Shown here piece by piece: positions 1-64,000 of a stretch of 64,000 nt of DNA. A program made the translations under genes and the position numbers. Origin of the DNA: Lachnoclostridium sp. An169 (GTDB lineage Bacteria > Bacillota > Clostridia > Lachnospirales > Lachnospiraceae); NCBI RefSeq assembly GCF_002160525.1, contig NZ_NFKT01000010.1:1-64000 (forward strand), written 5' to 3'. Each line of letters starts with the position of its first letter. The first letter of the stretch is position 1. The notes under the pieces were generated by a model. It was not told the origin of the DNA, searched no databases, and was given only the letters and a program-made list of their open reading frames with translations.

Positions 1-29
1 TTATCAGCGTATTTATCCGTAAGTAACAT
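1..29 (-). CDS. 5' end of a leftward CDS running off the window
   Basis: Only the first codons are inside the window. On the minus strand an ATG at 29-27 is preceded by a strong purine-rich ribosome site (AAGGGGG, about 38-45) and opens MLLTDKYAD without a stop before the edge. The sequence resembles, from memory, the start of a family of uncharacterised proteins found near mobile elements in Clostridia, but ten codons are too few to prove it. It is divergent from the integrase gene, with about 107 bases between the two starts. Confidence 0.4.
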
Positions 30-136
30 AATGGAAAACCCCCTTTTTCTTTAGAGTAACACAAAGGGGAAATATATAAAATAAACTTTTCCGGTTTATC
101 CGGGTTAGGGGAAGGAGAGAGGACGGCAGAGCTGTA

Positions 137-1249
137 ATGGGGTCTGTTTACGGAAAAAAGTACAGCGATGTGAAGCGGCAGCTGACTTTAGTGAAAGCCG
201 GATTGTACGGAGAAGGCAGTGTCCGCAGAATTTTTGAAAAAGGAACGTTCCGTGACTGGGCGGAGTACTGGCTTGAGATCCTGGCGAAGCCGCGTGTCAG
301 ACCGGGAACATATGCCGGGTACTGCAGAAATGTACGAAATCATATGTATCCGTTTATCGGTGAAATGCAGCTTGCCGATATTACAGGCAGGCATATTCAG
401 GATATGGTAAGTGAGCTTCAGGGAAAACTGGCATCCGGGACGCTTCGCGGTATCTGCCGTCTTCTGAAAGCAATCCTTGACGCGGCCTGTGCCAGAAAAT
501 ACATCGAATGCAATCCATACCATGGCATCAGAATTCCGGGAATGGAAAAGCAGGCCCCGCGGATCCTGACCCGGTCAGAGCAGAAAAAGGTAGAACAGAC
601 TGCCATGGCGGAAGAAAAAGAGGAGTATATCATATGTCTGTATACCGGACTGCGGGTTGGCGAACTCTGTGCGCTGAAGTGGAGCGATGTTGATCTGGAC
701 AGTCGGGTTCTTCACGTAAGAAATTCTGTGCAGCGGATTCCGGTCGGGTATTTGTCCGGCAGGATGGGAGAACTTACAGGAAAAGGTGAATTCTCGGAAG
801 CAGGAGGAGAACGTTCAGCAGTAGGAGACGAACATTCGGAGAAGACGGCTCTGGTCATCGGAAGACCAAAATCAGCATCATCGGTCAGGGAGATTCCGGT
901 ATCTGATCATCTGGCAGAAATTTTAGAAACCAAAAGGGCGAGAGAGCAGGGGCTGGGCAGCGAATTTTTATTTCCCGGTACCAGGAAAAAATTCCGGGAT
1001 CCCCGTTCCATGCAGATCGGCATTTCATCAATGTGCAGGAAAATGGGAATAGAAGGCGTTCATATGCATACGCTCAGACATACATTTGCAACGCGCTGTC
1101 TCGAAAAAAATGTGAATTATCAGGTTTTAAGCGAGTTTCTCGGACACTCTTCTCCCGGAATTACAATGGAACACTACTCCCACTGTACATTTGAGTCAAA
1201 GCGTGAAAATATCGCCCGGCTGGAACCGGACAACAGCGAGGCAGAATAA
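137..1249 (+). CDS. Tyrosine recombinase (phage/ICE-type integrase), probably N-terminally truncated
   Basis: Site-specific DNA strand exchange for a prophage or integrative element. 370 aa. The SAM-like core-binding domain covers about residues 35-125. The catalytic domain shows Arg173 (TGLRVGEL), Lys245, His311/Arg314 (HTLRH), His337 (LGHSS) and nucleophile Tyr347. A Gly/Glu-rich insert of about 25 residues (205-235) sits in the catalytic domain between the first Arg and the Lys. The reading frame is open upstream back to a stop at 77-79 and reads RREDGRAV before the annotated Met, as in longer integrases whose arm-binding domain begins 30-40 residues earlier. No start codon lies in that stretch, so the N-terminus seems lost. 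A purine-rich ribosome site at 110-122 is distant (about 18 bases), so expression is uncertain. No cargo element or att site is visible. Confidence 0.85.
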   Translation: MGSVYGKKYSDVKRQLTLVKAGLYGEGSVRRIFEKGTFRDWAEYWLEILAKPRVRPGTYAGYCRNVRNHMYPFIGEMQLADITGRHIQDMVSELQGKLASGTLRGICRLLKAILDAACARKYIECNPYHGIRIPGMEKQAPRILTRSEQKKVEQTAMAEEKEEYIICLYTGLRVGELCALKWSDVDLDSRVLHVRNSVQRIPVGYLSGRMGELTGKGEFSEAGGERSAVGDEHSEKTALVIGRPKSASSVREIPVSDHLAEILETKRAREQGLGSEFLFPGTRKKFRDPRSMQIGISSMCRKMGIEGVHMHTLRHTFATRCLEKNVNYQVLSEFLGHSSPGITMEHYSHCTFESKRENIARLEPDNSEAE

Positions 1250-1360
1250 GAAAAATACAATAGACGTCAGAAGTGGTCAGAACAGTGAAAAATATCGCGC
1301 AGTTCCGCTGATTCCGGGGATGCTTCGCAATCTGGGATAATTTGCGAAACTTTTACACAC

Positions 1361-1425
1361 AAACAAAACGGATGTGCCCTGTACCGGAGATTTTCTCTCC
1401 GATACGGAACACATCCGTTTTGTTT
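1361..1425. terminator. Bidirectional terminator in the 1250-1604 intergenic region
   Basis: A long stem-loop: 1361-1376 pairs with 1410-1425 (core ACGGATGTG/CACATCCGT), with an inner stem CGGAGA/TCTCCG. It is flanked by A-rich sequence on the left and a T-run on the right, so it can stop both the integrase (+) and the convergent lrp gene (-). The remaining sequence between 1250 and 1604 holds no gene or recognisable site that I can support. Confidence 0.75.
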
Positions 1426-1604
1426 TCTATCCTCTCAACACCCGTCGCAATTATTGCACAAATGTGCAGTGCCAATTTCTTCAGTTTTCTCGCTAGTACA
1501 ATATCTTTTCCTGATTTTTTCTTAAAAATCACACAAAATGCGTGAATATAGCGCATCTCAGCAGCATATTTTTTCATTTTTCCAGTGTCGGGAATCTCAC
1601 GGCG

Positions 1605-2063
1605 CTACAGCCGCAGTCCTTTGATATCCTTGATCCTCGACAGGATCACATTGCAGCTGCACTCCCTGACTCCCGGAAGCTTATCCATTGTCCCGCAGAT
1701 CAGTTCTTCCATCTCTTCCCCGGAGGATGCCACCGCATGTACATGAAGTCTGCTCTTCCCGGTAACCCGGTAGATCTGTGTGATAATACTATTTTTCTCC
1801 AGAATCTCCGCCACCTTCCCGACTGCATCCGGCTCCGCCTCAATTTCAAAATAACAGGACACCGCCCCACTGATCTTCTGGGGATTAATAATCGTCGTAT
1901 ATTCCTCGATGATCCCTTTCTGCTCCAGAGCCTGCACCCGCATCTTAGCCGCCACCCGGGAGATTCCCGTCTGCTGTCCGATTTCTGAGTATGACATTCT
2001 GGCATTCTTGATCAGAAGTTCAACGATCTTCTTGTCCAGTTCATCCAGTCCATCCAAAAACAT
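1605..2063 (-). CDS. Lrp/AsnC-family transcriptional regulator
   Basis: DNA-binding regulator that senses amino acids or related small molecules. 152 aa, the usual family length. The N-terminal winged HTH (about 1-60) contains the family pattern LDELDKKIVELL and GISRVAAKMRVQALEQKGII. The C-terminal RAM ligand/oligomerisation domain (about 70-145) ends with the typical VILSRIKDIKGL. A GAGGAGG ribosome site precedes the ATG. It stands alone: the integrase converges on its 3' end and the IS lies upstream. The ligand and targets cannot be told from sequence. Confidence 0.93.
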   Translation of the reverse strand: MFLDGLDELDKKIVELLIKNARMSYSEIGQQTGISRVAAKMRVQALEQKGIIEEYTTIINPQKISGAVSCYFEIEAEPDAVGKVAEILEKNSIITQIYRVTGKSRLHVHAVASSGEEMEELICGTMDKLPGVRECSCNVILSRIKDIKGLRL

Positions 2064-2240
2064 TGATCTATGCCTCCTCTTTGTTGCGCTTTCGCGTCTT
2101 ACCGAAAAATGTGATATTCATATTCTATCATACATCGCTTCCTGCTTCCACCTCTCCGGTATTCCCTTTTTATCACTTTTGTCGCTCCGTCCAGTTCTGA
2201 CAGGTAAAAATAATTCGCACTAAAACCTATTGAAAATACA

Positions 2241-2294
2241 CAGCTTCACTGCGAAAATATAAGTATACCAAAAAAGTTTTTCACAGTGAGGCTG
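2241..2294 (+). promoter_or_regulatory. Hairpin covering the transposase ribosome site
   Basis: Left arm 2241-2257 (CAGCTTCACTGCGAAAA) pairs with right arm 2277-2294 (TTTTTCACAGTGAGGCTG) with one mismatch and one G-U pair, across a 19-base loop. The only SD-like sequence for the transposase (GAGG, 2287-2290) lies inside the right arm, so read-through transcripts would hide it. Hiding the start is a known way for insertion sequences to damp expression; that it works here is inference. Confidence 0.6.
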
Positions 2295-2296
2295 AA

Positions 2297-3616
2297 ATGG
2301 GAAGAAAAGAACAAAGAATACAAAAGAAACTTGAAAAAAATCCAATTGGAGAACTCAACAAAATACAAAACAGATATTATAGTCAGCTGTTTTTGAAGTT
2401 TGCACAGACAAAGGATCCCCGGCATCCGGGCTATATCACATATACAAACCGGATGATGCTGGGGACTTTATATTATAAAGGGATCGCAGGAATTGACAGT
2501 ATGCAGGAAATGACGGACCAGTTTAATGATGAGAAGGTTTCTAAAAATCTGTCTATATTTATAGGTGAAAAAGCAGGAGATTATGTTCCGCACCATGTAA
2601 CAGAGAATGAATATCTGGAAAGGCTTGATCCTATGGAGCTGGAAGAGATCAAGCAGGATCTGGTGTATCACCTGATCCGGAGGCGATGCTTTGAGGATGC
2701 AAGATATAAAAAGAAATGGCTGGTTATAGTGGACGGGACGCAGCTATACTGCGGGAAGAGGAAACTGAATGAGCATTGTCTGGAACGGTGCTGCAATAAG
2801 GGGACAGACAAAGAGGTCACACTGTATCACCGGGATGTGCTGGAGGCGAAGATCTTCTTTGGGGAAAAGCTGGTAGCCAGTATAGGGAGTGAATTTATCG
2901 AGAATAACGGGGAAGACCGGAAACGCCAGGAAAAAATGAGTGCGGAGGAGATCAAACAGGATTGTGAGACCAAAGCATTTGCCCGATTGGCAGGACGGAT
3001 CAAGAAGAGATTCCCACGTCTGCCGATCCTGCTGCTGGCAGACAGTCTATATGCATCAAAACCGGTTATGGATCTGTGCAGGGAATATAAGTGGGAATTC
3101 CTGATCCGATATAAAAAGGGAAGTATTCCGGGCATAGCGGAAGAATACGAAAAGATACCGGAAAAAGGGAAAACAGAGAAAGCTGAATTCGTGAATGATA
3201 TTGATTATAATGGCAAACCGGTACACGTATTAAGATATCGGGAAGAAAAGGATGGGGAAACAACAGAATTCCAATGGCTGAGCAGCATAAGAATTACCAA
3301 AAGGAATGCGGAAAAGATGGCGGAAACAGGAAGAAAGCGTTGGAAGATAGAGAACGAAGGATTCAACCGGCAGAAGAACTGGCAGGGAAGCATTACCCAT
3401 ACATGCAGCTGGAACGACCAGGCACAGAAGAACCATTATCTGATGGCACAGATCTCAGATTTTATGAAACAGTTGTATGAGTATTATTATCTGGAGAAAA
3501 AAGGGATCAAAAAGAAGCAAAAAAATATATCTTCTGATTTGTTAGCCAGCTTTGGTCGGCAACTAACAAAAGAAGATATATTCCCAGTTGATGAAAATAC
3601 ACAGTCATTCAACTGA
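2297..3616 (+). CDS. DDE transposase of an IS4-like insertion sequence
   Basis: Cut-and-paste transposase, 439 aa, apparently full length. Acidic residues fit a DDE RNase-H fold: Asp146 (VIVDGTQ), Asp249 (LLADSLY) and Glu352/354 in a motif like the IS4 YREK signature (WKIENEGFNRQK). The long spacing between the last two acidic residues also fits IS4-type enzymes. The N-terminus is basic. Codon use is A/T-richer than the neighbours, consistent with transfer. It starts at ATG 2297 with a weak GAGG site inside a hairpin. I could not define terminal inverted repeats or a target duplication, so the element borders are unknown. The exact IS family would need a database comparison. Confidence 0.85.
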   Translation: MGRKEQRIQKKLEKNPIGELNKIQNRYYSQLFLKFAQTKDPRHPGYITYTNRMMLGTLYYKGIAGIDSMQEMTDQFNDEKVSKNLSIFIGEKAGDYVPHHVTENEYLERLDPMELEEIKQDLVYHLIRRRCFEDARYKKKWLVIVDGTQLYCGKRKLNEHCLERCCNKGTDKEVTLYHRDVLEAKIFFGEKLVASIGSEFIENNGEDRKRQEKMSAEEIKQDCETKAFARLAGRIKKRFPRLPILLLADSLYASKPVMDLCREYKWEFLIRYKKGSIPGIAEEYEKIPEKGKTEKAEFVNDIDYNGKPVHVLRYREEKDGETTEFQWLSSIRITKRNAEKMAETGRKRWKIENEGFNRQKNWQGSITHTCSWNDQAQKNHYLMAQISDFMKQLYEYYYLEKKGIKKKQKNISSDLLASFGRQLTKEDIFPVDENTQSFN

Positions 3617-3666
3617 GATAAGTATAGCAAAGGAAGTGATGCCTGCCAAGAGGAAAATGAACTGAA

Positions 3667-3746
3667 TTATCCACAAAAAGGAGAAATTCGGTCATTAGGC
3701 CCTTAAAAGTGGATAACTTCGGAAGAATAGCAAGTGTTGTGGATAA
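3667..3746. promoter_or_regulatory. Cluster of three DnaA-box-like 9-mers
   Basis: TTATCCACA at 3667-3675 (+), TTATCCACT at 3708-3716 (-) and TTATCCACA at 3738-3746 (-). Two match the bacterial DnaA box consensus exactly and the third differs at its last base. All lie within 80 bases just after the transposase stop. They may belong to the IS end or be a chromosomal DnaA-binding cluster. No origin-type AT-rich unwinding region or dnaA/dnaN gene is nearby. Confidence 0.5.
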
Positions 3747-3827
3747 CTTATTTTTTCTTATGAAATTCATTGGCATATGGCAGGCAAAAATATTTCACCG
3801 TTTAAAACTGCGCTCCGTCATTTTTAA

Positions 3828-3856
3828 TTGACATATCATAGTATCAGTTCTATAAT
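3828..3856 (+). promoter_or_regulatory. Consensus sigma-A promoter for the MATE gene
   Basis: TTGACA (3828-3833), a 17-base spacer, then TATAAT (3851-3856): a perfect match to the housekeeping consensus, about 54 bases before the MATE start codon. It lies just outside the transposase region and points toward the MATE gene. Confidence 0.8.
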
Positions 3857-3909
3857 TTTCCTACAAATGTTAATTTATATATTACGAAAAGAAAGCTGTG
3901 TGAATACAT

Positions 3910-5259
3910 ATGGAAACAAAACTGACCCGGGGACCGGTCATGAAAACCATGCTGAAATTTGCCGTTCCCATGATCCTGGGGGATCTCCTGCAACAGTGCT
4001 ACAACATTGCCGACACCGTAATCGTCGGGCGTTTTCTCGGGGAAAATGCCCTTGCCGCCGTGGGATCTGCCTTCTCCCTGATGACATTCCTCACTTCCAT
4101 CCTCCTCGGCCTCGCCATGGGAAGCGGAACAGTCTTCTCCATTCGTTTCGGAGAAAAGGACCATAAGGGACTCAAAGAGGGCATTCTTGCCTCCTTCGTG
4201 CTGCTTGCCGCTGTGACGGTTGTCCTGAATATCCTGGTTTTTGCAGGAATCGACGGAATCATCTGGTTTCTGCGCACTCCGGAAGAGCTGATCGGCATGA
4301 TGAAGGAGTATCTGGTTGTGATCTTCGCCGGACTGGTGGGAATCTTCCTCTATAACTTCTTTGCCTCCCTGCTCCGCTCCCTGGGGAACTCCGTCGTTCC
4401 TCTCGCCTTTCTCGCCGTCTCTGCCCTGCTTAATATCGCCCTGGATCTCTGGTTCGTGGCCGGTCTGAATTTCGGCGTGTCGGGAGCTGCCGCAGCCACC
4501 GTGATCTCTCAGTATGTATCCGGCATCGGCATTGCCCTGTATACCATGGTGAAGTTTCCTCATCTGCTGCGCCGTGAGCCGTCTGTCCGGCTGCGGATGT
4601 CCCGGGTGAAAGAGATCACCAGTTTTTCTGCCCTGACCTGCCTGCAGCAGTCCATCATGAATCTGGGAATCCTCGCCGTCCAGGGACTGGTCAACAGTTA
4701 CGGCACCACGATCATGGCTGCCTTTGCGGCAGCGGTCAAGATCGACGCCTTTGCCTATCTGCCGGTACAGGATTTCGGAAATGCATTTTCCATCTTCATT
4801 GCCCAGAATTTCGGGGCAAAAGAGACGGAGCGGATAAAAAAAGGGATCAGGACCGCTGTCCTGACCTCTGTAATCTTCAGCCTCATCGTTTCCGCGCTTG
4901 TCTTTGTATTTGCCGAACCGCTGATGACGCTCTTTATCGATGCAGGAGAAACTGCAGTTATATCCGAAGGCGTGCGCTACCTGCGGATTGAAGGTGCGTT
5001 CTATGCGCTGATCGGTATCCTGTTCCTGCTCTACGGACTGTACCGGGCGCTTGGCAGGCCCGGCATGTCTGTAGTTTTAACGATTATGTCCCTGGGCACA
5101 CGTGTGGCACTCGCCTATGCTCTGTCTGCAATTCCTTTCATCGGAGTCGTAGGTATCTGGTGGTCCGTCCCCATCGGATGGTTTCTGGCAGACGCCCTGG
5201 GAATCGGCTACTTCTTTGCTAAACGTGTTTTGACGGAGGATAACCGAAATAATTCTTAA
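3910..5259 (+). CDS. MATE-family efflux transporter
   Basis: Cation-coupled (Na+ or H+) drug/toxin antiporter of the MOP superfamily in the cytoplasmic membrane. 449 aa, normal length, with about twelve hydrophobic segments in two homologous halves. The N-terminus LTRGPVMKTMLKFAVPMILGDLL and YNIADTVIVGRFLG are typical of the MATE subfamily of Clostridia, and an internal LTCLQQSIMNLGILAVQGLV begins the second half. It is driven by a consensus promoter and stands alone. The 3' end overlaps, on the other strand, a remnant of an AraC-type gene, which may once have been its regulator. Substrate unknown. Confidence 0.92.
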   Translation: METKLTRGPVMKTMLKFAVPMILGDLLQQCYNIADTVIVGRFLGENALAAVGSAFSLMTFLTSILLGLAMGSGTVFSIRFGEKDHKGLKEGILASFVLLAAVTVVLNILVFAGIDGIIWFLRTPEELIGMMKEYLVVIFAGLVGIFLYNFFASLLRSLGNSVVPLAFLAVSALLNIALDLWFVAGLNFGVSGAAAATVISQYVSGIGIALYTMVKFPHLLRREPSVRLRMSRVKEITSFSALTCLQQSIMNLGILAVQGLVNSYGTTIMAAFAAAVKIDAFAYLPVQDFGNAFSIFIAQNFGAKETERIKKGIRTAVLTSVIFSLIVSALVFVFAEPLMTLFIDAGETAVISEGVRYLRIEGAFYALIGILFLLYGLYRALGRPGMSVVLTIMSLGTRVALAYALSAIPFIGVVGIWWSVPIGWFLADALGIGYFFAKRVLTEDNRNNS

Positions 5260-5407
5260 ATGCAGCCACGAACGCAGAGTAGGTGTTATACCCCACCATC
5301 TCTGCGACTTTCGTGGCTTTCATTTTCTCTCTTCCGAGCAGATCCAAAGCCATCTCCATCCGCATCCCCAGGATATAGTGCCCGATGGATTTGTCCACTG
5401 TTCTACA
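5219..5407 (-). pseudogene. C-terminal remnant of an AraC-family regulator
   Basis: Reading the minus strand from a stop at 5410-5408 to a stop at 5221-5219 gives about 62 residues matching the end of an AraC HTH domain: GHYILGMRMEMALDLL, then KATKVAEMVGYNTYSAF and VAAFKNYFGYPPSKHV. The first HTH helices and any sensor domain are missing, and upstream sequence is out of frame. The last 41 bases overlap the MATE coding end in antisense. Confidence 0.65.
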
Positions 5408-5522
5408 TTACTGATATCGTGAAAATCTGCATCGCTCTCCTTAATCTCCACGATAAAAGTGTTGATCGTCTTCGTCCTCGTCCCCTCTTCCCACTGCCGG
5501 AATCTTTCATTTCTTCCTTTCT

Positions 5523-6371
5523 TTACTTAATCAGTTTCATTCCTTTCGCCATCATCTTCTCGAATGCATTCTCTCCGATCAGCCTCTGTACCGGAGCCTG
5601 CCATGCAGAAGATTTTGCCATATAGCGTATCTTCATTTTTCTGGCGTTAAGCGCTTTCAAAATAACTTTCGCCACCTCCTCCGGTTCCTCCGCCTGATCG
5701 ATCACACTGTTGATAAAATCAAGGCTCGGCGCAAGTTTATCGTAATACACCTTTTTGATTTCATCTCCCATCCGGTCCCATGTCTTTTTTGTATTTTCTT
5801 CCGGATTTGCCGTCATAGGCGTCTTCATTCCCACAGGCTCTATACTTGTCGCCTGGATTCCAAAGGGCATCATCTCATAGCGCAGAGTATTGGTAATCCC
5901 TTCTACAGCGAATTTACTGATCAGATAGACCGATGTAAATACTGCCGGTGTACGTACCCCGGCAGAAACATTAACCACACGGGCAGGACCGTATTTGCGC
6001 AGCAGCGGCAGGAAAGAGCGTACCATGTTCAGCGTTCCGGTTATATTCGTATCAAATACAAGCTTCGCATTTTCCGGGGATACCCCTTCGATCAGGCCGC
6101 CTCCCGGTCCCGCAATTCCCGCAACATTAATCAGTGCCGACAGTCCTTTTTCTCCCAGGTCTTTTCCCACAAAATCCCGGGCGGCATCCGTCTGCCTGTA
6201 GTCAGATATATCCAGCACAATCGGGGTAATGCCCAGTTTCTTAAGTTCTGCATCTGACTGGCTTTCAATAATCGTTCCATACACTTTCCATCCCTGCTCT
6301 TTCAGCATCTTTGCCGTAGCGAATCCCAGCCCGCTTCCGGCACCAGTCACCAGAGCACTTCTCGTTTCCAT
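5523..6371 (-). CDS. Short-chain dehydrogenase/reductase
   Basis: NAD(P)-dependent oxidoreductase, 282 aa from the chosen start. Classical SDR landmarks: cofactor motif TGAGSGLG (9-16), NVAG (82-85), catalytic Ser136 (NVSAG), Tyr149 and Lys153 (YLISK). The ATG at 6371 is preferred over one 36 bases upstream because AGGAGG lies before it and the protein then begins METRSALVTG, as usual. It is divergent from a TetR regulator 122 bases away, which probably controls it. Substrate unknown; the length and C-terminal extension resemble the retinol dehydrogenase-like group. Confidence 0.9.
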   Translation of the reverse strand: METRSALVTGAGSGLGFATAKMLKEQGWKVYGTIIESQSDAELKKLGITPIVLDISDYRQTDAARDFVGKDLGEKGLSALINVAGIAGPGGGLIEGVSPENAKLVFDTNITGTLNMVRSFLPLLRKYGPARVVNVSAGVRTPAVFTSVYLISKFAVEGITNTLRYEMMPFGIQATSIEPVGMKTPMTANPEENTKKTWDRMGDEIKKVYYDKLAPSLDFINSVIDQAEEPEEVAKVILKALNARKMKIRYMAKSSAWQAPVQRLIGENAFEKMMAKGMKLIK

Positions 6372-6493
6372 AATTTTTCCGCCTCCTGCTATTGTTTTCC
6401 CTCCCATTTTAGCTTAAAATATTTAATAATCACACAGCAATTATTCAGCAATATGTTCGTTATTTTCCCTCAGGCGGAATATATTTTTGTGAA

Positions 6494-7063
6494 ATGGAGA
6501 TTGTAATGAAGAATACAGAAGATCTGCGCATCGCGAAAACCCGGCAGAAGCTTAAGGGCGCGCTGCTTCACCTTATGGAAATCCGTTCTCTCAATGACAT
6601 TACTGTTTCCCTGCTCTGCAGGGAAGCTCACATCAACCGGAATACCTTTTATGCCCATTATTCGATTCCTTCTGATGTCCTGGATGAAATCTTCGCAGAA
6701 CATGATCAGACTGTCGTTGACCAGATCCGCAATACTGTTTCCTGTTCAGACTACACCCTGCTTTTGAAAGATATCTGCCGCACAATGTATGAAGACAGGG
6801 AATTCACCACTCTCATCTGCAAAAGCAACATCGGGCTTCAGTACCTTTACCATGTAATGGAGATTGCCAACCAGACCATCTTACACATATTTCGTGATCA
6901 GGGAATTCACAGAAGTTCTGATCTGGAGTTCATCAATCGATTTGCGACCGGCGGTACTCTTCTGATCATATTCGACTGGTGTATGAACGGGATGAAAGAA
7001 GATCCTGACCTGCTCGCAGAAAGGCTTAACAAAATTGACACCTACGTACTGGAACGCTGGTAG
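6494..7063 (+). CDS. TetR/AcrR-family regulator
   Basis: 189 aa. N-terminal HTH (about 10-60): KTRQKLKGALLHLM, LNDITVSLLCREAHINRNTFYAHY, the standard TetR signature. The rest is a helical ligand/dimer domain of the shorter TetR_C type found in Clostridia. An internal ATG four codons later is an alternative start. It is divergent from the SDR gene, so it likely represses that gene and itself. It converges with the metal ATPase gene across a hairpin at 7067-7107. Confidence 0.9.
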   Translation: MEIVMKNTEDLRIAKTRQKLKGALLHLMEIRSLNDITVSLLCREAHINRNTFYAHYSIPSDVLDEIFAEHDQTVVDQIRNTVSCSDYTLLLKDICRTMYEDREFTTLICKSNIGLQYLYHVMEIANQTILHIFRDQGIHRSSDLEFINRFATGGTLLIIFDWCMNGMKEDPDLLAERLNKIDTYVLERW

Positions 7064-7066
7064 ATA

Positions 7067-7107
7067 AAACGGCGGCAAAAGGCACCCATTCCCTTTTACC
7101 GCCGTCT
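7067..7107. terminator. Hairpin between convergent TetR and metal-ATPase genes
   Basis: ACGGCGG (7069-7075) pairs with CCGCCGT (7099-7105), with an inner AAAAGG/CCTTTT. T-runs are short on both sides, so it is a plausible but weak bidirectional terminator. Confidence 0.5.
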
Positions 7108-7135
7108 TAATATAACAGCATTCAAAAATATTCTT

Positions 7136-9022
7136 TTACAGCTTCTTCACAAACAGCGCCCGGATCGCGTTGAGCACAGCGATAATCATCACGCCCACAT
7201 CCGCGAAGATCGCAAGCCACATGTTAGCGATGCCGACTGCTCCGAGCAGCAGGCAGATCAGCTTGATTCCGATGGCAAACACGATATTCTCGTACACAAT
7301 CCGCAAACATTTCCTGGAAATCCGGATCGCCTTGACAATCTTCATGGGATCGTCATCCATCAGGACAACATCTGCCGCCTCGATCGCCGCATCGGATCCC
7401 ATGGCGCCCATGGCGATACCGATATCCGCCCGGGAAAGTACCGGAGCGTCGTTGATACCGTCTCCAACAAAGGCAACCACATCACCCTCCCGCTTATTGC
7501 GGATAATCTCTTCTACCTTCTCAACCTTTCCCGCAGGCAGGAGCTCACTGTACACTTCATCGATTCCCAGATCCCCTGCGACCTGATCCGCCACTTTCTT
7601 CGCGTCACCGGTCAGCATCACTGTCTTTCTTACTCCTGATGCTTTCAGCGCTGAGACGGCTTCTTTCGAGTGCGGCTTTACGATATCGGAGATCAGGATA
7701 TGTCCTGCATATGCTCCGTTTACCGCCATATGGATGATCGTTCCCACATGATGGCAGGGGATGAATTTTATACCAAGCCGCTTCATCAGCTTCTCATTTC
7801 CCGCCGCCACTTCCACGCCGTCCACCTTCGCGGTCACGCCGTTTCCGCTGATTTCCTCGATATCGCTTACCCTGGAACGGTCGATCTCTTTTCCGTAAGC
7901 CCGCTGCAGGCTCCTGCTGATGGGATGGGAAGACGCGCTCTCTGCCAGAGCCGCGTACTCAAGAAGTTTCGCATCCTCCATGGCATTATGGTGGATGCCG
8001 TTTACCTCAAATACACCCTGGGTCAGCGTTCCGGTCTTGTCAAATACCACACATTTCGTCTTGGAAAGTGTCTCCAGATAATTGGATCCCTTCACAAGAA
8101 CTCCCGCATTGCTGGCACCTCCGATACCTGCAAAGAAGCTCAACGGAATACTGATCACCAGTGCACACGGACAGCTGATAACAAGGAATGTCAGCGCCCG
8201 GTAAATCCAGTTGCCCCACGCCGCGTCAGTCCCCATGACAAACATCCGCACAAGCGGCGGAAGGACTGCCAGCGCCAGTGCCGCATAGCAGACTGCAGGG
8301 GTGTAGACCCTGGCAAATTTCGAGATAAAATCTTCGGATCTGGACTTTCTCGAGCTCGCATTCTCCACCAGATCCAGAATCTGGGAAACGGTGGACTCCC
8401 CGAACTCTTTCGTGGTCCGGATCTTCAGCACGCCCGACATATTGATGCATCCGCTGATAATCTCGTCTCCCTCTTTCACATCTCTCGGGAGACTCTCCCC
8501 GGTAAGCGCGCTCGTGTTCAGAGTAGAACTTCCCGATATCACCACACCGTCGATGGGCACTTTCTCGCCCGGCTGAACAATAATCGCAGAACCGATCTCC
8601 ACTTCGTCCGGATCCACTTTCTCAAGTTTTCCGTCTTTCTCGATATTTGCATAGTCCGGCCGGATATCCATAAGCTCGCTGATATTTCTGCGGCTCTTTC
8701 CCACCGCATAGCTCTGGAACCACTCGCCCACCTGATAGAACAGCATAACCGCGATGGCCTCGGTATAATCGCCGCTCTGTTCGTAAATCGCAAGGGCAAT
8801 CGCTCCGATCGTCGCCACCGCCATCAGGAAGCTCTCGTCAAATACCTGCCTGTTTTTGATTCCTTTTCCCGCTTTGATCAGGATATCATACCCGATCACG
8901 AGATACGGAACCAGATATAAAATGAAACGGAGCCATCCCGTAACCGGAACAAAATTCAGCGCGATCATAAGCACTGCCGCGATGATAATCCGTATCAGCA
9001 TCTTTTTCTGCTTCTTATTCAT
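7136..9022 (-). CDS. Heavy-metal P1B-type ATPase (Zn/Cd/Co exporter type)
   Basis: ATP-driven metal export across the cytoplasmic membrane. 628 aa. It has the actuator TGES (174-177), a CPC metal site in SCPCALVIS (284-286), the phosphorylated Asp328 in DKTGTLT, the SSHP motif and GDGINDAPVL. The last membrane region (MWLAIFADVGVMIIAVLNAIRAL) resembles ZntA/CadA rather than copper ATPases. It lacks the usual N-terminal HMA domain, which is instead encoded by the separate small gene 45 bases upstream. One operon with that gene, under a CadC-like operator. No regulator gene is adjacent. Confidence 0.95.
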   Translation of the reverse strand: MNKKQKKMLIRIIIAAVLMIALNFVPVTGWLRFILYLVPYLVIGYDILIKAGKGIKNRQVFDESFLMAVATIGAIALAIYEQSGDYTEAIAVMLFYQVGEWFQSYAVGKSRRNISELMDIRPDYANIEKDGKLEKVDPDEVEIGSAIIVQPGEKVPIDGVVISGSSTLNTSALTGESLPRDVKEGDEIISGCINMSGVLKIRTTKEFGESTVSQILDLVENASSRKSRSEDFISKFARVYTPAVCYAALALAVLPPLVRMFVMGTDAAWGNWIYRALTFLVISCPCALVISIPLSFFAGIGGASNAGVLVKGSNYLETLSKTKCVVFDKTGTLTQGVFEVNGIHHNAMEDAKLLEYAALAESASSHPISRSLQRAYGKEIDRSRVSDIEEISGNGVTAKVDGVEVAAGNEKLMKRLGIKFIPCHHVGTIIHMAVNGAYAGHILISDIVKPHSKEAVSALKASGVRKTVMLTGDAKKVADQVAGDLGIDEVYSELLPAGKVEKVEEIIRNKREGDVVAFVGDGINDAPVLSRADIGIAMGAMGSDAAIEAADVVLMDDDPMKIVKAIRISRKCLRIVYENIVFAIGIKLICLLLGAVGIANMWLAIFADVGVMIIAVLNAIRALFVKKL

Positions 9023-9067
9023 AACAAACTATCCCTCTCCTCTGAAAATAAAGGCTCTGTCTGTATT

Positions 9068-9286
9068 TTATAAAAAGATCTCGCAGTCGTCCTCAACTTT
9101 CTTACAGTTCTTCCGCACTTCCTGCATAACTGCCTTCGGCTCCTGTCCCTCTTCAAACTCCACATTCATCTTCAATGTCATAAAATTCACGGTCGCGTCT
9201 TTTACTCCGGCTGTCTTCTTTGCAGCTTCCTCCATCTTGTTCGCACAGTTTGCACAGTCCACATCGATTTTATAAGTCTTTTTCAT
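9068..9286 (-). CDS. Stand-alone HMA metal-binding protein
   Basis: Cytoplasmic metallochaperone-type domain, 72 aa, with the metal site CANC (Cys11, Cys14) in a beta-alpha-beta-beta-alpha-beta pattern. The start at 9286 is chosen because AAAGGAG precedes it and MKKTYKIDVDCANC is the normal opening; a start 30 bases upstream lacks support. First gene of the operon with the ATPase, to which it presumably delivers metal in place of an N-terminal domain. Confidence 0.9.
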   Translation of the reverse strand: MKKTYKIDVDCANCANKMEEAAKKTAGVKDATVNFMTLKMNVEFEEGQEPKAVMQEVRKNCKKVEDDCEIFL

Positions 9287-9319
9287 TGTAATGGCTCCTT
9301 TCGCACACGCCTTCATTTA

Positions 9320-9380
9320 AACAATTAAATATTTATTTAATTGTTGTAATCATAATACACCCGGCAAACTGCAAAGTCAA
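9320..9380 (-). promoter_or_regulatory. Promoter and CadC-like operator of the metal ATPase operon
   Basis: On the minus strand: -35 TTGACT (9380-9375), 17-base spacer, -10 TATTAT (9357-9352). A perfect 12-2-12 palindrome follows at 9345-9320, covering the likely transcription start. Its core TTAAATAAATATTTAA closely resembles, from memory, the staphylococcal CadC operator core TCAAATAAATATTTGA. A repressor of the ArsR/SmtB group is therefore expected, released by metal. Confidence 0.8.
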
Positions 9381-9441
9381 TACTGTTTTATAATCTTTTT
9401 CAATGTTTTATCAGGCTATCTTCTATCATTCATTTATTATC

Positions 9442-9470
9442 TTGCCAATTCCGCCTGACTCCGATAGAAT
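9442..9470 (+). promoter_or_regulatory. Promoter of the LytTR-ABC operon
   Basis: TTGCCA (9442-9447), 17-base spacer, TAGAAT (9465-9470), followed by an AAGGAG ribosome site before the ATG at 9545. No clear LytTR direct-repeat site was recognised. Confidence 0.6.
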
Positions 9471-9544
9471 AGAATCGTCTATACACGGACTACTTTATTA
9501 TTATATATACACAGAACCAGCTTATTATACAAGGAGATAAGGCC

Positions 9545-10432
9545 ATGGACAACAACCATTTTCCCGAAGCAGGACAGCTTATTCAAAGCGGAAAGCCCGT
9601 CCACTTTGAAGGGCCGCTCAGTACCGTTCCCCTGCTTCAGAAATGTTTCACTCCCAGTGACGGATTTGTGGAGGACAGCGGCGCGCTCTATGACAACATG
9701 AGCATAAAACAGTATCTGAGTTTCTTTGCCGGATTATCCGGATCAAAGCAGCAGCTTGACTCTGCAGTGGAGCAGATGCATCTGGCAGATATTCTGAAAA
9801 AGAAAATTTCAAAATGCTCGGACGGAGAGAAGGTCCGTCTCCGTATTGCCCGGGAAATCTCAAAAGGCGCGGAAGATTTCTTTCTTGTCAATCCCATAGC
9901 TTTTGCTGACGAAGAATCCAAGAAAATTATTCTCGGATGGATGGAAACCTTCTATGAGAAAAACGGACGGCTTGCCACTCTTTCAGTCTCCCACCGGGAC
10001 ACCTGTATCTGTCCGGGCGGACACTATGAAATTCTTGAAGAGGGTATCCGCTGCATCGACCAGCCTGAAGTGACAGATGAGAATCCTGATCTTCCGGTCA
10101 TAAGCAAGATTTCCGTTTCTTACAATGAAAAAACCTTTCTCTTCAATCCCGAGGAGATCGATTATGTGGAGGCAAATGACGGAAAAGTCTACGTCTACGT
10201 CAGGCAGGAACAGTATCTCGGTTCCTATAAAATGAGTGAACTGGAAGAGAAACTGACAAAATTCGGCTTCTTCCGCTGCCACCGTTCTTACATTGTTAAC
10301 ATGCAGAAAGTGACCGAGCTTGTAAAATGGACCCGGAACTCCTACTCCCTGCGGCTTATCGGCTACGGGAAAACCGACGTGCCCTTAAGCAAGGGGAAAA
10401 TTCAGGAACTCCGCGGCATGTACGAGTTCTAA
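9545..10432 (+). CDS. Degenerate ABC-ATPase domain fused to a LytTR DNA-binding domain
   Basis: Probable transcription regulator, 295 aa. Residues about 1-175 follow the ABC ATPase fold from the Q-loop region onward (SGALYDNMSIKQYLSFFAGL, a degenerate signature KCSDGEKVRLRIA, a Walker-B-like strand FFLVNPIAF without the catalytic Glu, and SVSHRD at the H-loop). There is no Walker A, so ATP hydrolysis is unlikely. Residues about 190-295 are a LytTR domain (ISVSYNEKTFLFNPEEIDYVEANDGKVYVY in part, then FFRCHRSYIVN and VPLSKGK). It heads an operon with two ABC-2 permeases and a genuine ATPase; the pseudo-ATPase part may sense that transporter. Function inferred from context. Confidence 0.82.
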   Translation: MDNNHFPEAGQLIQSGKPVHFEGPLSTVPLLQKCFTPSDGFVEDSGALYDNMSIKQYLSFFAGLSGSKQQLDSAVEQMHLADILKKKISKCSDGEKVRLRIAREISKGAEDFFLVNPIAFADEESKKIILGWMETFYEKNGRLATLSVSHRDTCICPGGHYEILEEGIRCIDQPEVTDENPDLPVISKISVSYNEKTFLFNPEEIDYVEANDGKVYVYVRQEQYLGSYKMSELEEKLTKFGFFRCHRSYIVNMQKVTELVKWTRNSYSLRLIGYGKTDVPLSKGKIQELRGMYEF

Positions 10433-10468
10433 TGCGGCAAATTATAACAGAACCAGGAGGAAATTACT

Positions 10469-11182
10469 GTGAAAAAATTCTGTACACTGCTGAAGAAAGA
10501 CCTGTGGACGTTCTGCACACATAAGGTCATCTGCGCGATCACCCTGATTCCGCCGTTTCTCGCGGTTATCTTCCGGCTTGTCATCGATGACCCGGATCTC
10601 GTTCTGCTCACCTGCGGGCTCTTTAATATGGTACTCTCATCCGTCTATCTCCATCCGCTCCTGATCGCGGATGAGAAAGCACGGGGTACCCTGCCTCTGC
10701 TTTTCCGCTCAGGTGTGGACGAAAATCTGTTTATTGGAGCAAAAGCTGCCGCATCAGTCATTCAGGACATTATCACCGCCATGGTTATCTTTCTGATCTC
10801 CGGAGCATCGCTTTCCCTGCTGCCCGGCTATCTGCTCTTTAACCTGCTTATCATGGCAACCCTTCTGCCCTGCGGACTAATCACAGCCGTCTTTGCAAAA
10901 GAAGAAAATGACACCCATGTGCTTTCCACCCCCGTGATGTGCATTTTCTATATCCCGCCCGTTTTTGCCGCCTGGACTTCCATTTTCAATGCGGCATCTC
11001 TGTTTCTTCCCACCGGCGCAGTCGGGCTTATCCTCCCGGCTCTCTCCCGGGAGTACGGATACCGTGAGGTTTCCCTGATGCAGGCTCTGGCACTCTGCCT
11101 GATCTGGTTCGCAGCAGGTATCTTTGTACTCTATATCATTTACAGAAAAAGAAGATGCTTTTTTATTTCTTCCGACAGGTGA
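10469..11182 (+). CDS. ABC-2-type transporter permease
   Basis: 237 aa integral membrane protein with six hydrophobic segments and the ABC-2 pattern of a cytoplasmic N-terminus (KKDLWTFCTHK) followed by paired helices. It starts at GTG 10469, with AGGAGG at 10455-10460. It shares layout with the 239-aa permease later in the operon (both open with a K-F/L-KKDL block), so the two probably form a heterodimer served by the ATPase at 11305. Substrate unknown; LytTR-linked ABC-2 systems often deal with peptides or lantibiotics, which is only a hint here. Confidence 0.82.
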   Translation: MKKFCTLLKKDLWTFCTHKVICAITLIPPFLAVIFRLVIDDPDLVLLTCGLFNMVLSSVYLHPLLIADEKARGTLPLLFRSGVDENLFIGAKAAASVIQDIITAMVIFLISGASLSLLPGYLLFNLLIMATLLPCGLITAVFAKEENDTHVLSTPVMCIFYIPPVFAAWTSIFNAASLFLPTGAVGLILPALSREYGYREVSLMQALALCLIWFAAGIFVLYIIYRKRRCFFISSDR

Positions 11183-11304
11183 GTGGCATCTCCACTCACC
11201 TGTTCCAGTGCTCCATTCATCCCTTCCCGGACTCCATTCACCCCTGAAATAAGGCAGAATTCTCCGAAAAGCCTAAGATAGAGACTGTAAGGAGGACAAA
11301 AGCC

Positions 11305-12144
11305 ATGACAAACATAATCAAAGTAAACCAACTGACAAAAATATTTGGAAACACAAAGGCACTTGACCACTGTGACCTGGAAGTAAAGAAAGGAGAGATC
11401 TTCGGATACCTGGGACCTTCCGGAGCAGGCAAGACAACTACCATCAAACTGCTGACCGGCCAGCTCCACAGCGACGGCGGAGAAATTACCGTACTGGGAA
11501 AGAACCCCTTTTCTCCGGAGATCCGTCATCAGATCGGAATCATGAGCGATATGAGCGGTCTCTATGAGAAGATGACAGTCTATGAGAACCTGGATATCTT
11601 CGCAGACATTTACGGTATCACAGATAAGAAAAGGAAGATTGAGAAAGCCCTGGCGTCCGTCGAACTGCTTGACGCCGGAAAAAAGAAGGTGGAAAAACTC
11701 TCGCGGGGCATGAAACAGCGTCTTGTATTTGCCCGGACTATCATCCACAGCCCGAAGCTTCTCTTTCTGGATGAGCCTACGGCGAACCTGGATCCCGCTA
11801 CCGCAGATGAGATCCGCGCCCTGATCCGACAGCTCAACGATAACGGCACAACTGTATTTCTCACCACCCACAATATGGAAGAAGCGGACGAGCTCTGCCA
11901 CCGGATTGCTCTGCTCAACAAAGGGAAAATCGTGGAATGTGGCTCCCCTGAGGAACTGAAGCTGAAATATTCCAGAAAAAAAGTCGTGATCACATCCACA
12001 GACGGGACAAAAGAAATTCCGCTCGACAAATCTGACATTATCCGCGAACTGGAAGGAACCGCTGACCTGCTGATGATCCACTCGGAGGAACCCAGCTTAA
12101 GAGACGTATTTCTTACACTGACAAAGGAGGCTTATGCATCATGA
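11305..12144 (+). CDS. ABC transporter ATP-binding protein
   Basis: 279 aa. Walker A GPSGAGKT (37-44), Q-loop region with GLYEKMTVYENL, signature LSRGMKQRL, Walker B LLFLDEPTANLD and H-loop TTHNMEEADEL, all intact. It drives the ABC-2 permeases on either side. TAAGGAGG precedes the ATG. The stop overlaps the next start (ATGA), showing translational coupling. The C-terminal 60 residues form the small extension common to drug and antimicrobial-peptide ABC-2 ATPases. Confidence 0.95.
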   Translation: MTNIIKVNQLTKIFGNTKALDHCDLEVKKGEIFGYLGPSGAGKTTTIKLLTGQLHSDGGEITVLGKNPFSPEIRHQIGIMSDMSGLYEKMTVYENLDIFADIYGITDKKRKIEKALASVELLDAGKKKVEKLSRGMKQRLVFARTIIHSPKLLFLDEPTANLDPATADEIRALIRQLNDNGTTVFLTTHNMEEADELCHRIALLNKGKIVECGSPEELKLKYSRKKVVITSTDGTKEIPLDKSDIIRELEGTADLLMIHSEEPSLRDVFLTLTKEAYAS

Positions 12145-12860
12145 ATGGAAAAATCATCCGTACTCTGTTTAAAAAAGATCTGAAATCCTGCCTGACAAAC
12201 AAAACCATCCTGTTAAGCGTGCTGATCCCTGTCTTCTTCTGCCTGCTCTACCGCTTTCTGTTCAGCGGTCTCGGAGAAGGTCTGGAGGACTTTGTGCTCA
12301 ACGCATGCGCGGTATTCGCCATCTCCATCGTCCCCACCAGTATCCTTCCGGTCATGATCGCAGAAGAAAAAGAGAAATACACGCTCCGCTCTCTCATGCT
12401 CGCCCGGGTAAGCGGCGGTGAATTTCTCTTCTCGAAAATTGCCGTCTGCCTGCTGCTGACTCTGGCAGACGCCGCAGCCGTATATTTTCTCTCCGCCGGC
12501 AGGCCGGAAGACTTTCTGATGTACACAGCCATTATCCTGTTAAGCTCGGCAGGGCTCTGTTTCCTTGGAGCCATCGCAGGGCTGACCGCGAAAGACCAGG
12601 CGTCTGCGGGCACCATCTCCGCACCTCTGACGCTGCTCGCCATGCTGCCGCCCCTGTTTGCCGGATTCAATGACACGATCGGAAAAATCGCGGTTATTTT
12701 CCCGACCACGTCCTACCAGACGCTCTTCACCTCCGCCTCATCGGACAGCAGCCTCACCTCAGGCAGAAACCTGGCTGCACTTGCGGTGTGCGCGGTGTGG
12801 ATCATCGGAGGAGCGGTTCTGTTCAACCTGTTTTACCGGAAAAAGGGCGTAGACTGCTGA
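12141..12860 (+). CDS. ABC-2-type transporter permease
   Basis: 239 aa, six predicted membrane helices. It opens with FKKDLKSCLTNKT and has the conserved cytoplasmic stretch AEEKEKYTLRSLMLARVSGGEFLFSK in part, characteristic of ABC-2 permeases. It overlaps the ATPase gene by four bases and ends the operon; CobW converges nine bases later with no obvious terminator between them. Confidence 0.85.
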   Translation: MNGKIIRTLFKKDLKSCLTNKTILLSVLIPVFFCLLYRFLFSGLGEGLEDFVLNACAVFAISIVPTSILPVMIAEEKEKYTLRSLMLARVSGGEFLFSKIAVCLLLTLADAAAVYFLSAGRPEDFLMYTAIILLSSAGLCFLGAIAGLTAKDQASAGTISAPLTLLAMLPPLFAGFNDTIGKIAVIFPTTSYQTLFTSASSDSSLTSGRNLAALAVCAVWIIGGAVLFNLFYRKKGVDC

Positions 12861-12869
12861 TTCTGTCTG

Positions 12870-13817
12870 TCAGTGGAAATCATATTTCTCCACCACATCC
12901 GGATACCACTCCATCGCCTTTTTCACTGATTTTCTCACAGGAAGTCCGTAGCCGGAGAGCACCACAAGTGCATTGTCACTCTGCTCCTTCGGCCTGCACT
13001 CCTGTGCATGGAACATATTTCCCACACAGTCTGTCAGATACCACTGCCCCTGCAGGCACACGAATCCCTTGACTCTGTAGGTGTCCTCAATAAACATCTC
13101 GACAAACTTCTGCAGCTTTTCCAGGGAAATATCCCGGTTAATATACAGAAGCCCTTTGCGCAGAGTGATATCCGCGCTCTGGAAGATGGCTTCCGGACTA
13201 TCCGCCCCGGTACTTCCCGCTCCGGCGCTTTGCGCCCGCTCCATCTGCTTCAGCCATTCCGGCTCGATCCGTCCGTACGAAGTCAGATGCACCGGAAGAT
13301 CCGGACGCTGGGCGCGGATCATCTGTTTTACCTGCTCCGCCTGTTCCGCCGGAACCATATCTGTTTTATTCAGAAGGATCATATCGCTTACATTGATCTG
13401 CTTCTTCACCACGCGGGCAGTCTCGTACACCTTCCGGAAATTCACGGCATCTGCCAGGCAGATACTTCCCCGGTATTCCACACCGGGGAATTTATCTTTC
13501 TGTCCCAGAATCTTCTTAACGTTGGTGGGATCAGACAGCCCGGACGCCTCGACGACAATAACATCCGGCTCCGTCCCGAGCACGGAGGCAAGCACTTCCT
13601 CAAATCTGTCCAGACGGCAGGAGCAGAAGATGGAACCGTTGTTGATCTCATCCAGAACCGCCCCGACTTCCCGGAGCAGTTCGCCGTCCACGCCTTCCTT
13701 CCCGAACTCATTTACGATTACATGGATTCTCTCTCCGGGAAACATTTTCAGAAAGCCTTTTAAAAAAGTAGTCTTTCCCGCCCCGAGAAATCCTGTTACC
13801 AGATATAACCTGCTCAT
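12870..13817 (-). CDS. CobW/COG0523-family GTPase
   Basis: G3E-family P-loop GTPase acting as a metal-insertion chaperone. About 315 aa. Walker A GFLGAGKT at the N-terminus, a CSC site in IFCSCR where the family has its metal-binding CxCC, EASGLSDP, and guanine motif NKTD; the CobW C-terminal domain follows. ATG 13817 (MSRLYLVTGFLGAGKT) is chosen; a GTG two codons upstream overlaps the preceding stop as GTGA, so translation is coupled to the methyltransferase-like gene. Last gene of a three-gene operon opposite an ArsR sensor. A plausible job is delivering Zn or Co to the enzyme encoded just upstream. Confidence 0.9.
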   Translation of the reverse strand: MSRLYLVTGFLGAGKTTFLKGFLKMFPGERIHVIVNEFGKEGVDGELLREVGAVLDEINNGSIFCSCRLDRFEEVLASVLGTEPDVIVVEASGLSDPTNVKKILGQKDKFPGVEYRGSICLADAVNFRKVYETARVVKKQINVSDMILLNKTDMVPAEQAEQVKQMIRAQRPDLPVHLTSYGRIEPEWLKQMERAQSAGAGSTGADSPEAIFQSADITLRKGLLYINRDISLEKLQKFVEMFIEDTYRVKGFVCLQGQWYLTDCVGNMFHAQECRPKEQSDNALVVLSGYGLPVRKSVKKAMEWYPDVVEKYDFH

Positions 13818-13819
13818 AT

Positions 13820-15181
13820 TCACATCACAGCCCGGATCGCATCGTCCAGCTCTTCCCTGGAAGGAACGACAGACCGGAATTTCAGCTCTCCGTTGATATA
13901 AATGGAAGGAAGATTGGGTACTCCCATCTTCTTGCAGCGCGCAATATTTTCCTTCACGGTATATTTGTACTCAACCATGTCGATGGCATCGCCAAATTCT
14001 TTCTTAGCCTCATTGGCAGCCCCCATCATATAGGTGCAGGCGGCACAGGTTGCGGAATCCAGGGTGAACACTTCCACAAGCGGTTTCTCAAGGTGCGCAT
14101 AATCCGGCAGCTCCACGTCAATGTCGTCGTCCTGAGCCACATAGTTTTTCAGGATCTCGCGCACGGAATCCGTCTCGTTGACAGCCTGAACGATTCCGAT
14201 TGTATTTTCCACCGGCACGTCGTAAGGCATGTCGCATCCCGGCGCCAGGATAAAGTTTCTCTTGTCCTCCAGCCGGTCGAGCAGATCAACGACAAACTTC
14301 ATATTATCCTGCTGACTTCCATGAAGCATAACCGTTGTCAGAGGAATGTTTCCTCCGATTGCAATGTTGTAACGGTCTGTGATCTTCTTTGCCGCGATCA
14401 GATCCACATTCTCATCAATACAGATGGAATCCGGCGCAGTCTCACACATCACCTCGATATTTTTTGTAGCGTCGCCGCATACAAAGAATGCGGAATACGC
14501 GCCCTGCTCTTTGATATGGCGGAACAGTTCTGCAAACGGCTCGTGCATGAACTCCTCAAAATGAGCCGGGGATATCTGGGAGATCAGCGGATCTACCACC
14601 GCGATCACATCCATGCCCGCCTCAATGTAGTAATCCGCCATCTTCATGGCAACCGCACAGCAGTACTTCAGGAATTCCTTCACCGCATCCTCATCGTCAT
14701 ACATGTCCATAAAAATGTCATTTCCCCTGAGATGGGTCGCCAGTGTAAACGGACCGCAGATCAGCCCGTACAGTGCCGTTGTCTCGCCGACAGCCTCTTT
14801 CATTCTTCTCATGACATTGAGAATCATCGGGATTCTGCCGGATTCTTTTGTCGGAATTGTACAGTAGCACGGTGTTACGAGCTCATCCTCTCCTTCCAGG
14901 GGATGTTTCGCCACCGACGGCGGGGCATCGTCTGCCCATACCAGATCGCAGCCGAGGCATTCCGCCTCCACCTGAAGGTCAAAGATAACCGGCTGTCCCG
15001 ACGGTTTATAGAGCCGGTTCACCTCCATCAGCGATTCAAACAGCTTGTCCTCATCCTGCAGGACCTCAGTTGCGGTGTATCCTTTCAGCTTTCCCGCGTG
15101 AACGCCTGCAAAGGGAACCCATGCCACTTTCGGCGTTTCCTCGTGTTTCAGTGTGCGGATCAAGATCTCCTTCTGTGTCAT
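13820..15181 (-). CDS. MtaA/UroD-like methyltransferase fused to a thioredoxin-like domain
   Basis: 453 aa. Residues about 1-345 are a UroD-fold barrel of the methylcobamide:thiol methyltransferase type (CGPFTLATHLRG, PGCDMPYDVPVENT). Residues about 368-453 are a thioredoxin/glutaredoxin-like domain with CAAC (379-382) and a cis-Pro loop NLPSIYI near 425. MtaA-type enzymes bind Zn through His-x-Cys and a later Cys. Here the first motif reads FVCG (Cys235, Phe instead of His) and the later Cys is Cys316, so the site is altered. ATG 15181 fits the GAGAGG spacing better than the ATG two codons earlier. In an operon with a radical SAM gene upstream and CobW downstream. True haem UroD is unlikely; the substrate is unknown. 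Confidence 0.82.
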   Translation of the reverse strand: MTQKEILIRTLKHEETPKVAWVPFAGVHAGKLKGYTATEVLQDEDKLFESLMEVNRLYKPSGQPVIFDLQVEAECLGCDLVWADDAPPSVAKHPLEGEDELVTPCYCTIPTKESGRIPMILNVMRRMKEAVGETTALYGLICGPFTLATHLRGNDIFMDMYDDEDAVKEFLKYCCAVAMKMADYYIEAGMDVIAVVDPLISQISPAHFEEFMHEPFAELFRHIKEQGAYSAFFVCGDATKNIEVMCETAPDSICIDENVDLIAAKKITDRYNIAIGGNIPLTTVMLHGSQQDNMKFVVDLLDRLEDKRNFILAPGCDMPYDVPVENTIGIVQAVNETDSVREILKNYVAQDDDIDVELPDYAHLEKPLVEVFTLDSATCAACTYMMGAANEAKKEFGDAIDMVEYKYTVKENIARCKKMGVPNLPSIYINGELKFRSVVPSREELDDAIRAVM

Positions 15182-15292
15182 TTTCATATCCTCTCTTTCA
15201 TGCTTATCTGATTTTTTATATTATTGTGATTTTTATTTTTGTAATTTTTATTTTTGCAATTTTTTACATTGTTCCGATATTCTTCTTCTGCT

Positions 15293-16276
15293 CTATCTCG
15301 TCCTGTATCCCACCTGCCGGAGCATTTCTTTTACATCCGCGATGGAACATCCCCGGTTCATCCCTGTTTCCACCGCACAGTCCCTTGGATTAATGCCGAT
15401 TTCCGCATAGAGCTGGTTCACTCCCGCAAGGAGTGTTATCTGCTTGGGCTCATGCACGTTCATCGACGTCTTCGGTCTGGTCACAAGCCGCGTAACCGCC
15501 GCGATCTTCGTCAGTTCCAGATCCGTGATCTCCCCTCTTTCATAGAGAGGCGTTCCCTTCACACACACCCGTTTCATACAGGCCATGATATTCACATCAT
15601 ACTCCCGCGCCCGCAGCATCTCCCCTGCGATCTGTTCATATGTATGCTCCGGTCCGATAGGTTCCACGCAGTATATCAGCTCCAGTCCCGCGCTGCGCAC
15701 CGCGTCCAGTGTGCGGATTCTATCAGCCGGGTCAAGATCCGTGTCAATTCCCTCGTTCAGGCGGACGATGTGGTAAACTCCGGTAACGCCTGCCTCTTTC
15801 AGCCTCCGCGCCGTCTCTTCTCCGAAGTCGCCGATGTTGGCAACCAGCATCACATCCTCCGGCAGAACCGCCTTTACGCTTCTGGAAATTTCCAGGAATT
15901 TTTCAATATCATAATCCGCCGTGGTCATCAGAAACAGCGCGTCGATTCCCTGTGCGGCTGCCCTTTTGGCTTCCTCCACAACCTCAGTCTCTGTCTTTTC
16001 TGTCTCTTCCTCCACAACGAAATTGTCCAGCCCCATGGAACAGAATCTGCAGTTTCCCGGGCACGGCCTGCTGTTCAATCCGATCTGAACGAAGACATAG
16101 CCCCGGTTTTTGTATTCCCTGTATGTCAGTTCCTGAGCTTTTGCCAGCAGACGGTAAAAATCAGAAGAGCCGTTTTCTATATTCAAAAGTTCCACTGCAT
16201 TTTCCAACGTCAGATTTTCGTCTCTGTCCACTTTGGAAAAGAGCATATCGATTGCCTCACTTCTCTGACTGCTCAT
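15293..16276 (-). CDS. BioB-like radical SAM enzyme
   Basis: 327 aa. The CxxxCxxC cluster motif CPGNCRFC (Cys72, 76, 79) binds the 4Fe-4S/SAM centre. The barrel that follows (LMTTADYDIEKFLEI, VANIGDFGEE, YHIVRLNEGIDTD, IYCVEPIGPEHT) resembles biotin synthase/HydE-type enzymes, but biotin-specific ligands are not obvious. Start 16276 has GGAGG eight bases upstream; an earlier ATG is within that site. First gene of the operon with the methyltransferase-like and CobW genes, and divergent from the ArsR sensor. An AT-rich 15-base tandem repeat lies in the 111-base gap before the next gene. Confidence 0.85.
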   Translation of the reverse strand: MSSQRSEAIDMLFSKVDRDENLTLENAVELLNIENGSSDFYRLLAKAQELTYREYKNRGYVFVQIGLNSRPCPGNCRFCSMGLDNFVVEEETEKTETEVVEEAKRAAAQGIDALFLMTTADYDIEKFLEISRSVKAVLPEDVMLVANIGDFGEETARRLKEAGVTGVYHIVRLNEGIDTDLDPADRIRTLDAVRSAGLELIYCVEPIGPEHTYEQIAGEMLRAREYDVNIMACMKRVCVKGTPLYERGEITDLELTKIAAVTRLVTRPKTSMNVHEPKQITLLAGVNQLYAEIGINPRDCAVETGMNRGCSIADVKEMLRQVGYRTR

Positions 16277-16317
16277 TGTCCATACCTCCATATTTTTCTT
16301 TATTTTACTTCTTCCCC

Positions 16318-16440
16318 CGGTTTACTTTTAGTAATTTTTTTGTATAATCAAAAAAAATTCAGTCTTTTTATTCACAGACCGGTTCACATTTGACAACATC
16401 CCGCCGGAATATTATTATAGAAAGAAACGGTTTACATATT
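16318..16440. promoter_or_regulatory. arsR promoter and three CGGTTYAC repeats
   Basis: arsR promoter: TTGACA (16390-16395), 17-base spacer, TATTAT (16413-16418). The shared intergenic region has three direct copies of a CGGTTYAC motif at 16318-16330, 16380-16392 and 16428-16440. The middle copy overlaps the arsR -35 and the third lies just after its -10. They are candidate binding sites for the ArsR protein acting on both sides. Confidence 0.6.
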
Positions 16441-16457
16441 TACAGGGAGGTTTTCAC

Positions 16458-16814
16458 ATGAATCAGCAGTTACCGCACGATCACGGTCAGAATGTCGCTG
16501 AAAAGTTCAGTCATATGCCGAAAACAGAAGAATTTCAGATTGTATCAGATATTTTCAAACAGCTCGGTGACGGAAGCCGGATCCGGATCTTCTGGCTCCT
16601 GTGCCACTGCGAGGAATGTGTGACCAATATTTCCGCCCTTGTGGATATGAGCAGCCCGGCAGTCTCCCACCATCTGAAGCAGTTGAAGAGCGCCGGGCTG
16701 ATTGTCAGCCGCCGGGACGGCAAGGAAGTGTATTATAAAGCCGCGGACACGGAGCAGGCGGATCTGCTGCACCACATGATCGAGAAGATGGTACAGATCA
16801 CCTGCCCGTCGTAA
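16458..16814 (+). CDS. ArsR/SmtB-family metal-responsive repressor
   Basis: 118 aa winged-helix dimeric repressor. HTH: TNISALVDMSSPAVSHHLKQLKSAGLI and a wing RRDGKEVYYK. Around helix alpha-3 it has CHCEECV, with the second cysteine pair near the classical ELCV position; the N-terminus contains HDH and the C-terminus LHHMIEKM, both of which could supply metal ligands as in SmtB-type sensors. The exact metal cannot be assigned. GGGAGG precedes the ATG. It is divergent from the radical SAM operon, its probable target, and is the only ArsR-type gene in the window. Confidence 0.9.
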   Translation: MNQQLPHDHGQNVAEKFSHMPKTEEFQIVSDIFKQLGDGSRIRIFWLLCHCEECVTNISALVDMSSPAVSHHLKQLKSAGLIVSRRDGKEVYYKAADTEQADLLHHMIEKMVQITCPS

Positions 16815-16859
16815 AAACGGAAAAACATCCATATAAAAACCATTTAAAAATCCGCAAAA

Positions 16860-16913
16860 AGAAAACCCCGCAGCCAGCCGCCTTTTTTAGGCAGCCCGCT
16901 GCGGGGTTTTCTT
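16860..16913. terminator. Bidirectional terminator between arsR and glnN
   Basis: AAAACCCCGCAGC (from 16862) pairs with GCTGCGGGGTTTT (16898-16910), with A/T tracts on both sides. It serves the convergent arsR and glnN transcripts. Confidence 0.85.
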
Positions 16914-16965
16914 ATCTTTCAAATATATTCTTTGCCAGGGAAAGAGATTTTCCTGTCCTCAGATC

Positions 16966-19080
16966 CTACACCTCAAAGATCAGATCTCCGTAGGACGGCA
17001 TCGGCCATGCTTCCTTATCCACAATCATCTCCAGTTTGTCAACCGGTGCGCGGAGTGCCTCCATAGCCGGAACAACATCAGAGTGATAGAAGTTCGCCTG
17101 TACGGATCCCTCTTCTTTTGCTGCAGCCTCGTCTGTCACTTTCACCAGCGCATCCAGAGCCTTCTTTGTCTCGCCCATAAGCTCTGTTACCTGTGCCAGG
17201 CAGTCTTTCTGTACGCTCGCGTCAGCTCCCGCTGCCGTCACCGCATTGATCGTATCCGCAAGTGTCTTTGTATATTTGATGAAAGCCGGCATAAACTGCT
17301 TGCTCGCCATGTCGATCATAGTGCGTGCCTCAATATTGATTGCCTTCGCATATGTCTCATACTGGATCTCCGCACGGGATCTGAGCTCAGCCTCTGTGAA
17401 CACGCCGAATCTCTCGAACAGACTGATCGCTGTATCCGTCACCATAGCCGGGATTGCTTCAACCATGGAGCGGATGTTCGGAAGTCCTCTTCTCGCCGCT
17501 TCCTCAACCCATGCCTCGGAATACCCGTCGCCATTGAAGACGATTCTCTGATTCTCTGTCGCATACTCTTTGATCAGATCATGTACCGCCTTGTCAAAAT
17601 CATCTGCCTTTTCAAGCACATCGCAGGTATCCGCAAAAGCCTCGGCAACGATGGTGTTGAGCACGATATTCGGAGAAGCGATGGAATCGCGGGATCCGAC
17701 CATACGGAACTCGAATTTGTTTCCCGTAAACGCAAACGGCGATGTACGGTTTCTGTCTGTCGCGTCTTTTTCCAGGTCCGGAAGTGTGCTGACTCCCGTC
17801 TCCAGCTTTCCTCCTTTCAGGCTGTGCGTCGCCTCTCCCGTGCTGATAAGCTGTTCCAGCACATCCTCAAGCTGCTCGCCGAGGAAGATGGAAATGATGG
17901 CCGGCGGTGCCTCATTCGCTCCAAGTCTGTGGTCATTTCCCGGATCGGCGGCAGACTCTCTGAGCAGATCCGCATGCATGTTTACCGCTCTTAAAATACA
18001 GGTAAGCACAAGCAGGAACTGGGTATTCTCATGGGGTGTCTTGCCCGGATCAAGCATGTTGATTCCGTCATCGGTAGTGATGGACCAGTTGTTATGCTTG
18101 CCGGAACCATTGACTCCCGCAAACGGCTTCTCATGGAGCAGACACTTCAGTCCATGCTGGCATGCCACTCTCTTTAACGTCTGCATTACAAGCTGGTTGT
18201 GGTCAACAGCAATATTTGCCTCTGCGTAGATCGGCGCCAGCTCGTGCTGCGCAGGCGCAACCTCATTGTGCTGAGTCTTCGCCGTAACACCAACCTTCCA
18301 CAGTTCCTCATTGACGTCTTTCATAAATGCCGCGATCCTCTGGCGGATCGTTCCGAAATAGTGGTCATCAAGCTCCTGTCCTTTCGGCGGCATTGCTCCA
18401 AAGAGTGTACGTCCTGTATAGATCAGGTCTTTTCTCTCCATAAACTTCTCTGCATCCACAAGGAAGTATTCCTGCTCCGGTCCAACAGACGGAGTCACTT
18501 TCTTTGACGTCGTATTTCCGAACAGTCTGAGAAGCCTCAGCGCCTGTTTATTGATCGCTTCCATGGAGCGCAGAAGCGGGGTTTTCTGGTCAAGCGCCTC
18601 TCCTGTGTAGGAGCAGAATGCGGTAGGAATACACAGTGTTGCTCCGCCTGCATCCTGTCTTACGAATGCCGGAGAAGTGCAGTCCCATGCCGTATATCCT
18701 CTTGCCTCGAATGTCGCCCTGAGTCCTCCTGACGGGAAGGAAGAAGCGTCCGGCTCTCCTTTGATCAGTTCTTTTCCGGAAAAGCTCATCAGTACTTTTC
18801 CGCTCGGAAGCGGCGCTGAAATAAAGGAATCCTGTTTCTCTGCGGTCACGCCGGTCAGCGGCAGGAACCAGTGTGTATAATGGGTTGCGCCTTTTTCAAT
18901 CGCCCATTCTTTCATCTCATGTGCAATAACATCAGCGGTCTCGAGATCAAGTTCTTTTCCTTCCTCAATGGTCTTTTTCAGATTTTTGTAAACCTTCTTT
19001 GGCAGACGTTCCTGCATAACAGCATCGTTAAACACATTCTCGCCAAAGATCTCTGCAACATTGATCAATTCTGTGCTCAT
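16966..19080 (-). CDS. glnN: Glutamine synthetase type III
   Basis: ATP-dependent synthesis of glutamine from glutamate and ammonium. 704 aa, the usual GSIII size (far longer than GlnA). Typical segments include LPLTGVTAEKQDSF, GGLRATFEARGYTAWDCTSPAF in part, GPEQEYFLVD, NEVAPAQHELAPI, KPFAGVNGSGKHNNWS and RNRTSPFAFTGNKFEFR. Start 19080 is chosen because GGAAGGG lies just upstream and MSTELINVAEIFG is the normal opening; the open frame continues 50 codons into the leader but is not conserved-looking. It has its own promoter and a structured leader. Confidence 0.96.
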   Translation of the reverse strand: MSTELINVAEIFGENVFNDAVMQERLPKKVYKNLKKTIEEGKELDLETADVIAHEMKEWAIEKGATHYTHWFLPLTGVTAEKQDSFISAPLPSGKVLMSFSGKELIKGEPDASSFPSGGLRATFEARGYTAWDCTSPAFVRQDAGGATLCIPTAFCSYTGEALDQKTPLLRSMEAINKQALRLLRLFGNTTSKKVTPSVGPEQEYFLVDAEKFMERKDLIYTGRTLFGAMPPKGQELDDHYFGTIRQRIAAFMKDVNEELWKVGVTAKTQHNEVAPAQHELAPIYAEANIAVDHNQLVMQTLKRVACQHGLKCLLHEKPFAGVNGSGKHNNWSITTDDGINMLDPGKTPHENTQFLLVLTCILRAVNMHADLLRESAADPGNDHRLGANEAPPAIISIFLGEQLEDVLEQLISTGEATHSLKGGKLETGVSTLPDLEKDATDRNRTSPFAFTGNKFEFRMVGSRDSIASPNIVLNTIVAEAFADTCDVLEKADDFDKAVHDLIKEYATENQRIVFNGDGYSEAWVEEAARRGLPNIRSMVEAIPAMVTDTAISLFERFGVFTEAELRSRAEIQYETYAKAINIEARTMIDMASKQFMPAFIKYTKTLADTINAVTAAGADASVQKDCLAQVTELMGETKKALDALVKVTDEAAAKEEGSVQANFYHSDVVPAMEALRAPVDKLEMIVDKEAWPMPSYGDLIFEV

Positions 19081-19134
19081 ATTAAATCCCTTCCTTTTTG
19101 TCTTCTTTTTCACTGCGGGAGTGGTCAACCCGCC

Positions 19135-19297
19135 ATGGAGCGTCCCTTTTCCCCGCACTCCAGAAGAAGTATTCTGGAGGCATTTTCGCAGGAAACCATA
19201 TAGGTTTCCTACGAAAAAAGGGCACTCCAAGCTATGTTGGAACGCCCTTGTTCTTGTCTACGTGTGACAGTATACCTCATTCATCCGAAAAAGGCAA
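19135..19297 (-). promoter_or_regulatory. glnN promoter and structured leader RNA with an early terminator-like hairpin
   Basis: Promoter on the minus strand: TTGCCT (19297-19292), 17-base spacer, TATACT (19274-19269). About 20 bases after the likely start comes hairpin A (19249-19218, GGGC..GCCC and TCCAA/TTGGA) followed by a U-run: an intrinsic terminator shape. Then hairpin B (19217-19183, 13 pairs with one internal loop) and hairpin C (19179-19158, CTCCAGAA/TTCTGGAG). The 3' arm of A plus its U-run can also pair with 19150-19135 (GAAAAGGGACGCTCC), giving a competing fold. I do not recognise a known riboswitch class. Confidence 0.6.
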
Positions 19298-19340
19298 GTC
19301 ATTTTTTGCAAAAATTTATTTAGATTATGCTGAAAATTTT

Positions 19341-20204
19341 TCAGGCTTTTCCTACAGAACCGAACAGCTCCATCTTTTCTTTTACTGTAGCCATGATTGC
19401 ATCTGTACCCGGTTTCAGAAGTTTACGCGGGTCATAGCCCTTGCCCTCGAGGTCTTTTCCTGCCTCGATATATTTTCTTGTCGCATCAGCAAAGGAGAGC
19501 TGGCACTCTGTATTTACGTTGATCTTTGCAACGCCGAGACTGATCGCTTTTTTGATCATGTCGTCCGGAATACCTGTACCGCCGTGAAGCACAAGCGGCA
19601 TATCTCCCGTCAGCTGCTGGATTGCATCCAGAGTCTCAAAGCTTAATCCTTCCCAGTTTGCCGGATATTTTCCGTGAATGTTTCCGATACCTGCAGCCAG
19701 GAAATCGATTCCCAGGTCAGCGATCATCTTACACTCCTGCGGATCTGCGCACTCGCCTCTTCCGATAACACCGTCTTCCTCGCCGCCGATGGAACCAACC
19801 TCAGCCTCGATAGACATATTGTTGTCATGTGCGATCTTGACAAGCTCTTTTGTCTTCTCAACATTCTCCTCGATCGGATAATGAGATCCGTCAAACATAA
19901 TGGATGAGAAACCTGCCTCTACACATTTCAGACATCCTTCATAGCTGCCGTGGTCCAGGTGAAGTGCAACCGGTACTGTGATGCCCAGTTCTTCCATCAT
20001 TCCTTTTACCATGCCGACAACTGTCTTATATCCTGTCATGTATTTTCCTGCACCCTCGGATACGCCAAGGATAACCGGGGAATTGCACTCCTGTGCTGTT
20101 GTAAGGATTGCCTTCGTCCACTCCAGGTTGTTGATGTTGAACTGTCCTACTGCATAGTGGCCTGCTTTTGCTTTCTGAAGCATTTCCGTTGCTGATACTA
20201 ACAT
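19341..20204 (-). CDS. fba: Class II fructose-1,6-bisphosphate aldolase
   Basis: Zn-dependent cleavage of fructose-1,6-bisphosphate to DHAP and glyceraldehyde-3-phosphate in glycolysis. 287 aa. Motifs: HLDHGSYEGCLKCVEAGFSS (metal-binding His), FDGSHYPIEEN, FLAAGIGNIHGKYP, and phosphate-binding LHGGTGIPDDMIKKAISLG with KINVNTE. Start 20204 (MLVSATEMLQKA) follows TTGGAGG; the frame extends 46 codons upstream without support. Monocistronic: own promoter upstream, and glnN has a separate promoter downstream. Confidence 0.96.
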   Translation of the reverse strand: MLVSATEMLQKAKAGHYAVGQFNINNLEWTKAILTTAQECNSPVILGVSEGAGKYMTGYKTVVGMVKGMMEELGITVPVALHLDHGSYEGCLKCVEAGFSSIMFDGSHYPIEENVEKTKELVKIAHDNNMSIEAEVGSIGGEEDGVIGRGECADPQECKMIADLGIDFLAAGIGNIHGKYPANWEGLSFETLDAIQQLTGDMPLVLHGGTGIPDDMIKKAISLGVAKINVNTECQLSFADATRKYIEAGKDLEGKGYDPRKLLKPGTDAIMATVKEKMELFGSVGKA

Positions 20205-20288
20205 AATTCTTTTCCTCCAATTCTGCTCCCCGCCGTCCCCAAACCAGACAGCAGTCGGGATCTTTTGAGTGTTTATAAACCCTTTTTT

Positions 20289-20317
20289 ATTATAGCCTAT
20301 CGGCTGTGAAAAGACAA
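20289..20317 (-). promoter_or_regulatory. fba promoter
   Basis: Minus strand TTGTCT (20317-20312), 17-base spacer, TATAAT (20294-20289), about 85 bases before the aldolase start codon. Confidence 0.75.
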
Positions 20318-20366
20318 TCTTATTTTTCATCGCCCGCTGCAAACAGCGCCGCCCCCAAGCGCGCCG

Positions 20367-21728
20367 CTATTTCCGAATTACCCAGTATCCCGTTTTATTA
20401 GCTCCCCTTCTCTCAACTATTCCCATCTCTTTCAGTTCTTTTATAATCCGGTTAATCTTTCGGACACTATATCCAGTGCATTCGCTCATTGCTTTTATCG
20501 TAATATGGGGCATCTCAACCATTTTAGCAATAATATTTTTTCCCTCTTCGTCCAGACTATTTATTGTGCCATTTATTGTGCCATTTATTGTGCCATTTAT
20601 TGTGCCATTTTTCCCCTTGCTTTCATTTTTTTCTATGCCATCAATGATATTTTTATCAGAAAACGGAAAAACAACTTTTATGAAATGATCTGATATCGTA
20701 AAAATATTCTTATCATAATATTTTAAAATACGACTCATTCCTGACCCAAGCTGCTCTACCAGTCCAACATCCTTGAACACTCTCATCAGCTCCCGATTTC
20801 TCGGCATGCTGCTGCAGCTAAAGAAATCTTCTTTACTCTGACCTGATATAAGCCCGCCATATGATGTAAATTCCATTCGATCACTAAAAATCTCAAAAAC
20901 AGGTGGTATTTCTCTGGAAAAGTCGTTATGGACGATAGCGTTAATCAGTGCCTCCCTCAGCGGGACAGGTTCGACTAGATTCTTTTCTATTCTCTTGGTA
21001 CTCGTTACCTTTGCTTTCGTAACGTTTTCAATTTTCATTTTCTCTAAGACCTGATTTGTCGCTTTAATTAAAGAACAATATCCATATTCCTCATTTTCGA
21101 TCAAATCAACTTTATCTGTCCCGGCGTACTTAGCAACTTTAATGGACACACCGTTTTCATCTGCCAGCAAATATGCAATATAATTATACTGCCCATCGGG
21201 TGTAAGCAACTCAAGACTCTGAGCAAATCTATTATTTAATTCGAGTCCCCGTTCCTGATAATAAATTTTCAGCTGCGCGAAAGTTAAATCCTGTCTCGGA
21301 GCCGGAATATTACGTAATGTAGTGTGTATCCTTTTCGAATACAGTTCATCTATCAATGCAGTTGACATAGGCTGCGTGGAGGTTCCAATCCTCATAAAAC
21401 ATCCATTTGGGGACATGCCTTTATTTTTAATATAATATGGCTTTTCAAGACCGCTGGAAATAATAATTTTTGTTACAGATATCCCATCTACAACATCCGT
21501 AACGATATCAAAGAGACCTAACGTTGAAGGCAAAATATTATTCTTAATTCTGTCCGCAATTTTTAGCTGTAACGAATCTATATCTGGAAGTTACATTGGA
21601 TTGCCATCATCGTCTACACCTATATAAAGAACTCCTCCTTCATGATTATTCAAAAAAGCTACTATTTCTTTTTCAAGCTTATCGTTTAGATCTGCTTTCA
21701 ACTCTACCCGATTACTTTCCTGTAACAT
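20367..21728 (-). pseudogene. AlbA_2/RecG-like ATP-binding regulator gene interrupted by one stop codon
   Basis: The full frame runs from ATG 21728 (AGGAGG five bases upstream) to the stop at 20367, 453 codons, with a single in-frame TAA at codon 46 (21593-21591). Codons 1-45 read MLQESNRVELKAD...GGVLYIGVDDDGNPM, the AlbA_2 (Schlafen-like) N-terminus, and the frame resumes immediately with LPDIDSLQLKIADRI. Downstream are the usual ATPase-like EALINAIVHNDFS, VEQLGSGMSRIL, an NGTI repeat linker and a C-terminal winged HTH. With no other damage, the change is recent, or a sequencing error or reassignment. An internal start could give the C-terminal 388 residues. Confidence 0.85.
20559..20606 (-). 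repeat. 12-base in-frame tandem repeat encoding NGTI
   Basis: Four perfect copies of ATTTATTGTGCC (plus strand) at 20559-20606. On the coding strand they give repeated Asn-Gly-Thr-Ile in the linker before the C-terminal HTH of the AlbA-like gene. The unit is a multiple of three, so copy number can change without a frameshift. Confidence 0.9.
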
Positions 21729-21909
21729 CTAATCCTCCTAACATTCAATACAAACCTGTAATAAATATGCCATTTCCTGATTTTTTCAGACAATCTCCGA
21801 GCAATCTGTTCTGAGTTACTTATGTATCACTCAATCTAATTTGTGTACCCTTATTCTAACATATCCCATTTTGGGTTTCCGAATCCTCCGAAAATACAGA
21901 CTTTCAGCT

Positions 21910-21941
21910 AAAAAAATCTCCGCAGATCATTCTGCGGAGAA
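21910..21941 (-). terminator. Intrinsic terminator after tRNA-Glu
   Basis: Minus strand CTCCGCAGA-loop-TCTGCGGAG followed by seven T. It lies right after the tRNA 3' end. The rest of 21729-22137 outside this and the tRNA holds nothing I can name. Confidence 0.85.
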
Positions 21942-21952
21942 TCCCAAAGCAG

Positions 21953-22024
21953 TGACTCCGAGGGGAATCGAACCCCTGATTCCAGCGTGAGAGGCTAGCG
22001 TCTTGACCGCTTGACCACGGAGCC
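21953..22024 (-). tRNA. tRNA-Glu (anticodon CTC)
   Basis: 72-nt cloverleaf on the minus strand: acceptor GGCTCCG/CGGAGTC, D-arm, anticodon stem CTAGC/GCTGG with loop CTCTCAC giving anticodon CTC, and T-arm GGGG-TTCGATT-CCCC. The 3' CCA is not encoded. Confidence 0.93.
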
Positions 22025-22137
22025 TTATTCATATTCGCTGTTCAGCAGTGCCTCACAGCGAATATTACTATACCATATGATTTTTAAGATTGCAAGCTTT
22101 TTTTGAAAAATTTTTTAATATTTTTTCCGCCTGCCGT

Positions 22138-23073
22138 TTATTCCTCTTCCTGGTCCTCTTCCTCGCCTGAGAGCTCCCGGACTTTTTCATCTTTAACCAT
22201 AATCTGAAGGGCCTGCTTTAAGTTCCGCACCACCACTTCATCATGAACGCCGCCGAATTCCCCGTCCAGTGTCCAGGGGATCTCTTCCACGGACTCAAAG
22301 CGAATCTTCTTCGTCTTAAAGGAATACATTCTCTCCGGGTTAATCTGGCGCATTACGATCGCCCCCAGAAGCTCGTTGAGTTCCATGGGGTTCTTCGGCG
22401 TCTTGATCAGAGTCACCTCGAACTCACCGTCATCGAAGATAACATTTTTTCCGATAATTCCCTTAAACCCTCCGACCGATCGGGAGTTCGTAACCATCCC
22501 GTACATGAACTCATCCTCGATCACTTCATCGTCGTGGGTTACCCTGATCTGATAAGACGGAATATTGAAAAGACGTTTCGTTCCCTCAAGCAGATACGCC
22601 AGGTGCCCCAGGATATTCTTCATGCTCTGCTTCGTCTCATAGGAAACATCCGTAAAAAGTCCGAATGCCGCAATATAAGCGAAATAGTCATTGTTGAACT
22701 TGCCCACATCACAGGCAAAGGGCGAGCCGTTTACCACCGTGTCCGCCGCTTCCAACAGATCCTTGGAAATATGCAGGCTGCTGGCGAAATCATTGGTTGT
22801 TCCTGCCGGAACATATCCGATCGGCGCCCGGTCCTTTCTCTGAAGCATCCCGGTCACAACCTCATCCAGGGTGCCGTCGCCTCCGCTGCAGACGACGATA
22901 TCGTAATGTTCCGTGTACGTTCTCGCCTTGTGCATGGCGTCGTGATATCTCTGGGTCGGATAAACCGTCACCTCATAACCGCCCTTCACAAAGATGTCGA
23001 TCACATCAGAAAGCTTCGGCTTAATGAGCCCCATACCGGAATTCGGATTATATATAAACAGCATCTTCTTCAT
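22138..23073 (-). CDS. Diacylglycerol/lipid kinase family protein (YegS/DgkB type)
   Basis: Phosphorylates a membrane lipid such as diacylglycerol. 311 aa. N-terminal NPNSGMG and the nucleotide motif SGGDGTLDEVVTGML, then PIGYVPAGTTNDFA, all hallmarks of the DAGK catalytic domain. The start at 23073 (MKKMLFIYNPNSG) follows AAAGGAGC and gives the standard N-terminus; the longer frame has no support. The acidic C-terminal tail (EEEDQEEE) is unremarkable. It lies 130 bases after the crh-like gene on the same strand and may be transcribed with it. Confidence 0.93.
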   Translation of the reverse strand: MKKMLFIYNPNSGMGLIKPKLSDVIDIFVKGGYEVTVYPTQRYHDAMHKARTYTEHYDIVVCSGGDGTLDEVVTGMLQRKDRAPIGYVPAGTTNDFASSLHISKDLLEAADTVVNGSPFACDVGKFNNDYFAYIAAFGLFTDVSYETKQSMKNILGHLAYLLEGTKRLFNIPSYQIRVTHDDEVIEDEFMYGMVTNSRSVGGFKGIIGKNVIFDDGEFEVTLIKTPKNPMELNELLGAIVMRQINPERMYSFKTKKIRFESVEEIPWTLDGEFGGVHDEVVVRNLKQALQIMVKDEKVRELSGEEEDQEEE

Positions 23074-23204
23074 TTCTGATCCGCTCCTTTCCGCAATATC
23101 CCCGCCCCAAGGATACTCAAAGGGGCTGCACAATATCTGCACAACCCCTCTTCTGCTATCACTTTATCTCAATCCCGGCAGATTCCATCCGCCGGACAGT
23201 ACTC

Positions 23205-23462
23205 CTATTTTCTCTGGGCAAAAAAGGTCTTGATTCCCTCTGCCGCTTTCTTCTCATCCTCTCCGTCTGTTACAACCGTAATCTGATCGCCGCCCGAAAG
23301 GCTGAGGCTCATCATTCCCATAATACTTTTTGCGTTGATGTTTTTCTCACCAACCTGAATATACACCTTGCTGGCATATTGACTTGCTTCCTGAACCAGC
23401 AGCGCAATAGGCCGACCGTCGAAATCATTGTCCGTCCTAACTACAACAGATGTTTTTATCAT
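23205..23462 (-). CDS. Crh-like HPr-family protein
   Basis: 85 aa HPr fold. At the position of the phosphotransfer His15 there is Asp15 (DFDGRP where HPr has GLHARP), so it cannot relay PTS phosphate. The regulatory Ser46 is present in KSIMGMMSL. This is the Crh situation: phosphorylation by HPr kinase at Ser46 for carbon catabolite control. The start overlaps the whiA stop by four bases (ATGA), with GGAGGA upstream. The position right after whiA matches crh in Bacillus. Confidence 0.9.
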   Translation of the reverse strand: MIKTSVVVRTDNDFDGRPIALLVQEASQYASKVYIQVGEKNINAKSIMGMMSLSLSGGDQITVVTDGEDEKKAAEGIKTFFAQRK

Positions 23463-24415
23463 AATATTCCTCCTTGTTCTCTTACCCTTTCCGCCATCTC
23501 GCTCAGCTTCCGCAGTCTGTGGTTAATACCGGATTTGCCAACCGGGGGGCTCAAGGACTCCCCGAGTTCTTTTAAGGTCGCATCTGGATTCGAGAGTCGG
23601 GCAAGAGCAGTCTCAACCAGATTCTCCGGCAGATTATCAAAGCCTATATGGTCTCTGAGATATGTAATATCTTCGACCTGTTTTACGGCTGCGGACACCG
23701 TCTTGTTAATGTTGGCAGTCTCGCAATTTACCTTTCTGTTTACAGAGTTTCTCATCTCCTTTAAAATTCTGACATTTTCCAGTTCCATCAGAGAGACGTG
23801 AGCCTCCATAATATTGAGGATATCTACTATCTGAGAGCCTTCCTTGAGATATACGACAAAGGACTTCTTGCGGGATACGATTTTGGCGTCCATCCCGAAG
23901 CTGCATATAACATCCCGGATCTTCTCCGCCATCTCCTCCACCGCGCATACAATCTCAAAATGATAAGATTTCTTCGGATCGCTCATGGACCCGGCGGCCA
24001 GAAACGCCCCCCTTATAAACGCCCTCCTGCAGCAAATCTGCTGTATTACAAGGGGACTGACCGGACAGATCTCATCCAGCGCCCGCGGATGCTCACCAAT
24101 CATCTTTTCCGCCTGAAGAATACGCAGTGCATCTTCATGTTTTCTGACGACAACTGCATATGATACGCTTTCCTTTGCTACATTTCTCCTGACAGAGATA
24201 TCAGTCTTTATATTAAATGTTTTTTCGATCAATGTAAAGACTTTTCTTGCAACAAGGAGATTTTCCGTATGAATTTTGATACTGTATCTGTCAAACCGGT
24301 TGATCACCACCGTACCGCACAGACCGATAAATGCAGCGAGTTCCGCTATTCCACAGTGCCTTGCCGGGCTGATATGCCCCGCCAGTTCTTCTTTTACTTT
24401 TCCGGAAAACGACAT
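23459..24415 (-). CDS. whiA: WhiA-family DNA-binding protein
   Basis: 318 aa. N-terminal LAGLIDADG-like fold (opening FSGKVKEELAGH; FIRGAFLAAGSMSDPKKSYHFE) and a C-terminal HTH ending LGESLSPPVGKSGINHRLRKL, which is highly diagnostic. WhiA influences cell division and sporulation in Gram-positives. In the order murB-rapZ-whiA-crh-like, seven bases after rapZ. yvcK (mgfK), which sits between rapZ and whiA in Bacillus, is absent here. Confidence 0.95.
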   Translation of the reverse strand: MSFSGKVKEELAGHISPARHCGIAELAAFIGLCGTVVINRFDRYSIKIHTENLLVARKVFTLIEKTFNIKTDISVRRNVAKESVSYAVVVRKHEDALRILQAEKMIGEHPRALDEICPVSPLVIQQICCRRAFIRGAFLAAGSMSDPKKSYHFEIVCAVEEMAEKIRDVICSFGMDAKIVSRKKSFVVYLKEGSQIVDILNIMEAHVSLMELENVRILKEMRNSVNRKVNCETANINKTVSAAVKQVEDITYLRDHIGFDNLPENLVETALARLSNPDATLKELGESLSPPVGKSGINHRLRKLSEMAERVREQGGIL

Positions 24416-24421
24416 GCTCCA

Positions 24422-25300
24422 TCACCTTCTCTTTGTAATAGCATCTTTCCCGATATCCCGGTGTTCAATGCGCACTCCGTAACTTTCCTCTTTTTCCAGA
24501 ATCTGATAGAGCGCATTGGCAAGCGTCACCGACCGGTGTTTTCCCCCGGTGCATCCGATGGCGATCACAAGCTGGTTCTTTCCTTCCAGAATATAGTTCG
24601 GTATCAGGAAACCTACCATATCTTTCAGTTTTTCCAGAAAGATCCGCCCCTTATCGTTATCCATGACATAGTCCTGGACTTCCGGATCATTTCCCGTCTT
24701 CTCCCTCAGTCCTTCTATATAGTATGGGTTGGGCAGGAACCGGACGTCAAAGACCAGGTCTGCATCCTGAGGGATCCCGTATTTAAAGCCGAAAGACATC
24801 ACGGTAATGAACAGGTTGCAGAAACTCTGTCCCTCCACGAAAATCTTCTCCAGTTCCAGGCGCAGCTCCCGGGTAAGCATTTTACTCGTATCCAGTATAT
24901 ACGTCGCCTTCATTTTGAGGAATGCAATCTTCTCCCGCTCTTTTGCGATACCGGTATCCACTCTGCCGGAGCCGCTTAAGGGGTGCTGTCTCCTCGTCTC
25001 TTTGTATCGCTTTACAAGCACTTCGTCGTTGGCGTCCAGAAACAGGATCTCATACTGGATGCCCGCCTGGTCCATCTCCTCAAGATTCTCTTTCAGTCCG
25101 GCGAAATCCTGTCCGCCGCGCACATCAATCCCAAGAGCCGTCTTTTTAATCTCCGTATCCGGCGTGTCAAACAGCTCCACAAACCGCGGCAAAAGCGGAA
25201 TCGGCAGATTGTCCACGCAAAAATATCCCATATCCTCAAGCATCTTGAGCGCCGTTGACTTTCCGGCGCCCGACATTCCCGTAACGATAACCAAACGCAT
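24422..25300 (-). CDS. rapZ: RapZ/YvcJ nucleotide-binding protein
   Basis: 292 aa. Walker A GMSGAGKS (8-15), YFCVDNLPIPLLP, and the C-terminal domain with GCTGGKHRSVTLAN, all typical. In enterobacteria RapZ targets sRNA GlmZ for decay; in Gram-positives YvcJ is a GTP/ATP-binding protein of less clear role. Start 25300 is chosen over an upstream ATG because AGGAGA precedes it and MRLVIVTGMSGAGKS is the usual opening. 48 bases after murB in the same operon. Confidence 0.95.
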   Translation of the reverse strand: MRLVIVTGMSGAGKSTALKMLEDMGYFCVDNLPIPLLPRFVELFDTPDTEIKKTALGIDVRGGQDFAGLKENLEEMDQAGIQYEILFLDANDEVLVKRYKETRRQHPLSGSGRVDTGIAKEREKIAFLKMKATYILDTSKMLTRELRLELEKIFVEGQSFCNLFITVMSFGFKYGIPQDADLVFDVRFLPNPYYIEGLREKTGNDPEVQDYVMDNDKGRIFLEKLKDMVGFLIPNYILEGKNQLVIAIGCTGGKHRSVTLANALYQILEKEESYGVRIEHRDIGKDAITKRR

Positions 25301-25348
25301 ACCCAACTTCTCTCCTACTCTGAATCTCTTCTGTTCCGGCTGCATGCC

Positions 25349-26269
25349 CTAAAATTCTCCGATCCGTTTCACTTCCGGCTCCAGGCGCACGCCGAACTTT
25401 TCTTCCACCCGGTCCGCCACCTGATTCATCAGCTCCACCACTTCCGCAGCCGTGGCATTGCCCCGGTTGATCACAAATCCGCAGTGTTTCTCCGACACCT
25501 GGGCGTCCCCGATCCGGAATCCGCGGAGCCCGGCATCATCGATCAGCTTCCCTGCAAAATACCCTTCCGGACGCTTGAATGTACTTCCCGCGCTTCCGTA
25601 CTCAAGGGGCTGCTTCTCTGTCCTTCTGCGGCGCAGATCATCCATCTTCTCCTTAATTTCCTCCCTGCTGCCTTTCTGCAGATGAAGGACCGCTCCCAGC
25701 GCCACATAATCATTTTTTGCGATCACACTGGTCCTGTATGCCATTCCCAGTTCAGCCACCGGAAGCGTGACAATCTCCCCCTCCGGGGTAAGCACGTCGG
25801 CGCTCTCCGTGACCATCTTCATCTCTCCGCCGTACGCCCCTGCATTCATCCGCAGGGCTCCCCCCATGGTCCCGGGGATGCCGGAGGCGAACTCCAGCCC
25901 CGTCAGAGATGCCTCGTACGCCGCTGCGGCCGCCTTGGAGAGCAGCGTCCCCGCCTGAACGTAAAGGCGCTCTCCCTCTGCATGCGCTCCGCTCATCCGG
26001 CGGAAAATCTGGATCACCACTCCGCGGACACCGCGGTCTCCCACCAGAAGGTTGCTTCCGTTTCCAATAATGTAATAAGGCACCGACTCCCTGCGGCACA
26101 GCCGGATAATCTCGAGAATCTCTTCGTTTCGGGACGGCATGACAAAGTAATCCGCCGGTCCGCCGATCCGGAACGTCGTATGCCGTGACATGGGTTCGTC
26201 GGCAAGCACACCGTCTTTTCCCACAATCTCTGAAAGTTCACTGAGCAGCTTTTCTCTATATAATTCCAT
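25349..26269 (-). CDS. murB: UDP-N-acetylenolpyruvoylglucosamine reductase
   Basis: FAD-dependent second committed step of peptidoglycan precursor synthesis. 306 aa, type II MurB. FAD domain: TFRIGGPADYFV, GNGSNLLVGD, SGIPGTMGGALRMNAGAYGGEM; catalytic segment GSAGSTFKRPEGYFAG with the Ser, and KHCGFVINRGNATA at the end. First gene of the murB-rapZ-whiA-crh-like operon, with its own promoter (-35 TTTACT, -10 TATTAT) overlapping a palindrome shared with the divergent gene. Confidence 0.97.
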   Translation of the reverse strand: MELYREKLLSELSEIVGKDGVLADEPMSRHTTFRIGGPADYFVMPSRNEEILEIIRLCRRESVPYYIIGNGSNLLVGDRGVRGVVIQIFRRMSGAHAEGERLYVQAGTLLSKAAAAAYEASLTGLEFASGIPGTMGGALRMNAGAYGGEMKMVTESADVLTPEGEIVTLPVAELGMAYRTSVIAKNDYVALGAVLHLQKGSREEIKEKMDDLRRRRTEKQPLEYGSAGSTFKRPEGYFAGKLIDDAGLRGFRIGDAQVSEKHCGFVINRGNATAAEVVELMNQVADRVEEKFGVRLEPEVKRIGEF

Positions 26270-26297
26270 TTATAAACTCCGTTTCATTTTTTTATTC

Positions 26298-26360
26298 ATA
26301 ATACAACAACCTTGCTTTAAAGTAAAGCAACTTGCAAAACCTTGCAAAAACGTGTATAAT
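26298..26360. promoter_or_regulatory. Divergent promoters of murB and the CNNM-type gene with a shared palindrome
   Basis: murB promoter (minus): TTTACT 26326-26321, 17-base spacer, TATTAT 26303-26298. Rightward promoter: TTGCAA 26332-26337, 17-base spacer, TATAAT 26355-26360. Between them TTGCTTTA-AAG-TAAAGCAA (26312-26330) is a perfect inverted repeat that overlaps the murB -35 and abuts the other -35. Confidence 0.65.
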
Positions 26361-26461
26361 GTTCTGCGTATCTACACATTTCCGGCGTCATGCAGAAGTG
26401 CCGCTGGGAAATGTATTTGTAAAACCTGTATTCATTGTAAAAAAGGAGTGGAATTAAAACA

Positions 26462-27820
26462 GTGGACTCTGGTGACAGTTTTCAATTTATTATTCTTATT
26501 ATTCTTCTGATGCTCTCGGCGTTTTTTTCATCTTCCGAGACAGCGCTTATGACGGTAAACAAGATCCGTCTCCGTTCTCTTGCCGATTCCGGAGACAAAC
26601 GTGCCGCACTGGTTCTGGACGTTACGGAAAACCATACTTCCAAGATGCTCAGCGCGATACTGATCGGCAATAACATTGTCAATATCTCCGCATCTTCTCT
26701 CTCTGCCACGCTTGCCTATGCGTTTGGCGGGTACATGGTCAGCCTTGCAACTGCCGTACTCACCGTGGCAATCCTTGTATTCGGAGAAATCACACCCAAG
26801 AATTACGCTACAATCAATGCCGAGAAGATCGCGTTAAGATATATCCGCATCATCTATGTATTCATGACAGTCATGACCCCGGTTATCTTCATTATCAACC
26901 TGTTTTCAAGAGGAATCATGTTCCTTCTGCGCGTTGACCCCAACGCGACGAACAAGAGCATGACCGAGGATGAACTGCGGACCATCGTGGACGTCAGCCA
27001 TGAGGACGGTGTGATCGAATCCGGGGAGAAAGAGCTGATCTACAATGTATTCGACTTCAACGATGCAAATGCCAAAGACATCATGGTGCCCCGGGTACAT
27101 GTCACATTTGCAAATATAGACAATACTTACGACGAACTGATTGAGATTTTCCGGGAGGACAAATTCACCCGTCTCCCCGTATATGAGGACAGCCAGGACA
27201 ACATTGTCGGCATTATCAACATGAAGGACCTCCTTCTTTACGACCGCAATGATCCCTTTGATCTGAGAAATTTCCTGCGCGAGCCTCATTTCACATACGA
27301 ATACAAGAGCATCTCCGATCTTCTTGTGGAAATGCGGGAATCCACCTTCAACATCGCCATTGTTCTCGATGAATACGGCGAGATGGCCGGACTGATCACT
27401 CTGGAGGATATTCTTGAGGAGATCGTAGGCGAGATCCACGATGAATACGACGAGCAGGAGGATGAACTGGTACAGAAGATCGGCGAACGGGAATATGCTG
27501 TTGACGGCTCCATGAGCCTTGACGATGTAAACGACCGGCTCAACACGAATCTTGACTCGGAAGATTACGACTCTCTGGGCGGATTCATCATCGAGCACCT
27601 GGACCGGCTACCTGAGGCGGGCGATGAAGTCTGTACCGACGACGGAATCCGTCTTGTCGTGGACAGAATTGAAAAGAACCGGGTGGAAACCGTTCATGTC
27701 TATCTTCCCGAACAGACGGCAAATGAGGAAGAGGAAGACAAAGACAGCAGAAAGAAAAAGAAAGCCGGTTCCTCTGCCGAAGCTGAAAGTGACAAAGTCG
27801 TTTCCTCCGCGGAGGCGTAA
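26462..27820 (+). CDS. CNNM/CorB (HlyC/CorC) family membrane protein with CBS domains
   Basis: Proposed Mg2+/divalent cation transporter or regulator in the cytoplasmic membrane. 452 aa starting at GTG 26462 with AAGGAGTG upstream. N-terminal DUF21 domain with three or four membrane helices (about 5-175, SAFFSSSETALMTVN, GEITPKNYATINAEKIAL), two CBS domains (about 200-330), and a C-terminal CorC_HlyC domain (about 345-425). A charged tail of about 30 residues ends the protein. It was named hemolysin C in older literature. It has its own promoter and terminator. Confidence 0.93.
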   Translation: MDSGDSFQFIILIILLMLSAFFSSSETALMTVNKIRLRSLADSGDKRAALVLDVTENHTSKMLSAILIGNNIVNISASSLSATLAYAFGGYMVSLATAVLTVAILVFGEITPKNYATINAEKIALRYIRIIYVFMTVMTPVIFIINLFSRGIMFLLRVDPNATNKSMTEDELRTIVDVSHEDGVIESGEKELIYNVFDFNDANAKDIMVPRVHVTFANIDNTYDELIEIFREDKFTRLPVYEDSQDNIVGIINMKDLLLYDRNDPFDLRNFLREPHFTYEYKSISDLLVEMRESTFNIAIVLDEYGEMAGLITLEDILEEIVGEIHDEYDEQEDELVQKIGEREYAVDGSMSLDDVNDRLNTNLDSEDYDSLGGFIIEHLDRLPEAGDEVCTDDGIRLVVDRIEKNRVETVHVYLPEQTANEEEEDKDSRKKKKAGSSAEAESDKVVSSAEA

Positions 27821-27894
27821 GATGACGGCACGCCGGTAATGACTGTGCCGTATACAGGACAGATAAATACCGCTGCCGAATACCATTGCAGTAA

Positions 27895-27930
27895 AATGGT
27901 GACCGCATTTCTGCGGTCACCATTTTTTTG
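27895..27930 (+). terminator. Intrinsic terminator of the CNNM-type gene
   Basis: AATGGTGACCGCA (27895-27907) pairs with TGCGGTCACCATT (27912-27924), followed by a run of T. Strong 13-base stem with a four-base loop. Confidence 0.92.
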
Positions 27931-27978
27931 TCGGCGCATACTTTATTATAGAATAAACTGTAAAGGAAAATCCTCATT

Positions 27979-28761
27979 ATGCCCTATTCTATCATGCTGG
28001 ACGCCGGCCACGGCGGCCGGAATCCCGGTGCTGTCTACAATGGCAGGCAGGAAAAGGACGATGCGCTTGCGCTGACTCTTGCCGTAGGAGAAATTCTCCA
28101 GAACCGCGGGATTGACGTGGAGTACACCCGCACCACCGATGTCTATGAATCCCCCTATCAGAAAGCAATGGAAGCAAACGAGGCGGGAGTAGATTTCTTC
28201 ATCTCCATCCACCGCAACTCTTATCCGACGGATAATACCGTTTCCGGCGTGGAATCGCTGGTTTACGATCTGTCGGGAATCAAAGTGGAGATGGCGGAGA
28301 ACATAAACGAACAGCTGGAAGCCGTTGGTTTCGTCAATCTTGGCGTCAAGGCCCGCCCCGGGCTGGTAGTGCTCCGGCGTACTCAGATGCCTGCTGTTCT
28401 CGTGGAAGTCGGATTTATAAACTCCGACACAGACAACATGATTTTTGACAATAATTTCGATGACATCGCGCTTGCCATCGCCGAAGGGATCCTGGATACC
28501 CTGGGGATGAGCGGTAATCTTCCGAAAGACACCCCTGCCTCCTCTGTATCTTACACGGTACAGACCGGCCTCTTCCGCAATCAGGTCTATGCCAACCGCC
28601 TGCTCGATGAACTCCAGGAACAGGATTTCCCGGCGGCTGTGACTCAGGAGAACGGTCTCTACCGGATCACCGTCGGCAGCTTCCCCACCCTCGATGAAGC
28701 GGCGGAGATGGAGCGCCGCCTGAAAAGAGCCGGCTACCAGACACTTGTCATGAGCCGGTAA
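27979..28761 (+). CDS. N-acetylmuramoyl-L-alanine amidase with SPOR domain
   Basis: Peptidoglycan amidase of the Amidase_3 family, 260 aa. Zn ligands His11 (DAGHGG), Glu25 and His78 (SIHRN), with catalytic Glu143 (LVEVGF). Residues about 180-260 form a SPOR domain, which binds denuded glycan and places such enzymes at septa or spore cell walls. No signal peptide is visible, so export is unexplained, as in some CwlC-like mother-cell enzymes that act after lysis. The ATG follows TTAT with a weak ribosome site (GGAAAA). The stop codon lies within an 18-base tandem repeat. Confidence 0.93.
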   Translation: MPYSIMLDAGHGGRNPGAVYNGRQEKDDALALTLAVGEILQNRGIDVEYTRTTDVYESPYQKAMEANEAGVDFFISIHRNSYPTDNTVSGVESLVYDLSGIKVEMAENINEQLEAVGFVNLGVKARPGLVVLRRTQMPAVLVEVGFINSDTDNMIFDNNFDDIALAIAEGILDTLGMSGNLPKDTPASSVSYTVQTGLFRNQVYANRLLDELQEQDFPAAVTQENGLYRITVGSFPTLDEAAEMERRLKRAGYQTLVMSR

Positions 28762-28817
28762 CCTGTCATGAGCCGGCAACTTGCCATGAGCCGGTAACCT
28801 GTCATGAACCGGTAAAG
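28746..28817 (+). repeat. 18-base tandem repeat spanning the amidase stop codon
   Basis: Four copies of TGTCATGAGCCGGTAACC at 28746, 28764, 28782 and 28800, with two or three changes in the later copies. The first copy carries the last codons and stop (MSR-TAA) of the amidase, and the others repeat the same tail downstream. Confidence 0.9.
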
Positions 28818-28838
28818 CCGCATGCCCGGCACTTTCAT

Positions 28839-28898
28839 AAAAAAAGATTCCCTTCACAAAGAGCTTTTCTGCTCTGTTTATGGAGGGAATCTTTTTTA
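28839..28898. terminator. Bidirectional terminator between amidase and glmM
   Basis: AAAAGATTCCCT (within 28839-28853) pairs with AGGGAATCTTTT (28884-28897), with an inner AGAGC/GCTCT. A- and T-runs flank it, so it can serve both convergent genes. Confidence 0.88.
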
Positions 28899-28907
28899 TA
28901 ACTCTTT

Positions 28908-30251
28908 CTACACGGTCAGCCCTTCCGCCTCGATCACGCGGACCACGCTGTCCACATATTTCTCGCAGATCTCATCGGAAGCCGCTTCCACCATCACGCG
29001 GATCACCGGCTCCGTACCGCTCTCTCTCACGAGGATGCGGCCTTCTGTTCCCAGCTCTTCAGCAGCCTTTTTCACCGCCTCCTGAACCGCCGGATTCTCT
29101 TTTGCCGTCTTCTTATCCTTCACGCGCACATTTTTCAGAAGCTGCGGGTAGATCTTCACTTCATCTGCAAGCTTGCCCAGTGACTGCTTCTTCTCCAGGA
29201 TCACTTCCATGATCATCAGGGAGGTCAGAATACCGTCGCCGGTTCTCGCATGTTTGCTGAAAATGATATGTCCGGACTGCTCGCCGCCCAGAACATAGCC
29301 GTTTTTCATCATATTTTCGTAAACATACTTGTCGCCTACTGCAGTCTGCTCATAACGCATGCCTGCCTTGTCGCATGCCTTGTAGAGTCCCAGGTTGGAC
29401 ATGATCGTGGTGACAATGGTATTATCCTTTAACCTGCCCTGCTCCATCAGGTATTTCCCGCAGATGTACATGATGCGGTCGCCGTCCACCACGTTGCCGT
29501 TCTCATCCACAGCGATACATCTGTCTGCATCTCCGTCATAGGCAAATCCTACATCCAGTTTTTTCTCTTTTACAAACTCCTGGAGCACATTGATGTGGGT
29601 GGAGCCGCAGTTGGTATTGATGTTCGTGCCGTCCGGCTCGTTGTTGATGACGTAAGTCTTTGCTCCGAGGGCATCAAACACACTCTTTGCAATGGAGAAT
29701 GCGCTTCCGTTTGCACAGTCAAGACCGATCCGCATATCCTTGAAGGAACGAGTTGCCAGGGAGATCAGATGACCGATATAGCGGTTTCTTCCCGCCGCAT
29801 AGTCGATGGTCCGTCCGATGTTCTCCTTTGTAGCAAGAGGCAGTTCTTCCGTCTCCCCGTCGATATACGCTTCAATCTTATCCTCAACCTCTGCCTCCAT
29901 CTTGTGTCCGGCGCTGTTGATCACCTTGATTCCATTGTCATAGAACGGATTGTGGCTCGCGGAGATCATGATTCCGCAGTCAAAATCCTCTGTCCTGACC
30001 ACATACGAAACACTGGGAGTCGTTGTCACATGGAGAAGATAGGCGTCTGCTCCTGATGCTGTCAGTCCCGCTGCCAGAGCGTACTCAAACATGTAGCTGC
30101 TTCTTCTTGTGTCTTTTCCGATCACGACTCTCGCCTTATGGTCCTGTCCGAAGTACCATCCGAGATAGCGTCCCACTTTGAAGGCATGCTCAACTGTCAG
30201 AACGACATTTGCCTCTCCGCGGAAGCCGTCTGTTCCAAAATATTTTCCCAT
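28908..30251 (-). CDS. glmM: Phosphoglucosamine mutase
   Basis: Converts glucosamine-6-phosphate to glucosamine-1-phosphate for UDP-GlcNAc synthesis. 447 aa, normal length. It opens GKYFGTDGFRGEAN, has the phosphoserine loop ISASHNPFYDNGIK, the metal loop DGDADRC, the sugar loop GGEQSGHI and the phosphate loop RESGTEPVIRVM. All catalytic elements are intact. Single gene on the minus strand. Confidence 0.97.
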   Translation of the reverse strand: MGKYFGTDGFRGEANVVLTVEHAFKVGRYLGWYFGQDHKARVVIGKDTRRSSYMFEYALAAGLTASGADAYLLHVTTTPSVSYVVRTEDFDCGIMISASHNPFYDNGIKVINSAGHKMEAEVEDKIEAYIDGETEELPLATKENIGRTIDYAAGRNRYIGHLISLATRSFKDMRIGLDCANGSAFSIAKSVFDALGAKTYVINNEPDGTNINTNCGSTHINVLQEFVKEKKLDVGFAYDGDADRCIAVDENGNVVDGDRIMYICGKYLMEQGRLKDNTIVTTIMSNLGLYKACDKAGMRYEQTAVGDKYVYENMMKNGYVLGGEQSGHIIFSKHARTGDGILTSLMIMEVILEKKQSLGKLADEVKIYPQLLKNVRVKDKKTAKENPAVQEAVKKAAEELGTEGRILVRESGTEPVIRVMVEAASDEICEKYVDSVVRVIEAEGLTV

Positions 30252-30385
30252 AGTCGTCTTCCTCTTGTATTCTTAATTTTAATTTATGTGAAAAAGCGGA
30301 CGTTCATATCCGTTCCCAACACATTTTTTATTATATTACCATTACAAAAGAGTTACAAGTATTTCTTTTTTGTTACAAGTCCCGC

Positions 30386-30414
30386 TTTACGCTCCGGCTA
30401 TTTTGGGATATACT
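30386..30414 (+). promoter_or_regulatory. Promoter of the Cof-type phosphatase gene
   Basis: TTTACG (30386-30391), 17-base spacer, TATACT (30409-30414). Just upstream GTTACAAGT occurs twice (near 30352 and 30372), a possible binding site. Confidence 0.6.
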
Positions 30415-30504
30415 TGTCTCGCGGGGATTCCCTGCACAGAAGAAACGAAAACGAAGAAAAGAGAACGAAAAAAGAGAACTGTATTTTTCGGGGAGGATTT
30501 CTAT

Positions 30505-31308
30505 ATGATCAAACTGATTGCAAGCGACCTGGACGGCACACTTCTCCAGGGAGGCGCGCAGGAGCTCGGTTCCCGCGCGGTTCAGCTCATACATGAACTT
30601 ACGCAGAAAGGGATTCACTTTGTCGCGGCGAGCGGCAGGCAGTACAGCAATGAGCGCCGGCTTTTCGCGCCCATCCGGGACGAGATTTCCTACATCGCGG
30701 AGAATGGCTCCATCTGCATCCACAACGGACAAGTCATCTCCCGCACAGTCATCGAGGACGGACTGGCAAGACGGATCATCCGGGAGATCAAGAAAGAAGC
30801 GAATTTCGAGCTTCTCGTATCCCGGGAGGACGCCTGTCTGATTGAGGACAAAAACCCCGCATTCACCAACCACATTCTAAATGTGGTAAAAAACAAAACG
30901 ATTATCGTCGATGACCTTCTCGAAGCAGAAGGCCCGTTCCTGAAAATCGCCATCTGCAACATGACAGACGGTCCCCACATCATCGACAAATACCTGAAAC
31001 ACCTGCAGGATCTCTTCGGCTCCGAGCTCAAAGTCGTGACATCCGGGAACATCTGGATCGATTTCATCGCCCCGGGCACGAACAAAGGTGCCGCGCTGAA
31101 ACACCTGCTTGATCTCTTCCACGTAAAGCCCGAGGAATGCATGGCCTTCGGGGATCAGTACAACGACGTGGAGATGCTGGAACTTGTGGGCACCAGCTAC
31201 GCCATGGCGAATGCGGCTCCGGGGATCTCCTACCACACCACTTACGTCACAGACTCTGTCGAAGATGTACTTGAGGACGTACTTGCAGGGGCTGACGTAG
31301 CACATTAG
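30505..31308 (+). CDS. Cof-type HAD-superfamily phosphatase
   Basis: Haloacid-dehalogenase-fold sugar-phosphate phosphatase, 267 aa. Motif I DLDGTLL (Asp nucleophile), motif II ASGRQ, and motifs III/IV with GTNKGAALKHLLD and GDQYNDVEML; the cap is of the C2 type. ATG 30505 has GGGAGG 9 bases upstream; the longer frame opens within the promoter and is rejected. Substrate not assignable. The stop codon lies in the loop of a hairpin (31288-31320). Confidence 0.93.
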   Translation: MIKLIASDLDGTLLQGGAQELGSRAVQLIHELTQKGIHFVAASGRQYSNERRLFAPIRDEISYIAENGSICIHNGQVISRTVIEDGLARRIIREIKKEANFELLVSREDACLIEDKNPAFTNHILNVVKNKTIIVDDLLEAEGPFLKIAICNMTDGPHIIDKYLKHLQDLFGSELKVVTSGNIWIDFIAPGTNKGAALKHLLDLFHVKPEECMAFGDQYNDVEMLELVGTSYAMANAAPGISYHTTYVTDSVEDVLEDVLAGADVAH

Positions 31309-31330
31309 CACGTCAGCCCCCTGTTTCTTT
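31288..31330 (+). terminator. Terminator-like hairpin at the end of the Cof gene
   Basis: GGGGCTGACGT (31289-31299) pairs with ACGTCAGCCCC (31310-31320). The loop contains the stop codon. The T-rich tract after it is interrupted by other bases. Confidence 0.6.
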
Positions 31331-31392
31331 CAGCAAATCGCTTCCTGCCACTCTGCGAAAAACTTTCCAGGTGGAGAGAGATATCGTGTCCC

Positions 31393-31496
31393 CCCTGAAA
31401 CATCAGAAACATCGTCGTATATCCGGCAACCAGAGAAGAACAGAACAGGCGTGCAGTATTCCCTGCGTAATACCAGTATTTTTCAGTTCTGCTCAT
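31393..31496 (-). pseudogene. N-terminal remnant of a GPH-type sugar symporter
   Basis: From an ATG at 31496 the minus strand reads about 35 residues (SRTEKYWYYAGNTARLFCSS, then YTTMFLMFQG) that match the start of the symporter encoded at 61639-63117 (RRYYIMGDLARSF...VTLFLMFQG). Homology stops at the shared FLMFQG and the frame runs on into unrelated residues. It follows the GH3 remnant by about 50 bases in the same order as the intact pair at the right edge of the window. Confidence 0.7.
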
Positions 31497-31545
31497 CTAC
31501 CAGTCCGGATGTTTATTCATTCCTTTTTCTCTCATATTTATCTCA

Positions 31546-32010
31546 CTATTCATTCTGAATCACTCTTGAGAGGCTTTTTGACATGGCCAGAACTCTCCCC
31601 GCACAGAGTTCCAGATCACTCCGGTCAATCCAACCTGTAGCAAGTCCGTCCAGAATCTGCTCCACATCCTTTTTGTTTCCCGGCATTATTATGTCGTTTC
31701 CCACCCGTATACTCATGTCCGAGCTGCTTGCGCCATGTCTTCCCATATTGAATGCATCCCCGGTCGTCCCCCAGTCGGTCATGACAAATCCCTGGAATCC
31801 CCATTCACCGCGCAACACATCATCGAGAATGTCTTTCCTGTTCGCGGTATGAATTCCGTTGAGCAGATTGTAGGAAGTCATAACGGATCCGGGTGCGGAT
31901 TCCTTAACATAAATCCCAAATTCCTTCAGATAGATCTCCCTCAACGCACGTTCGGAAACAATGCTGTTGGAACCGAAACGGTTGGTCTCCTGCTTGTTGC
32001 AGCAGAAATA
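31546..32010 (-). pseudogene. 3' remnant of a GH3 glycosidase gene
   Basis: About 155 residues with clear GH3 catalytic-domain sequence: CCNKQETNRFGSNSIVSERA, SYNLLNGIHTANRKDI, and the nucleophile motif VMTDWG, ending RVIQNE. It aligns closely with the partial GH3 at 63396-64000, which also ends right after this domain. Everything before CCNKQETNR is missing; at about 32008-32045 the sequence switches to an AraC fragment on the other strand. Confidence 0.85.
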
Positions 32011-32026
32011 GAACTCTCGTGACACC

Positions 32027-32371
32027 GTGAAATTTCTGTACGCCGGTACAAAATCGGAACTCTGGATGTTGGACATCATGAATTATATATTTGAAAACTA
32101 TCAAAACATAACTCTCCGCAGGATTGCCCGGCACTTCGGCTACAGCGAGCCTTATCTGTGCAGTTTCTTTCAGGAGGAAACTCACTCCACTTTCTCCAAG
32201 ATTATCCGGGACTTCAGAATAAAACAGGCGGAAAAACTGCTGCAGACCACCGACTTGAAACTCAATGAAATCTGTGATTCCATCGACTATTCCGATGTAA
32301 CGCACTTCATTCGTGATTTCAAAAAACAATATGGGAGCACACCGATAAAATACAGGAAACAGTTTTCATAA
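32027..32371 (+). pseudogene. AraC-family HTH fragment
   Basis: 114 codons from ATG 32027 hold a complete AraC double-HTH domain (NITLRRIARHFGYSEPYLCS, KLNEICDSIDYSDVTHFIRD, FKKQYGSTPIKYRKQF), but the N-terminal sensor part is missing because the gene now abuts the GH3 remnant. A free-standing DNA-binding domain could still be made; there is no clear ribosome site. Confidence 0.8.
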
Positions 32372-32432
32372 AAAGGATCCCTGTGAAGTGCAGACTCTTT
32401 CATAGTTTGTCTACTTCGCAGGAATCCTTTTT
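32370..32432. terminator. Bidirectional terminator between AraC fragment and GPH symporter
   Basis: AAAAAGGATCCCTG (32370-32383) pairs with CAGGAATCCTTTTT (32419-32432), extended by GAAGT/CTTC and CAGAC/GTCT. T-runs lie at both ends. Confidence 0.85.
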
Positions 32433-32434
32433 AA

Positions 32435-33781
32435 TCATCGCTTTAACTTTTTATCTATATCCCAACGGGACATGGCAATAATACACAAAATACACATAAC
32501 TATCGGCAAACCGTAAACCAGTACAATTTCAGCGGTTTGAACTGTAGCCGGCTGTACATCCAGCACACCGTCATATCCTCCGAGTGCAAGCCCCCACCCC
32601 AGTGCCGCTGAGGCAAGTCCGGTTCCCACCTTTATACCTACGCTATTCGCAGAAGTCACCAGACCTTCATACCGCTGGTTCGTCTGCATTTCAAGCAAAT
32701 CCACAATATCCGGTGCAAATGTAAAAATTCCCGCCACATACGGTGCCAGTCCTATTCCTGTGATCACAGTAGCAACCAGAACCATTTTAAGCTGTGTTGC
32801 CCCAATAATACCGACAATGCATCCCACAATGTAAATAACTGCACTGAATATTAAAGTCTTTCTTTTTCCAAATTTTGCAAAAAGCTTTGGTGCGAGAGAA
32901 ATACCTATAATTGTAGCAAATACACTCACCACAGCAACAAGACTATACAGATCCGCATTTCCCAAAACGTCACGTGTATAATAGACATGTGTAGCTAATA
33001 CCAATCCATTTAAAATATATGTACATATAAATACAACAATAGAAATATAAAAGTATTTTGTATGAAGCAGAACATCTATTCCTTTTTTCAAATCAGCTTT
33101 TGGCACATCACTTTTTTCAGTCTCATCATAACAGGAAATTTTTTCTTTTACTACAAAAAATGTTATAGACTGCAAAAACAGGCAGGCAAGACTGAATATC
33201 AGTGATGTTATCGTCCATGCATGCTGCACTTTTGAACCGCCATTTCCGTTTAATATCAATGGAGTTAAGACGGATAAAATCAAGCCTGCCAAAAATGCAA
33301 AAATTCCGCGAACCGAGCTTACCTTGTTACGATCTGCAGGATTCAGACTAAAGCGTGACAACATAGCGTGGTATGATAAATTATTAATTGTATAAATCAC
33401 CACTGTAAGCAGAAAATAGGTGATCACAATCCAAGTTAATTTTCCTCCGTTCGACAATCCCGACGGAACATTATATACCAACAGCTGAATAACTACTAAT
33501 GGTATAATACTTCCCCCAAACCACGGTCTTGCTTTTCCTATTTTTGTATGCGTTTTTTCTATCAAGACTCCAAAAATAATATCACTGATTCCATCAGCCA
33601 CACGAAGTACCAACATAATAGTTCCTATTACTCCGGCCGCCATCAGAACGCTATCCGTATAATACAGTGTCAGCCACGAAGAGCAGAAAGTCCATACAAA
33701 ATTAGATCCCAGATCCCCCAATGCATATGCAAGCTTTTCCCCACCGCTTGTTACCCCATAATGTCTTTCTTTTTTTGACAT
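32435..33781 (-). CDS. GPH-family sugar:cation symporter
   Basis: Glycoside-pentoside-hexuronide symporter of the MFS clan (MelB/YicJ type). 448 aa, about twelve membrane helices. Typical sequences are YALGDLGSNFVWT near the start, RVADGISDIIFGVLIEKT and KIGKARPWFGG. Of two ATGs, 33781 is chosen because AGGAGG lies seven bases before it but only one base before the other. It follows the GH3 gene by 22 bases, so imported beta-glucosides are probably split by that enzyme. The divergent AraC protein probably controls both. Confidence 0.93.
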   Translation of the reverse strand: MSKKERHYGVTSGGEKLAYALGDLGSNFVWTFCSSWLTLYYTDSVLMAAGVIGTIMLVLRVADGISDIIFGVLIEKTHTKIGKARPWFGGSIIPLVVIQLLVYNVPSGLSNGGKLTWIVITYFLLTVVIYTINNLSYHAMLSRFSLNPADRNKVSSVRGIFAFLAGLILSVLTPLILNGNGGSKVQHAWTITSLIFSLACLFLQSITFFVVKEKISCYDETEKSDVPKADLKKGIDVLLHTKYFYISIVVFICTYILNGLVLATHVYYTRDVLGNADLYSLVAVVSVFATIIGISLAPKLFAKFGKRKTLIFSAVIYIVGCIVGIIGATQLKMVLVATVITGIGLAPYVAGIFTFAPDIVDLLEMQTNQRYEGLVTSANSVGIKVGTGLASAALGWGLALGGYDGVLDVQPATVQTAEIVLVYGLPIVMCILCIIAMSRWDIDKKLKR

Positions 33782-33803
33782 CTTCATTCCTCCTATTATT
33801 TAT

Positions 33804-36158
33804 TTAACATTTTTCAAATTCTTCCATAATCTGTCCGTATTTTTCTTTCACAACTTTTTCGCTCCATCCTTTCTTTTTCAAAACCCCTTGAATTTCCGTA
33901 CCATTCCACAATTCCTCAAAAGATTTATCAGGAGCAAAGTCCAGTGCGACATGTGCAAGAATACGAATATCATCCTCCATTATATGATTCATGATTTCCA
34001 CTGCTCTTGAATCTTTAACCAGTTCTCCAATAGACGTTCTTCCAGAAAATCCAAAAGGATTTCTGCACAACACATTGACTTTCCTGCATTCGACAATATT
34101 CTTTGATGAAGTTCCAATCATAATTTCATATTCACCGGGCTGTGTGATCCACTCGCCCCATTCCATATAATATCCTGCAAGATCTTCTTTCGTAATTTGG
34201 ACGGTAATAGTTCTTTCCTCTCCCGGCTCCAAAAAGACCTTACAAAAGCCTTTTAATTCCTTCTCCGGGCGGTCAAATACACATTCCTCCTCATGAACAT
34301 AAACCTGAACCACCTCACTTCCTGACATAGTCCCTGTATTTTTGATGGCAATCTGCACAGAAATAGCATTTTCTTCCACATTAACATTTTCCGGCACCTT
34401 TACATCTGTAACATTAAAGGTTGTATAGCTCAGTCCATAACCGAATGGATAAAAAGGTTCAATATGCCGTGCATCGTACCAACGATAACCCACATATATT
34501 CCTTCTCCGTACCATACCTCCTTATTTTCACCTCCGAAATTCTTAAAAGCAGGAGTATCATACTCATGTTTCGGCCATGTCAGCGCCAGTTTTCCAGATG
34601 GATTAAACAGTCCCATAATCGCATCCATCACTATTTTTCCTCCTCGAATTCCCGTCAGGAACGGGCAAAGGATAGCGTTTACTCTATCAACATATTCTCC
34701 CAGGTTAATAGGTCCGGTTGCATTAACTACCAAAATAACTTTGCCATCTGCCTGTTCAGCCTCAAAGATTGCTTTTTCCAGAGCTTTTCTGTCATCTTCG
34801 TCCATATTCATATGTTCCCGGTCTGCCCCTTCTCTGCCATCAGCACCAACCACAACAATCCAGATTTTTGTCTGTTCTGTCGCTTTCTCAAATGAAACAT
34901 GTTCCACTCCCAACATTTCTATGGCCCGTTCATAGGGAGAAGTAGCCAGATCCGTTTCTACATTGCTGCTTCCCGCCGGACAGATTGTCATATTCCTGCT
35001 CCTTTTCCCATAAAAGACTATATCCACATCTTTTCTTAATGGTAATGTGCCATCGTTTTTCAACAGAACCATGCTTTCTCGCAATACATTTTCCATCGCC
35101 TCAAAAGATTCGCTTTGATTCAAACTATGATATTGTCTCCTCATCGCTGTTGAGTCCACAATCACATTCAATATATTCCGAACCGCATTATTCAGTTTTT
35201 CCATTGGAAGTCTGCCTTCCTCCACAGCCTGAACAATACACTGAATACCACGCGGTCCCGGCATAGTCAAATCATTTCCTGCCAATATAGCAGAAATCTG
35301 ATCATAAGCCGCACCCCAGTCAGAAACAACAACACCTTGAAAATTCCATTCATTTCTGAGTACATCTGTCAACAACCATTCATTCATAGCACATGGGCTT
35401 CCGTTAACTTTGTTGTAGGCAGACATGACCGTCTTACATCCCGCTTCTATACAGGCGCGAAATCCAGGAAAATATATTTCCCTTAATGCACGTTCAGGGA
35501 TATGCTCCTCTACCCCCATTCTGTCCTTTTCCTGATTATTGGCCGCAAAATGTTTCACACATGCAACCACTCCTTCCTCCTGAATTCCTTTAACCATTGC
35601 CGCTCCAAGTTTGGACACCAGATAGGGATCCTCTGTAAAGTTTTCTCCCAGGCGCCCGCATAAAGGGTCTCTCTGAATATTTACATTTGGTCCGAGGATC
35701 ATATCAATCCCATAACTGCTCATTTCTTTAGCCAGTGCGCGTCCACATGCTTCAACAACATCCGGATTCCAGGTAGATCCTAATGCAATTCCCGGTGGAT
35801 AGCAGCCGTACTCTTTCATTCCTTCTGCTTCACCGTTCTTCTCTTTCTCTATCTGCATTTTCATCATGGTTCCGAGAGCAAGAAGAAGTCCTCCCATATA
35901 CCCATTCTTTTCTCGGTCCAGTGGATGCCCGGCACTATCTGCATCCGCGGCAAGTTTCTGGTATATTTTTTCTCCCGTATATTCCATGGAATTAAGTCCA
36001 TTGCAGCTGTCAATCATATACATTGCCGGAATACCATATTCTGGCATTGCTTCTGTGTGAAATGGAGAGCCACCAATTACCATACGCGCTTTCTCTTCTA
36101 ATGTCATTTCGGAAATTATCTGTTTCACCGACTCACGATCTGTTAGTTTTGCAGACAT
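33804..36158 (-). CDS. GH3 beta-glucosidase-type enzyme
   Basis: Retaining exo-glycosidase, 784 aa, in the usual order: GH3 N domain (about 10-310), GH3 C domain (about 350-560), then a fibronectin III-like domain and a C-terminal extension. The nucleophile lies in VVVSDWGA; NIQRDPLCGRLGENFTEDP and KHFAANNQEKDR are the standard substrate loop and KH motif. There is no signal peptide, so it acts inside the cell. GGGAGG precedes the ATG. First gene of an operon with a GPH symporter, 231 bases from a divergent AraC regulator. The exact glycoside is not assignable. Confidence 0.93.
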   Translation of the reverse strand: MSAKLTDRESVKQIISEMTLEEKARMVIGGSPFHTEAMPEYGIPAMYMIDSCNGLNSMEYTGEKIYQKLAADADSAGHPLDREKNGYMGGLLLALGTMMKMQIEKEKNGEAEGMKEYGCYPPGIALGSTWNPDVVEACGRALAKEMSSYGIDMILGPNVNIQRDPLCGRLGENFTEDPYLVSKLGAAMVKGIQEEGVVACVKHFAANNQEKDRMGVEEHIPERALREIYFPGFRACIEAGCKTVMSAYNKVNGSPCAMNEWLLTDVLRNEWNFQGVVVSDWGAAYDQISAILAGNDLTMPGPRGIQCIVQAVEEGRLPMEKLNNAVRNILNVIVDSTAMRRQYHSLNQSESFEAMENVLRESMVLLKNDGTLPLRKDVDIVFYGKRSRNMTICPAGSSNVETDLATSPYERAIEMLGVEHVSFEKATEQTKIWIVVVGADGREGADREHMNMDEDDRKALEKAIFEAEQADGKVILVVNATGPINLGEYVDRVNAILCPFLTGIRGGKIVMDAIMGLFNPSGKLALTWPKHEYDTPAFKNFGGENKEVWYGEGIYVGYRWYDARHIEPFYPFGYGLSYTTFNVTDVKVPENVNVEENAISVQIAIKNTGTMSGSEVVQVYVHEEECVFDRPEKELKGFCKVFLEPGEERTITVQITKEDLAGYYMEWGEWITQPGEYEIMIGTSSKNIVECRKVNVLCRNPFGFSGRTSIGELVKDSRAVEIMNHIMEDDIRILAHVALDFAPDKSFEELWNGTEIQGVLKKKGWSEKVVKEKYGQIMEEFEKC

Positions 36159-36390
36159 ATAAATACCTCCCTGTTATTATTAATATGCTCATACTGATGT
36201 ATGACAATCACCTCTGTTTTTTATTTTAAAACGTGTTTCTGTTCCCCAACAATAACATCGACCGTTCTTTCACCTCATATTCTGTTTCATATTTCGACAT
36301 CTATGTTTATTTTTAATTTGGGAAATGTTATGATAGAGAAAATATATAGTCCATAAAGATAATCAAATATCTAAGAAGGAGGCATCAGAT

Positions 36391-37455
36391 ATGAAGCTCA
36401 ATCCTGAAATACACAGCAAAAACAGTAACATTAATCAGTTTTTCTCTTTCCATAATTCTCCAGATTCAGAGATTATTTTTCAGAACAGCACTGCTCCATT
36501 TATGCTCAATATAATGAACTGCCAGCCTCATACTGCCAATCCTGTAATAATGTCAACTTTGCTGCCCGGGGCTCAGTTTAATTATTCTATCAATACCGAA
36601 ATGAAAGAGCAAAGGAAAAGCGGTATGCATCAACATAACTATTTTGAATTCATGTATATTCTAAAAGGGAGTATGTACCAGATCGTAGAAAAAAAGCGCT
36701 ATTTTTATTCAACAGGAAGCTGCTGTCTCTTAAATCGCAATACACTTCATACCGAAGAATATTCCTCAGATTATGTCTGTATTTTCTTCACAGTATCCAC
36801 AGATTTCATATCACGGTTGACCAATTACGGATATTCACTGCTTTTTCCGGAAGAACTCATGTTTGTTGATAATATTATTCTCAACTTTCTGAAAGATAAT
36901 TTAGAATCGGAACATAAAAATACAAAAGACTTTCTGGATTTTGTACCCAAAATCACAGAAACAGAACAAAAACGCATCGTACATGACATATTTGAACAAA
37001 TGATAACCACTATACTGAACCCCTTCTATGGAGCAACTTACCAGCTTCAGGTCCTGTTTTGTAAATTAATTTTCATTTTGTCCAATACCCGGTATTATAA
37101 TATAGAATATATCACCGCCAATACCAGAAGCAATTCCTTTCTTCTCGCCCGCATTGACCAGCTTTTATCAGAAAGGAATGGCAGGATCACCAATAGCGAA
37201 CTGGCTCAGATACTGAACTATGACGGCTCTTATATTGGAAGAATTGTAAAAAAATCGACCGGGAAAAGCTTGTTTGAATACAGCATGGATTTTACGATGA
37301 CCGCTGCCGAATCAATGCTTCGCAACACTGAAATGAGTATAGCCCGGATTGCAGAAGAACTTCGCTTTACAAACCGGGCACATTTTTATAAAATTTTTCA
37401 ACAACATTTCCACATGACTCCAAAACAATACCGTGAAAATCTTGTTCAAAAGTAA
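36391..37455 (+). CDS. AraC-family regulator with cupin-like sensor
   Basis: 354 aa. The N-terminal half carries an AraC-type cupin core (KSGMHQHNYFEFMYILKGSM, NRNTLHTEE); the C-terminal about 100 residues are the double HTH (ITNSELAQILNYDGSYIGRI, then SIARIAEELRFTNRAHFYKI and YRENL). AAGGAGG upstream of the ATG. Divergent from the GH3-GPH operon, which it most likely activates in response to the sugar. The long middle part (about 170-240) is A/T-rich and not otherwise recognised. Confidence 0.92.
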   Translation: MKLNPEIHSKNSNINQFFSFHNSPDSEIIFQNSTAPFMLNIMNCQPHTANPVIMSTLLPGAQFNYSINTEMKEQRKSGMHQHNYFEFMYILKGSMYQIVEKKRYFYSTGSCCLLNRNTLHTEEYSSDYVCIFFTVSTDFISRLTNYGYSLLFPEELMFVDNIILNFLKDNLESEHKNTKDFLDFVPKITETEQKRIVHDIFEQMITTILNPFYGATYQLQVLFCKLIFILSNTRYYNIEYITANTRSNSFLLARIDQLLSERNGRITNSELAQILNYDGSYIGRIVKKSTGKSLFEYSMDFTMTAAESMLRNTEMSIARIAEELRFTNRAHFYKIFQQHFHMTPKQYRENLVQK

Positions 37456-37480
37456 TTACATCCTTCAAAAGCCACCCGGG

Positions 37481-38293
37481 TCATCGGATCTCGATCACCG
37501 CATAGGGCTTTCCGCCTTCATCGCAGAGCTCCACGACCGTCCGTTCCGTCTCCGCCGACATCCTGGGATATATGATATCCCCAAGCACGGCAGACTTCTT
37601 GTAGTCCACGCGGAGCTGATGCACCGTTGTCTCCGCAGGGAGGAACTCTAGCGCCATCTGTACGTACTGACAGTTGTTCACATGCTCATTGGTGTCGATA
37701 TGGTATCTTCTCACCGGGAAAGGTTCGTAGTCCTCACAAGAATCCGGCATGGCAATCTTCCTGCCCTCGTAAGGCATGTCCAGCGGCTCATGGACGCCGT
37801 AGGGATCGATGTGCTCCGCTTCCGGACGGACCGGACGCCCCTTCTTAAGATCCATAAACGCCCAGAGAGAATTGGCGCATGCCACCATTTCTCCATTTCC
37901 GTCCTTCATATAAAAGTTTCTCTTGCCGTAGAGCCCTTTGAATTCCGTGGCAAAAGTCCCTGTTGTTATCGTTTCCCCCAACTTCGGATACCGGCTGACA
38001 ATCACCTGCCAGTAAGTCAGCACCCACGCCTTTTTGTCCTGTTTCAGCCTCTCCATTCCCAGTCCCACCGCCTCCGAGTGAAACGTACTGCAGTCCTGGA
38101 AATAGTTGATCAGCGCCGGCAGGGTCATGGTCCCGTGATGATCGATCTCGCTGTAGCGAACCCTGCCGGGAAATTCATATCCGTTTTCCGGCGCACGCTG
38201 TCCTTCTTCCGTCTCTGTCCGTCCCTTCTGCATCTCTGCTTTTTCCATCTGTACTCGCTCCATCTGTGCCTCAGTCCTCCTGTTTTGCCACAT
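37481..38293 (-). CDS. Acyl-ACP thioesterase
   Basis: Releases fatty acids from acyl carrier protein; FatA/FatB-like double hotdog fold. 270 aa from the first ATG. The conserved core begins at FPGRVRYSEIDHHGTMTLPA, followed by KAWVLTYWQVIVSRYP, and the second hotdog has RRYHIDTNEHVNNCQYVQMA, which contains the catalytic Asn/His. The first 40 residues are a low-complexity charged stretch with four possible Mets (38293, 38263, 38248, 38233), so the real start is uncertain; the first ATG overlaps the CDF gene by 23 bases. It converges with the araC gene. Confidence 0.88.
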   Translation of the reverse strand: MWQNRRTEAQMERVQMEKAEMQKGRTETEEGQRAPENGYEFPGRVRYSEIDHHGTMTLPALINYFQDCSTFHSEAVGLGMERLKQDKKAWVLTYWQVIVSRYPKLGETITTGTFATEFKGLYGKRNFYMKDGNGEMVACANSLWAFMDLKKGRPVRPEAEHIDPYGVHEPLDMPYEGRKIAMPDSCEDYEPFPVRRYHIDTNEHVNNCQYVQMALEFLPAETTVHQLRVDYKKSAVLGDIIYPRMSAETERTVVELCDEGGKPYAVIEIR

Positions 38294-39455
38294 AGTCGTA
38301 ATCCACCGTAATCACGCATTCATACCGCGGATCCAGTTCTTTCAGACGTTCCTTCAGTTTCAGGGGAAGTTCCTTTCTCTTCTCTTCGTCATATTCAATC
38401 GGAATCACCATATCAAAGATCAGATTGGACTGTTCCTCCCCGCGCACCACACGGAAATCATGAATGCTGCACGCCGGGTCCATCTCCTTAAGAATCTCCT
38501 CCGTCTTCCTGCGGATATTCAGGACTCTCTCATCCTTCATCTCCACCGGATCCATATGGATCACCAGGAAGATCCCGAGCTTCTTCCCCGCATCCCGCTC
38601 GATCCGGTCTATGATCTCATGGGACTGTTCGATATCCACGTCATTGGGGACTTCCGCATGGATGGACGCCATGCTCCGCCCGGGTCCGTAATTATGTACA
38701 ATCAGATCATGGGTTCCCTCGATCCCGTCATAGCTTTCCACAAATGTCTTGATCTTCTCGTAGACCTCCGGATCGATAGCCTCTCCGATCAGCGGCTCCA
38801 GTGTATCTTTCGCGATTCCGACACCTGCCCACATGACAACAAGGGCCACACCGACGCCTACAATGCCGTCGATATTAATCCCCGTAACAGCAAAGAACAG
38901 GATCGACAGTATCGTGGCTCCCGTCGTGATCACATCTCCCATGGAATCGGTAAATACCGCCATCATCACTTTGGAGTCAATCTTCTCCCCGAGTTTCCGG
39001 TTAAACATTCCCATCCAGAGCTTCACGGCAATGGAAAGCAGAAGGATCACCACCGAGACCGCCTGAAAATTCAGGTCTTCCGGCTCCCGGATCCGTCCGA
39101 TGGAATCCTTCAGGAATGTAAATCCTACTTCCAGTACAAGAAACGATACAACCAGAGCGGCGATATATTCGATTCGCCCATGCCCGAAAGGATGGTCTTT
39201 ATCCGCAGGTTTCTCCGCCATCTTCACCCCTACAAAACTGATAATGGACGAACCTGCATCCGAAAGATTATTGAACGCATCCGCAGTGACGGATACACTG
39301 TGTATGACAAGCCCGATGATAAACTTTGCTGCAAACAGAAAAATATTACAGCAGATTCCCACAATACTTGCCAGGACACCGTAAGCCGTCCTCACGGACA
39401 CTTTTTCCACATCCTGATAGTCTTTTATAAAATGTCTTACAAGAAATTCCGTCAT
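38271..39455 (-). CDS. Cation diffusion facilitator (CDF) transporter
   Basis: Metal/proton antiporter for Zn2+, Mn2+ or similar. 394 aa, longer than the 300-aa minimum because of an extended cytoplasmic C-terminus. Six membrane helices; the metal site motif ADAFNNLSDAGSS in helix 2 and HPFGHGRIEYIAAL in the loop, then FTDSMGDVITT in helix 5. The C-terminal dimer domain carries DLIVHNYGPGRSMASIHAEV. In line with spoIIR upstream and the thioesterase downstream. Confidence 0.95.
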   Translation of the reverse strand: MTEFLVRHFIKDYQDVEKVSVRTAYGVLASIVGICCNIFLFAAKFIIGLVIHSVSVTADAFNNLSDAGSSIISFVGVKMAEKPADKDHPFGHGRIEYIAALVVSFLVLEVGFTFLKDSIGRIREPEDLNFQAVSVVILLLSIAVKLWMGMFNRKLGEKIDSKVMMAVFTDSMGDVITTGATILSILFFAVTGINIDGIVGVGVALVVMWAGVGIAKDTLEPLIGEAIDPEVYEKIKTFVESYDGIEGTHDLIVHNYGPGRSMASIHAEVPNDVDIEQSHEIIDRIERDAGKKLGIFLVIHMDPVEMKDERVLNIRRKTEEILKEMDPACSIHDFRVVRGEEQSNLIFDMVIPIEYDEEKRKELPLKLKERLKELDPRYECVITVDYDYVAKQED

Positions 39456-39496
39456 GATCTGCCCCTTTTCTTTCCCGCAGCCTCAGCTGCTGTATT

Positions 39497-40150
39497 CTAT
39501 TTCCAGAAAAACCAGCGTATCTCAAAGTCCGACACAGCGGTCACCTGGGAATATTCTTCTTCTGTCAAAACGTTTTTGAGTTTCTGCTTCCCCTCATCCG
39601 GCACAACGGCATTCACCGTGTCCAGGAAACACAGATTCGGATAGAGGACACACCACCAGTTCTGTCCCTGTGCCGCCCCGATTTCCACACGGAGCGCCTC
39701 ATAGTTGCCCGCCGGAAATGTCACGTCCCCGTATGTCTTATCCGGGAAAAAGCAGGTTGTCACCGCCGCACTGACCGGATAGTCGTACCCGGCTTCCCTC
39801 ACTGTATTCCCGGCTGTCTGCTCAATCTTTGCAGTATGCCGCCGGATCCAGTCCGTAGTCTCCGCCACATCTGCCCCCTCCGGCATCTCCCTCTCCAGAT
39901 AATCGAGCACCGCATCCCGAACCTCCAGTTTCAGCGCCTGGTCCTCGCTGCTGTCGCTGTTTGCCAGAACATGAAAACGCAGGACCTCCCCGGCAAGATG
40001 CTGCTGCAGCTCACTCTGCGCCTTCACATCCGTCTGCCAGACTGCCAGTCCCGTCACCAGCGATGCGAACAGCACTGCCATCAGAAAGATCAGCTTCTCC
40101 GCATGCCTCCGGATAAATGTCCCGTTGTTCCTGTCATATATGCCATTCAT
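39497..40150 (-). CDS. spoIIR: Stage II sporulation protein R
   Basis: Forespore signal that triggers SpoIIGA to process pro-sigma-E in the mother cell. 217 aa with one N-terminal membrane/signal segment (LIFLMAVLFASLVTGLAVW). The SpoIIR core is clear: LRFHVLANSDSSEDQALKL, VRDAVLDYL, and NWWCVLYPNLCF. ATG 40150 is chosen for its GGAGGG six bases upstream. This gene supports a spore-forming host. It follows gntR by 62 bases. Confidence 0.95.
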   Translation of the reverse strand: MNGIYDRNNGTFIRRHAEKLIFLMAVLFASLVTGLAVWQTDVKAQSELQQHLAGEVLRFHVLANSDSSEDQALKLEVRDAVLDYLEREMPEGADVAETTDWIRRHTAKIEQTAGNTVREAGYDYPVSAAVTTCFFPDKTYGDVTFPAGNYEALRVEIGAAQGQNWWCVLYPNLCFLDTVNAVVPDEGKQKLKNVLTEEEYSQVTAVSDFEIRWFFWK

Positions 40151-40212
40151 ATGTATCCCTCCATACTTCATGATTCTGTTTCATATATGAAGTATGGCCG
40201 GGAACGGCAGGT

Positions 40213-40890
40213 TTATTCATCTTTGTGCCGGATCGTATCCACCACCGTATCCACCTGATTGTTGATATGCTGGCTTGTCACCCTGGTTGCGCGCTCCTTG
40301 TCGCGCCCTGCAATAGCGTCCAGGATCTCCTTGTGTTCTGCAATCAGTATAGGATAACATTCTTTTTTCTTCAGGTATTCGATGCGGTATCGGTACATCT
40401 GCTCCCGCAGATTATTCAGGAGCTGAATCAGCCGGCTGTTGCCGGTAGCCGTGAAAATGACATCGTGAAACGCCTCGTCTGCCTGGGCGATCTGGGTAAT
40501 GTCGTCGCTGTCCAGCACTTCCTTAAAGTGAAGTCCCGCATCCCGCAGTTCCTTCACCCCCTCCTCGTCAATCCGCTCGCATGCAAGCTGCACTGCCAGC
40601 TCCTCCAGGGCGCAGCGCACTTCCAGGACATCCCGCAGATTTTTCTCGGTGATCTCCGCCACTTCCGCGCCTTTACGGGGGATCATGAGCACAAGCCCCT
40701 CCAGTTCAAGCTTGCGGATTGCCTCGCGGATGGGCGTGCGGCTTACCCCGAGCTTATTGGCAAGCTGAATCTCCATGAGTCTCTCTCCCGGCTTTAACTC
40801 TCCCCTTAAAATCGCCCTGCGCAATGTGTTGAACACGACATCCCTCAGAGGGAGATATTCGTCCATCGTTACTTCAAAGTCTGTTCCCAT
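40213..40890 (-). CDS. GntR-family regulator (FadR/FCD subfamily)
   Basis: 225 aa. Winged HTH (about 12-75): LREGELKPGERL-like sequence LRGELKPGERLMEIQLANKL, GVSRTPIREAIRKLELEGLV. The C-terminal all-helical FCD domain (about 85-215) has the metal-site Asp and His residues (DEAFHDVIF, HKEILDAI). The start overlaps the ispE end by 17 bases with GGAGGA upstream, so it is translated together with ispE. Ligand unknown. Confidence 0.93.
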   Translation of the reverse strand: MGTDFEVTMDEYLPLRDVVFNTLRRAILRGELKPGERLMEIQLANKLGVSRTPIREAIRKLELEGLVLMIPRKGAEVAEITEKNLRDVLEVRCALEELAVQLACERIDEEGVKELRDAGLHFKEVLDSDDITQIAQADEAFHDVIFTATGNSRLIQLLNNLREQMYRYRIEYLKKKECYPILIAEHKEILDAIAGRDKERATRVTSQHINNQVDTVVDTIRHKDE

Positions 40891-41767
40891 TCTGATTCCT
40901 CCTTACGCTGTGTATGCTGGTCACATACACCTGCTTTGCCAGTGCTTTTTCTCTGATCTTCTTCTGTGCTTCTTTCGCTTCTTTCCAGTGTTCAAACAGT
41001 CCGAACACTGTGGGGCCGCTTCCGCTCATCATGGCTCCCAGCGCCCCGCATCCGGTCATCTCTTCCTTGATCCGGGCAATCACCGGATGCATGGGAACAG
41101 TCACTTCCTCGAGTACATTCCCCATAGAAGAAGCAATCTTCCCGAGATTCCCCTGTTCCAGCCCTTCAATGATCCCGTCAATATCCGGATGGCTGACGAT
41201 CTCCTTTGCGTCCAGCGCCTCGTATACCACCTTTGTAGATACACTGACCGGAGGTTTGGCGATCAGCACAGTACATTTTGGCATGGCGGGAAGGACATGC
41301 AGTTTCTCCCCGATTCCCTCGGCAAGCACAGTTCCGCGCATAATGCAGTAGGGCACATCCGCTCCCAGCTTTACGCCTCTCTTCTTCAGCTCTTCCTGGT
41401 CAAGCTGCAGGCCGAACATCCGGTTCATTCCGAACAGGACGGCCGCCGCATCGGAACTTCCCCCTGCCAGACCGGCAGCCACCGGGATATGTTTGTCGAG
41501 TGTAATGCGGATTCCCGCGTCAATGCCGAATTCATCCATGAGAAGCCGGGCCGCCTTCCACGCAATATTCCCCTCCCCCACGGGAAGATATCCGAGATTG
41601 CTCCTGATCTCAATCCCCGGCTTCTTTCTCTTCTCGATCCGCACCGTATCATACAGGTAAATGGACTGCATGATCATGCGGACATCATGATATCCGTTCT
41701 CTCTCCTTCCGAGCACATCCAGTCCCAGATTGATCTTTGCCAGTGCTCTCAGTTCCATCTGATTCAT
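40874..41767 (-). CDS. ispE: 4-diphosphocytidyl-2-C-methyl-D-erythritol kinase
   Basis: MEP-pathway enzyme for isoprenoid precursors, GHMP kinase fold. 297 aa. It opens LRALAKINLGLDVLGRRENGYHDV, has the ATP loop PVAAGLAGGSSDAAAVL and the C-terminal MSGSGPTVFGLF. All signatures are intact and length is normal. Overlaps the following gntR gene; 45 bases after the SPOCS-LysM gene. Confidence 0.96.
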   Translation of the reverse strand: MNQMELRALAKINLGLDVLGRRENGYHDVRMIMQSIYLYDTVRIEKRKKPGIEIRSNLGYLPVGEGNIAWKAARLLMDEFGIDAGIRITLDKHIPVAAGLAGGSSDAAAVLFGMNRMFGLQLDQEELKKRGVKLGADVPYCIMRGTVLAEGIGEKLHVLPAMPKCTVLIAKPPVSVSTKVVYEALDAKEIVSHPDIDGIIEGLEQGNLGKIASSMGNVLEEVTVPMHPVIARIKEEMTGCGALGAMMSGSGPTVFGLFEHWKEAKEAQKKIREKALAKQVYVTSIHSVRRNQNGNRL

Positions 41768-41812
41768 CCTGTGTCCTCCGATTCTTTTCTTTGTATCTTG
41801 TATACATTATTC

Positions 41813-43372
41813 TTATAGTATACTCATATTCTCCTTAAAAATCAACAGCTTATCCCCCGGTTTTATTTCCTCGCCCTCCAGGCCGTTCACCTCCATGATT
41901 CCTTCCATGGTGGTCATATATTTCTTTGCCAGACTCCAGAGGTCCTCTTTTTCCTGAACAATATGCCCCACGATTCCCGGTCTTTCATTCAGAGTCTCCA
42001 TGTCAAGCGGATGCATCTGCACCTCCGTGATCACATCCACCGGAACTTTTCTGCGCAGAAATGTGTCAAATGCCAGCACCGCCTTGATCTCCACTGCCTC
42101 GCTTCCCGCCAGCATCACCTGGAGCTGCTCCACGTACCAGGTCAGGCTGCAGCACACATCCTCCTGCATACCGGCACATTCAATCAGATAGGAGAACGGC
42201 ACCATTCCCTGCCAGCTGCCAAAGGGCATCATGTCATCCGCCCGCAGGTAAAGGAACGTTACATGGAGGATGCCTTCTACCCGGATTCCCTCCTGTGTGT
42301 TCTGGATGCTCTCCATCTGGATGCTTCCCTGGCTGTGTATGATCTGCAGCACATCGTCCTTTAATTCCGGCAGTTCCAGCCGCTCCGCCACCCTGCACCT
42401 GGACTGGTTCTGCATCAGCAGCTCCTCATAGGCGGCCTCCCTTGTATGGAAGTCACATTCCTGTTCCAGGGAATATATATCTTTTAAAATCTCCATTTCT
42501 TCCTCTTCGTAAATATTCATCTTCAGCGCCAGGGTCGCTTCGATTCCAAGGACGCGCATCTCCCCGTCCTCATCCAGGCGCACGTCAACCAGCGTATCCT
42601 CCAGGGTGTGATGTACGGAATAGTACATGTTTTCCGAGATCCCCTCGCAGGAAATCCGCCCTTCATAGGGGATGCTCTGTTCAATCCAGTCCGTCTTCTC
42701 ATCCGCCGACAGATACATGCAGAACACAAGCAGTTCGCCACGGATCAGGATTTCATCCTCCCCAAGGCGCAGATCCAGTTTTCTGCCTGCCACATCCGAG
42801 ATCAGAAGCTGTCCGATGCTCTCCTTTGTTCCGGGAAGAGTAAAGGTCTCCTTGATCCGGTATGTATCCTTCTTGGAAACAGAGAGCTTCAGCAGGTTGA
42901 TCTTCTGCTTCTTCCGGTAAACAGGCACTTCGCTTTCCACATCCACCGTCGTCTCCTCATCTTCCAGCCGCTCCCTGGCGATCTCCATCTCCACCATCAC
43001 CCGCAGGCTCAGTTTCCGGGAATGTACAAGTGATGTCGTAAACTCGGTGCGCACATTCTGAAGGAAGAAGCTGTCCCCCTCTCCGTTTTCCACATACACC
43101 ATCTCCTCAAAGGGTATTTTCCCCTCCAGGACCACCGGTTTCGGATCTGCCGACGCGGTCACACAGAGGATACGGAAATATACCTTCCCCGTAACCCGCA
43201 CATAGTTCTCCACAAGACGGATATCCTCCGTCCTCACCTGTGCATCCCCCTGGATCACCCTGCCGATATCGTCCTTAGCCTCGGGCACATTGTAATCTTC
43301 ATCCAGATAGAACTGGTCAAATGTGCGCTTCCCCTCCCTTGTATAATGAATGGGTTTCGTGATTAATTCCAT
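41813..43372 (-). CDS. SPOCS (DUF3794) protein with C-terminal LysM
   Basis: 519 aa. Repeated DUF3794/SPOCS beta-rich domains fill about residues 1-460 (VQGDAQVRTEDIRLVENY-like text near the start, repeated KVYFRILCVT, ISEN and FLYLRADD elements). A LysM domain ends the protein (IVQEKEDLWSLAKKYMTT, MEVNGLEGEEIKPGDKLLIF), giving peptidoglycan binding. Such proteins are linked to spore coats in Clostridia. Start 43372 is chosen because AGGAGGAG ends four bases before it. No signal peptide, as expected for mother-cell coat proteins. Confidence 0.9.
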   Translation of the reverse strand: MELITKPIHYTREGKRTFDQFYLDEDYNVPEAKDDIGRVIQGDAQVRTEDIRLVENYVRVTGKVYFRILCVTASADPKPVVLEGKIPFEEMVYVENGEGDSFFLQNVRTEFTTSLVHSRKLSLRVMVEMEIARERLEDEETTVDVESEVPVYRKKQKINLLKLSVSKKDTYRIKETFTLPGTKESIGQLLISDVAGRKLDLRLGEDEILIRGELLVFCMYLSADEKTDWIEQSIPYEGRISCEGISENMYYSVHHTLEDTLVDVRLDEDGEMRVLGIEATLALKMNIYEEEEMEILKDIYSLEQECDFHTREAAYEELLMQNQSRCRVAERLELPELKDDVLQIIHSQGSIQMESIQNTQEGIRVEGILHVTFLYLRADDMMPFGSWQGMVPFSYLIECAGMQEDVCCSLTWYVEQLQVMLAGSEAVEIKAVLAFDTFLRRKVPVDVITEVQMHPLDMETLNERPGIVGHIVQEKEDLWSLAKKYMTTMEGIMEVNGLEGEEIKPGDKLLIFKENMSIL

Positions 43373-43421
43373 ATAACTCCTCCTCATATTTCTGTTTCAT
43401 ATCCTGTCGTTTTCCGGTGCA

Positions 43422-43844
43422 TTAATCAAAGAGAACCGTCTTGTCAATGTACTCCGTCTGAACAACCACATAGGGAAACGTGCTGATCTCTTTCGTCTCC
43501 TCCCCCTTCTCCGGCCCCAGAAGGTTGGTATGGATGTACACTGCGTCTTCCGTCTCATAAAGACCGTTCACCTCCACACTGTAGCCGGTAGTGGGCTGAG
43601 CGCCGTACCCTTCCGCAATATAGAGATATCCCTGGTCAGCATAGGTAAGTTTAAAAGGCATCGCCTTGTTCTCCTCGATCACAAGTGCAAACTCTTCCGG
43701 AACCGCATCCTTATCCAGCACGGTAAATTCCAGATCCCGGAGCTTCTGTGTCTTCTGCGGACGGGACACACAGCCCGAGAGCAGGCATACCGTCACGGCA
43801 AATATCACGGCAGACGCCACAGCACGCCGCACGGCAGACACCAT
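43422..43844 (-). CDS. Lipoprotein with PrcB-like C-terminal domain
   Basis: 140 aa from ATG 43844 (GGAGG six bases upstream). An N-terminal signal with lipobox LLSGC (Cys25) marks it as a lipoprotein on the outer face of the membrane. The rest (FALVIEENKAMPFKLTYADQGYLYIAEG in part, PTTGYSVEV, TFPYVVVQ) fits the PrcB_C fold known from treponemal protease complexes. Function in Clostridia unknown. A longer frame to 43922 would put basic residues before the signal and is rejected. Same strand as the SPOCS gene, 49 bases upstream. Confidence 0.82.
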   Translation of the reverse strand: MVSAVRRAVASAVIFAVTVCLLSGCVSRPQKTQKLRDLEFTVLDKDAVPEEFALVIEENKAMPFKLTYADQGYLYIAEGYGAQPTTGYSVEVNGLYETEDAVYIHTNLLGPEKGEETKEISTFPYVVVQTEYIDKTVLFD

Positions 43845-43948
43845 GTCATGCCTCCGGCGTGGGTTTCGTTTTTCCAGTTGATCCACTCTTTTTGTCCCCG
43901 CGGTATTTTTCCCTATAATCATATGTAGGTTTCACTTGTATTATGAGC

Positions 43949-43976
43949 AAAAACCGCTCTCGTCCGGACGGTTTTT
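43949..43976. terminator. Short hairpin in the divergent 43845-44120 region
   Basis: AAAAACCG (43949-43956) pairs with CGGTTTTT (43969-43976). It looks like a small bidirectional terminator, yet both flanking genes point away from it, so it may instead block spurious transcripts or be part of a leader. Confidence 0.4.
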
Positions 43977-44120
43977 CCTCTGCGGCAGGTAAAAAATATG
44001 GCAGCTCTGTAAAATATGTGCTAGTATAGTTTTGGAAAAAATACAAAATACGGCATCCTGGCGGAAAGGCACCTATGTGGCGCACAGTTCTGCACAGCCT
44101 GCTTATTGAGGAGGAAGATC

Positions 44121-45053
44121 ATGAAGATCGTATTTTTAGACGCCCTGACCCTGGGCGAGGATATTGACTATTCGCAGTTTGAACGTCTCGGAGAAGTGGT
44201 GAAATATCCCTATACCGCCCCGGAAGAAGTGCCGGAACGCGCAGCCGACGCGGATGTTCTTGTGGTAAACAAAGTTCCGGTCAACGCATCTACTATTTCC
44301 GAGGCAAAGAACGTAAAACTGGTGTGCGTAACCGCTACCGGAACCAACAACCTGGACAAAGATTATCTGGCACAGCGCGGCATCGAATGGCGCAACGTGG
44401 CCGGATACTCTACCGAGACCGTGGCGCAGCACACCTTCGCTATCCTGTTCTACCTCCTGGAAAAGCTGAGATATTACGATGATTATGTAAAAAGCGGGAG
44501 CTATCTCGAATCCCCGATCTTTACTCATTTTGCCCAGCCTTTCCATGAACTGTACGGCAAGACATGGGGCATCATCGGCCTCGGCGCCATCGGCCGGCGG
44601 GTGGCAGACATCGCAAAAGCGTTCGGCATGGATGTGATCTACTACTCCGCATCCGGGGCGCCTGCACAGGAGGGATATCATCAGGTGGATCTGGACACAC
44701 TGCTTGCAAAGTCCGATATTATTTCCATCCACGCACCGCTGAACGAGTATACAGAAAATCTTGTCAACAAAGACCTGCTGCACAAGATGAAATCCGACGC
44801 CATTCTGCTCAACCTGGGCCGTGGTCCGATCATCAACGAAGCAGACCTTGCCGACGCTCTGAATAACGGAGAGATCGCAGCCGCAGGACTGGATGTCCTC
44901 TGTGTGGAGCCGATGGCAAAAGACAGCCCGCTCCTGAATGTAAAGGAGAAGGAGAGACTCTTTATTACTCCTCATATCGCCTGGGCTTCCCTGGAGGCAA
45001 GGGAACGTCTGGTGAAGATCGTGGCAGGGCAGATTGAGGAATTTTTGAAATAA
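44121..45053 (+). CDS. D-2-hydroxyacid dehydrogenase
   Basis: NAD(P)H-dependent reductase of a 2-oxoacid such as hydroxypyruvate or glyoxylate. 310 aa. Nucleotide motif GLGAIGRRVADIAKAFGMDV; catalytic region with Arg (LLNLGRGPIINEADLADAL), Glu, and His in PHIAWAS. ATG 44121 has GAGGAGG upstream; an ATG 15 bases earlier is less well placed. Single gene followed by a strong terminator. Substrate is a guess from family; glycerate dehydrogenase-like members look closest. Confidence 0.92.
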   Translation: MKIVFLDALTLGEDIDYSQFERLGEVVKYPYTAPEEVPERAADADVLVVNKVPVNASTISEAKNVKLVCVTATGTNNLDKDYLAQRGIEWRNVAGYSTETVAQHTFAILFYLLEKLRYYDDYVKSGSYLESPIFTHFAQPFHELYGKTWGIIGLGAIGRRVADIAKAFGMDVIYYSASGAPAQEGYHQVDLDTLLAKSDIISIHAPLNEYTENLVNKDLLHKMKSDAILLNLGRGPIINEADLADALNNGEIAAAGLDVLCVEPMAKDSPLLNVKEKERLFITPHIAWASLEARERLVKIVAGQIEEFLK

Positions 45054-45077
45054 CCGCTTTCGTTTACTGCATGGGGG

Positions 45078-45142
45078 TCTTTTGAGTCCGCGGTACAAAT
45101 CTGTATTGCGGAGCAGTCCGGTAAGGATTTCAAAAGATTTTT
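45078..45142 (+). terminator. Terminator after the hydroxyacid dehydrogenase gene
   Basis: Outer stem TCTTTTGA (45078-45085) with TCAAAAGA (45130-45137), then TTTTT. Inner stem TCCGCGGTACA with TGTATTGCGGA. Confidence 0.75.
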
Positions 45143-45159
45143 CCGGCGCGTGTCCCCTC

Positions 45160-45220
45160 TTGTTTTTTTCAGATTTCATGGATATAATGATATCAAATCA
45201 CGATTTAGTAAATCAAGATT
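45160..45220 (+). promoter_or_regulatory. Promoter and paired AATCANGATT sites of the ATPase gene
   Basis: TTGTTT (45160-45165), 17-base spacer, TATAAT (45183-45188). Right after, the near-palindrome AATCACGATT (45196-45205) and AATCAAGATT (45211-45220) are repeated with a 15-base period across the likely transcription start, a layout typical of a repressor site. Confidence 0.65.
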
Positions 45221-45242
45221 AGATATTTCAGGAGGCAGGCAT

Positions 45243-46700
45243 ATGTTCATAGGCAGAGAAACTGAACTCAAGTTTTTAGAAGACAGATATAAGGGAAAAA
45301 CGGCACAGCTCATTGTTCTCTATGGGCGCAGACGTGTCGGAAAAACAGAAACGCTCAGAGAGTTCTGCAAGGGTAAACCGCACATATTCTTTTCCTGTAC
45401 GCAAAGTACGGATAAGGCGCAGCTTGTAAAATTTTCTAAACAGCTATTGCAGGAGGATATCCCTGCCAAACAATATATTTCGGAATTTGAAGACTGGGAA
45501 AAAGCCTTCTGCGCAATTCTTGATCTTCCATACGGTGAAAAGAAAAAACTGGTTATAATCGATGAGTTCCCGTATATGTGCAGAGGAAACAGGAGTATTC
45601 CATCTCTTTTGCAAAATCTATGGGACACAACGTTTAAAGACAGCAATGTGATGATCATTCTGTGCGGCAGCGCAATGAGTTTCATTGAAAAAGAGCTGCT
45701 TGCAGAAAAAAATCCGCTGTACGGCAGAGCCACAGGTATTTATAAAATGAAGGAAATGGGATTTTATGACGCCGCAAGATTTTTCCCGAATTATTCGGAG
45801 AGGGACAAGGTGCTTGCTTATGCGGTCCTTGGCGGTATTCCGCATTATCTTAATCAGTTCAGCCCAGAACTTTCCCTTGCGGAAAACATCAAACGGAATA
45901 TCCTGACAAAAGGCTCTGTGCTTTACAGCGAGACAGATTTCCTGCTTCATCAGGAACTTCGCGAAACCCCGGTTTACAATTCCATTATTGAGGCAGTCGC
46001 ACTGGGAAACACAAAGCTGAATGACATCAGTCAGAAATCACTTGTGGAGGACACCTCAAAGACAAGTGTTTATCTGAAAAACATGATTGAACTGGGGCTT
46101 ATAGAACGTGAATTTTCCGTAGATGCCGGAACAAAGGAAATGGCGAATACAAATCGCGGGACCTACCGCCTGACCGATAATTTTTTCCGTTTTTGGTATG
46201 CGTTCGGATTTTCCAATTTTTCACAACTTGAGGATGGAGATGTGGAGGGCGTTTACGAATATCTTGTAGAACCAACTCTGCACGAGTTCGCTTCACCGGT
46301 TTTTGAAGATGTCTGCAAAGAATTTGTGCGGGAGCTTCAGAAGAAAAACGCTTTACCGTTCCGTTATGCAAAAATGGGACGGTGGACAGGGAGAACAACT
46401 GTCCGTGATAAGGAAGCGCAAAACGAACTTAGAGTAGCGGAAACGGAGATCGATCTCCTTGCCATCGACAGAGGCGCAAAGGAATATCTGGTAGGCGAAT
46501 GTAAATTCAGACGAAGTCCATTCGCTTATTCCGAATACCTTGATACCGTTGCGAAACTCACACCCCTGAAAGGAAAAGCAAAATTCTATTATGCCCTGTT
46601 TTCTGAATCCGGCTTTGACGCAAAAATCATCTCAGAATCCGAGACGACAGAAGAACTCTGCCTTTATGATTTAGAAACGATTGTAAATCTGAAAAAATAA
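45243..46700 (+). CDS. ATPase with C-terminal DUF234 / nuclease-like domain
   Basis: 485 aa. N-terminal STAND/AAA-like ATPase: Walker A GRRRVGKT (28-35), Walker B KLVIIDEFPYM near residue 95, and sensor region LILCGSAMSF. A winged-helix region follows (about 240-300, LNDISQKSLVEDTSKTSVYL). The C-terminal DUF234 part carries Asp404 and ECK (Glu419-Lys421), spaced as in PD-(D/E)XK nucleases. ATG 45243 has AGGAGG upstream. Such ATPases are common in archaea and gut anaerobes with no settled function; defence or mobile-element roles have been suggested. It stands alone between two terminators. Confidence 0.85.
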   Translation: MFIGRETELKFLEDRYKGKTAQLIVLYGRRRVGKTETLREFCKGKPHIFFSCTQSTDKAQLVKFSKQLLQEDIPAKQYISEFEDWEKAFCAILDLPYGEKKKLVIIDEFPYMCRGNRSIPSLLQNLWDTTFKDSNVMIILCGSAMSFIEKELLAEKNPLYGRATGIYKMKEMGFYDAARFFPNYSERDKVLAYAVLGGIPHYLNQFSPELSLAENIKRNILTKGSVLYSETDFLLHQELRETPVYNSIIEAVALGNTKLNDISQKSLVEDTSKTSVYLKNMIELGLIEREFSVDAGTKEMANTNRGTYRLTDNFFRFWYAFGFSNFSQLEDGDVEGVYEYLVEPTLHEFASPVFEDVCKEFVRELQKKNALPFRYAKMGRWTGRTTVRDKEAQNELRVAETEIDLLAIDRGAKEYLVGECKFRRSPFAYSEYLDTVAKLTPLKGKAKFYYALFSESGFDAKIISESETTEELCLYDLETIVNLKK

Positions 46701-46708
46701 ATTTAAGT

Positions 46709-46753
46709 TCAGGAGAATATCCACAGACAAAAGGATACTCTCCTGATTTTTTT
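46709..46753 (+). terminator. Terminator of the DUF234 ATPase gene
   Basis: TCAGGAGA (from 46709) pairs with TCTCCTGA (ending 46746), with inner ATATCC/GGATAC, followed by seven T. Confidence 0.85.
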
Positions 46754-46868
46754 CATATTATTGTTCAGCTAATCCTGCCGTTTTCCTGTACTGCTTCATA
46801 TCTGACTGTCCGCCATCCCTCTTTGCTCAGATTTGATTTCGCAATACAGTATGCGCCGACAACGGCGA

Positions 46869-49685
46869 TCACCATATTTTTACGCAAACGCGCTTTACCA
46901 CCCCGTATATTCCAAGCGGTTCGGCAAGTGTATACGGAAGTGCGGTCAGACTGTCCAGAGGGATTCCGAAAACACTCTTTTTATCCGCTCTGTTGGAGGC
47001 GCTTGTATAGACTTCAATCTCCAGCTCATTCTGTCCCGGACATACCGCGCCTCTCATATCAAAAAAGCAGACCGCCCCCACGCGTTTTCCGAGATCTTTT
47101 CCGTTAAGCAAGACCCCGCAGCAGTCGGACACACCGTCCACACAGAGGATGTCCGGCAGGATGTCCGCGCCATTTCCCTCCGGATCCGCGTCTGCCGCTC
47201 CATTCCTGTTTTCCTGCCATTTTCCCCGGTAGACAAGTCCTCCGTAGAACTCACGGGGCAGGTATCTCTCTGCTTCCGGAAGTGCACCTGTTTCTTCAGA
47301 AACGCATCTCCCGTTCGGAAGTTCCAGTGTCCACGAAATATTCCGGACGGCTCCTTCCGCCGCAGCAGAGCGCTCATACCGAACCGCCCGGTCGTCTGCT
47401 CCGCCAACCGTCCTTTCATACCTGAGCACTGCCATCTCATAGCGCCCCAGTTCCAGTTCGATGCAGATATTTCCGTCGGGAAGTCTCTTCTGGTCCGGAA
47501 TCCATTCCAGAGTGCTGACAGGATCAGTCCGGATCACTTTCCCTGTACCGGACAGTTTTTCTTCCTCCGGCAAAGGCAGAAGTACCCTGCACTTTTGTCC
47601 GCCGTCCGGGGATTCGTTATGAATCAGGAAGATATCCTTCTTCCCTTTCCGGATATGGGCGCAGCGGATCCATCTCCTGCCGGGAGCTTCCACGCGGATA
47701 TCCGGGGAGAGATATCTCGACACCTCCTCTGCCAGAGCGCTGTATGGGACTGCCCGGCATGAGGACGGAACGCCTTTTTCTCCGGCGTGTTCTTTCTCCT
47801 GCTTCCCGTTCTTAAATCCGTCCGGCATCTCATCCACGAAAAGCACCGGAAATCCTGTCTCCCCGCAGCGGCGGACAAATGCTTCCGTCTCCCGGGCAAG
47901 GTATCTGGTCCTCGGGATAACCAGCGCTTCATACCGGTTGCCGTTTACTGTGAGCCCTTCTGAGAAGTCCGCCCGGTAATGCTCCGGTTCGGAAAATACA
48001 TCCTCCGGGATCACATCATAGCTGATCTGATTTCTGGCAAGAACTGCCGCCGGAACCTGGAAGCCCTGCGCCTCTTCCCCCGTCATCCACTCCGCCTGCG
48101 CATGATAGAGAACCGCAGTGCGGATCACCGGAACGCTTTCCCGGAGCAGCGCGCTCATCCAATCCGTATACTCTGCAAGAGTTTTCGCATATTCTGCGGA
48201 AGCTTCATAGGAAGGAAGCTCAGCGAAAAGGATGCGGTTTACTCCGTTTACGAGCAGGTGGTCCACAAGGAATTTTCTCTCCGTCAGTCCCTGCTGCCCG
48301 TACATGGCAAATGTCTCGCACATGGAGCAGTTTTTCTTCAGGGGATTGATGTGCGCTTCGGAGGATGCCAGCTTTGCCAGACCATAGTGGTAGAATTCCC
48401 CGTCCGCGTTCGGCGCGCCGTACCAGGACGCCGTCCAGTCCCTGCCCGGAAGGATCTGCCCTGCGATCACATCGATCCCTGCCTCATCCTGATAATACTG
48501 CTGCCGGAAATAATGCCCCGGACCGCATCCCAGACGGGCGTGGCTTCCCTCATCCTCCAGGACATGCCCGATATAATGGATCCCCCTCTCCCGGCAGAAT
48601 GCATATACCTGCCCGTTATAATTCTCCCGGACAAGCGCCGTCACCGCATCCATGTAAGCAAGACGGAAACGTGCGCATGTCTCATCTTTTTCTGCGTCAT
48701 CTGCTTTGTTTTCTTCGGTATGTATCCCGCTTCCGTCATACCAGAGATATGGCAGTTTCTCCATCCATTTTCCGTCTCTTTTTTTCATTTCTTCCGGCAT
48801 CTCCCGGCTCCACGGAAGGACGCTGATATCAGTCGGCTCTTCTGTCCTCCGCCCCGGAAGCATAAAGTAATCGAACACATTCGCATCGCCGGAATTGCCG
48901 ATCTCCGGCTCGTCATAAAAAAATCCGTTCCAGCTCGTTCCCAGATAGTCTTTCAGGTGTTCATACACCGGGAGGTGGACATTTTCAATCTCAAGTGCCA
49001 CGGACTCCCGGCTTAAAAGATTCATATAATCCGGTCTTCCCGATCCTTCGTATGTAGTGAAAACGACAAAGATCCTCCAGTCTCCTTCCGGGATATCCCA
49101 GGTAAGTATCCCATTCTTCACAAAAGGATCCAGGGAAAGTGCCGTCCCAGCTTCCAGTACCGGCACTGTTTTTGACCGGCAGGCGCGCTCTCTCCCGCAC
49201 AGCCGGTACGCCACAATACACAGCCGTTCCCTGCAGGAAGGATCCGTCTTCGCGAACCGGTGCGTTGCTTTTCCGTACACGACATTCTGCAGCAGTTCAA
49301 TCCGGATCCCGGCGTTTTTCACCGGTCCCCTGACATCCATGTGCCGCTCGTCGATATACAGCTTGTTCCACTCCCTGTTCTCCGGCTTTCCATATGCGCC
49401 GTTGGCGCTTCCGGTCGGGAAAGGGGAATAGTCCTCAAGCCAGAAATGCATGCCAAGATCCGCGCAGGCTTTTGCCAGACGCGGCAGCACGGCATAATAT
49501 TCCCCGTCAAATGGAATAGTTTTAAAACCTTTGTCCTCGCATCCTGCTATCACATTACAGATTCCTCTCTGACATACTTCCCGCAGGCGCTCCCGGATGG
49601 ATTCTTCTTCCTCACCGATCCGGAATTTAAAAAACTCCGCGCTGCATCTCTTCCGTCCGTCACAGTGGTCTGCATACTTTTTCAT
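46869..49685 (-). CDS. GH106-like alpha-L-rhamnosidase
   Basis: 938 aa. The fold and conserved segments fit GH106 rhamnosidases: LGMHFWLEDYSPFPTGSANG, WNGFFYDEPEIGN, HYIGHVLEDEGSHARLGCGPGHYFRQ in part, and a C-terminal beta-sandwich carbohydrate-binding region (about 780-938). GH106 enzymes invert alpha-L-rhamnosides. The ATG at 49685 overlaps the upstream GH78 stop as ATGA; GAGAGGGGG precedes it. No signal peptide. Last gene of the rhamnoside cluster; no clear terminator was recognised after it. Confidence 0.78.
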   Translation of the reverse strand: MKKYADHCDGRKRCSAEFFKFRIGEEEESIRERLREVCQRGICNVIAGCEDKGFKTIPFDGEYYAVLPRLAKACADLGMHFWLEDYSPFPTGSANGAYGKPENREWNKLYIDERHMDVRGPVKNAGIRIELLQNVVYGKATHRFAKTDPSCRERLCIVAYRLCGRERACRSKTVPVLEAGTALSLDPFVKNGILTWDIPEGDWRIFVVFTTYEGSGRPDYMNLLSRESVALEIENVHLPVYEHLKDYLGTSWNGFFYDEPEIGNSGDANVFDYFMLPGRRTEEPTDISVLPWSREMPEEMKKRDGKWMEKLPYLWYDGSGIHTEENKADDAEKDETCARFRLAYMDAVTALVRENYNGQVYAFCRERGIHYIGHVLEDEGSHARLGCGPGHYFRQQYYQDEAGIDVIAGQILPGRDWTASWYGAPNADGEFYHYGLAKLASSEAHINPLKKNCSMCETFAMYGQQGLTERKFLVDHLLVNGVNRILFAELPSYEASAEYAKTLAEYTDWMSALLRESVPVIRTAVLYHAQAEWMTGEEAQGFQVPAAVLARNQISYDVIPEDVFSEPEHYRADFSEGLTVNGNRYEALVIPRTRYLARETEAFVRRCGETGFPVLFVDEMPDGFKNGKQEKEHAGEKGVPSSCRAVPYSALAEEVSRYLSPDIRVEAPGRRWIRCAHIRKGKKDIFLIHNESPDGGQKCRVLLPLPEEEKLSGTGKVIRTDPVSTLEWIPDQKRLPDGNICIELELGRYEMAVLRYERTVGGADDRAVRYERSAAAEGAVRNISWTLELPNGRCVSEETGALPEAERYLPREFYGGLVYRGKWQENRNGAADADPEGNGADILPDILCVDGVSDCCGVLLNGKDLGKRVGAVCFFDMRGAVCPGQNELEIEVYTSASNRADKKSVFGIPLDSLTALPYTLAEPLGIYGVVKRVCVKIW

Positions 49686-52084
49686 CTTACATACCCCCTC
49701 TCCGTTTTCCAGTCGATCTGCTCTCCGTTTACCCATACCAGCCAGCCGCACAGTTCAAAAGGTATCTCATATTCCGCCTTCCATCCTTCCGGAAGAAGAA
49801 GCTGCATATCAAGGACATGTTCATCCTGGTCTGCACTCCATCTGAGGAATATCATCCCGTCCTCACAGCGGGCGCTTCCGTATGCCCAGAAAAGGCGGCC
49901 CGGATGCGGCGCGATCCGGACAGTCTTTGTCCGCTGATTCAGTTCGCCAAGCCCCAGTATCTGTTCCTTTATCAGGCATCCCGTGTATGCGTTAAATCCG
50001 TGACAGCCGGATGATGCATGGACTCCTTCAAAAAATGTGCCTGAACCAATGCGCAGTTCCTCGAGGTAAAGATCTTTCCACTCCCGGATCAGCTCTTCTG
50101 TTCTTCCAAGACGCGCCAGAACATCAAACCGTATCATCAGGCCGATAAAAAGGTTGGACCGCCCGATATTCGGGTCCGGGCGCTCTTTCGGGCAGGTTCC
50201 CATCGCGTTTATAAACTGCCGGATATACTCCCTGTCCTCGAGATGGAAACCGCTCCAGATCTCCAGGGCAGTCCCGCTCTCCGTGCGACATTCCCCGCGC
50301 CTGAGACGGATCTGACCGGAGGTGTTTTCCACAATGGCGCCATCCCCGCTTCCGCTCATGATACCGCCTTTGTCCAGTCCCCTGATGATGCCTCTCATTT
50401 CCTCTGCGGTCCTCCTCCAGTCCGCTCTGTCATAGAGTTTTCCCAGTTCGTCCATCATCCGCGCAGCCAGACAGTTGACCGGGACGGAGATGGGTTCCAT
50501 GGCAGCTTTGCTGTTGGAGAGCGACCAGTCCACAAAAAGAGAACCCGGTATCTCCAGAAGCCCGCTCTTTCCGCGCAGGGAGAGCACTCCTTCCATGAAC
50601 CGCTCCACTCTGTTCCTGCACCGGTCGATAAATTCCCGGTCACCGGACCGCTCATAATAATCGCACAGTTCCAACATCAGCCAGAAGGACCAGTTGCGGA
50701 TCCCCACGTCCCCGTCTGCCCCACGCACGCCCGGATAAACCTCCGGGAAAAAGCCGTTCCAGTTCTTCTCCGGATCCGTAAGCATAAAGTTCTCGATAAA
50801 ATCTTTCTCCACCGAGAGGTCGCCGAACAGATGCCATGCCCCCTTTGACGTAAAATAGGAGTCGCACAGCCATCCGCCTCTCTCCCGCTCCGGGCAGTCC
50901 ATAAAAATATCCAGCGTATTCAGCCGCAGCGTCCTCCAAGCCGCTTCAAAAATCCGGTTTAAGTCCCCGTCGCTGCAGGAGAATACTGTCCTTTTCTCAT
51001 CCGGATATGTATCATCCAGCACCGCCGGAGCCTGAAACTGTACCTTCCCGTTCGTGCGCACGACTGCTTTTACATACCGGACAAGCTTCGGTTCAAAAGT
51101 ATTGAGATGATAAGTGCCTGCCTGCAGACAATACCGGGCTGCATACGTATTCCCGGCAAGTTCCCCGGACCGCCCCAGGTGGTCGGAGCTGATCAAATCC
51201 AGGACGCACGGCTTCTCCACCTGTACTGTAAGATCCAGAAAGCCCACCTCAGAGGCAGGAAGCGCCCAGTATACGGCAGCCGGATTTCTTCCGGGGATGA
51301 CCGTTATCCCCTTTCCCGGGATTCCTTCCCGGTATTTTCCCGTAAAGGGAGCGTCTCCTTCTCTCTGAAGGCTTTCCAGGAAACGGTTTTCCGGCGGAAT
51401 CATACCGTACCATTTCTGATTCACCACTCCCGCAAGCAGAAGGTTCGTATCTTTCGGTTCCTGGTCCCTCGGGGCAATATCGCAGACGGACTGTATGCCC
51501 GGAAACGGAATCCTGCGCAGCGTCGGATAAGGCGCTCTTCTCTTAAGATACGCATCCGGTTCTTCTGCCGGGACCGGTCTCTGCGTGAATCCTTCCATCC
51601 TCCAGGAAAAGCTCTCCGGCGTCAGGTCATAATACTCCACGATTCCACGGCAGTGGCTCATCGTCTCCACACGGGAACGGCGGAAGAGAAGTTCCCCGCA
51701 CGTCCATCCTTCCTCACCGGTAGCGGAAAGTACTTTTCCGTCCGGATCCGTGATCTCCAGTGTCAGCATTCCCGGCTCCATGGTACAGTCATTACAGTAC
51801 ATCTCCGGTTTGGAGTAAGCCGCTGTCTCCACTGCGATCTCACAGGTTCCCACAAGGGGTCTGCGGATCACATCCACACGGCAGTACCCCTTCGCGCTGC
51901 GGGCAGGTCCGTGCGCTGCCATCTCTCCGTTTATATAGAGGCGGTAGTAAGACCTTGCCGCTATCTTAAATGTAACTTCTGTCTCTTTTTCCAGTGACAG
52001 GCGGGTATGAAATCCCGCAAACTGATTGTACTTCTCCCGGGGATTTCCAATCCACACTGCCCGGGCTTTCTGAAACTGATCCAT
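49682..52084 (-). CDS. GH78-type alpha-L-rhamnosidase
   Basis: 800 aa. N-terminal beta-sandwich domains (about 1-300, RLYINGEMAAHGPARS), then the (alpha/alpha)6 barrel with the GH78 acid loop DCPERERGGWLCDSYF and SNSKAAMEPISVP; C-terminal beta domain ends near HPGRLFWAYGSARCEDG. The acid-loop sequence departs from the usual DCPQRDER.GW.GD, so it is a divergent member. A possible -10 TATAAT lies 68 bases upstream (52157-52152), so internal initiation is possible. AAGGAGG precedes the ATG. Translationally coupled to the GH106 gene. Confidence 0.85.
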   Translation of the reverse strand: MDQFQKARAVWIGNPREKYNQFAGFHTRLSLEKETEVTFKIAARSYYRLYINGEMAAHGPARSAKGYCRVDVIRRPLVGTCEIAVETAAYSKPEMYCNDCTMEPGMLTLEITDPDGKVLSATGEEGWTCGELLFRRSRVETMSHCRGIVEYYDLTPESFSWRMEGFTQRPVPAEEPDAYLKRRAPYPTLRRIPFPGIQSVCDIAPRDQEPKDTNLLLAGVVNQKWYGMIPPENRFLESLQREGDAPFTGKYREGIPGKGITVIPGRNPAAVYWALPASEVGFLDLTVQVEKPCVLDLISSDHLGRSGELAGNTYAARYCLQAGTYHLNTFEPKLVRYVKAVVRTNGKVQFQAPAVLDDTYPDEKRTVFSCSDGDLNRIFEAAWRTLRLNTLDIFMDCPERERGGWLCDSYFTSKGAWHLFGDLSVEKDFIENFMLTDPEKNWNGFFPEVYPGVRGADGDVGIRNWSFWLMLELCDYYERSGDREFIDRCRNRVERFMEGVLSLRGKSGLLEIPGSLFVDWSLSNSKAAMEPISVPVNCLAARMMDELGKLYDRADWRRTAEEMRGIIRGLDKGGIMSGSGDGAIVENTSGQIRLRRGECRTESGTALEIWSGFHLEDREYIRQFINAMGTCPKERPDPNIGRSNLFIGLMIRFDVLARLGRTEELIREWKDLYLEELRIGSGTFFEGVHASSGCHGFNAYTGCLIKEQILGLGELNQRTKTVRIAPHPGRLFWAYGSARCEDGMIFLRWSADQDEHVLDMQLLLPEGWKAEYEIPFELCGWLVWVNGEQIDWKTERGYVR

Positions 52085-52175
52085 GACAAGTCCTCCTTAT
52101 TTCACCGCTGGTTATTTTTCACAGCTCTGCATCTTTATTACAGCTGTATGTATTATAGAGAGTTTCTTTCTGTCT

Positions 52176-53129
52176 TCACAGAGAATTTTTCGTCCCGGGA
52201 AGGACATTTTCGTTCAAATTTTCGTTCAAAAATGTCCGCAGTTCCCGCACAAGGTACGCTTCGCAGTCTCTGGCATACACTGCCTGCTCCGCATTTTTCC
52301 GCGGATCGCTGTCCGGATATTCCGGCTGGTTCGTCTCCAGAAACCCGTGTTCTGCAGCCGGGTATTCTTTCGCCTTCACCTCGACTCCCGCTTCCATCAG
52401 ACGGAGCATATAATCCTTTCCGCTTTTCAGGAGCTCGTCCTTCCCGCAGAGGATAAACAGTGCAGGAGGGGTCCTGCGGAGCACCTCATCCGGAGCCTTT
52501 GCCGGGGAGAGGACCGGATCATCCCAGGGGATATCCGGATGCATCACGGACCGCGCCAGAGCGATCACTTCTTCCTCCCTGGTCAGATCTGCCACGGGAT
52601 AGACCAGCATCTCCCCTGCCAGGGCGAAGTTCTTCCCCGCCAGCAGGATCCCGGCGCAGCATGCCAGATGTGCCCCGGCGCTGTGTCCGCCCACGATGAT
52701 CTTCTCCGGATTGATCCCGTACTGCTCCGCATGTTCTGCAAAGTAAAGAATCACATCCGCTGCTTCCTCCTGGGCATAGGGAAGGGGACACACATCCACT
52801 TTGGTATAGTTGATATTGACAGCAAACGCACCCAGTTCATCCGCCATCTTCCGGCAGAAGGTATCCATCAGGACTGCGTCCCCGCCGATCCATGCCCCGC
52901 CGTGCATATTCACGAATACGGGAAGAGGACCGTCCCCTGCATGTTCCGGACGGTAGAGAATCGTCTGTACCCCCGGTTTCCCGCTGCGCGGTACGAGAAA
53001 TCGTTCCCCTGTAACTTCCTGAGACGCCCAGCGCTCTCTCTGTTTTTTTAGTATTTCATAAGACTGCGCCATTCCTGTCGCTTCCGTTGATTTTTCCTGT
53101 TTTTTCAGTTCATCTTTCTGCTCTTTCAT
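52176..53129 (-). CDS. Alpha/beta-hydrolase esterase of the HSL (acetyl esterase) family
   Basis: 317 aa. Oxyanion motif HGGAW (76-80) and nucleophile elbow GGHSAG (Ser150), with the acidic residue in CGKDELL and the His in AAEHGF. HSL-type enzymes remove acetyl or other short acyl groups. No signal peptide. In a cluster of rhamnosidases it could deacylate sugars before they are cut; it might also act on phenolic esters. A highly charged N-terminal stretch (about 1-40) precedes the core. 91 bases separate it from the following GH78 gene. Confidence 0.88.
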   Translation of the reverse strand: MKEQKDELKKQEKSTEATGMAQSYEILKKQRERWASQEVTGERFLVPRSGKPGVQTILYRPEHAGDGPLPVFVNMHGGAWIGGDAVLMDTFCRKMADELGAFAVNINYTKVDVCPLPYAQEEAADVILYFAEHAEQYGINPEKIIVGGHSAGAHLACCAGILLAGKNFALAGEMLVYPVADLTREEEVIALARSVMHPDIPWDDPVLSPAKAPDEVLRRTPPALFILCGKDELLKSGKDYMLRLMEAGVEVKAKEYPAAEHGFLETNQPEYPDSDPRKNAEQAVYARDCEAYLVRELRTFLNENLNENVLPGTKNSL

Positions 53130-53277
53130 CGCTCTGATTTCCTTCCTGTATGATGTATATCCGCATGAATCAATGAATATTTGTCTCTATATCCTGATAA
53201 TTTGCATTGTGATAAATTTCCGTGGAGAATCCATTCCATGCATTCTGCTCGTCTGTACCTGCCACCTTCAGCACTGT

Positions 53278-56085
53278 TTACAGTTTCTTAAGAGCCTGCT
53301 CCAGTTCTTCAAACCGCTCTTCGGGTACAGGCAGATTCCTGATCTGCGCCACTTCGCGTACCGTTTTATCCAGAAGATCCGGCGGCGTCACTACCGCCCA
53401 CGGGAAGATCTTCAGAAAGATCTCCCTTGTATCCGGGTCTGACTTCAGTTCCCTGACCGGCATATCTGCCGTATAGATTCTGCGCAGAGGCTCTTCCGTC
53501 TCCCACACTGCTTGGAAGCTGCCCGGCTGCAGAAGGAATCTTCCCTCTTCCGCCTGTTTCGGGACAGAGGCTTCTTCCTGCAGTCTTCCTTTTTCTGCCA
53601 GTTTTCCTTCAGACACATGTCCTGCCGGAAGGATGAGATCCGCCCTGCACCCGAACGGGACTTCCGCCAGAATCTTCACATGATGTTCGTCCAGAATCTT
53701 CCACGAGAACGCATACTTTCCCGCCGGAGAATCGTAAACTGCCGACATACTCTTTACCTTCCAGTTCATCGCCGGCTTCATCACAGCGTGCCTGCACCCC
53801 GGCGTCTCCCCGTCAAAATCCAGTCCCGCGCCGTGCCGGAAAAGCCACTCCAGGATGGAGCCGTATGCATAGTGGTTCAGGCTGTTCATTCCCGTGGGCG
53901 ATATCACGCCGTCATCTCCCACACTGTTCCAACGCTCCCACACTGTGGTCGCCCCGAGCAGTACTTCGTGGAGCCATCCCGGATACTCTTCGTTTAACAC
54001 CAGTCTCCAGACGAGGTCTGAAAATCCGTTGTCCGTCAGCACATTTCCCAGAAGGGGCGTCCCGACGAATCCGGTCTCCAACCGTTCTTTATTTTTCCGG
54101 AACAGTTCCCGCAGATTCCTGCGGCTCCGCTCTTCGTCAGAGGAGAGGTGGTATTTCAGCGTCAGCAGATGTGCCGTCTGTGTGTCTATACAGCAGCGGC
54201 CTGTGGCACTGAAATACTCTGCTTTCACCACGTCGAACTGTGCGTGGGAAAGGCTTGAATACTCCCCGGCGTCTTCGGTCTTTCCCAGAACCTCCGCCGC
54301 TTTTGCCACCATCTCCGCGCTTGCCGCATAGTAGACATCCGCGATAAATCCTTCATCTGTCCCGCCCAGGACTGCATCTGCCGCGCCAAACCGGTTATCC
54401 AGTGCCAGCCAGTCTCCGAAATGGAACTGCCTGCGCCATCTGTGGTCGTCTCCGTCCACGCTCCGGATATAATCCACCCAGGCTTTCATGCTCTCATACT
54501 GGTCCTCCAGAATGGATACGTCTCCATATATCCGGTACAGCGTCCAGGGGATGATGCAGGCTGCGTCCCCCCATACGGAAGAGCAGTCTTCTACGGCAAA
54601 CGCGGGTACCACATCCGGTACTCTTCCTCCTCTGACCGCCTGTTCCTTCTTCATATCATACAGATATTTCCTGTAGAACGCGTAAGTATCGGCAAGATAA
54701 GCCGCTGTGGGGACAAATACCTGGGTATCCGCCGTCCACCCCATACGTTCGTCCCTCTGCGGGCAGTCAGTCGGCACGTCCAGAAAATTGCCTTTCATTC
54801 CCCAGCGTACGTTCGAAACAAGCCGGTTTATGAGCTCATGCCCGGTCGTCAGCTCCCCGGTAAACTCCAGATCACTGTAAAGGGCAATTCCCGTGAAATC
54901 TTCTTTTTTCAGATCCGGGATTCCCTCGATCTTCACATACCGGTATCCGTAAAAAGTAAAATATGGTTTCAGCACGGTCTCTGTGCCGTCTGTGACAAAA
55001 CAGTACTCGGATCTGGCGGTGCGCAGATTGCCGTTATAAAAGTTTCCGTTCTGCAGGATTTCTCCGGTCTGAATGTGGATCTGAGTCCCCCGGGGTTCCC
55101 TCACTTTCAGTTCAAAAATCCCCGTGAACTCCTGTCCCATGTCAAGAACTGCCTCTCCGGCAGGCGTATGGATAAGCTCAGCCGGAGTGAAACGCTCGTG
55201 TTCCGTCACCGGAATACTCATCCGCTCTGTCAGTTCTCCCGCAGGCGCAGCGGTAAGGACTGCCTGTTCCGCCGGGAGGTCCGGCAGGGTATCGTCCCGG
55301 TGTTCGCCGTCATAGATATTGGAGAATGTGATCCTGCTGCGGCGCACTTTCCAGGACGGGTCTGTCCCGATGGTCTCCGTCTCTCCATCCTCGTATTCCA
55401 GGTGCAGTTCCGCAAGAAGTTTCCACTCCTTTCCATAAAAGCCGCCTTCGTCTTTGCCGTCGAATCCGAAACGCCCTTTGTACCACCCGTTTCCGAGAAA
55501 TACAGACAGCGTCCCTTTCCCTTCCTCCTGCATCACTTCCGTCAGGTCAAACGTCTGGTACTGCACCCACTCGTTATAGTCATTGCAGTAAGGGGTAAAG
55601 TACTCGTTTCCGATCCGTTTCCCGCAGAACATCGCCTCATACAGCCCCAGACCGCAGATATAGAGCCGCGCCTTCTCCACCTTTTTCTTCGGGGAGATCT
55701 TTTTTTCAAATACCGGATGCCGCGGATTTTCATTGTCGCAGGTGATCCATTGTGCCTGCCACGCCTCGTCCCGTTTCCCGGTCTCGAACCACTGCACTTC
55801 TCCTTTCGCTTCTTCTCCGGCATTCGTCCGCACAGTTACAGTCCAATAGTACCGGGTGCGCGGCTTCAGAGAAAGTACGACCGGTGTTCCCAGACTGTCG
55901 GTGTCCTCCGAAAATCCTGTATCCGCCTCCACTTTGTCCATCGATGCATCCCGCGCCACCACAATACGGGCGGCAGTCTGCACTGTGCCTGCCGCCTCTT
56001 CTACTTTCCATGAAAATACCGTCCGATCCATCCGGTATCCCACGGGATTTGTCAGGTGATTTACTTTCATATCATAGATTTTCAT
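53278..56085 (-). CDS. GH78 alpha-L-rhamnosidase
   Basis: 935 aa. N-terminal fibronectin-like and beta-sandwich domains (about 1-330, FSWKVEE, RTRYYWTVTVRT, YICGLGLYEAMFCGKRIG), then the six-hairpin catalytic domain with the canonical GH78 acid loop DVPTDCPQRDERMGWTADTQVF and SVWGDAACIIPW, and a C-terminal beta domain. Cleaves terminal alpha-L-rhamnose from flavonoid or other plant glycosides by inversion. No signal peptide. Its ATG overlaps the stop of the ceramidase-like gene (ATGA), so the two are co-translated. Confidence 0.94.
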   Translation of the reverse strand: MKIYDMKVNHLTNPVGYRMDRTVFSWKVEEAAGTVQTAARIVVARDASMDKVEADTGFSEDTDSLGTPVVLSLKPRTRYYWTVTVRTNAGEEAKGEVQWFETGKRDEAWQAQWITCDNENPRHPVFEKKISPKKKVEKARLYICGLGLYEAMFCGKRIGNEYFTPYCNDYNEWVQYQTFDLTEVMQEEGKGTLSVFLGNGWYKGRFGFDGKDEGGFYGKEWKLLAELHLEYEDGETETIGTDPSWKVRRSRITFSNIYDGEHRDDTLPDLPAEQAVLTAAPAGELTERMSIPVTEHERFTPAELIHTPAGEAVLDMGQEFTGIFELKVREPRGTQIHIQTGEILQNGNFYNGNLRTARSEYCFVTDGTETVLKPYFTFYGYRYVKIEGIPDLKKEDFTGIALYSDLEFTGELTTGHELINRLVSNVRWGMKGNFLDVPTDCPQRDERMGWTADTQVFVPTAAYLADTYAFYRKYLYDMKKEQAVRGGRVPDVVPAFAVEDCSSVWGDAACIIPWTLYRIYGDVSILEDQYESMKAWVDYIRSVDGDDHRWRRQFHFGDWLALDNRFGAADAVLGGTDEGFIADVYYAASAEMVAKAAEVLGKTEDAGEYSSLSHAQFDVVKAEYFSATGRCCIDTQTAHLLTLKYHLSSDEERSRRNLRELFRKNKERLETGFVGTPLLGNVLTDNGFSDLVWRLVLNEEYPGWLHEVLLGATTVWERWNSVGDDGVISPTGMNSLNHYAYGSILEWLFRHGAGLDFDGETPGCRHAVMKPAMNWKVKSMSAVYDSPAGKYAFSWKILDEHHVKILAEVPFGCRADLILPAGHVSEGKLAEKGRLQEEASVPKQAEEGRFLLQPGSFQAVWETEEPLRRIYTADMPVRELKSDPDTREIFLKIFPWAVVTPPDLLDKTVREVAQIRNLPVPEERFEELEQALKKL

Positions 56086-57332
56086 TTTCTTCTCCCCATC
56101 CTTTCTTTAAACAGTTCCCGGAATCCGCGGATAAATGCCGGCTGTGCATATCCCTGTTTCACCGGAGTTCCTTCCGCCTCGAAAGCATCGTGCTCATATT
56201 CCCAGTCGTCCGGTACATAGCCGCAGTATCCGCAGGCGTGGCTTACAAGAATCGTCTTCCTGTAAGGAGAATCCTCGCGGACTGCCTTTCCCACCGATGT
56301 AACAACTTCTGCAGAAATCCCCTCAAAAGCGATCTCACCGACTGTCAGAAGCCGAAGGGTATATGAGACCGGATCTTTCTCTGCTTTTCTGCCCGGGCAC
56401 ACAGCAGTCCTCTCCGCTGAATAGATCTCTGCCTCCTCTTCCTCACAGACGATTCTGTCGTTCACCTCCAAAATATCCTCCACATGTTCCGCTGTGAGAA
56501 AATCGAGAATCATATATCCCTTTTCCTCCAGATTCTTCAGATATGGGTTTCCGTCCCTGATCTCTATGCCGTACTGCCCCATGATCCTGGGATTCTGGTC
56601 TCCTGCCGCTCCGGAAGTCCAAAGCACCACCGCACCGTCGATCTTCTCCTCCAGCAATGCGGATGTTCTTCCCGGCAGGTCTCCCGAAAGACCGATTCCT
56701 CCCTCTACGATACAGCCGTTTAATACCACGGCATGTACCGCATAATTGATGATCAGGGCGATCGTCTTCCCATCCAGGTCTTCAATCCGGACAAGAGCAA
56801 GCGTCTTATCGCTCGGGCGCTCAAAGTTGATGCCGATCTCAGATTTTCCGCCTTTCTCTCGTGGCAGTGCATCCCGATTGGCATTCACATAAGATTTTCC
56901 CGTCCCATATCCGATCCGGGCAGGGCGCAGATTACGCTCTGCTTCCTTTGCTGTATCAAGAACCGTCTTCAGCAGCGCTTCGTACCATTTTCTGCGTTTT
57001 GGTTCCTCCGTTACCCCTTCCAGATAATCTCCTGCTCCTGTTATCGGTACTTCATGGGTATGCGTCGCCGCCATGAAAATGTGATCCTGCGGGATTCCCG
57101 TCTCTTCTGAAATCAGCTTTTCCATTTCTTTATAATGGGGAAGGATGCAGACATCTAAGGTCATAAAAAGGATACGGCTGCTGCCGTCATCCATCATAAG
57201 CGCTCTCACATAGATCCGGTCGCAAACCCTGTCTATCGCGATCGGACCGATAAACGGGATCGGAAAAAGTTCCTCTGCCGGAGTGATATCCCCTTTCGCT
57301 GCGCCCGCGTAAAAACTATACTTTTTCACCAT
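56082..57332 (-). CDS. Ceramidase-like hydrolase (neutral/alkaline non-lysosomal ceramidase N-terminal family)
   Basis: 416 aa. It opens with FYAGAAKGDITP, followed by the metal-site features of this family: RALMMDDG, FMTLDVCILP, ATHTHEVPI (His pair) and INYAVHAVVLNG, then SGAAGDQNPR. Real ceramidases are longer and exported; this short form has no signal peptide and sits between a tannase-family gene and GH78. Homologous short proteins occur in sugar clusters with no known substrate. An amidase or esterase activity on glycolipid-like plant compounds is possible. GGAGGAG precedes the ATG. Confidence 0.75.
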   Translation of the reverse strand: MVKKYSFYAGAAKGDITPAEELFPIPFIGPIAIDRVCDRIYVRALMMDDGSSRILFMTLDVCILPHYKEMEKLISEETGIPQDHIFMAATHTHEVPITGAGDYLEGVTEEPKRRKWYEALLKTVLDTAKEAERNLRPARIGYGTGKSYVNANRDALPREKGGKSEIGINFERPSDKTLALVRIEDLDGKTIALIINYAVHAVVLNGCIVEGGIGLSGDLPGRTSALLEEKIDGAVVLWTSGAAGDQNPRIMGQYGIEIRDGNPYLKNLEEKGYMILDFLTAEHVEDILEVNDRIVCEEEEAEIYSAERTAVCPGRKAEKDPVSYTLRLLTVGEIAFEGISAEVVTSVGKAVREDSPYRKTILVSHACGYCGYVPDDWEYEHDAFEAEGTPVKQGYAQPAFIRGFRELFKERMGRRK

Positions 57333-57356
57333 AAGAACTCCTCCTGCCTTTCAAAA

Positions 57357-58895
57357 CTATCCTTTCTTTACATAGCTCTCCGCCGCATTCACATCGCCGC
57401 CTGCATACACGGTCTCTGCGGGCCATGCCCATACCGGACGCTGCGCAGTAACCTCTCCTCTGAAATTATTGCCGTCCGTAAACGCCGTGGCGATCAGCTT
57501 CTCCGGGGCTTCTCCGTCCTCTACCCATTTCTCCATGGCGAGCATCGTGTCGTGATACCTGTCCCCGATCCCGTTCGGCATCGCCATATAGCCCACGCTC
57601 TGAAATCCTGTTCCGCCACCGCAGTGTCCCATTCCGGGTATCATAAAGTATCTCAGATATCCATCGGTCACCTGGCGCCCGCCATCCTGTTCGAGCACCC
57701 GGTTATAGTAATTCAGGGAATCCGTATACGGGATGATCGCATCTGCCGAGCTTCCCACCAGGATCAGCTTTCCACCCGCTTTGCGGAATTCACTTAAATC
57801 CGGATTTGCCGCATCCAGGATCGGAGAGAGTTCTTCCACTGCCCTCAGATAGTCCTTATGGAAATCAAAGTTCATCAGGTCTGCATCCTCGCCCCACGCC
57901 CAGAGGAAGGGAAAGAGAAGGGATGTCCGGAAGTTATCCGGGTTGCTCAGATCCACTAGGGAGAGCCCCTCCCTCTCCGCTCCGAGTGAAAAGTCCGCAT
58001 AGATCCGCTCTCCTGTCACCGGATCCACAACTCCCGCATAGATCTGCTCCAACGCCTTTAACTGCTCCGCCGAAAGCTTTACTTTCATCCTGTCATCTGT
58101 AAATATCCCCATATCGATTTTCACCTGGTGGGTATATGGATCTCTGAGCCTGTGGGGATACGTCAGGAAATTGTCTCCCGGCGCACCGCCGCAAAGCTTT
58201 CCGTACTCCAGTACCAGACGCGCGGAAACTGCCTCCGCGCTCTCTGCATCGAAACGCCCTTTTGGATCTCTGTTTACAGCCTGCCAGTTCCAGACGAACC
58301 ATGTATGAAGCCTGACCCGGTTGTACGCCGGGCTGAACGCCACGATCCCGTCGTAATCATGCGGATATCTCTGTGCTTCGGAAAGCGCCTGCTGCCCGCC
58401 TGTGGAGCCCCCGGTAAAATAGGAATGTTCCGGATCCTTTCCATAGAACGCCCGGATCACCTTCTTTGCCGCCACCGTCATTTCATGGGTGGCACGGTAT
58501 CCGAAATCGATCATCCGTTCCCGTTTTCCGTACATAGTTCCGTATTTTTCCGAGGTCCCCATATCCGTGCTCACCGATGCATATCCGTGGGAGACTCCGT
58601 AATTTACAAAAAATTCTCCCACTTCTCCCGCTGCGCCGCCATTTCCCGTGGCAAGAAGTTTCCCGTTCCACTGTTCCTTTACCGGGAGTGCAAGGATCAC
58701 TCTTATATTGGATTCCACTGACGGGTGGAGAAGGATTTCCATAAGGAACATCTCCGGAGTAGGCCAGAGCTTTACGGTCTCCATAAAGATATTCTCTTTC
58801 TTTTCCTGGCGGTACTCTACCTTTACAACCTCGCCGTTTTCAATCAGAATATGCTCCAACAGTTCTTTTCCCTGCCTGATCTGTTCTTCTGTCAT
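57357..58895 (-). CDS. Tannase/feruloyl-esterase-family protein
   Basis: 512 aa alpha/beta-hydrolase. Nucleophile Ser164 in TGGSTGG, Asp385 in GSSADAIIPY and His424 in GMGHCGGG form the catalytic triad. The family normally has Cys before the Ser, bonded to the Cys after the His; here the first position is Gly163 while Cys425 remains, so the disulfide is lost. That fits an enzyme without signal peptide in a reducing cytoplasm. Likely cleaves phenolic acyl esters such as feruloyl, galloyl or coumaroyl. First gene of the tannase-ceramidase-like-GH78 operon; AAGGGAG upstream of the ATG. Exact specificity unknown. Confidence 0.85.
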   Translation of the reverse strand: MTEEQIRQGKELLEHILIENGEVVKVEYRQEKKENIFMETVKLWPTPEMFLMEILLHPSVESNIRVILALPVKEQWNGKLLATGNGGAAGEVGEFFVNYGVSHGYASVSTDMGTSEKYGTMYGKRERMIDFGYRATHEMTVAAKKVIRAFYGKDPEHSYFTGGSTGGQQALSEAQRYPHDYDGIVAFSPAYNRVRLHTWFVWNWQAVNRDPKGRFDAESAEAVSARLVLEYGKLCGGAPGDNFLTYPHRLRDPYTHQVKIDMGIFTDDRMKVKLSAEQLKALEQIYAGVVDPVTGERIYADFSLGAEREGLSLVDLSNPDNFRTSLLFPFLWAWGEDADLMNFDFHKDYLRAVEELSPILDAANPDLSEFRKAGGKLILVGSSADAIIPYTDSLNYYNRVLEQDGGRQVTDGYLRYFMIPGMGHCGGGTGFQSVGYMAMPNGIGDRYHDTMLAMEKWVEDGEAPEKLIATAFTDGNNFRGEVTAQRPVWAWPAETVYAGGDVNAAESYVKKG

Positions 58896-59087
58896 GTTAA
58901 TTTCTCCCTTCTTACAGTTTCATATTTTTTGTTTCACGCATTCTGCTCTTCGTGTCTGCGATTCAGCTCGAAAGCCATCTCCACCGTTCTGATTTCTTCT
59001 ATCATACAGAAAACTTCTGTCTCTTTATATCCTGTTTTTCGCATTTTTGTTTTAAAATTACCATAAATTTTCTTCATTGTTTTCCTG

Positions 59088-59131
59088 AAAAAAACAGCAC
59101 CAGACCACCGCAAGCCGAGTGTCTGATGCTG
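59088..59131 (-). terminator. Terminator of the GH3 gene at 59157
   Basis: Minus strand ACAGCATCAGAC pairs with GTCTGGTGCTGT around a 15-base loop, then seven T. The rest of 58896-59087 holds the upstream region of the tannase gene, where I see a possible -10 TATGAT but no convincing -35. Confidence 0.88.
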
Positions 59132-59139
59132 TCCGTCTC

Positions 59140-59171
59140 TTTATGCCTCTGCGTCCTTATGCCTCTGTGTC
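59140..59171 (-). repeat. 16-base tandem duplication spanning the GH3 stop codon
   Basis: TTTATGCCTCTGCGTC (59140-59155) and CTTATGCCTCTGTGTC (59156-59171). The second copy contains the stop codon of the GH3 gene; the first repeats the tail downstream, slightly diverged. Confidence 0.85.
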
Positions 59172-61613
59172 TGAGTGCTGCACACACTCTGCCCAGAATC
59201 TCCTGTTCCTGCCTTCCGTAAAGCGGTCCTCCGTCACCTCGAATGCGCCGGTCAGCCGGATATCTTCCGAGGATGCGCCCACGCAGACCTCGTACCGGCC
59301 CTTCTCGATCTTCCACTTCATCTCATGGGTGAGGAATGCCATCTGGGACGGAGCGCAGCAAAACGTAATCCGCTTTTCCTCTCCGGGCTTAAGCTCTGCC
59401 CGGCAGAATCCCTGGAGTTCCTTTACCGGACGGAGCATGGAAGCGTAAGAGTCCCTCAGATAGAGCTGAACGGTCTCTGTTCCGGTTATCCCTCCCGTAT
59501 TCTTAAGAGTAAACGAGATCTCCACTTCGCCATCCGGATTTAACTGCGGCACGGTCTCTCCCCGGCTGTCCGCAGCTTTGATCCGCAGGTCCGAATATTC
59601 AAAGGACGTGTAAGACAGCCCGTAGCCGAAACAGTACCTCGGTTCATGGGGCAGATCTACATAATTGCGGAATCCCACGCTCTCTCCCTGATGCCATGAG
59701 GAACCGTTGGGATGGTTATAGTACATAGGAATCTGCCCTGCGCACCGCGCAGTGGTCACGGGCATCTTTCCGGAGGGGCAGATTTTTCCGCAGAGGATCT
59801 CCGCTACCGCACATCCTGCGAATTCACCCGGATTCCACGCTTCCAGAAGAGCATCCAGGCACTCGTCCGCCGTGTCAGAAGAAACCGGTCTCCCGTCAAA
59901 ATGCACACCGACCAGCGGGATACCAAGCTTCGCTGCCTCGCGGATAAATGCCTCCTGGCAGGGCGGCAGATTGATATTTGATGCGTCCACACCTTCTCCC
60001 ATCGTGGCGATGGAACCGGAGGCGTGCTTCCCGCCCAGAGTGAGAACCGCCGCATCTGCTCCCCGGCAGATTTCCAGGGCATCTGCGAACTCCTCTGTAC
60101 CGCTTCCGGCGATATGATACCCATGTGCATGGACAACCTGTGCGTCCGGGAACCGCCTGCGCAGTTCTGTAAGAAGCGTCGTACAGTCCGGCTGTACCAT
60201 AGAGAGATTTCTCCCGAAGCGTTCCGTCTCGCTGAATTCCACGCCGGTTCCTGCGATCATCACAGCCTTGTCCGCGTTGGACGGGTCATTCCCCGCGATC
60301 CCTGCCTGGCTGTTGGAAGCCGCTGACGCTGCGTCCAGTGATCCCACAGTACTGTATCCGCCGAAATAATAGTTTGCCCAATCTGCTTGCGGGCCGATTA
60401 CTGCCAGTTTTCGGATGTTCTTTTTCAATGGGAGAATCCCGTTATTCTTCAGGAGTACCGCTGATTCTCTCGCGCATTTCAGGGAGACTTTCCTCGCTCC
60501 GGACTGATAGAATACTTTTGAAAACGCCTCATCTTCCAGTGCGAATGGATGCTCGAACAGCCCCATGCGGAATTTTTCCGTGAGCACCCGCATAACTGCC
60601 CGGTCGAGCACCTCCATATCTGCCCTGCCGTCCCCGAACATCTTCTTCAGTTCTTCTCCGTAACCGACGGGCAGGGGAAGCTCCACATCCATTCCTGCCT
60701 TCATGCAGCGATATCCCGCATCAGCCGGAGTCTCTCCCACATAATGGACTGTGTGGACATTTCCCACTGCTCCATAGTCCGATACTGTTATCCCGTCAAA
60801 TCCCATTTCATCCCGCAGTATCTCTGTCAGGAACTCATGGGACGCCGATATCGGACCGGCATCAGATGCATCATAACACGGCATCACCGAGTGGAGGTCC
60901 GCATTCGAAAATGCCGCCTGGAAGGGCTTCCCGTGAATTTCCCGGAGCATGCGCGGACCGATCTCCATATGGGCTGTATTGATCCCGCCTTCTGATTTGT
61001 GATAAGCCATATAGTGCTTTCCGCACGCAGCAGCACGAAGTCCGTCCACTTCCTGCCCCTGAACTCCACGGACAGCTGCCGCTCCCATAACAGCTGCCAG
61101 TGTGGGATCTTCCCCGTAAGGCTCCCCGTACCTGCCGTGCCTGGGATCACGGGCGATATCCAGGACAGGGTACAGGATCTGGGTAATGCCGGCGGCAAGC
61201 TCCTGCCTTGCCGTAATCCGTCCGATCTGTTCCTCCAGTTCCGGATCGAATGTCGCCCCTCTTCCGATCCCGTAAGGAAAGCTTACCGCACCGACGAGCA
61301 TGGCGCCTGTAAGTCCCTCCATATGGAAGATGGCAGGGATCCCGTGTCCGCTCTGCTCCATCACCATTTTCTGCAGCGTCCGCTGCATCCGGCAGACGTC
61401 CTTCACATCCGGGATCTTCAGCATGATCAGTGCGGAGATATGCCCCGCTCCATGCGGGAATCTTTTCCTCAGTCCTTCCGTCTCTTCATCGGTAAATACC
61501 GGCGGACAGATGATTCCCGTGACCTGTGCCATCTTCTCCTCCAGTGACATTTTCTTCAGCAAATCTTCCGCCCGCTCCCGGGGCGTAAGAGATGAATCCT
61601 GATAGCGCTCCAT
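59157..61613 (-). CDS. GH3 glycosidase
   Basis: 818 aa. GH3 N domain (about 10-330) with the nucleophile in ITVSDYGA, GRYGEPYGEDP and KHYMAYHKSEGG; GH3 C domain (about 380-620); fibronectin III-like domain (about 680-785). The SDYG form and the N-terminus (LTPRERAEDLLKKMSLEEKMAQ) resemble GH3 enzymes acting on glucosides or xylosides. No signal peptide. ATG 61613 is chosen because GGAGAAG lies just before it; a start 54 bases upstream overlaps the transporter end. 25 bases after the GPH symporter, so one operon. Confidence 0.93.
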   Translation of the reverse strand: MERYQDSSLTPRERAEDLLKKMSLEEKMAQVTGIICPPVFTDEETEGLRKRFPHGAGHISALIMLKIPDVKDVCRMQRTLQKMVMEQSGHGIPAIFHMEGLTGAMLVGAVSFPYGIGRGATFDPELEEQIGRITARQELAAGITQILYPVLDIARDPRHGRYGEPYGEDPTLAAVMGAAAVRGVQGQEVDGLRAAACGKHYMAYHKSEGGINTAHMEIGPRMLREIHGKPFQAAFSNADLHSVMPCYDASDAGPISASHEFLTEILRDEMGFDGITVSDYGAVGNVHTVHYVGETPADAGYRCMKAGMDVELPLPVGYGEELKKMFGDGRADMEVLDRAVMRVLTEKFRMGLFEHPFALEDEAFSKVFYQSGARKVSLKCARESAVLLKNNGILPLKKNIRKLAVIGPQADWANYYFGGYSTVGSLDAASAASNSQAGIAGNDPSNADKAVMIAGTGVEFSETERFGRNLSMVQPDCTTLLTELRRRFPDAQVVHAHGYHIAGSGTEEFADALEICRGADAAVLTLGGKHASGSIATMGEGVDASNINLPPCQEAFIREAAKLGIPLVGVHFDGRPVSSDTADECLDALLEAWNPGEFAGCAVAEILCGKICPSGKMPVTTARCAGQIPMYYNHPNGSSWHQGESVGFRNYVDLPHEPRYCFGYGLSYTSFEYSDLRIKAADSRGETVPQLNPDGEVEISFTLKNTGGITGTETVQLYLRDSYASMLRPVKELQGFCRAELKPGEEKRITFCCAPSQMAFLTHEMKWKIEKGRYEVCVGASSEDIRLTGAFEVTEDRFTEGRNRRFWAECVQHSDTEA

Positions 61614-61638
61614 CGTTCTTCTCCTTTCCTGAATGCAA

Positions 61639-63117
61639 TCAGTATTTTCTCGACAGCTGCGCCTCACACTCTTCTCTTGTGATCTCTCCGGCGTTGCACT
61701 TCGCCATGAGCTTCGCGTCCTTATCGTCCAGGCGGTAGAAGATCAGCAGCAGAGCGCCAACCGCCGCTCCGATCGCAGGCACCAGGGTACTGATGCACCA
61801 GAGCGCATCGATGGCTGACTGCGGCTGCGCCACATTCTGCGCTGCCAGATCTGCAAAGTCCGTAGCGTTTACCGACACCCATCCGAACAGTGCCAGTATC
61901 ATCATGCCGATGCTGCCGCCCACGCTCGCCGTCATCTTATTGACAAAGGAGAGAAGCGCGTAGCAGATACCGGAACAGTCCTGTCCGGTCTTATATCTTG
62001 CATACTCGATCGTATCCGGCAGTACAAAGCTTCTGATTACACCGAGCACCGAATTGGGCAGTCCCACCAGGATCATGATGATCACATAGATCACAATGTT
62101 CATCCTGCCAAACAGGAACAGCAGCGTGTAGATCAATGTGTAAAACGCGCTCATAATGATCAGTGTTCTCTGGTTTCCTCCCAGTTTTGTACAAATCTTC
62201 TGCGCCTGGGTCATCAGCAGCAGCGCCGGGATAAACATCACAAGTGTCGCAATGCTGCTTGCCTGGGAGTTATGAAAGATATAGAATCCCACGAACATTC
62301 CCATCGCGCTGTTCAGAGAGATCAGTACCGTACTGATGAACAGGCTGACAATGTAGACCAACAGATATTTATTCTCTTTCAGGCAGCGGAACATCTGCCG
62401 GAATGTATATTCTTCGCGCTCTTCTCCTTCCGGGTTTTTCAATTCTGCATTGTGTTCTTTTCCTTTTAACGCAAACGGAATCATCATTACTGTAAATATC
62501 ACAGTCATGGAAATTCCGGACACCTGGATCGGAAGACCGACAAATTCGCTGATAAGGAAACTGGAAACAACACTTAAAAGGACTGCTGATACTACCACCC
62601 ACATCGCTTTGACTGTCTGGATATGATGCCGCTCTTCCATATTGTCCGTCAATGTAATGATCAGAGAATTCATCGGCACCTCGCAGAGAGTATACGTCAG
62701 GTCAAACAGCAGAAAAGTCACTACATACCAGGCGATCTTTCCTGCCTGCGGCAGCCCTGACGGCATCAGGTAAAAAAGGACTGTCGCAAGTGGGAACATC
62801 AGGAAGGTGAACCTGTACCAGGGCAGATATTTGCCCGCTCCCAGAATCTTTTTCAGGCGTTTCATCTTCTCCAGATGAATCCGGTCTACCAGGTAGCCGA
62901 ACACCACGTCGTCCACCGAATCCACTACCTTGATCAGCAGGGTCACGATCGCCACACTGGTAAGATCCACCCCCTGGAACATCAGAAACAATGTCACATA
63001 AGAGTTAAACATTGTACTGTTAAACGACCGCGCCAGATCGCCCATAATATAATAGCGCCGTTCCTTTTTTGTGGTCAGCCATCCTGCATGTTTCTGTGCT
63101 TTTTTCTCTTTTCCCAT
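61639..63117 (-). CDS. GPH-family glycoside symporter
   Basis: 492 aa, about twelve membrane helices. RRYYIMGDLARSFNSTMFN and LFLMFQGVDLTSV at the N-terminus, then KVVDSVDDVVFGYLVDRI, a GPH hallmark loop. It would bring glycosides in with a cation, ahead of two GH3 enzymes on each side. The N-terminal remnant at 31393-31496 is a close relative. AGGAAAGG precedes the ATG. The 278-base gap upstream (63118-63395) contains a terminator, a possible -10 TATAGT and no supported gene. Confidence 0.92.
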   Translation of the reverse strand: MGKEKKAQKHAGWLTTKKERRYYIMGDLARSFNSTMFNSYVTLFLMFQGVDLTSVAIVTLLIKVVDSVDDVVFGYLVDRIHLEKMKRLKKILGAGKYLPWYRFTFLMFPLATVLFYLMPSGLPQAGKIAWYVVTFLLFDLTYTLCEVPMNSLIITLTDNMEERHHIQTVKAMWVVVSAVLLSVVSSFLISEFVGLPIQVSGISMTVIFTVMMIPFALKGKEHNAELKNPEGEEREEYTFRQMFRCLKENKYLLVYIVSLFISTVLISLNSAMGMFVGFYIFHNSQASSIATLVMFIPALLLMTQAQKICTKLGGNQRTLIIMSAFYTLIYTLLFLFGRMNIVIYVIIMILVGLPNSVLGVIRSFVLPDTIEYARYKTGQDCSGICYALLSFVNKMTASVGGSIGMMILALFGWVSVNATDFADLAAQNVAQPQSAIDALWCISTLVPAIGAAVGALLLIFYRLDDKDAKLMAKCNAGEITREECEAQLSRKY

Positions 63118-63321
63118 TTTATTTTTCCTTTCCTGTTTTTTTCACTTTTTCCTGGTTTTTTCTGTACTCTGACGGCTGCTGTTTTTCCCCGGGGCAGACA
63201 TTTTTTTCATACAGTCAGCCGCTTTCTTTCTATCTACTATAAACAGATAATCCCCTGTCTTCTGCTCTGAATTAAAGATTTCTGTCCCATTCTTACACAT
63301 TTTGGCTAACGCACGGAAAAG

Positions 63322-63386
63322 CAAAAAAAGACAGCCCTGCCACAATCCAACGGTTCAAATATCCTTAAATCCTGCAGAGCTGTCTC
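63322..63386 (-). terminator. Terminator of the GH3 gene at the right edge
   Basis: Minus strand GACAGCTCTGC pairs with GCAGGGCTGTC around a long loop, followed by seven T. It separates the partial GH3 gene from the symporter gene. Confidence 0.75.
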
Positions 63387-63395
63387 TATATAAAA

Positions 63396-64000
63396 TTACT
63401 GTTCCCACAGTGTCAGACTCAGATCAATGACCCGCGCCGCACTTGTCTCCAGATGCTCCCGGGTAAGCGCAGACCGGGGGTCGGCAAGCGCAGCCATAAC
63501 TGCCTCGAAATCCTCACGGCTTCCCGGCATAAAGAGGTCGTTTCCCGCCGCAATGGCATCTGCCGTGGCTGCCGCGCGGTAATGGTGCTCCAGATTGACA
63601 GGAATCCGGACCACCCAGTCCGACATAACAACACCGTCAAAGCCCCATTCCCGGCGCAGAACGTTCTCGAGGAGATCCCGCCTTTCGGATGTATGTACGC
63701 CGTTCAGAAGATTGTAAGAGCTCATCACACAATACGGCTTTGCCTCCTTAACAGCGATCTCAAAGCCTCTAAGATAAATGTCACGCAGCGTCCGTTCCGA
63801 AAGTCTGCTGTTATTAAACATGCGGTTTGTTTCCTGGTTGTTGCAGCAGAAATGCTTGACCGTAGCTGCACAGCCCGGATGCCTCTGTGTCCCGCGCACA
63901 ACAGCAGCGGCAATTTTCCCCGTGAGCAGCGGGTCCTCGGAATAATACTCAAAATTTCTGCCGCAAAGCGGGTCCCGGTGGATGTTCATGGCGGGAGCCA
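63396..64000 (-). CDS. Partial GH3 glycosidase, apparently with permuted domain order
   Basis: The 3' 200 codons are inside the window and the frame continues past the right edge (WLPPMNIHRDPLCGRN reads through the boundary). GH3 N-domain landmarks are NIHRDPLCGRNFEYYSEDP, VKHFCCNNQETNR, NLLNGVHTSERRDLLE and the nucleophile loop VMSDW. The protein ends about 70 residues after that loop (LTLWEQ), with no GH3 C domain behind it. Known permuted GH3 enzymes of rumen Clostridia place the C domain first, and this arrangement would explain the ending. The upstream half is needed to confirm it. Confidence 0.9.
   Translation of the reverse strand, partial: APAMNIHRDPLCGRNFEYYSEDPLLTGKIAAAVVRGTQRHPGCAATVKHFCCNNQETNRMFNNSRLSERTLRDIYLRGFEIAVKEAKPYCVMSSYNLLNGVHTSERRDLLENVLRREWGFDGVVMSDWVVRIPVNLEHHYRAAATADAIAAGNDLFMPGSREDFEAVMAALADPRSALTREHLETSAARVIDLSLTLWEQ

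Follow-up and report, generated by a model that had tools for sequence, protein, structure and literature searches.

The methyltransferases nearest to the protein studied here are MtaA and the other soluble coenzyme M methyltransferases of methanogens (4ay7, 4ay8), in which a histidine is one of the metal ligands. Our protein is, by contrast, bacterial, carries a fused thioredoxin-like domain, scores far below the curated cut-offs and has phenylalanine for that histidine in every family sequence. Also close are the type 1 mlp clusters of anaerobes (PMC10418091), where, going by the available text, an MtaA-like protein likewise occurs with a corrinoid protein and a RACE activator, and without a folate methyltransferase nearby. 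According to the same text these clusters have two or three Mlps, a His-Cys-Cys site and a strong selenocysteine link, whereas here a single Mlp-like gene encodes a protein with a thioredoxin arm and phenylalanine for histidine, and is accompanied by CobW and often by a PocR or radical SAM gene. The text of PMC10418091 mentions neither CobW nor radical SAM, and thioredoxin in a reference only.

The pairing of a URO-D-fold methyltransferase and a distinct corrinoid protein that we propose here is also described for the CdmBCA chloromethane (PMC13222342) and mec dichloromethane (PMC9768040) systems, and mec has a PocR sensor, as do relatives of our locus. Unlike what is proposed here, CdmB is without zinc and Cdm passes its methyl group to folate via CdmA (PMC13222342); the accessible portions of both reports mention no thioredoxin fusion or CobW. 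Genes of COG0523 adjoining mtaA, mtaB, mtaC or ramM are on record in the part of PMC2770081 available, and in its subfamily 13 a CobW-type GTPase gene adjoins an MtaA-type gene as in our locus, a likeness of neighbourhood.

Layout of the locus and its conservation

Four open reading frames were called at 12870-16814 of the window (the whole stretch of DNA analysed, 64,000 nucleotides), namely three reverse-strand genes and a divergent arsR gene (Table 1). The gene content and tight packing described in a sequence-only reading of this DNA, including a GTGA at which the fusion stop overlaps the GTG start of CobW, are borne out by the frames and their domain families. Rfam gave no match within 9000-20500 of the window.

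Table 1. Features of the operon and of the neighbouring ArsR-associated genes
Feature	Position	Strand	Basis
CobW-type (COG0523) GTPase, 317 aa	12870-13823	-	ORF; cobW and CobW_C domains
MtaA-type URO-D barrel / thioredoxin-like fusion, 455 aa	13820-15187	-	ORF; URO-D domain
Fusion: barrel, residues 1-345	14153-15187	-	Alignment to MtaA
Fusion: thioredoxin-like domain, residues 366-455	13823-14092	-	TIGR00411 and PDB 1nho matches
Fusion: F235 codon	14483-14485	-	Phe in 81/81 family sequences
Fusion: C237 codon	14477-14479	-	81/81
Fusion: E259 codon	14411-14413	-	81/81
Fusion: C318 codon	14234-14236	-	79/81, other 2 rows gapped
Fusion: H152 codon	14732-14734	-	81/81
Fusion: CAAC codons C381 and C384	14045-14047; 14036-14038	-	78/81, other 3 rows gapped
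BioB/HydE-like radical SAM protein, 332 aa, CxxxCxxC at C77/C81/C84	15293-16291	-	ORF; Radical_SAM; 19-row alignment
ArsR/SmtB regulator, 118 aa; neighbour, judged outside system	16458-16814	+	ORF; ArsR HTH
Heavy-metal P-type ATPase, likely ArsR target, outside system	7136-9022	-	ORF; congener orthologues
HMA protein, likely ArsR target, outside system	9068-9316	-	ORF; congener orthologues
Perfect 12-2-12 palindrome, probable ArsR operator, beside HMA gene, outside system	9320-9345		Palindrome search

The search for related loci used six exact peptide patterns taken from the query and so leans towards close relatives; locus counts cover 80 of 87 confirmed loci, neighbour genes being counted by direct BLAST in flanks cut by contig ends and in genomes that are not independent of one another. 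In 59 of 80 loci a same-strand CobW gene begins less than 300 bp downstream of the fusion, and a radical SAM gene of the type seen here lies in the flanks of 18, so the grouping of these three genes is not due to chance. The conserved set does not extend to arsR, a homologue of which is near the fusion in 2 of 80 loci.

The CobW protein has both the nucleotide-binding and the C-terminal domain of COG0523. Its cysteine pair sits in GSIFCSC, differing from the usual CxCC motif, and C67 and C69 are present in all 57 aligned relatives. The radical SAM protein shares CxxxCxxC with BioB, HydE and PylB, and its best curated match is BioB, at a score (68.9 bits) far below the cut-off of 225; apart from that motif, the one nearly invariant residue is C208 (18 of 19 rows). 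Within Lachnospiraceae, all seven genomes with this radical SAM gene fall among the 14 with the fusion, and the enzyme may be a lineage-specific helper.

The fusion protein

In both fold and sequence the fusion is closest to MtaA. That it is not an ordinary MtaA is indicated by the missing histidine ligand, the thioredoxin fusion and scores below all curated MtaA cut-offs (132.8 against 400 for MtaA, 146 against 235.4 bits for MtaA/CmuA). The FVCG motif, in which phenylalanine had been read as replacing a zinc-ligand histidine, does align with HICG of MtaA (4ay7). The thioredoxin-like domain matches NCBIfam TIGR00411 with an E value of 8e-10 and a score below the equivalog cut-off, and Thioredoxin_3 just under threshold (24.7 against 24.8 bits). 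The earlier description of a redox thiol domain fused to a methyl-transfer barrel, in a conserved CobW/radical SAM neighbourhood, is supported.

The family is widespread, with 80 loci in several phyla at 51-87% identity, and our literature searches showed no description of this fusion. The thioredoxin-fused MtaA-type barrel with CobW is a recurring enzyme family in anaerobes, including gut bacteria. One locus (L069) has a second barrel of the same type without a thioredoxin domain, so the arm is not required by every such barrel. The operon itself has one MtaA-like gene, and one further match in the genome (26%) is on another contig.

In one relative (L035) a TGA stop falls exactly at the C318 codon and SelB is found in the same genome, making this a selenocysteine candidate. 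A single in-frame TGA is seen in L035 alone among 43 matches in the class (G473 has three TGA and one TAA), and the stem-loop that follows it is unremarkable, ranking 55 of 79 by energy.

Probable corrinoid partners on another contig

The absence of corrinoid, haem and cobalamin genes noted earlier is correct for the surroundings of the operon but does not extend to the genome, where a corrinoid protein, an activator and cobalamin/cobalt genes are found on another contig. A single stand-alone corrinoid protein and a single RACo-type protein are encoded in the genome; their genes lie side by side on contig C18, separated by a cobalamin riboswitch, and the PocR-type regulator is on C18 as well. 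Compared with the fusion-near copies in the nearest loci having them, the C18 proteins are 78-87% (corrinoid protein), 44-57% (activator) and 64-81% (PocR) identical. Since the two halves are unlinked in this genome, their partnership is inferred from relatives.

Among the relatives, a corrinoid protein is encoded in the flanks of 39 of the 80 fusion loci, while no such protein is seen in the flanks of the other 41, some of which are on short contigs. The corresponding figures are 25 of 80 for RACo-type activators and 26 of 80 for PocR-type genes. Within the class, the activator family is present in 37 of 40 fusion-bearing genomes and in 131 of 351 others (Fisher 5e-12, genomes treated as independent), and one of the three fusion genomes without it has a fusion copy broken by four stops. 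Distances between fusion proteins and between corrinoid proteins are correlated (Spearman 0.84, 35 pairs, 0 of 2000 permutations), with genomes again treated as independent and with the proviso that the species tree alone can yield a correlation of this mirror-tree kind.

L011 is a compact set of PocR, corrinoid protein, activator, fusion and CobW. Five of the 80 loci have a homologue of MtmB close to the fusion, and L062, L066 and L069 run corrinoid protein, MtmB homologue, fusion, which places the fusion in the position of a second methyltransferase. In the window genome, searches for MTTB and for PF03598, the acetyl-CoA pathway partner, gave no matches; the MTTB result has no bearing on the MtmB homologues of the relatives. 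Pterin_bind matched two frames, one FolP-like (277 aa) and one MetH-like; as these are the only matches, there is no dedicated methyltransferase to folate in this genome.

Proposed function

Beyond the observed gene content, conservation, co-occurrence and fold of the system, our preferred reading, to which we give a probability of about 0.6, is that the operon is half of a corrinoid-dependent methyl-transfer system working with a thiol, in which CobW loads the altered metal site. That the fusion system carries out corrinoid-dependent methyl transfer is, taken alone, very probable; that a thiol is substrate or acceptor we regard as an even call. On this view the fusion transfers methyl between a partner that bears a thiol and the cobalt of a separate corrinoid protein, in a direction that we can only infer. 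The other half, comprising the corrinoid protein, an ATP-dependent reductive activator and the PocR-type regulator, would be that encoded on C18, and PocR may control the operon in trans.

CobW probably loads a metal, presumably zinc, into a site formed by C237, C318 and E259, with phenylalanine instead of histidine, and H152 may stand in for the missing ligand. The CAAC domain would supply, carry or reduce the thiol, and the arm may substitute for the free coenzyme M of methanogens. It is doubtful that the thioredoxin cysteine is itself the methyl acceptor. Similarly speculative is a version in which the arm cysteine enters the barrel, completes the Cys-Cys-Glu site opened by loss of the histidine and exchanges methyl with the corrinoid protein; the fusion, carrying its own thiol, would then need no coenzyme M, and CobW would be a dedicated loader of that site.

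Alternative readings

Alternatively, the fusion could be MT1, the methyltransferase that acts on the substrate, here a small neutral methyl compound (methanol or a methyl halide, for example), and its thioredoxin domain could be regulatory or shield the cysteines of the metal site. In compact sets such as L011 the fusion is the sole methyltransferase, and a MIP channel is found in the flanks of 5 of 80 loci. The methanol enzyme MtaB has a zinc site of the Cys-Cys-Glu kind, which we count in favour of this role. According to the available text of PMC9768040, small hydrocarbon derivatives have been connected with PocR sensors, and in the dichloromethane mec cassette one such sensor accompanies proteins of the MtaA/CmuA type. 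However, the three loci with the MtmB homologue between corrinoid protein and fusion suggest a second, acceptor-side role, the nearest sequence is MtaA, a thiol methyltransferase, and retention of the CxxC domain in 78 of 78 ungapped rows is left unexplained. We consider an MT1 role unlikely.

The cluster might otherwise be a relative of the type 1 mlp clusters that demethylates methyl-selenium or methyl-sulfur compounds. Like the clusters in the available text of PMC10418091, it belongs to this superfamily and has a corrinoid protein and a RACE activator as its kinds of partner, SelB is matched above cut-off in the window genome and L035 has its TGA at C318. Yet SelB exceeds the cut-off in only 5 of 41 fusion genomes, against Sec machinery in 87% of type 1 species as given in that text, and the operon has one Mlp-like gene rather than an Mlp2 and Mlp3 pair. 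The reported His-Cys-Cys site is also missing. The cluster may still act on methyl-sulfur compounds. A selenium link for the fusion family as a whole is unsupported, the 5 of 41 comparing with SelB in 1 of 19 controls, a hand-picked rather than random sample of which 18 came from the activator-positive list. This kinship is quite improbable as the explanation of the locus.

In the sequence-only reading, ArsR controls the operon, which would encode a methyl/thiol pathway that responds to metals or metalloids. The arsR gene is indeed divergent from the operon at a distance of 166 bp, and DUF2284, listed as fused to arsenite methyltransferase selenoproteins in the available text of a 2026 review (PMC13188914), is in the flanks of 7 of 80 fusion loci. 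Apart from the rarity of ArsR near the fusion, the regulator's own relatives speak against such control: of 11 congener loci fetched, 9 have the ArsR orthologue oriented divergently from genes for an HMA protein and a P-type ATPase, the remaining two being a masked locus and one of insufficient length, and in all nine loci readable there a palindrome akin to that of the window separates ArsR from HMA. Within the window this pair lies 7 kb from ArsR and the palindrome has remained with HMA, as the only match with three or fewer mismatches where 0 were expected; no copy is present in 16292-16457, the region before the operon, although a new operator of unrelated sequence could lie there. ArsR control of the operon is consequently rejected, the window ArsR most likely belongs with the metal pump, and metal or metalloid chemistry is very unlikely. 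The same reading would have given way to an ordinary MtaA with a corrinoid partner elsewhere; the partner set does exist, on C18, but the barrel is no ordinary MtaA.

Least credible of all is a repair function with no catabolic purpose, by which alkyl groups that do not belong on the corrinoid protein would be passed to the thiol of the thioredoxin domain. This would suit the thiol arm, corrinoid partner and activator and the lack of a conserved substrate-side enzyme at most loci, but the MtmB-containing loci look catabolic.

Implications

In this family a redox thiol domain is coupled to B12-linked methyl transfer, and a probable metal-loading protein of its own comes with it. The tempting arsenic or metal reading of the locus is corrected, and a client protein for a CobW-type chaperone is made directly testable. 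If the thiol arm is the acceptor, the family would show a bacterial route to an MtaA-like step without coenzyme M.

Extent and conserved residues of the fusion family

One scan of genome contigs recovered homologues of the fusion protein, an MtaA-type barrel joined to a thioredoxin-like domain, at 80 loci, with 51-87% identity to the window protein. The alignment covers at least 440 of the 455 residues at 77 loci; the shorter matches are truncated at contig ends (L054, L081) or split by a frame break (L060). Taxa with the fusion include Lachnospiraceae, other Clostridia, Chloroflexi, Spirochaetes, Coriobacteriaceae/Eggerthellaceae, Izemoplasma and Bilophila. F235 (in place of the metal-ligand His of MtaA), C237, E259 and H152 are invariant in all 81 alignment rows; 79 rows keep C318 and 78 keep the CxxC cysteines, with gaps at those positions in the rest. 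The key residues are identical in 44/44 loci of a second set, with identity as low as 41%, which includes the window itself and several species already among the 80 loci. Since H152 aligns with an Asp of MtaA, it is a candidate substitute for the lost His. Glu is a metal ligand in MtaA, and the metal site of MtaB is Cys-Cys-Glu.

Several variants were observed. A second clade at 40-47% identity (genomes G179, G253, G531, G336, G482 and others) keeps FVCG, E259, C318, H152 and CxxC. At L069 a second FVCG-type barrel (12327-13382), without the thioredoxin domain, adjoins the fusion. The frame change at L060 (9989-11388; complete genome CE91-St56), real or a sequencing error, divides barrel from thioredoxin domain. 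At L035 an in-frame TGA (10934-10936) falls precisely at the codon of metal-ligand Cys318, possibly encoding a selenocysteine ligand; SelB scored above cut-off in just 6 of the 60 genomes tested, among them this one (G716), where the match is full, and stem-loop evidence is neutral.

Neighbourhood of the fusion

Relatives bear out part of the neighbourhood noted in the sequence-only reading: CobW starts at most 300 bp downstream of the fusion, on the same strand, at 59/80 loci (with a 4-base overlap in 11 of these), and the radical SAM gene recurs (see table). Any CobW was found within the flanks examined at 68/80 loci; 4 of the 12 others have fewer than 600 bases beyond the fusion. Radical SAM gene and corrinoid protein are both present at nine loci.

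Genes found in the neighbourhood of the fusion
Gene	Region	Occurrence
Corrinoid protein	flanks examined of fusion	39/80 loci
PocR-type gene	flanks examined of fusion	26/80 loci
RACo-type activator	flanks examined of fusion	25/80 loci
Radical SAM gene of operon type	flanks examined of fusion	18/80 loci
DUF2284	flanks examined of fusion	7/80 loci
MIP channel	flanks examined of fusion	5/80 loci
MtmB homologue	flanks examined of fusion	5/80 loci
DUF1638	flanks examined of fusion	3/80 loci
ArsR homologue	flanks examined of fusion	2/80 loci

Among 299 Lachnospiraceae genomes, all 7 with the radical SAM gene are among the 14 with the fusion (hypergeometric 9e-11); the two genes are adjacent in five of the seven, and on separate contigs in G179 and G284. 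The enzyme keeps CxxxCxxC plus one more near-invariant Cys, C208.

ArsR and its probable targets

The operon had been read as ArsR-controlled, and it is here that the congeners argue otherwise. An ArsR at 61-76% identity is present in 21 of 24 same-genus genomes, and loci were fetched from 11 of the 21 (one masked, one too short). In 9/11 it is transcribed divergently from genes for an HMA protein and a P-type ATPase, which share 78-92% identity with their window counterparts at 7136-9316; the fusion or radical SAM gene was seen beside it in 0/11. In the ArsR-HMA gap of these nine loci, the arsR -35 is overlapped by a palindrome resembling AATTA-TTTAATTGTTG. A perfect 12-2-12 palindrome of this type, the sole match in 64 kb, precedes the window HMA gene (9320-9345), and the gap between ArsR and operon (16292-16457) shows A/T-run repeats only. 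The congener arrangement and the palindrome left before HMA suggest that ~9317-16457 (an ABC-type module plus the operon) has come to lie between ArsR and the genes it targets; it is possible, though improbable, that ArsR has acquired control of the operon anew. Within this stretch, 9545-12860 encodes ABC and membrane proteins preceded by a LytTR-type regulator that seems to contain a degenerate ABC ATPase in its N-terminal part.

Probable corrinoid partners

The earlier statement that no corrinoid or cobalamin gene lies nearby holds around the operon, but not for the genome: its contig C18 carries PocR, corrinoid protein and activator, then CobA, CbiM and CbiK type genes; a CobK-type gene lies upstream, and a cobalamin riboswitch sits between the corrinoid and activator genes. 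Identity to relatives' copies is 78-87% (corrinoid protein), 44-57% (activator) and 64-81% (PocR). The genome's other B12-binding_2 match is a MetH-like 829-aa frame also containing Pterin_bind. Corrinoid protein and activator adjoin the fusion in L005, L007, L009, L010, L011 and L075, with a PocR-type regulator in five of the six. Fusion and corrinoid-protein distances correlate at 0.84 (n=35 pairs), a result that common descent along one species tree would produce as well. Among 391 class genomes, the activator family is present in 37/40 with the fusion vs 131/351 without; the three exceptions are G461 (77% complete), G526 and G473. G473 lacks a RACo match and its fusion copy (C1:4661244-4662548) has four internal stops (3 TGA, 1 TAA); fusion and activator are lost together there. 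In the window genome's activator (L086:10884-13124), ~225 residues at the N-terminus match no Pfam family; the riboswitch lies directly before its gene.

Proposed mechanism and relation to known systems

Co-occurrence, conservation, gene content and fold are established by the analysis. As for the mechanism, we propose that the activator would reduce the corrinoid protein, which the fusion would dock to move the methyl group, with CobW loading metal and the thioredoxin arm handling a thiol. The order corrinoid - MtmB homologue - fusion (L062, L066, L069) places the fusion in the second-methyltransferase slot. No dedicated folate acceptor enzyme was found in the window genome, since MTTB and CdhC gave no match and the sole Pterin_bind genes resemble FolP and MetH.

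Five MtmB homologues are without an in-frame stop: L062:8327-9748 (identified by Pfam), and L066:777-2171, L069:8499-9923, L067:5889-7337 and L051:4218-5609 (assigned by clustering). The L062 homologue has Gly aligned at the pyrrolysine position. A non-pyrrolysine MtmB was assigned a function (tetramethylammonium/choline) for the first time in a 2026 publication (PMC13044021).

Type 1 mlp clusters, in the portion available of PMC10418091, have His-Cys-Cys sites and a selenium link; the fusion, in contrast, is without the His, and SelB is above cut-off in only 5/41 fusion genomes. From similarly partial texts, COG0523 genes adjoin mtaA, mtaB, mtaC and ramM (PMC2770081), and halomethane systems are described in PMC13222342 and PMC9768040; a term search of the available selenoprotein list of PMC13188914 gave no URO-D or MtaA entry. 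The suggestion of an undescribed pathway is partly supported: the fusion family is real, conserved and probably undescribed in the literature searched, but it varies the known corrinoid methyltransferase theme and does not amount to a pathway of a new kind.
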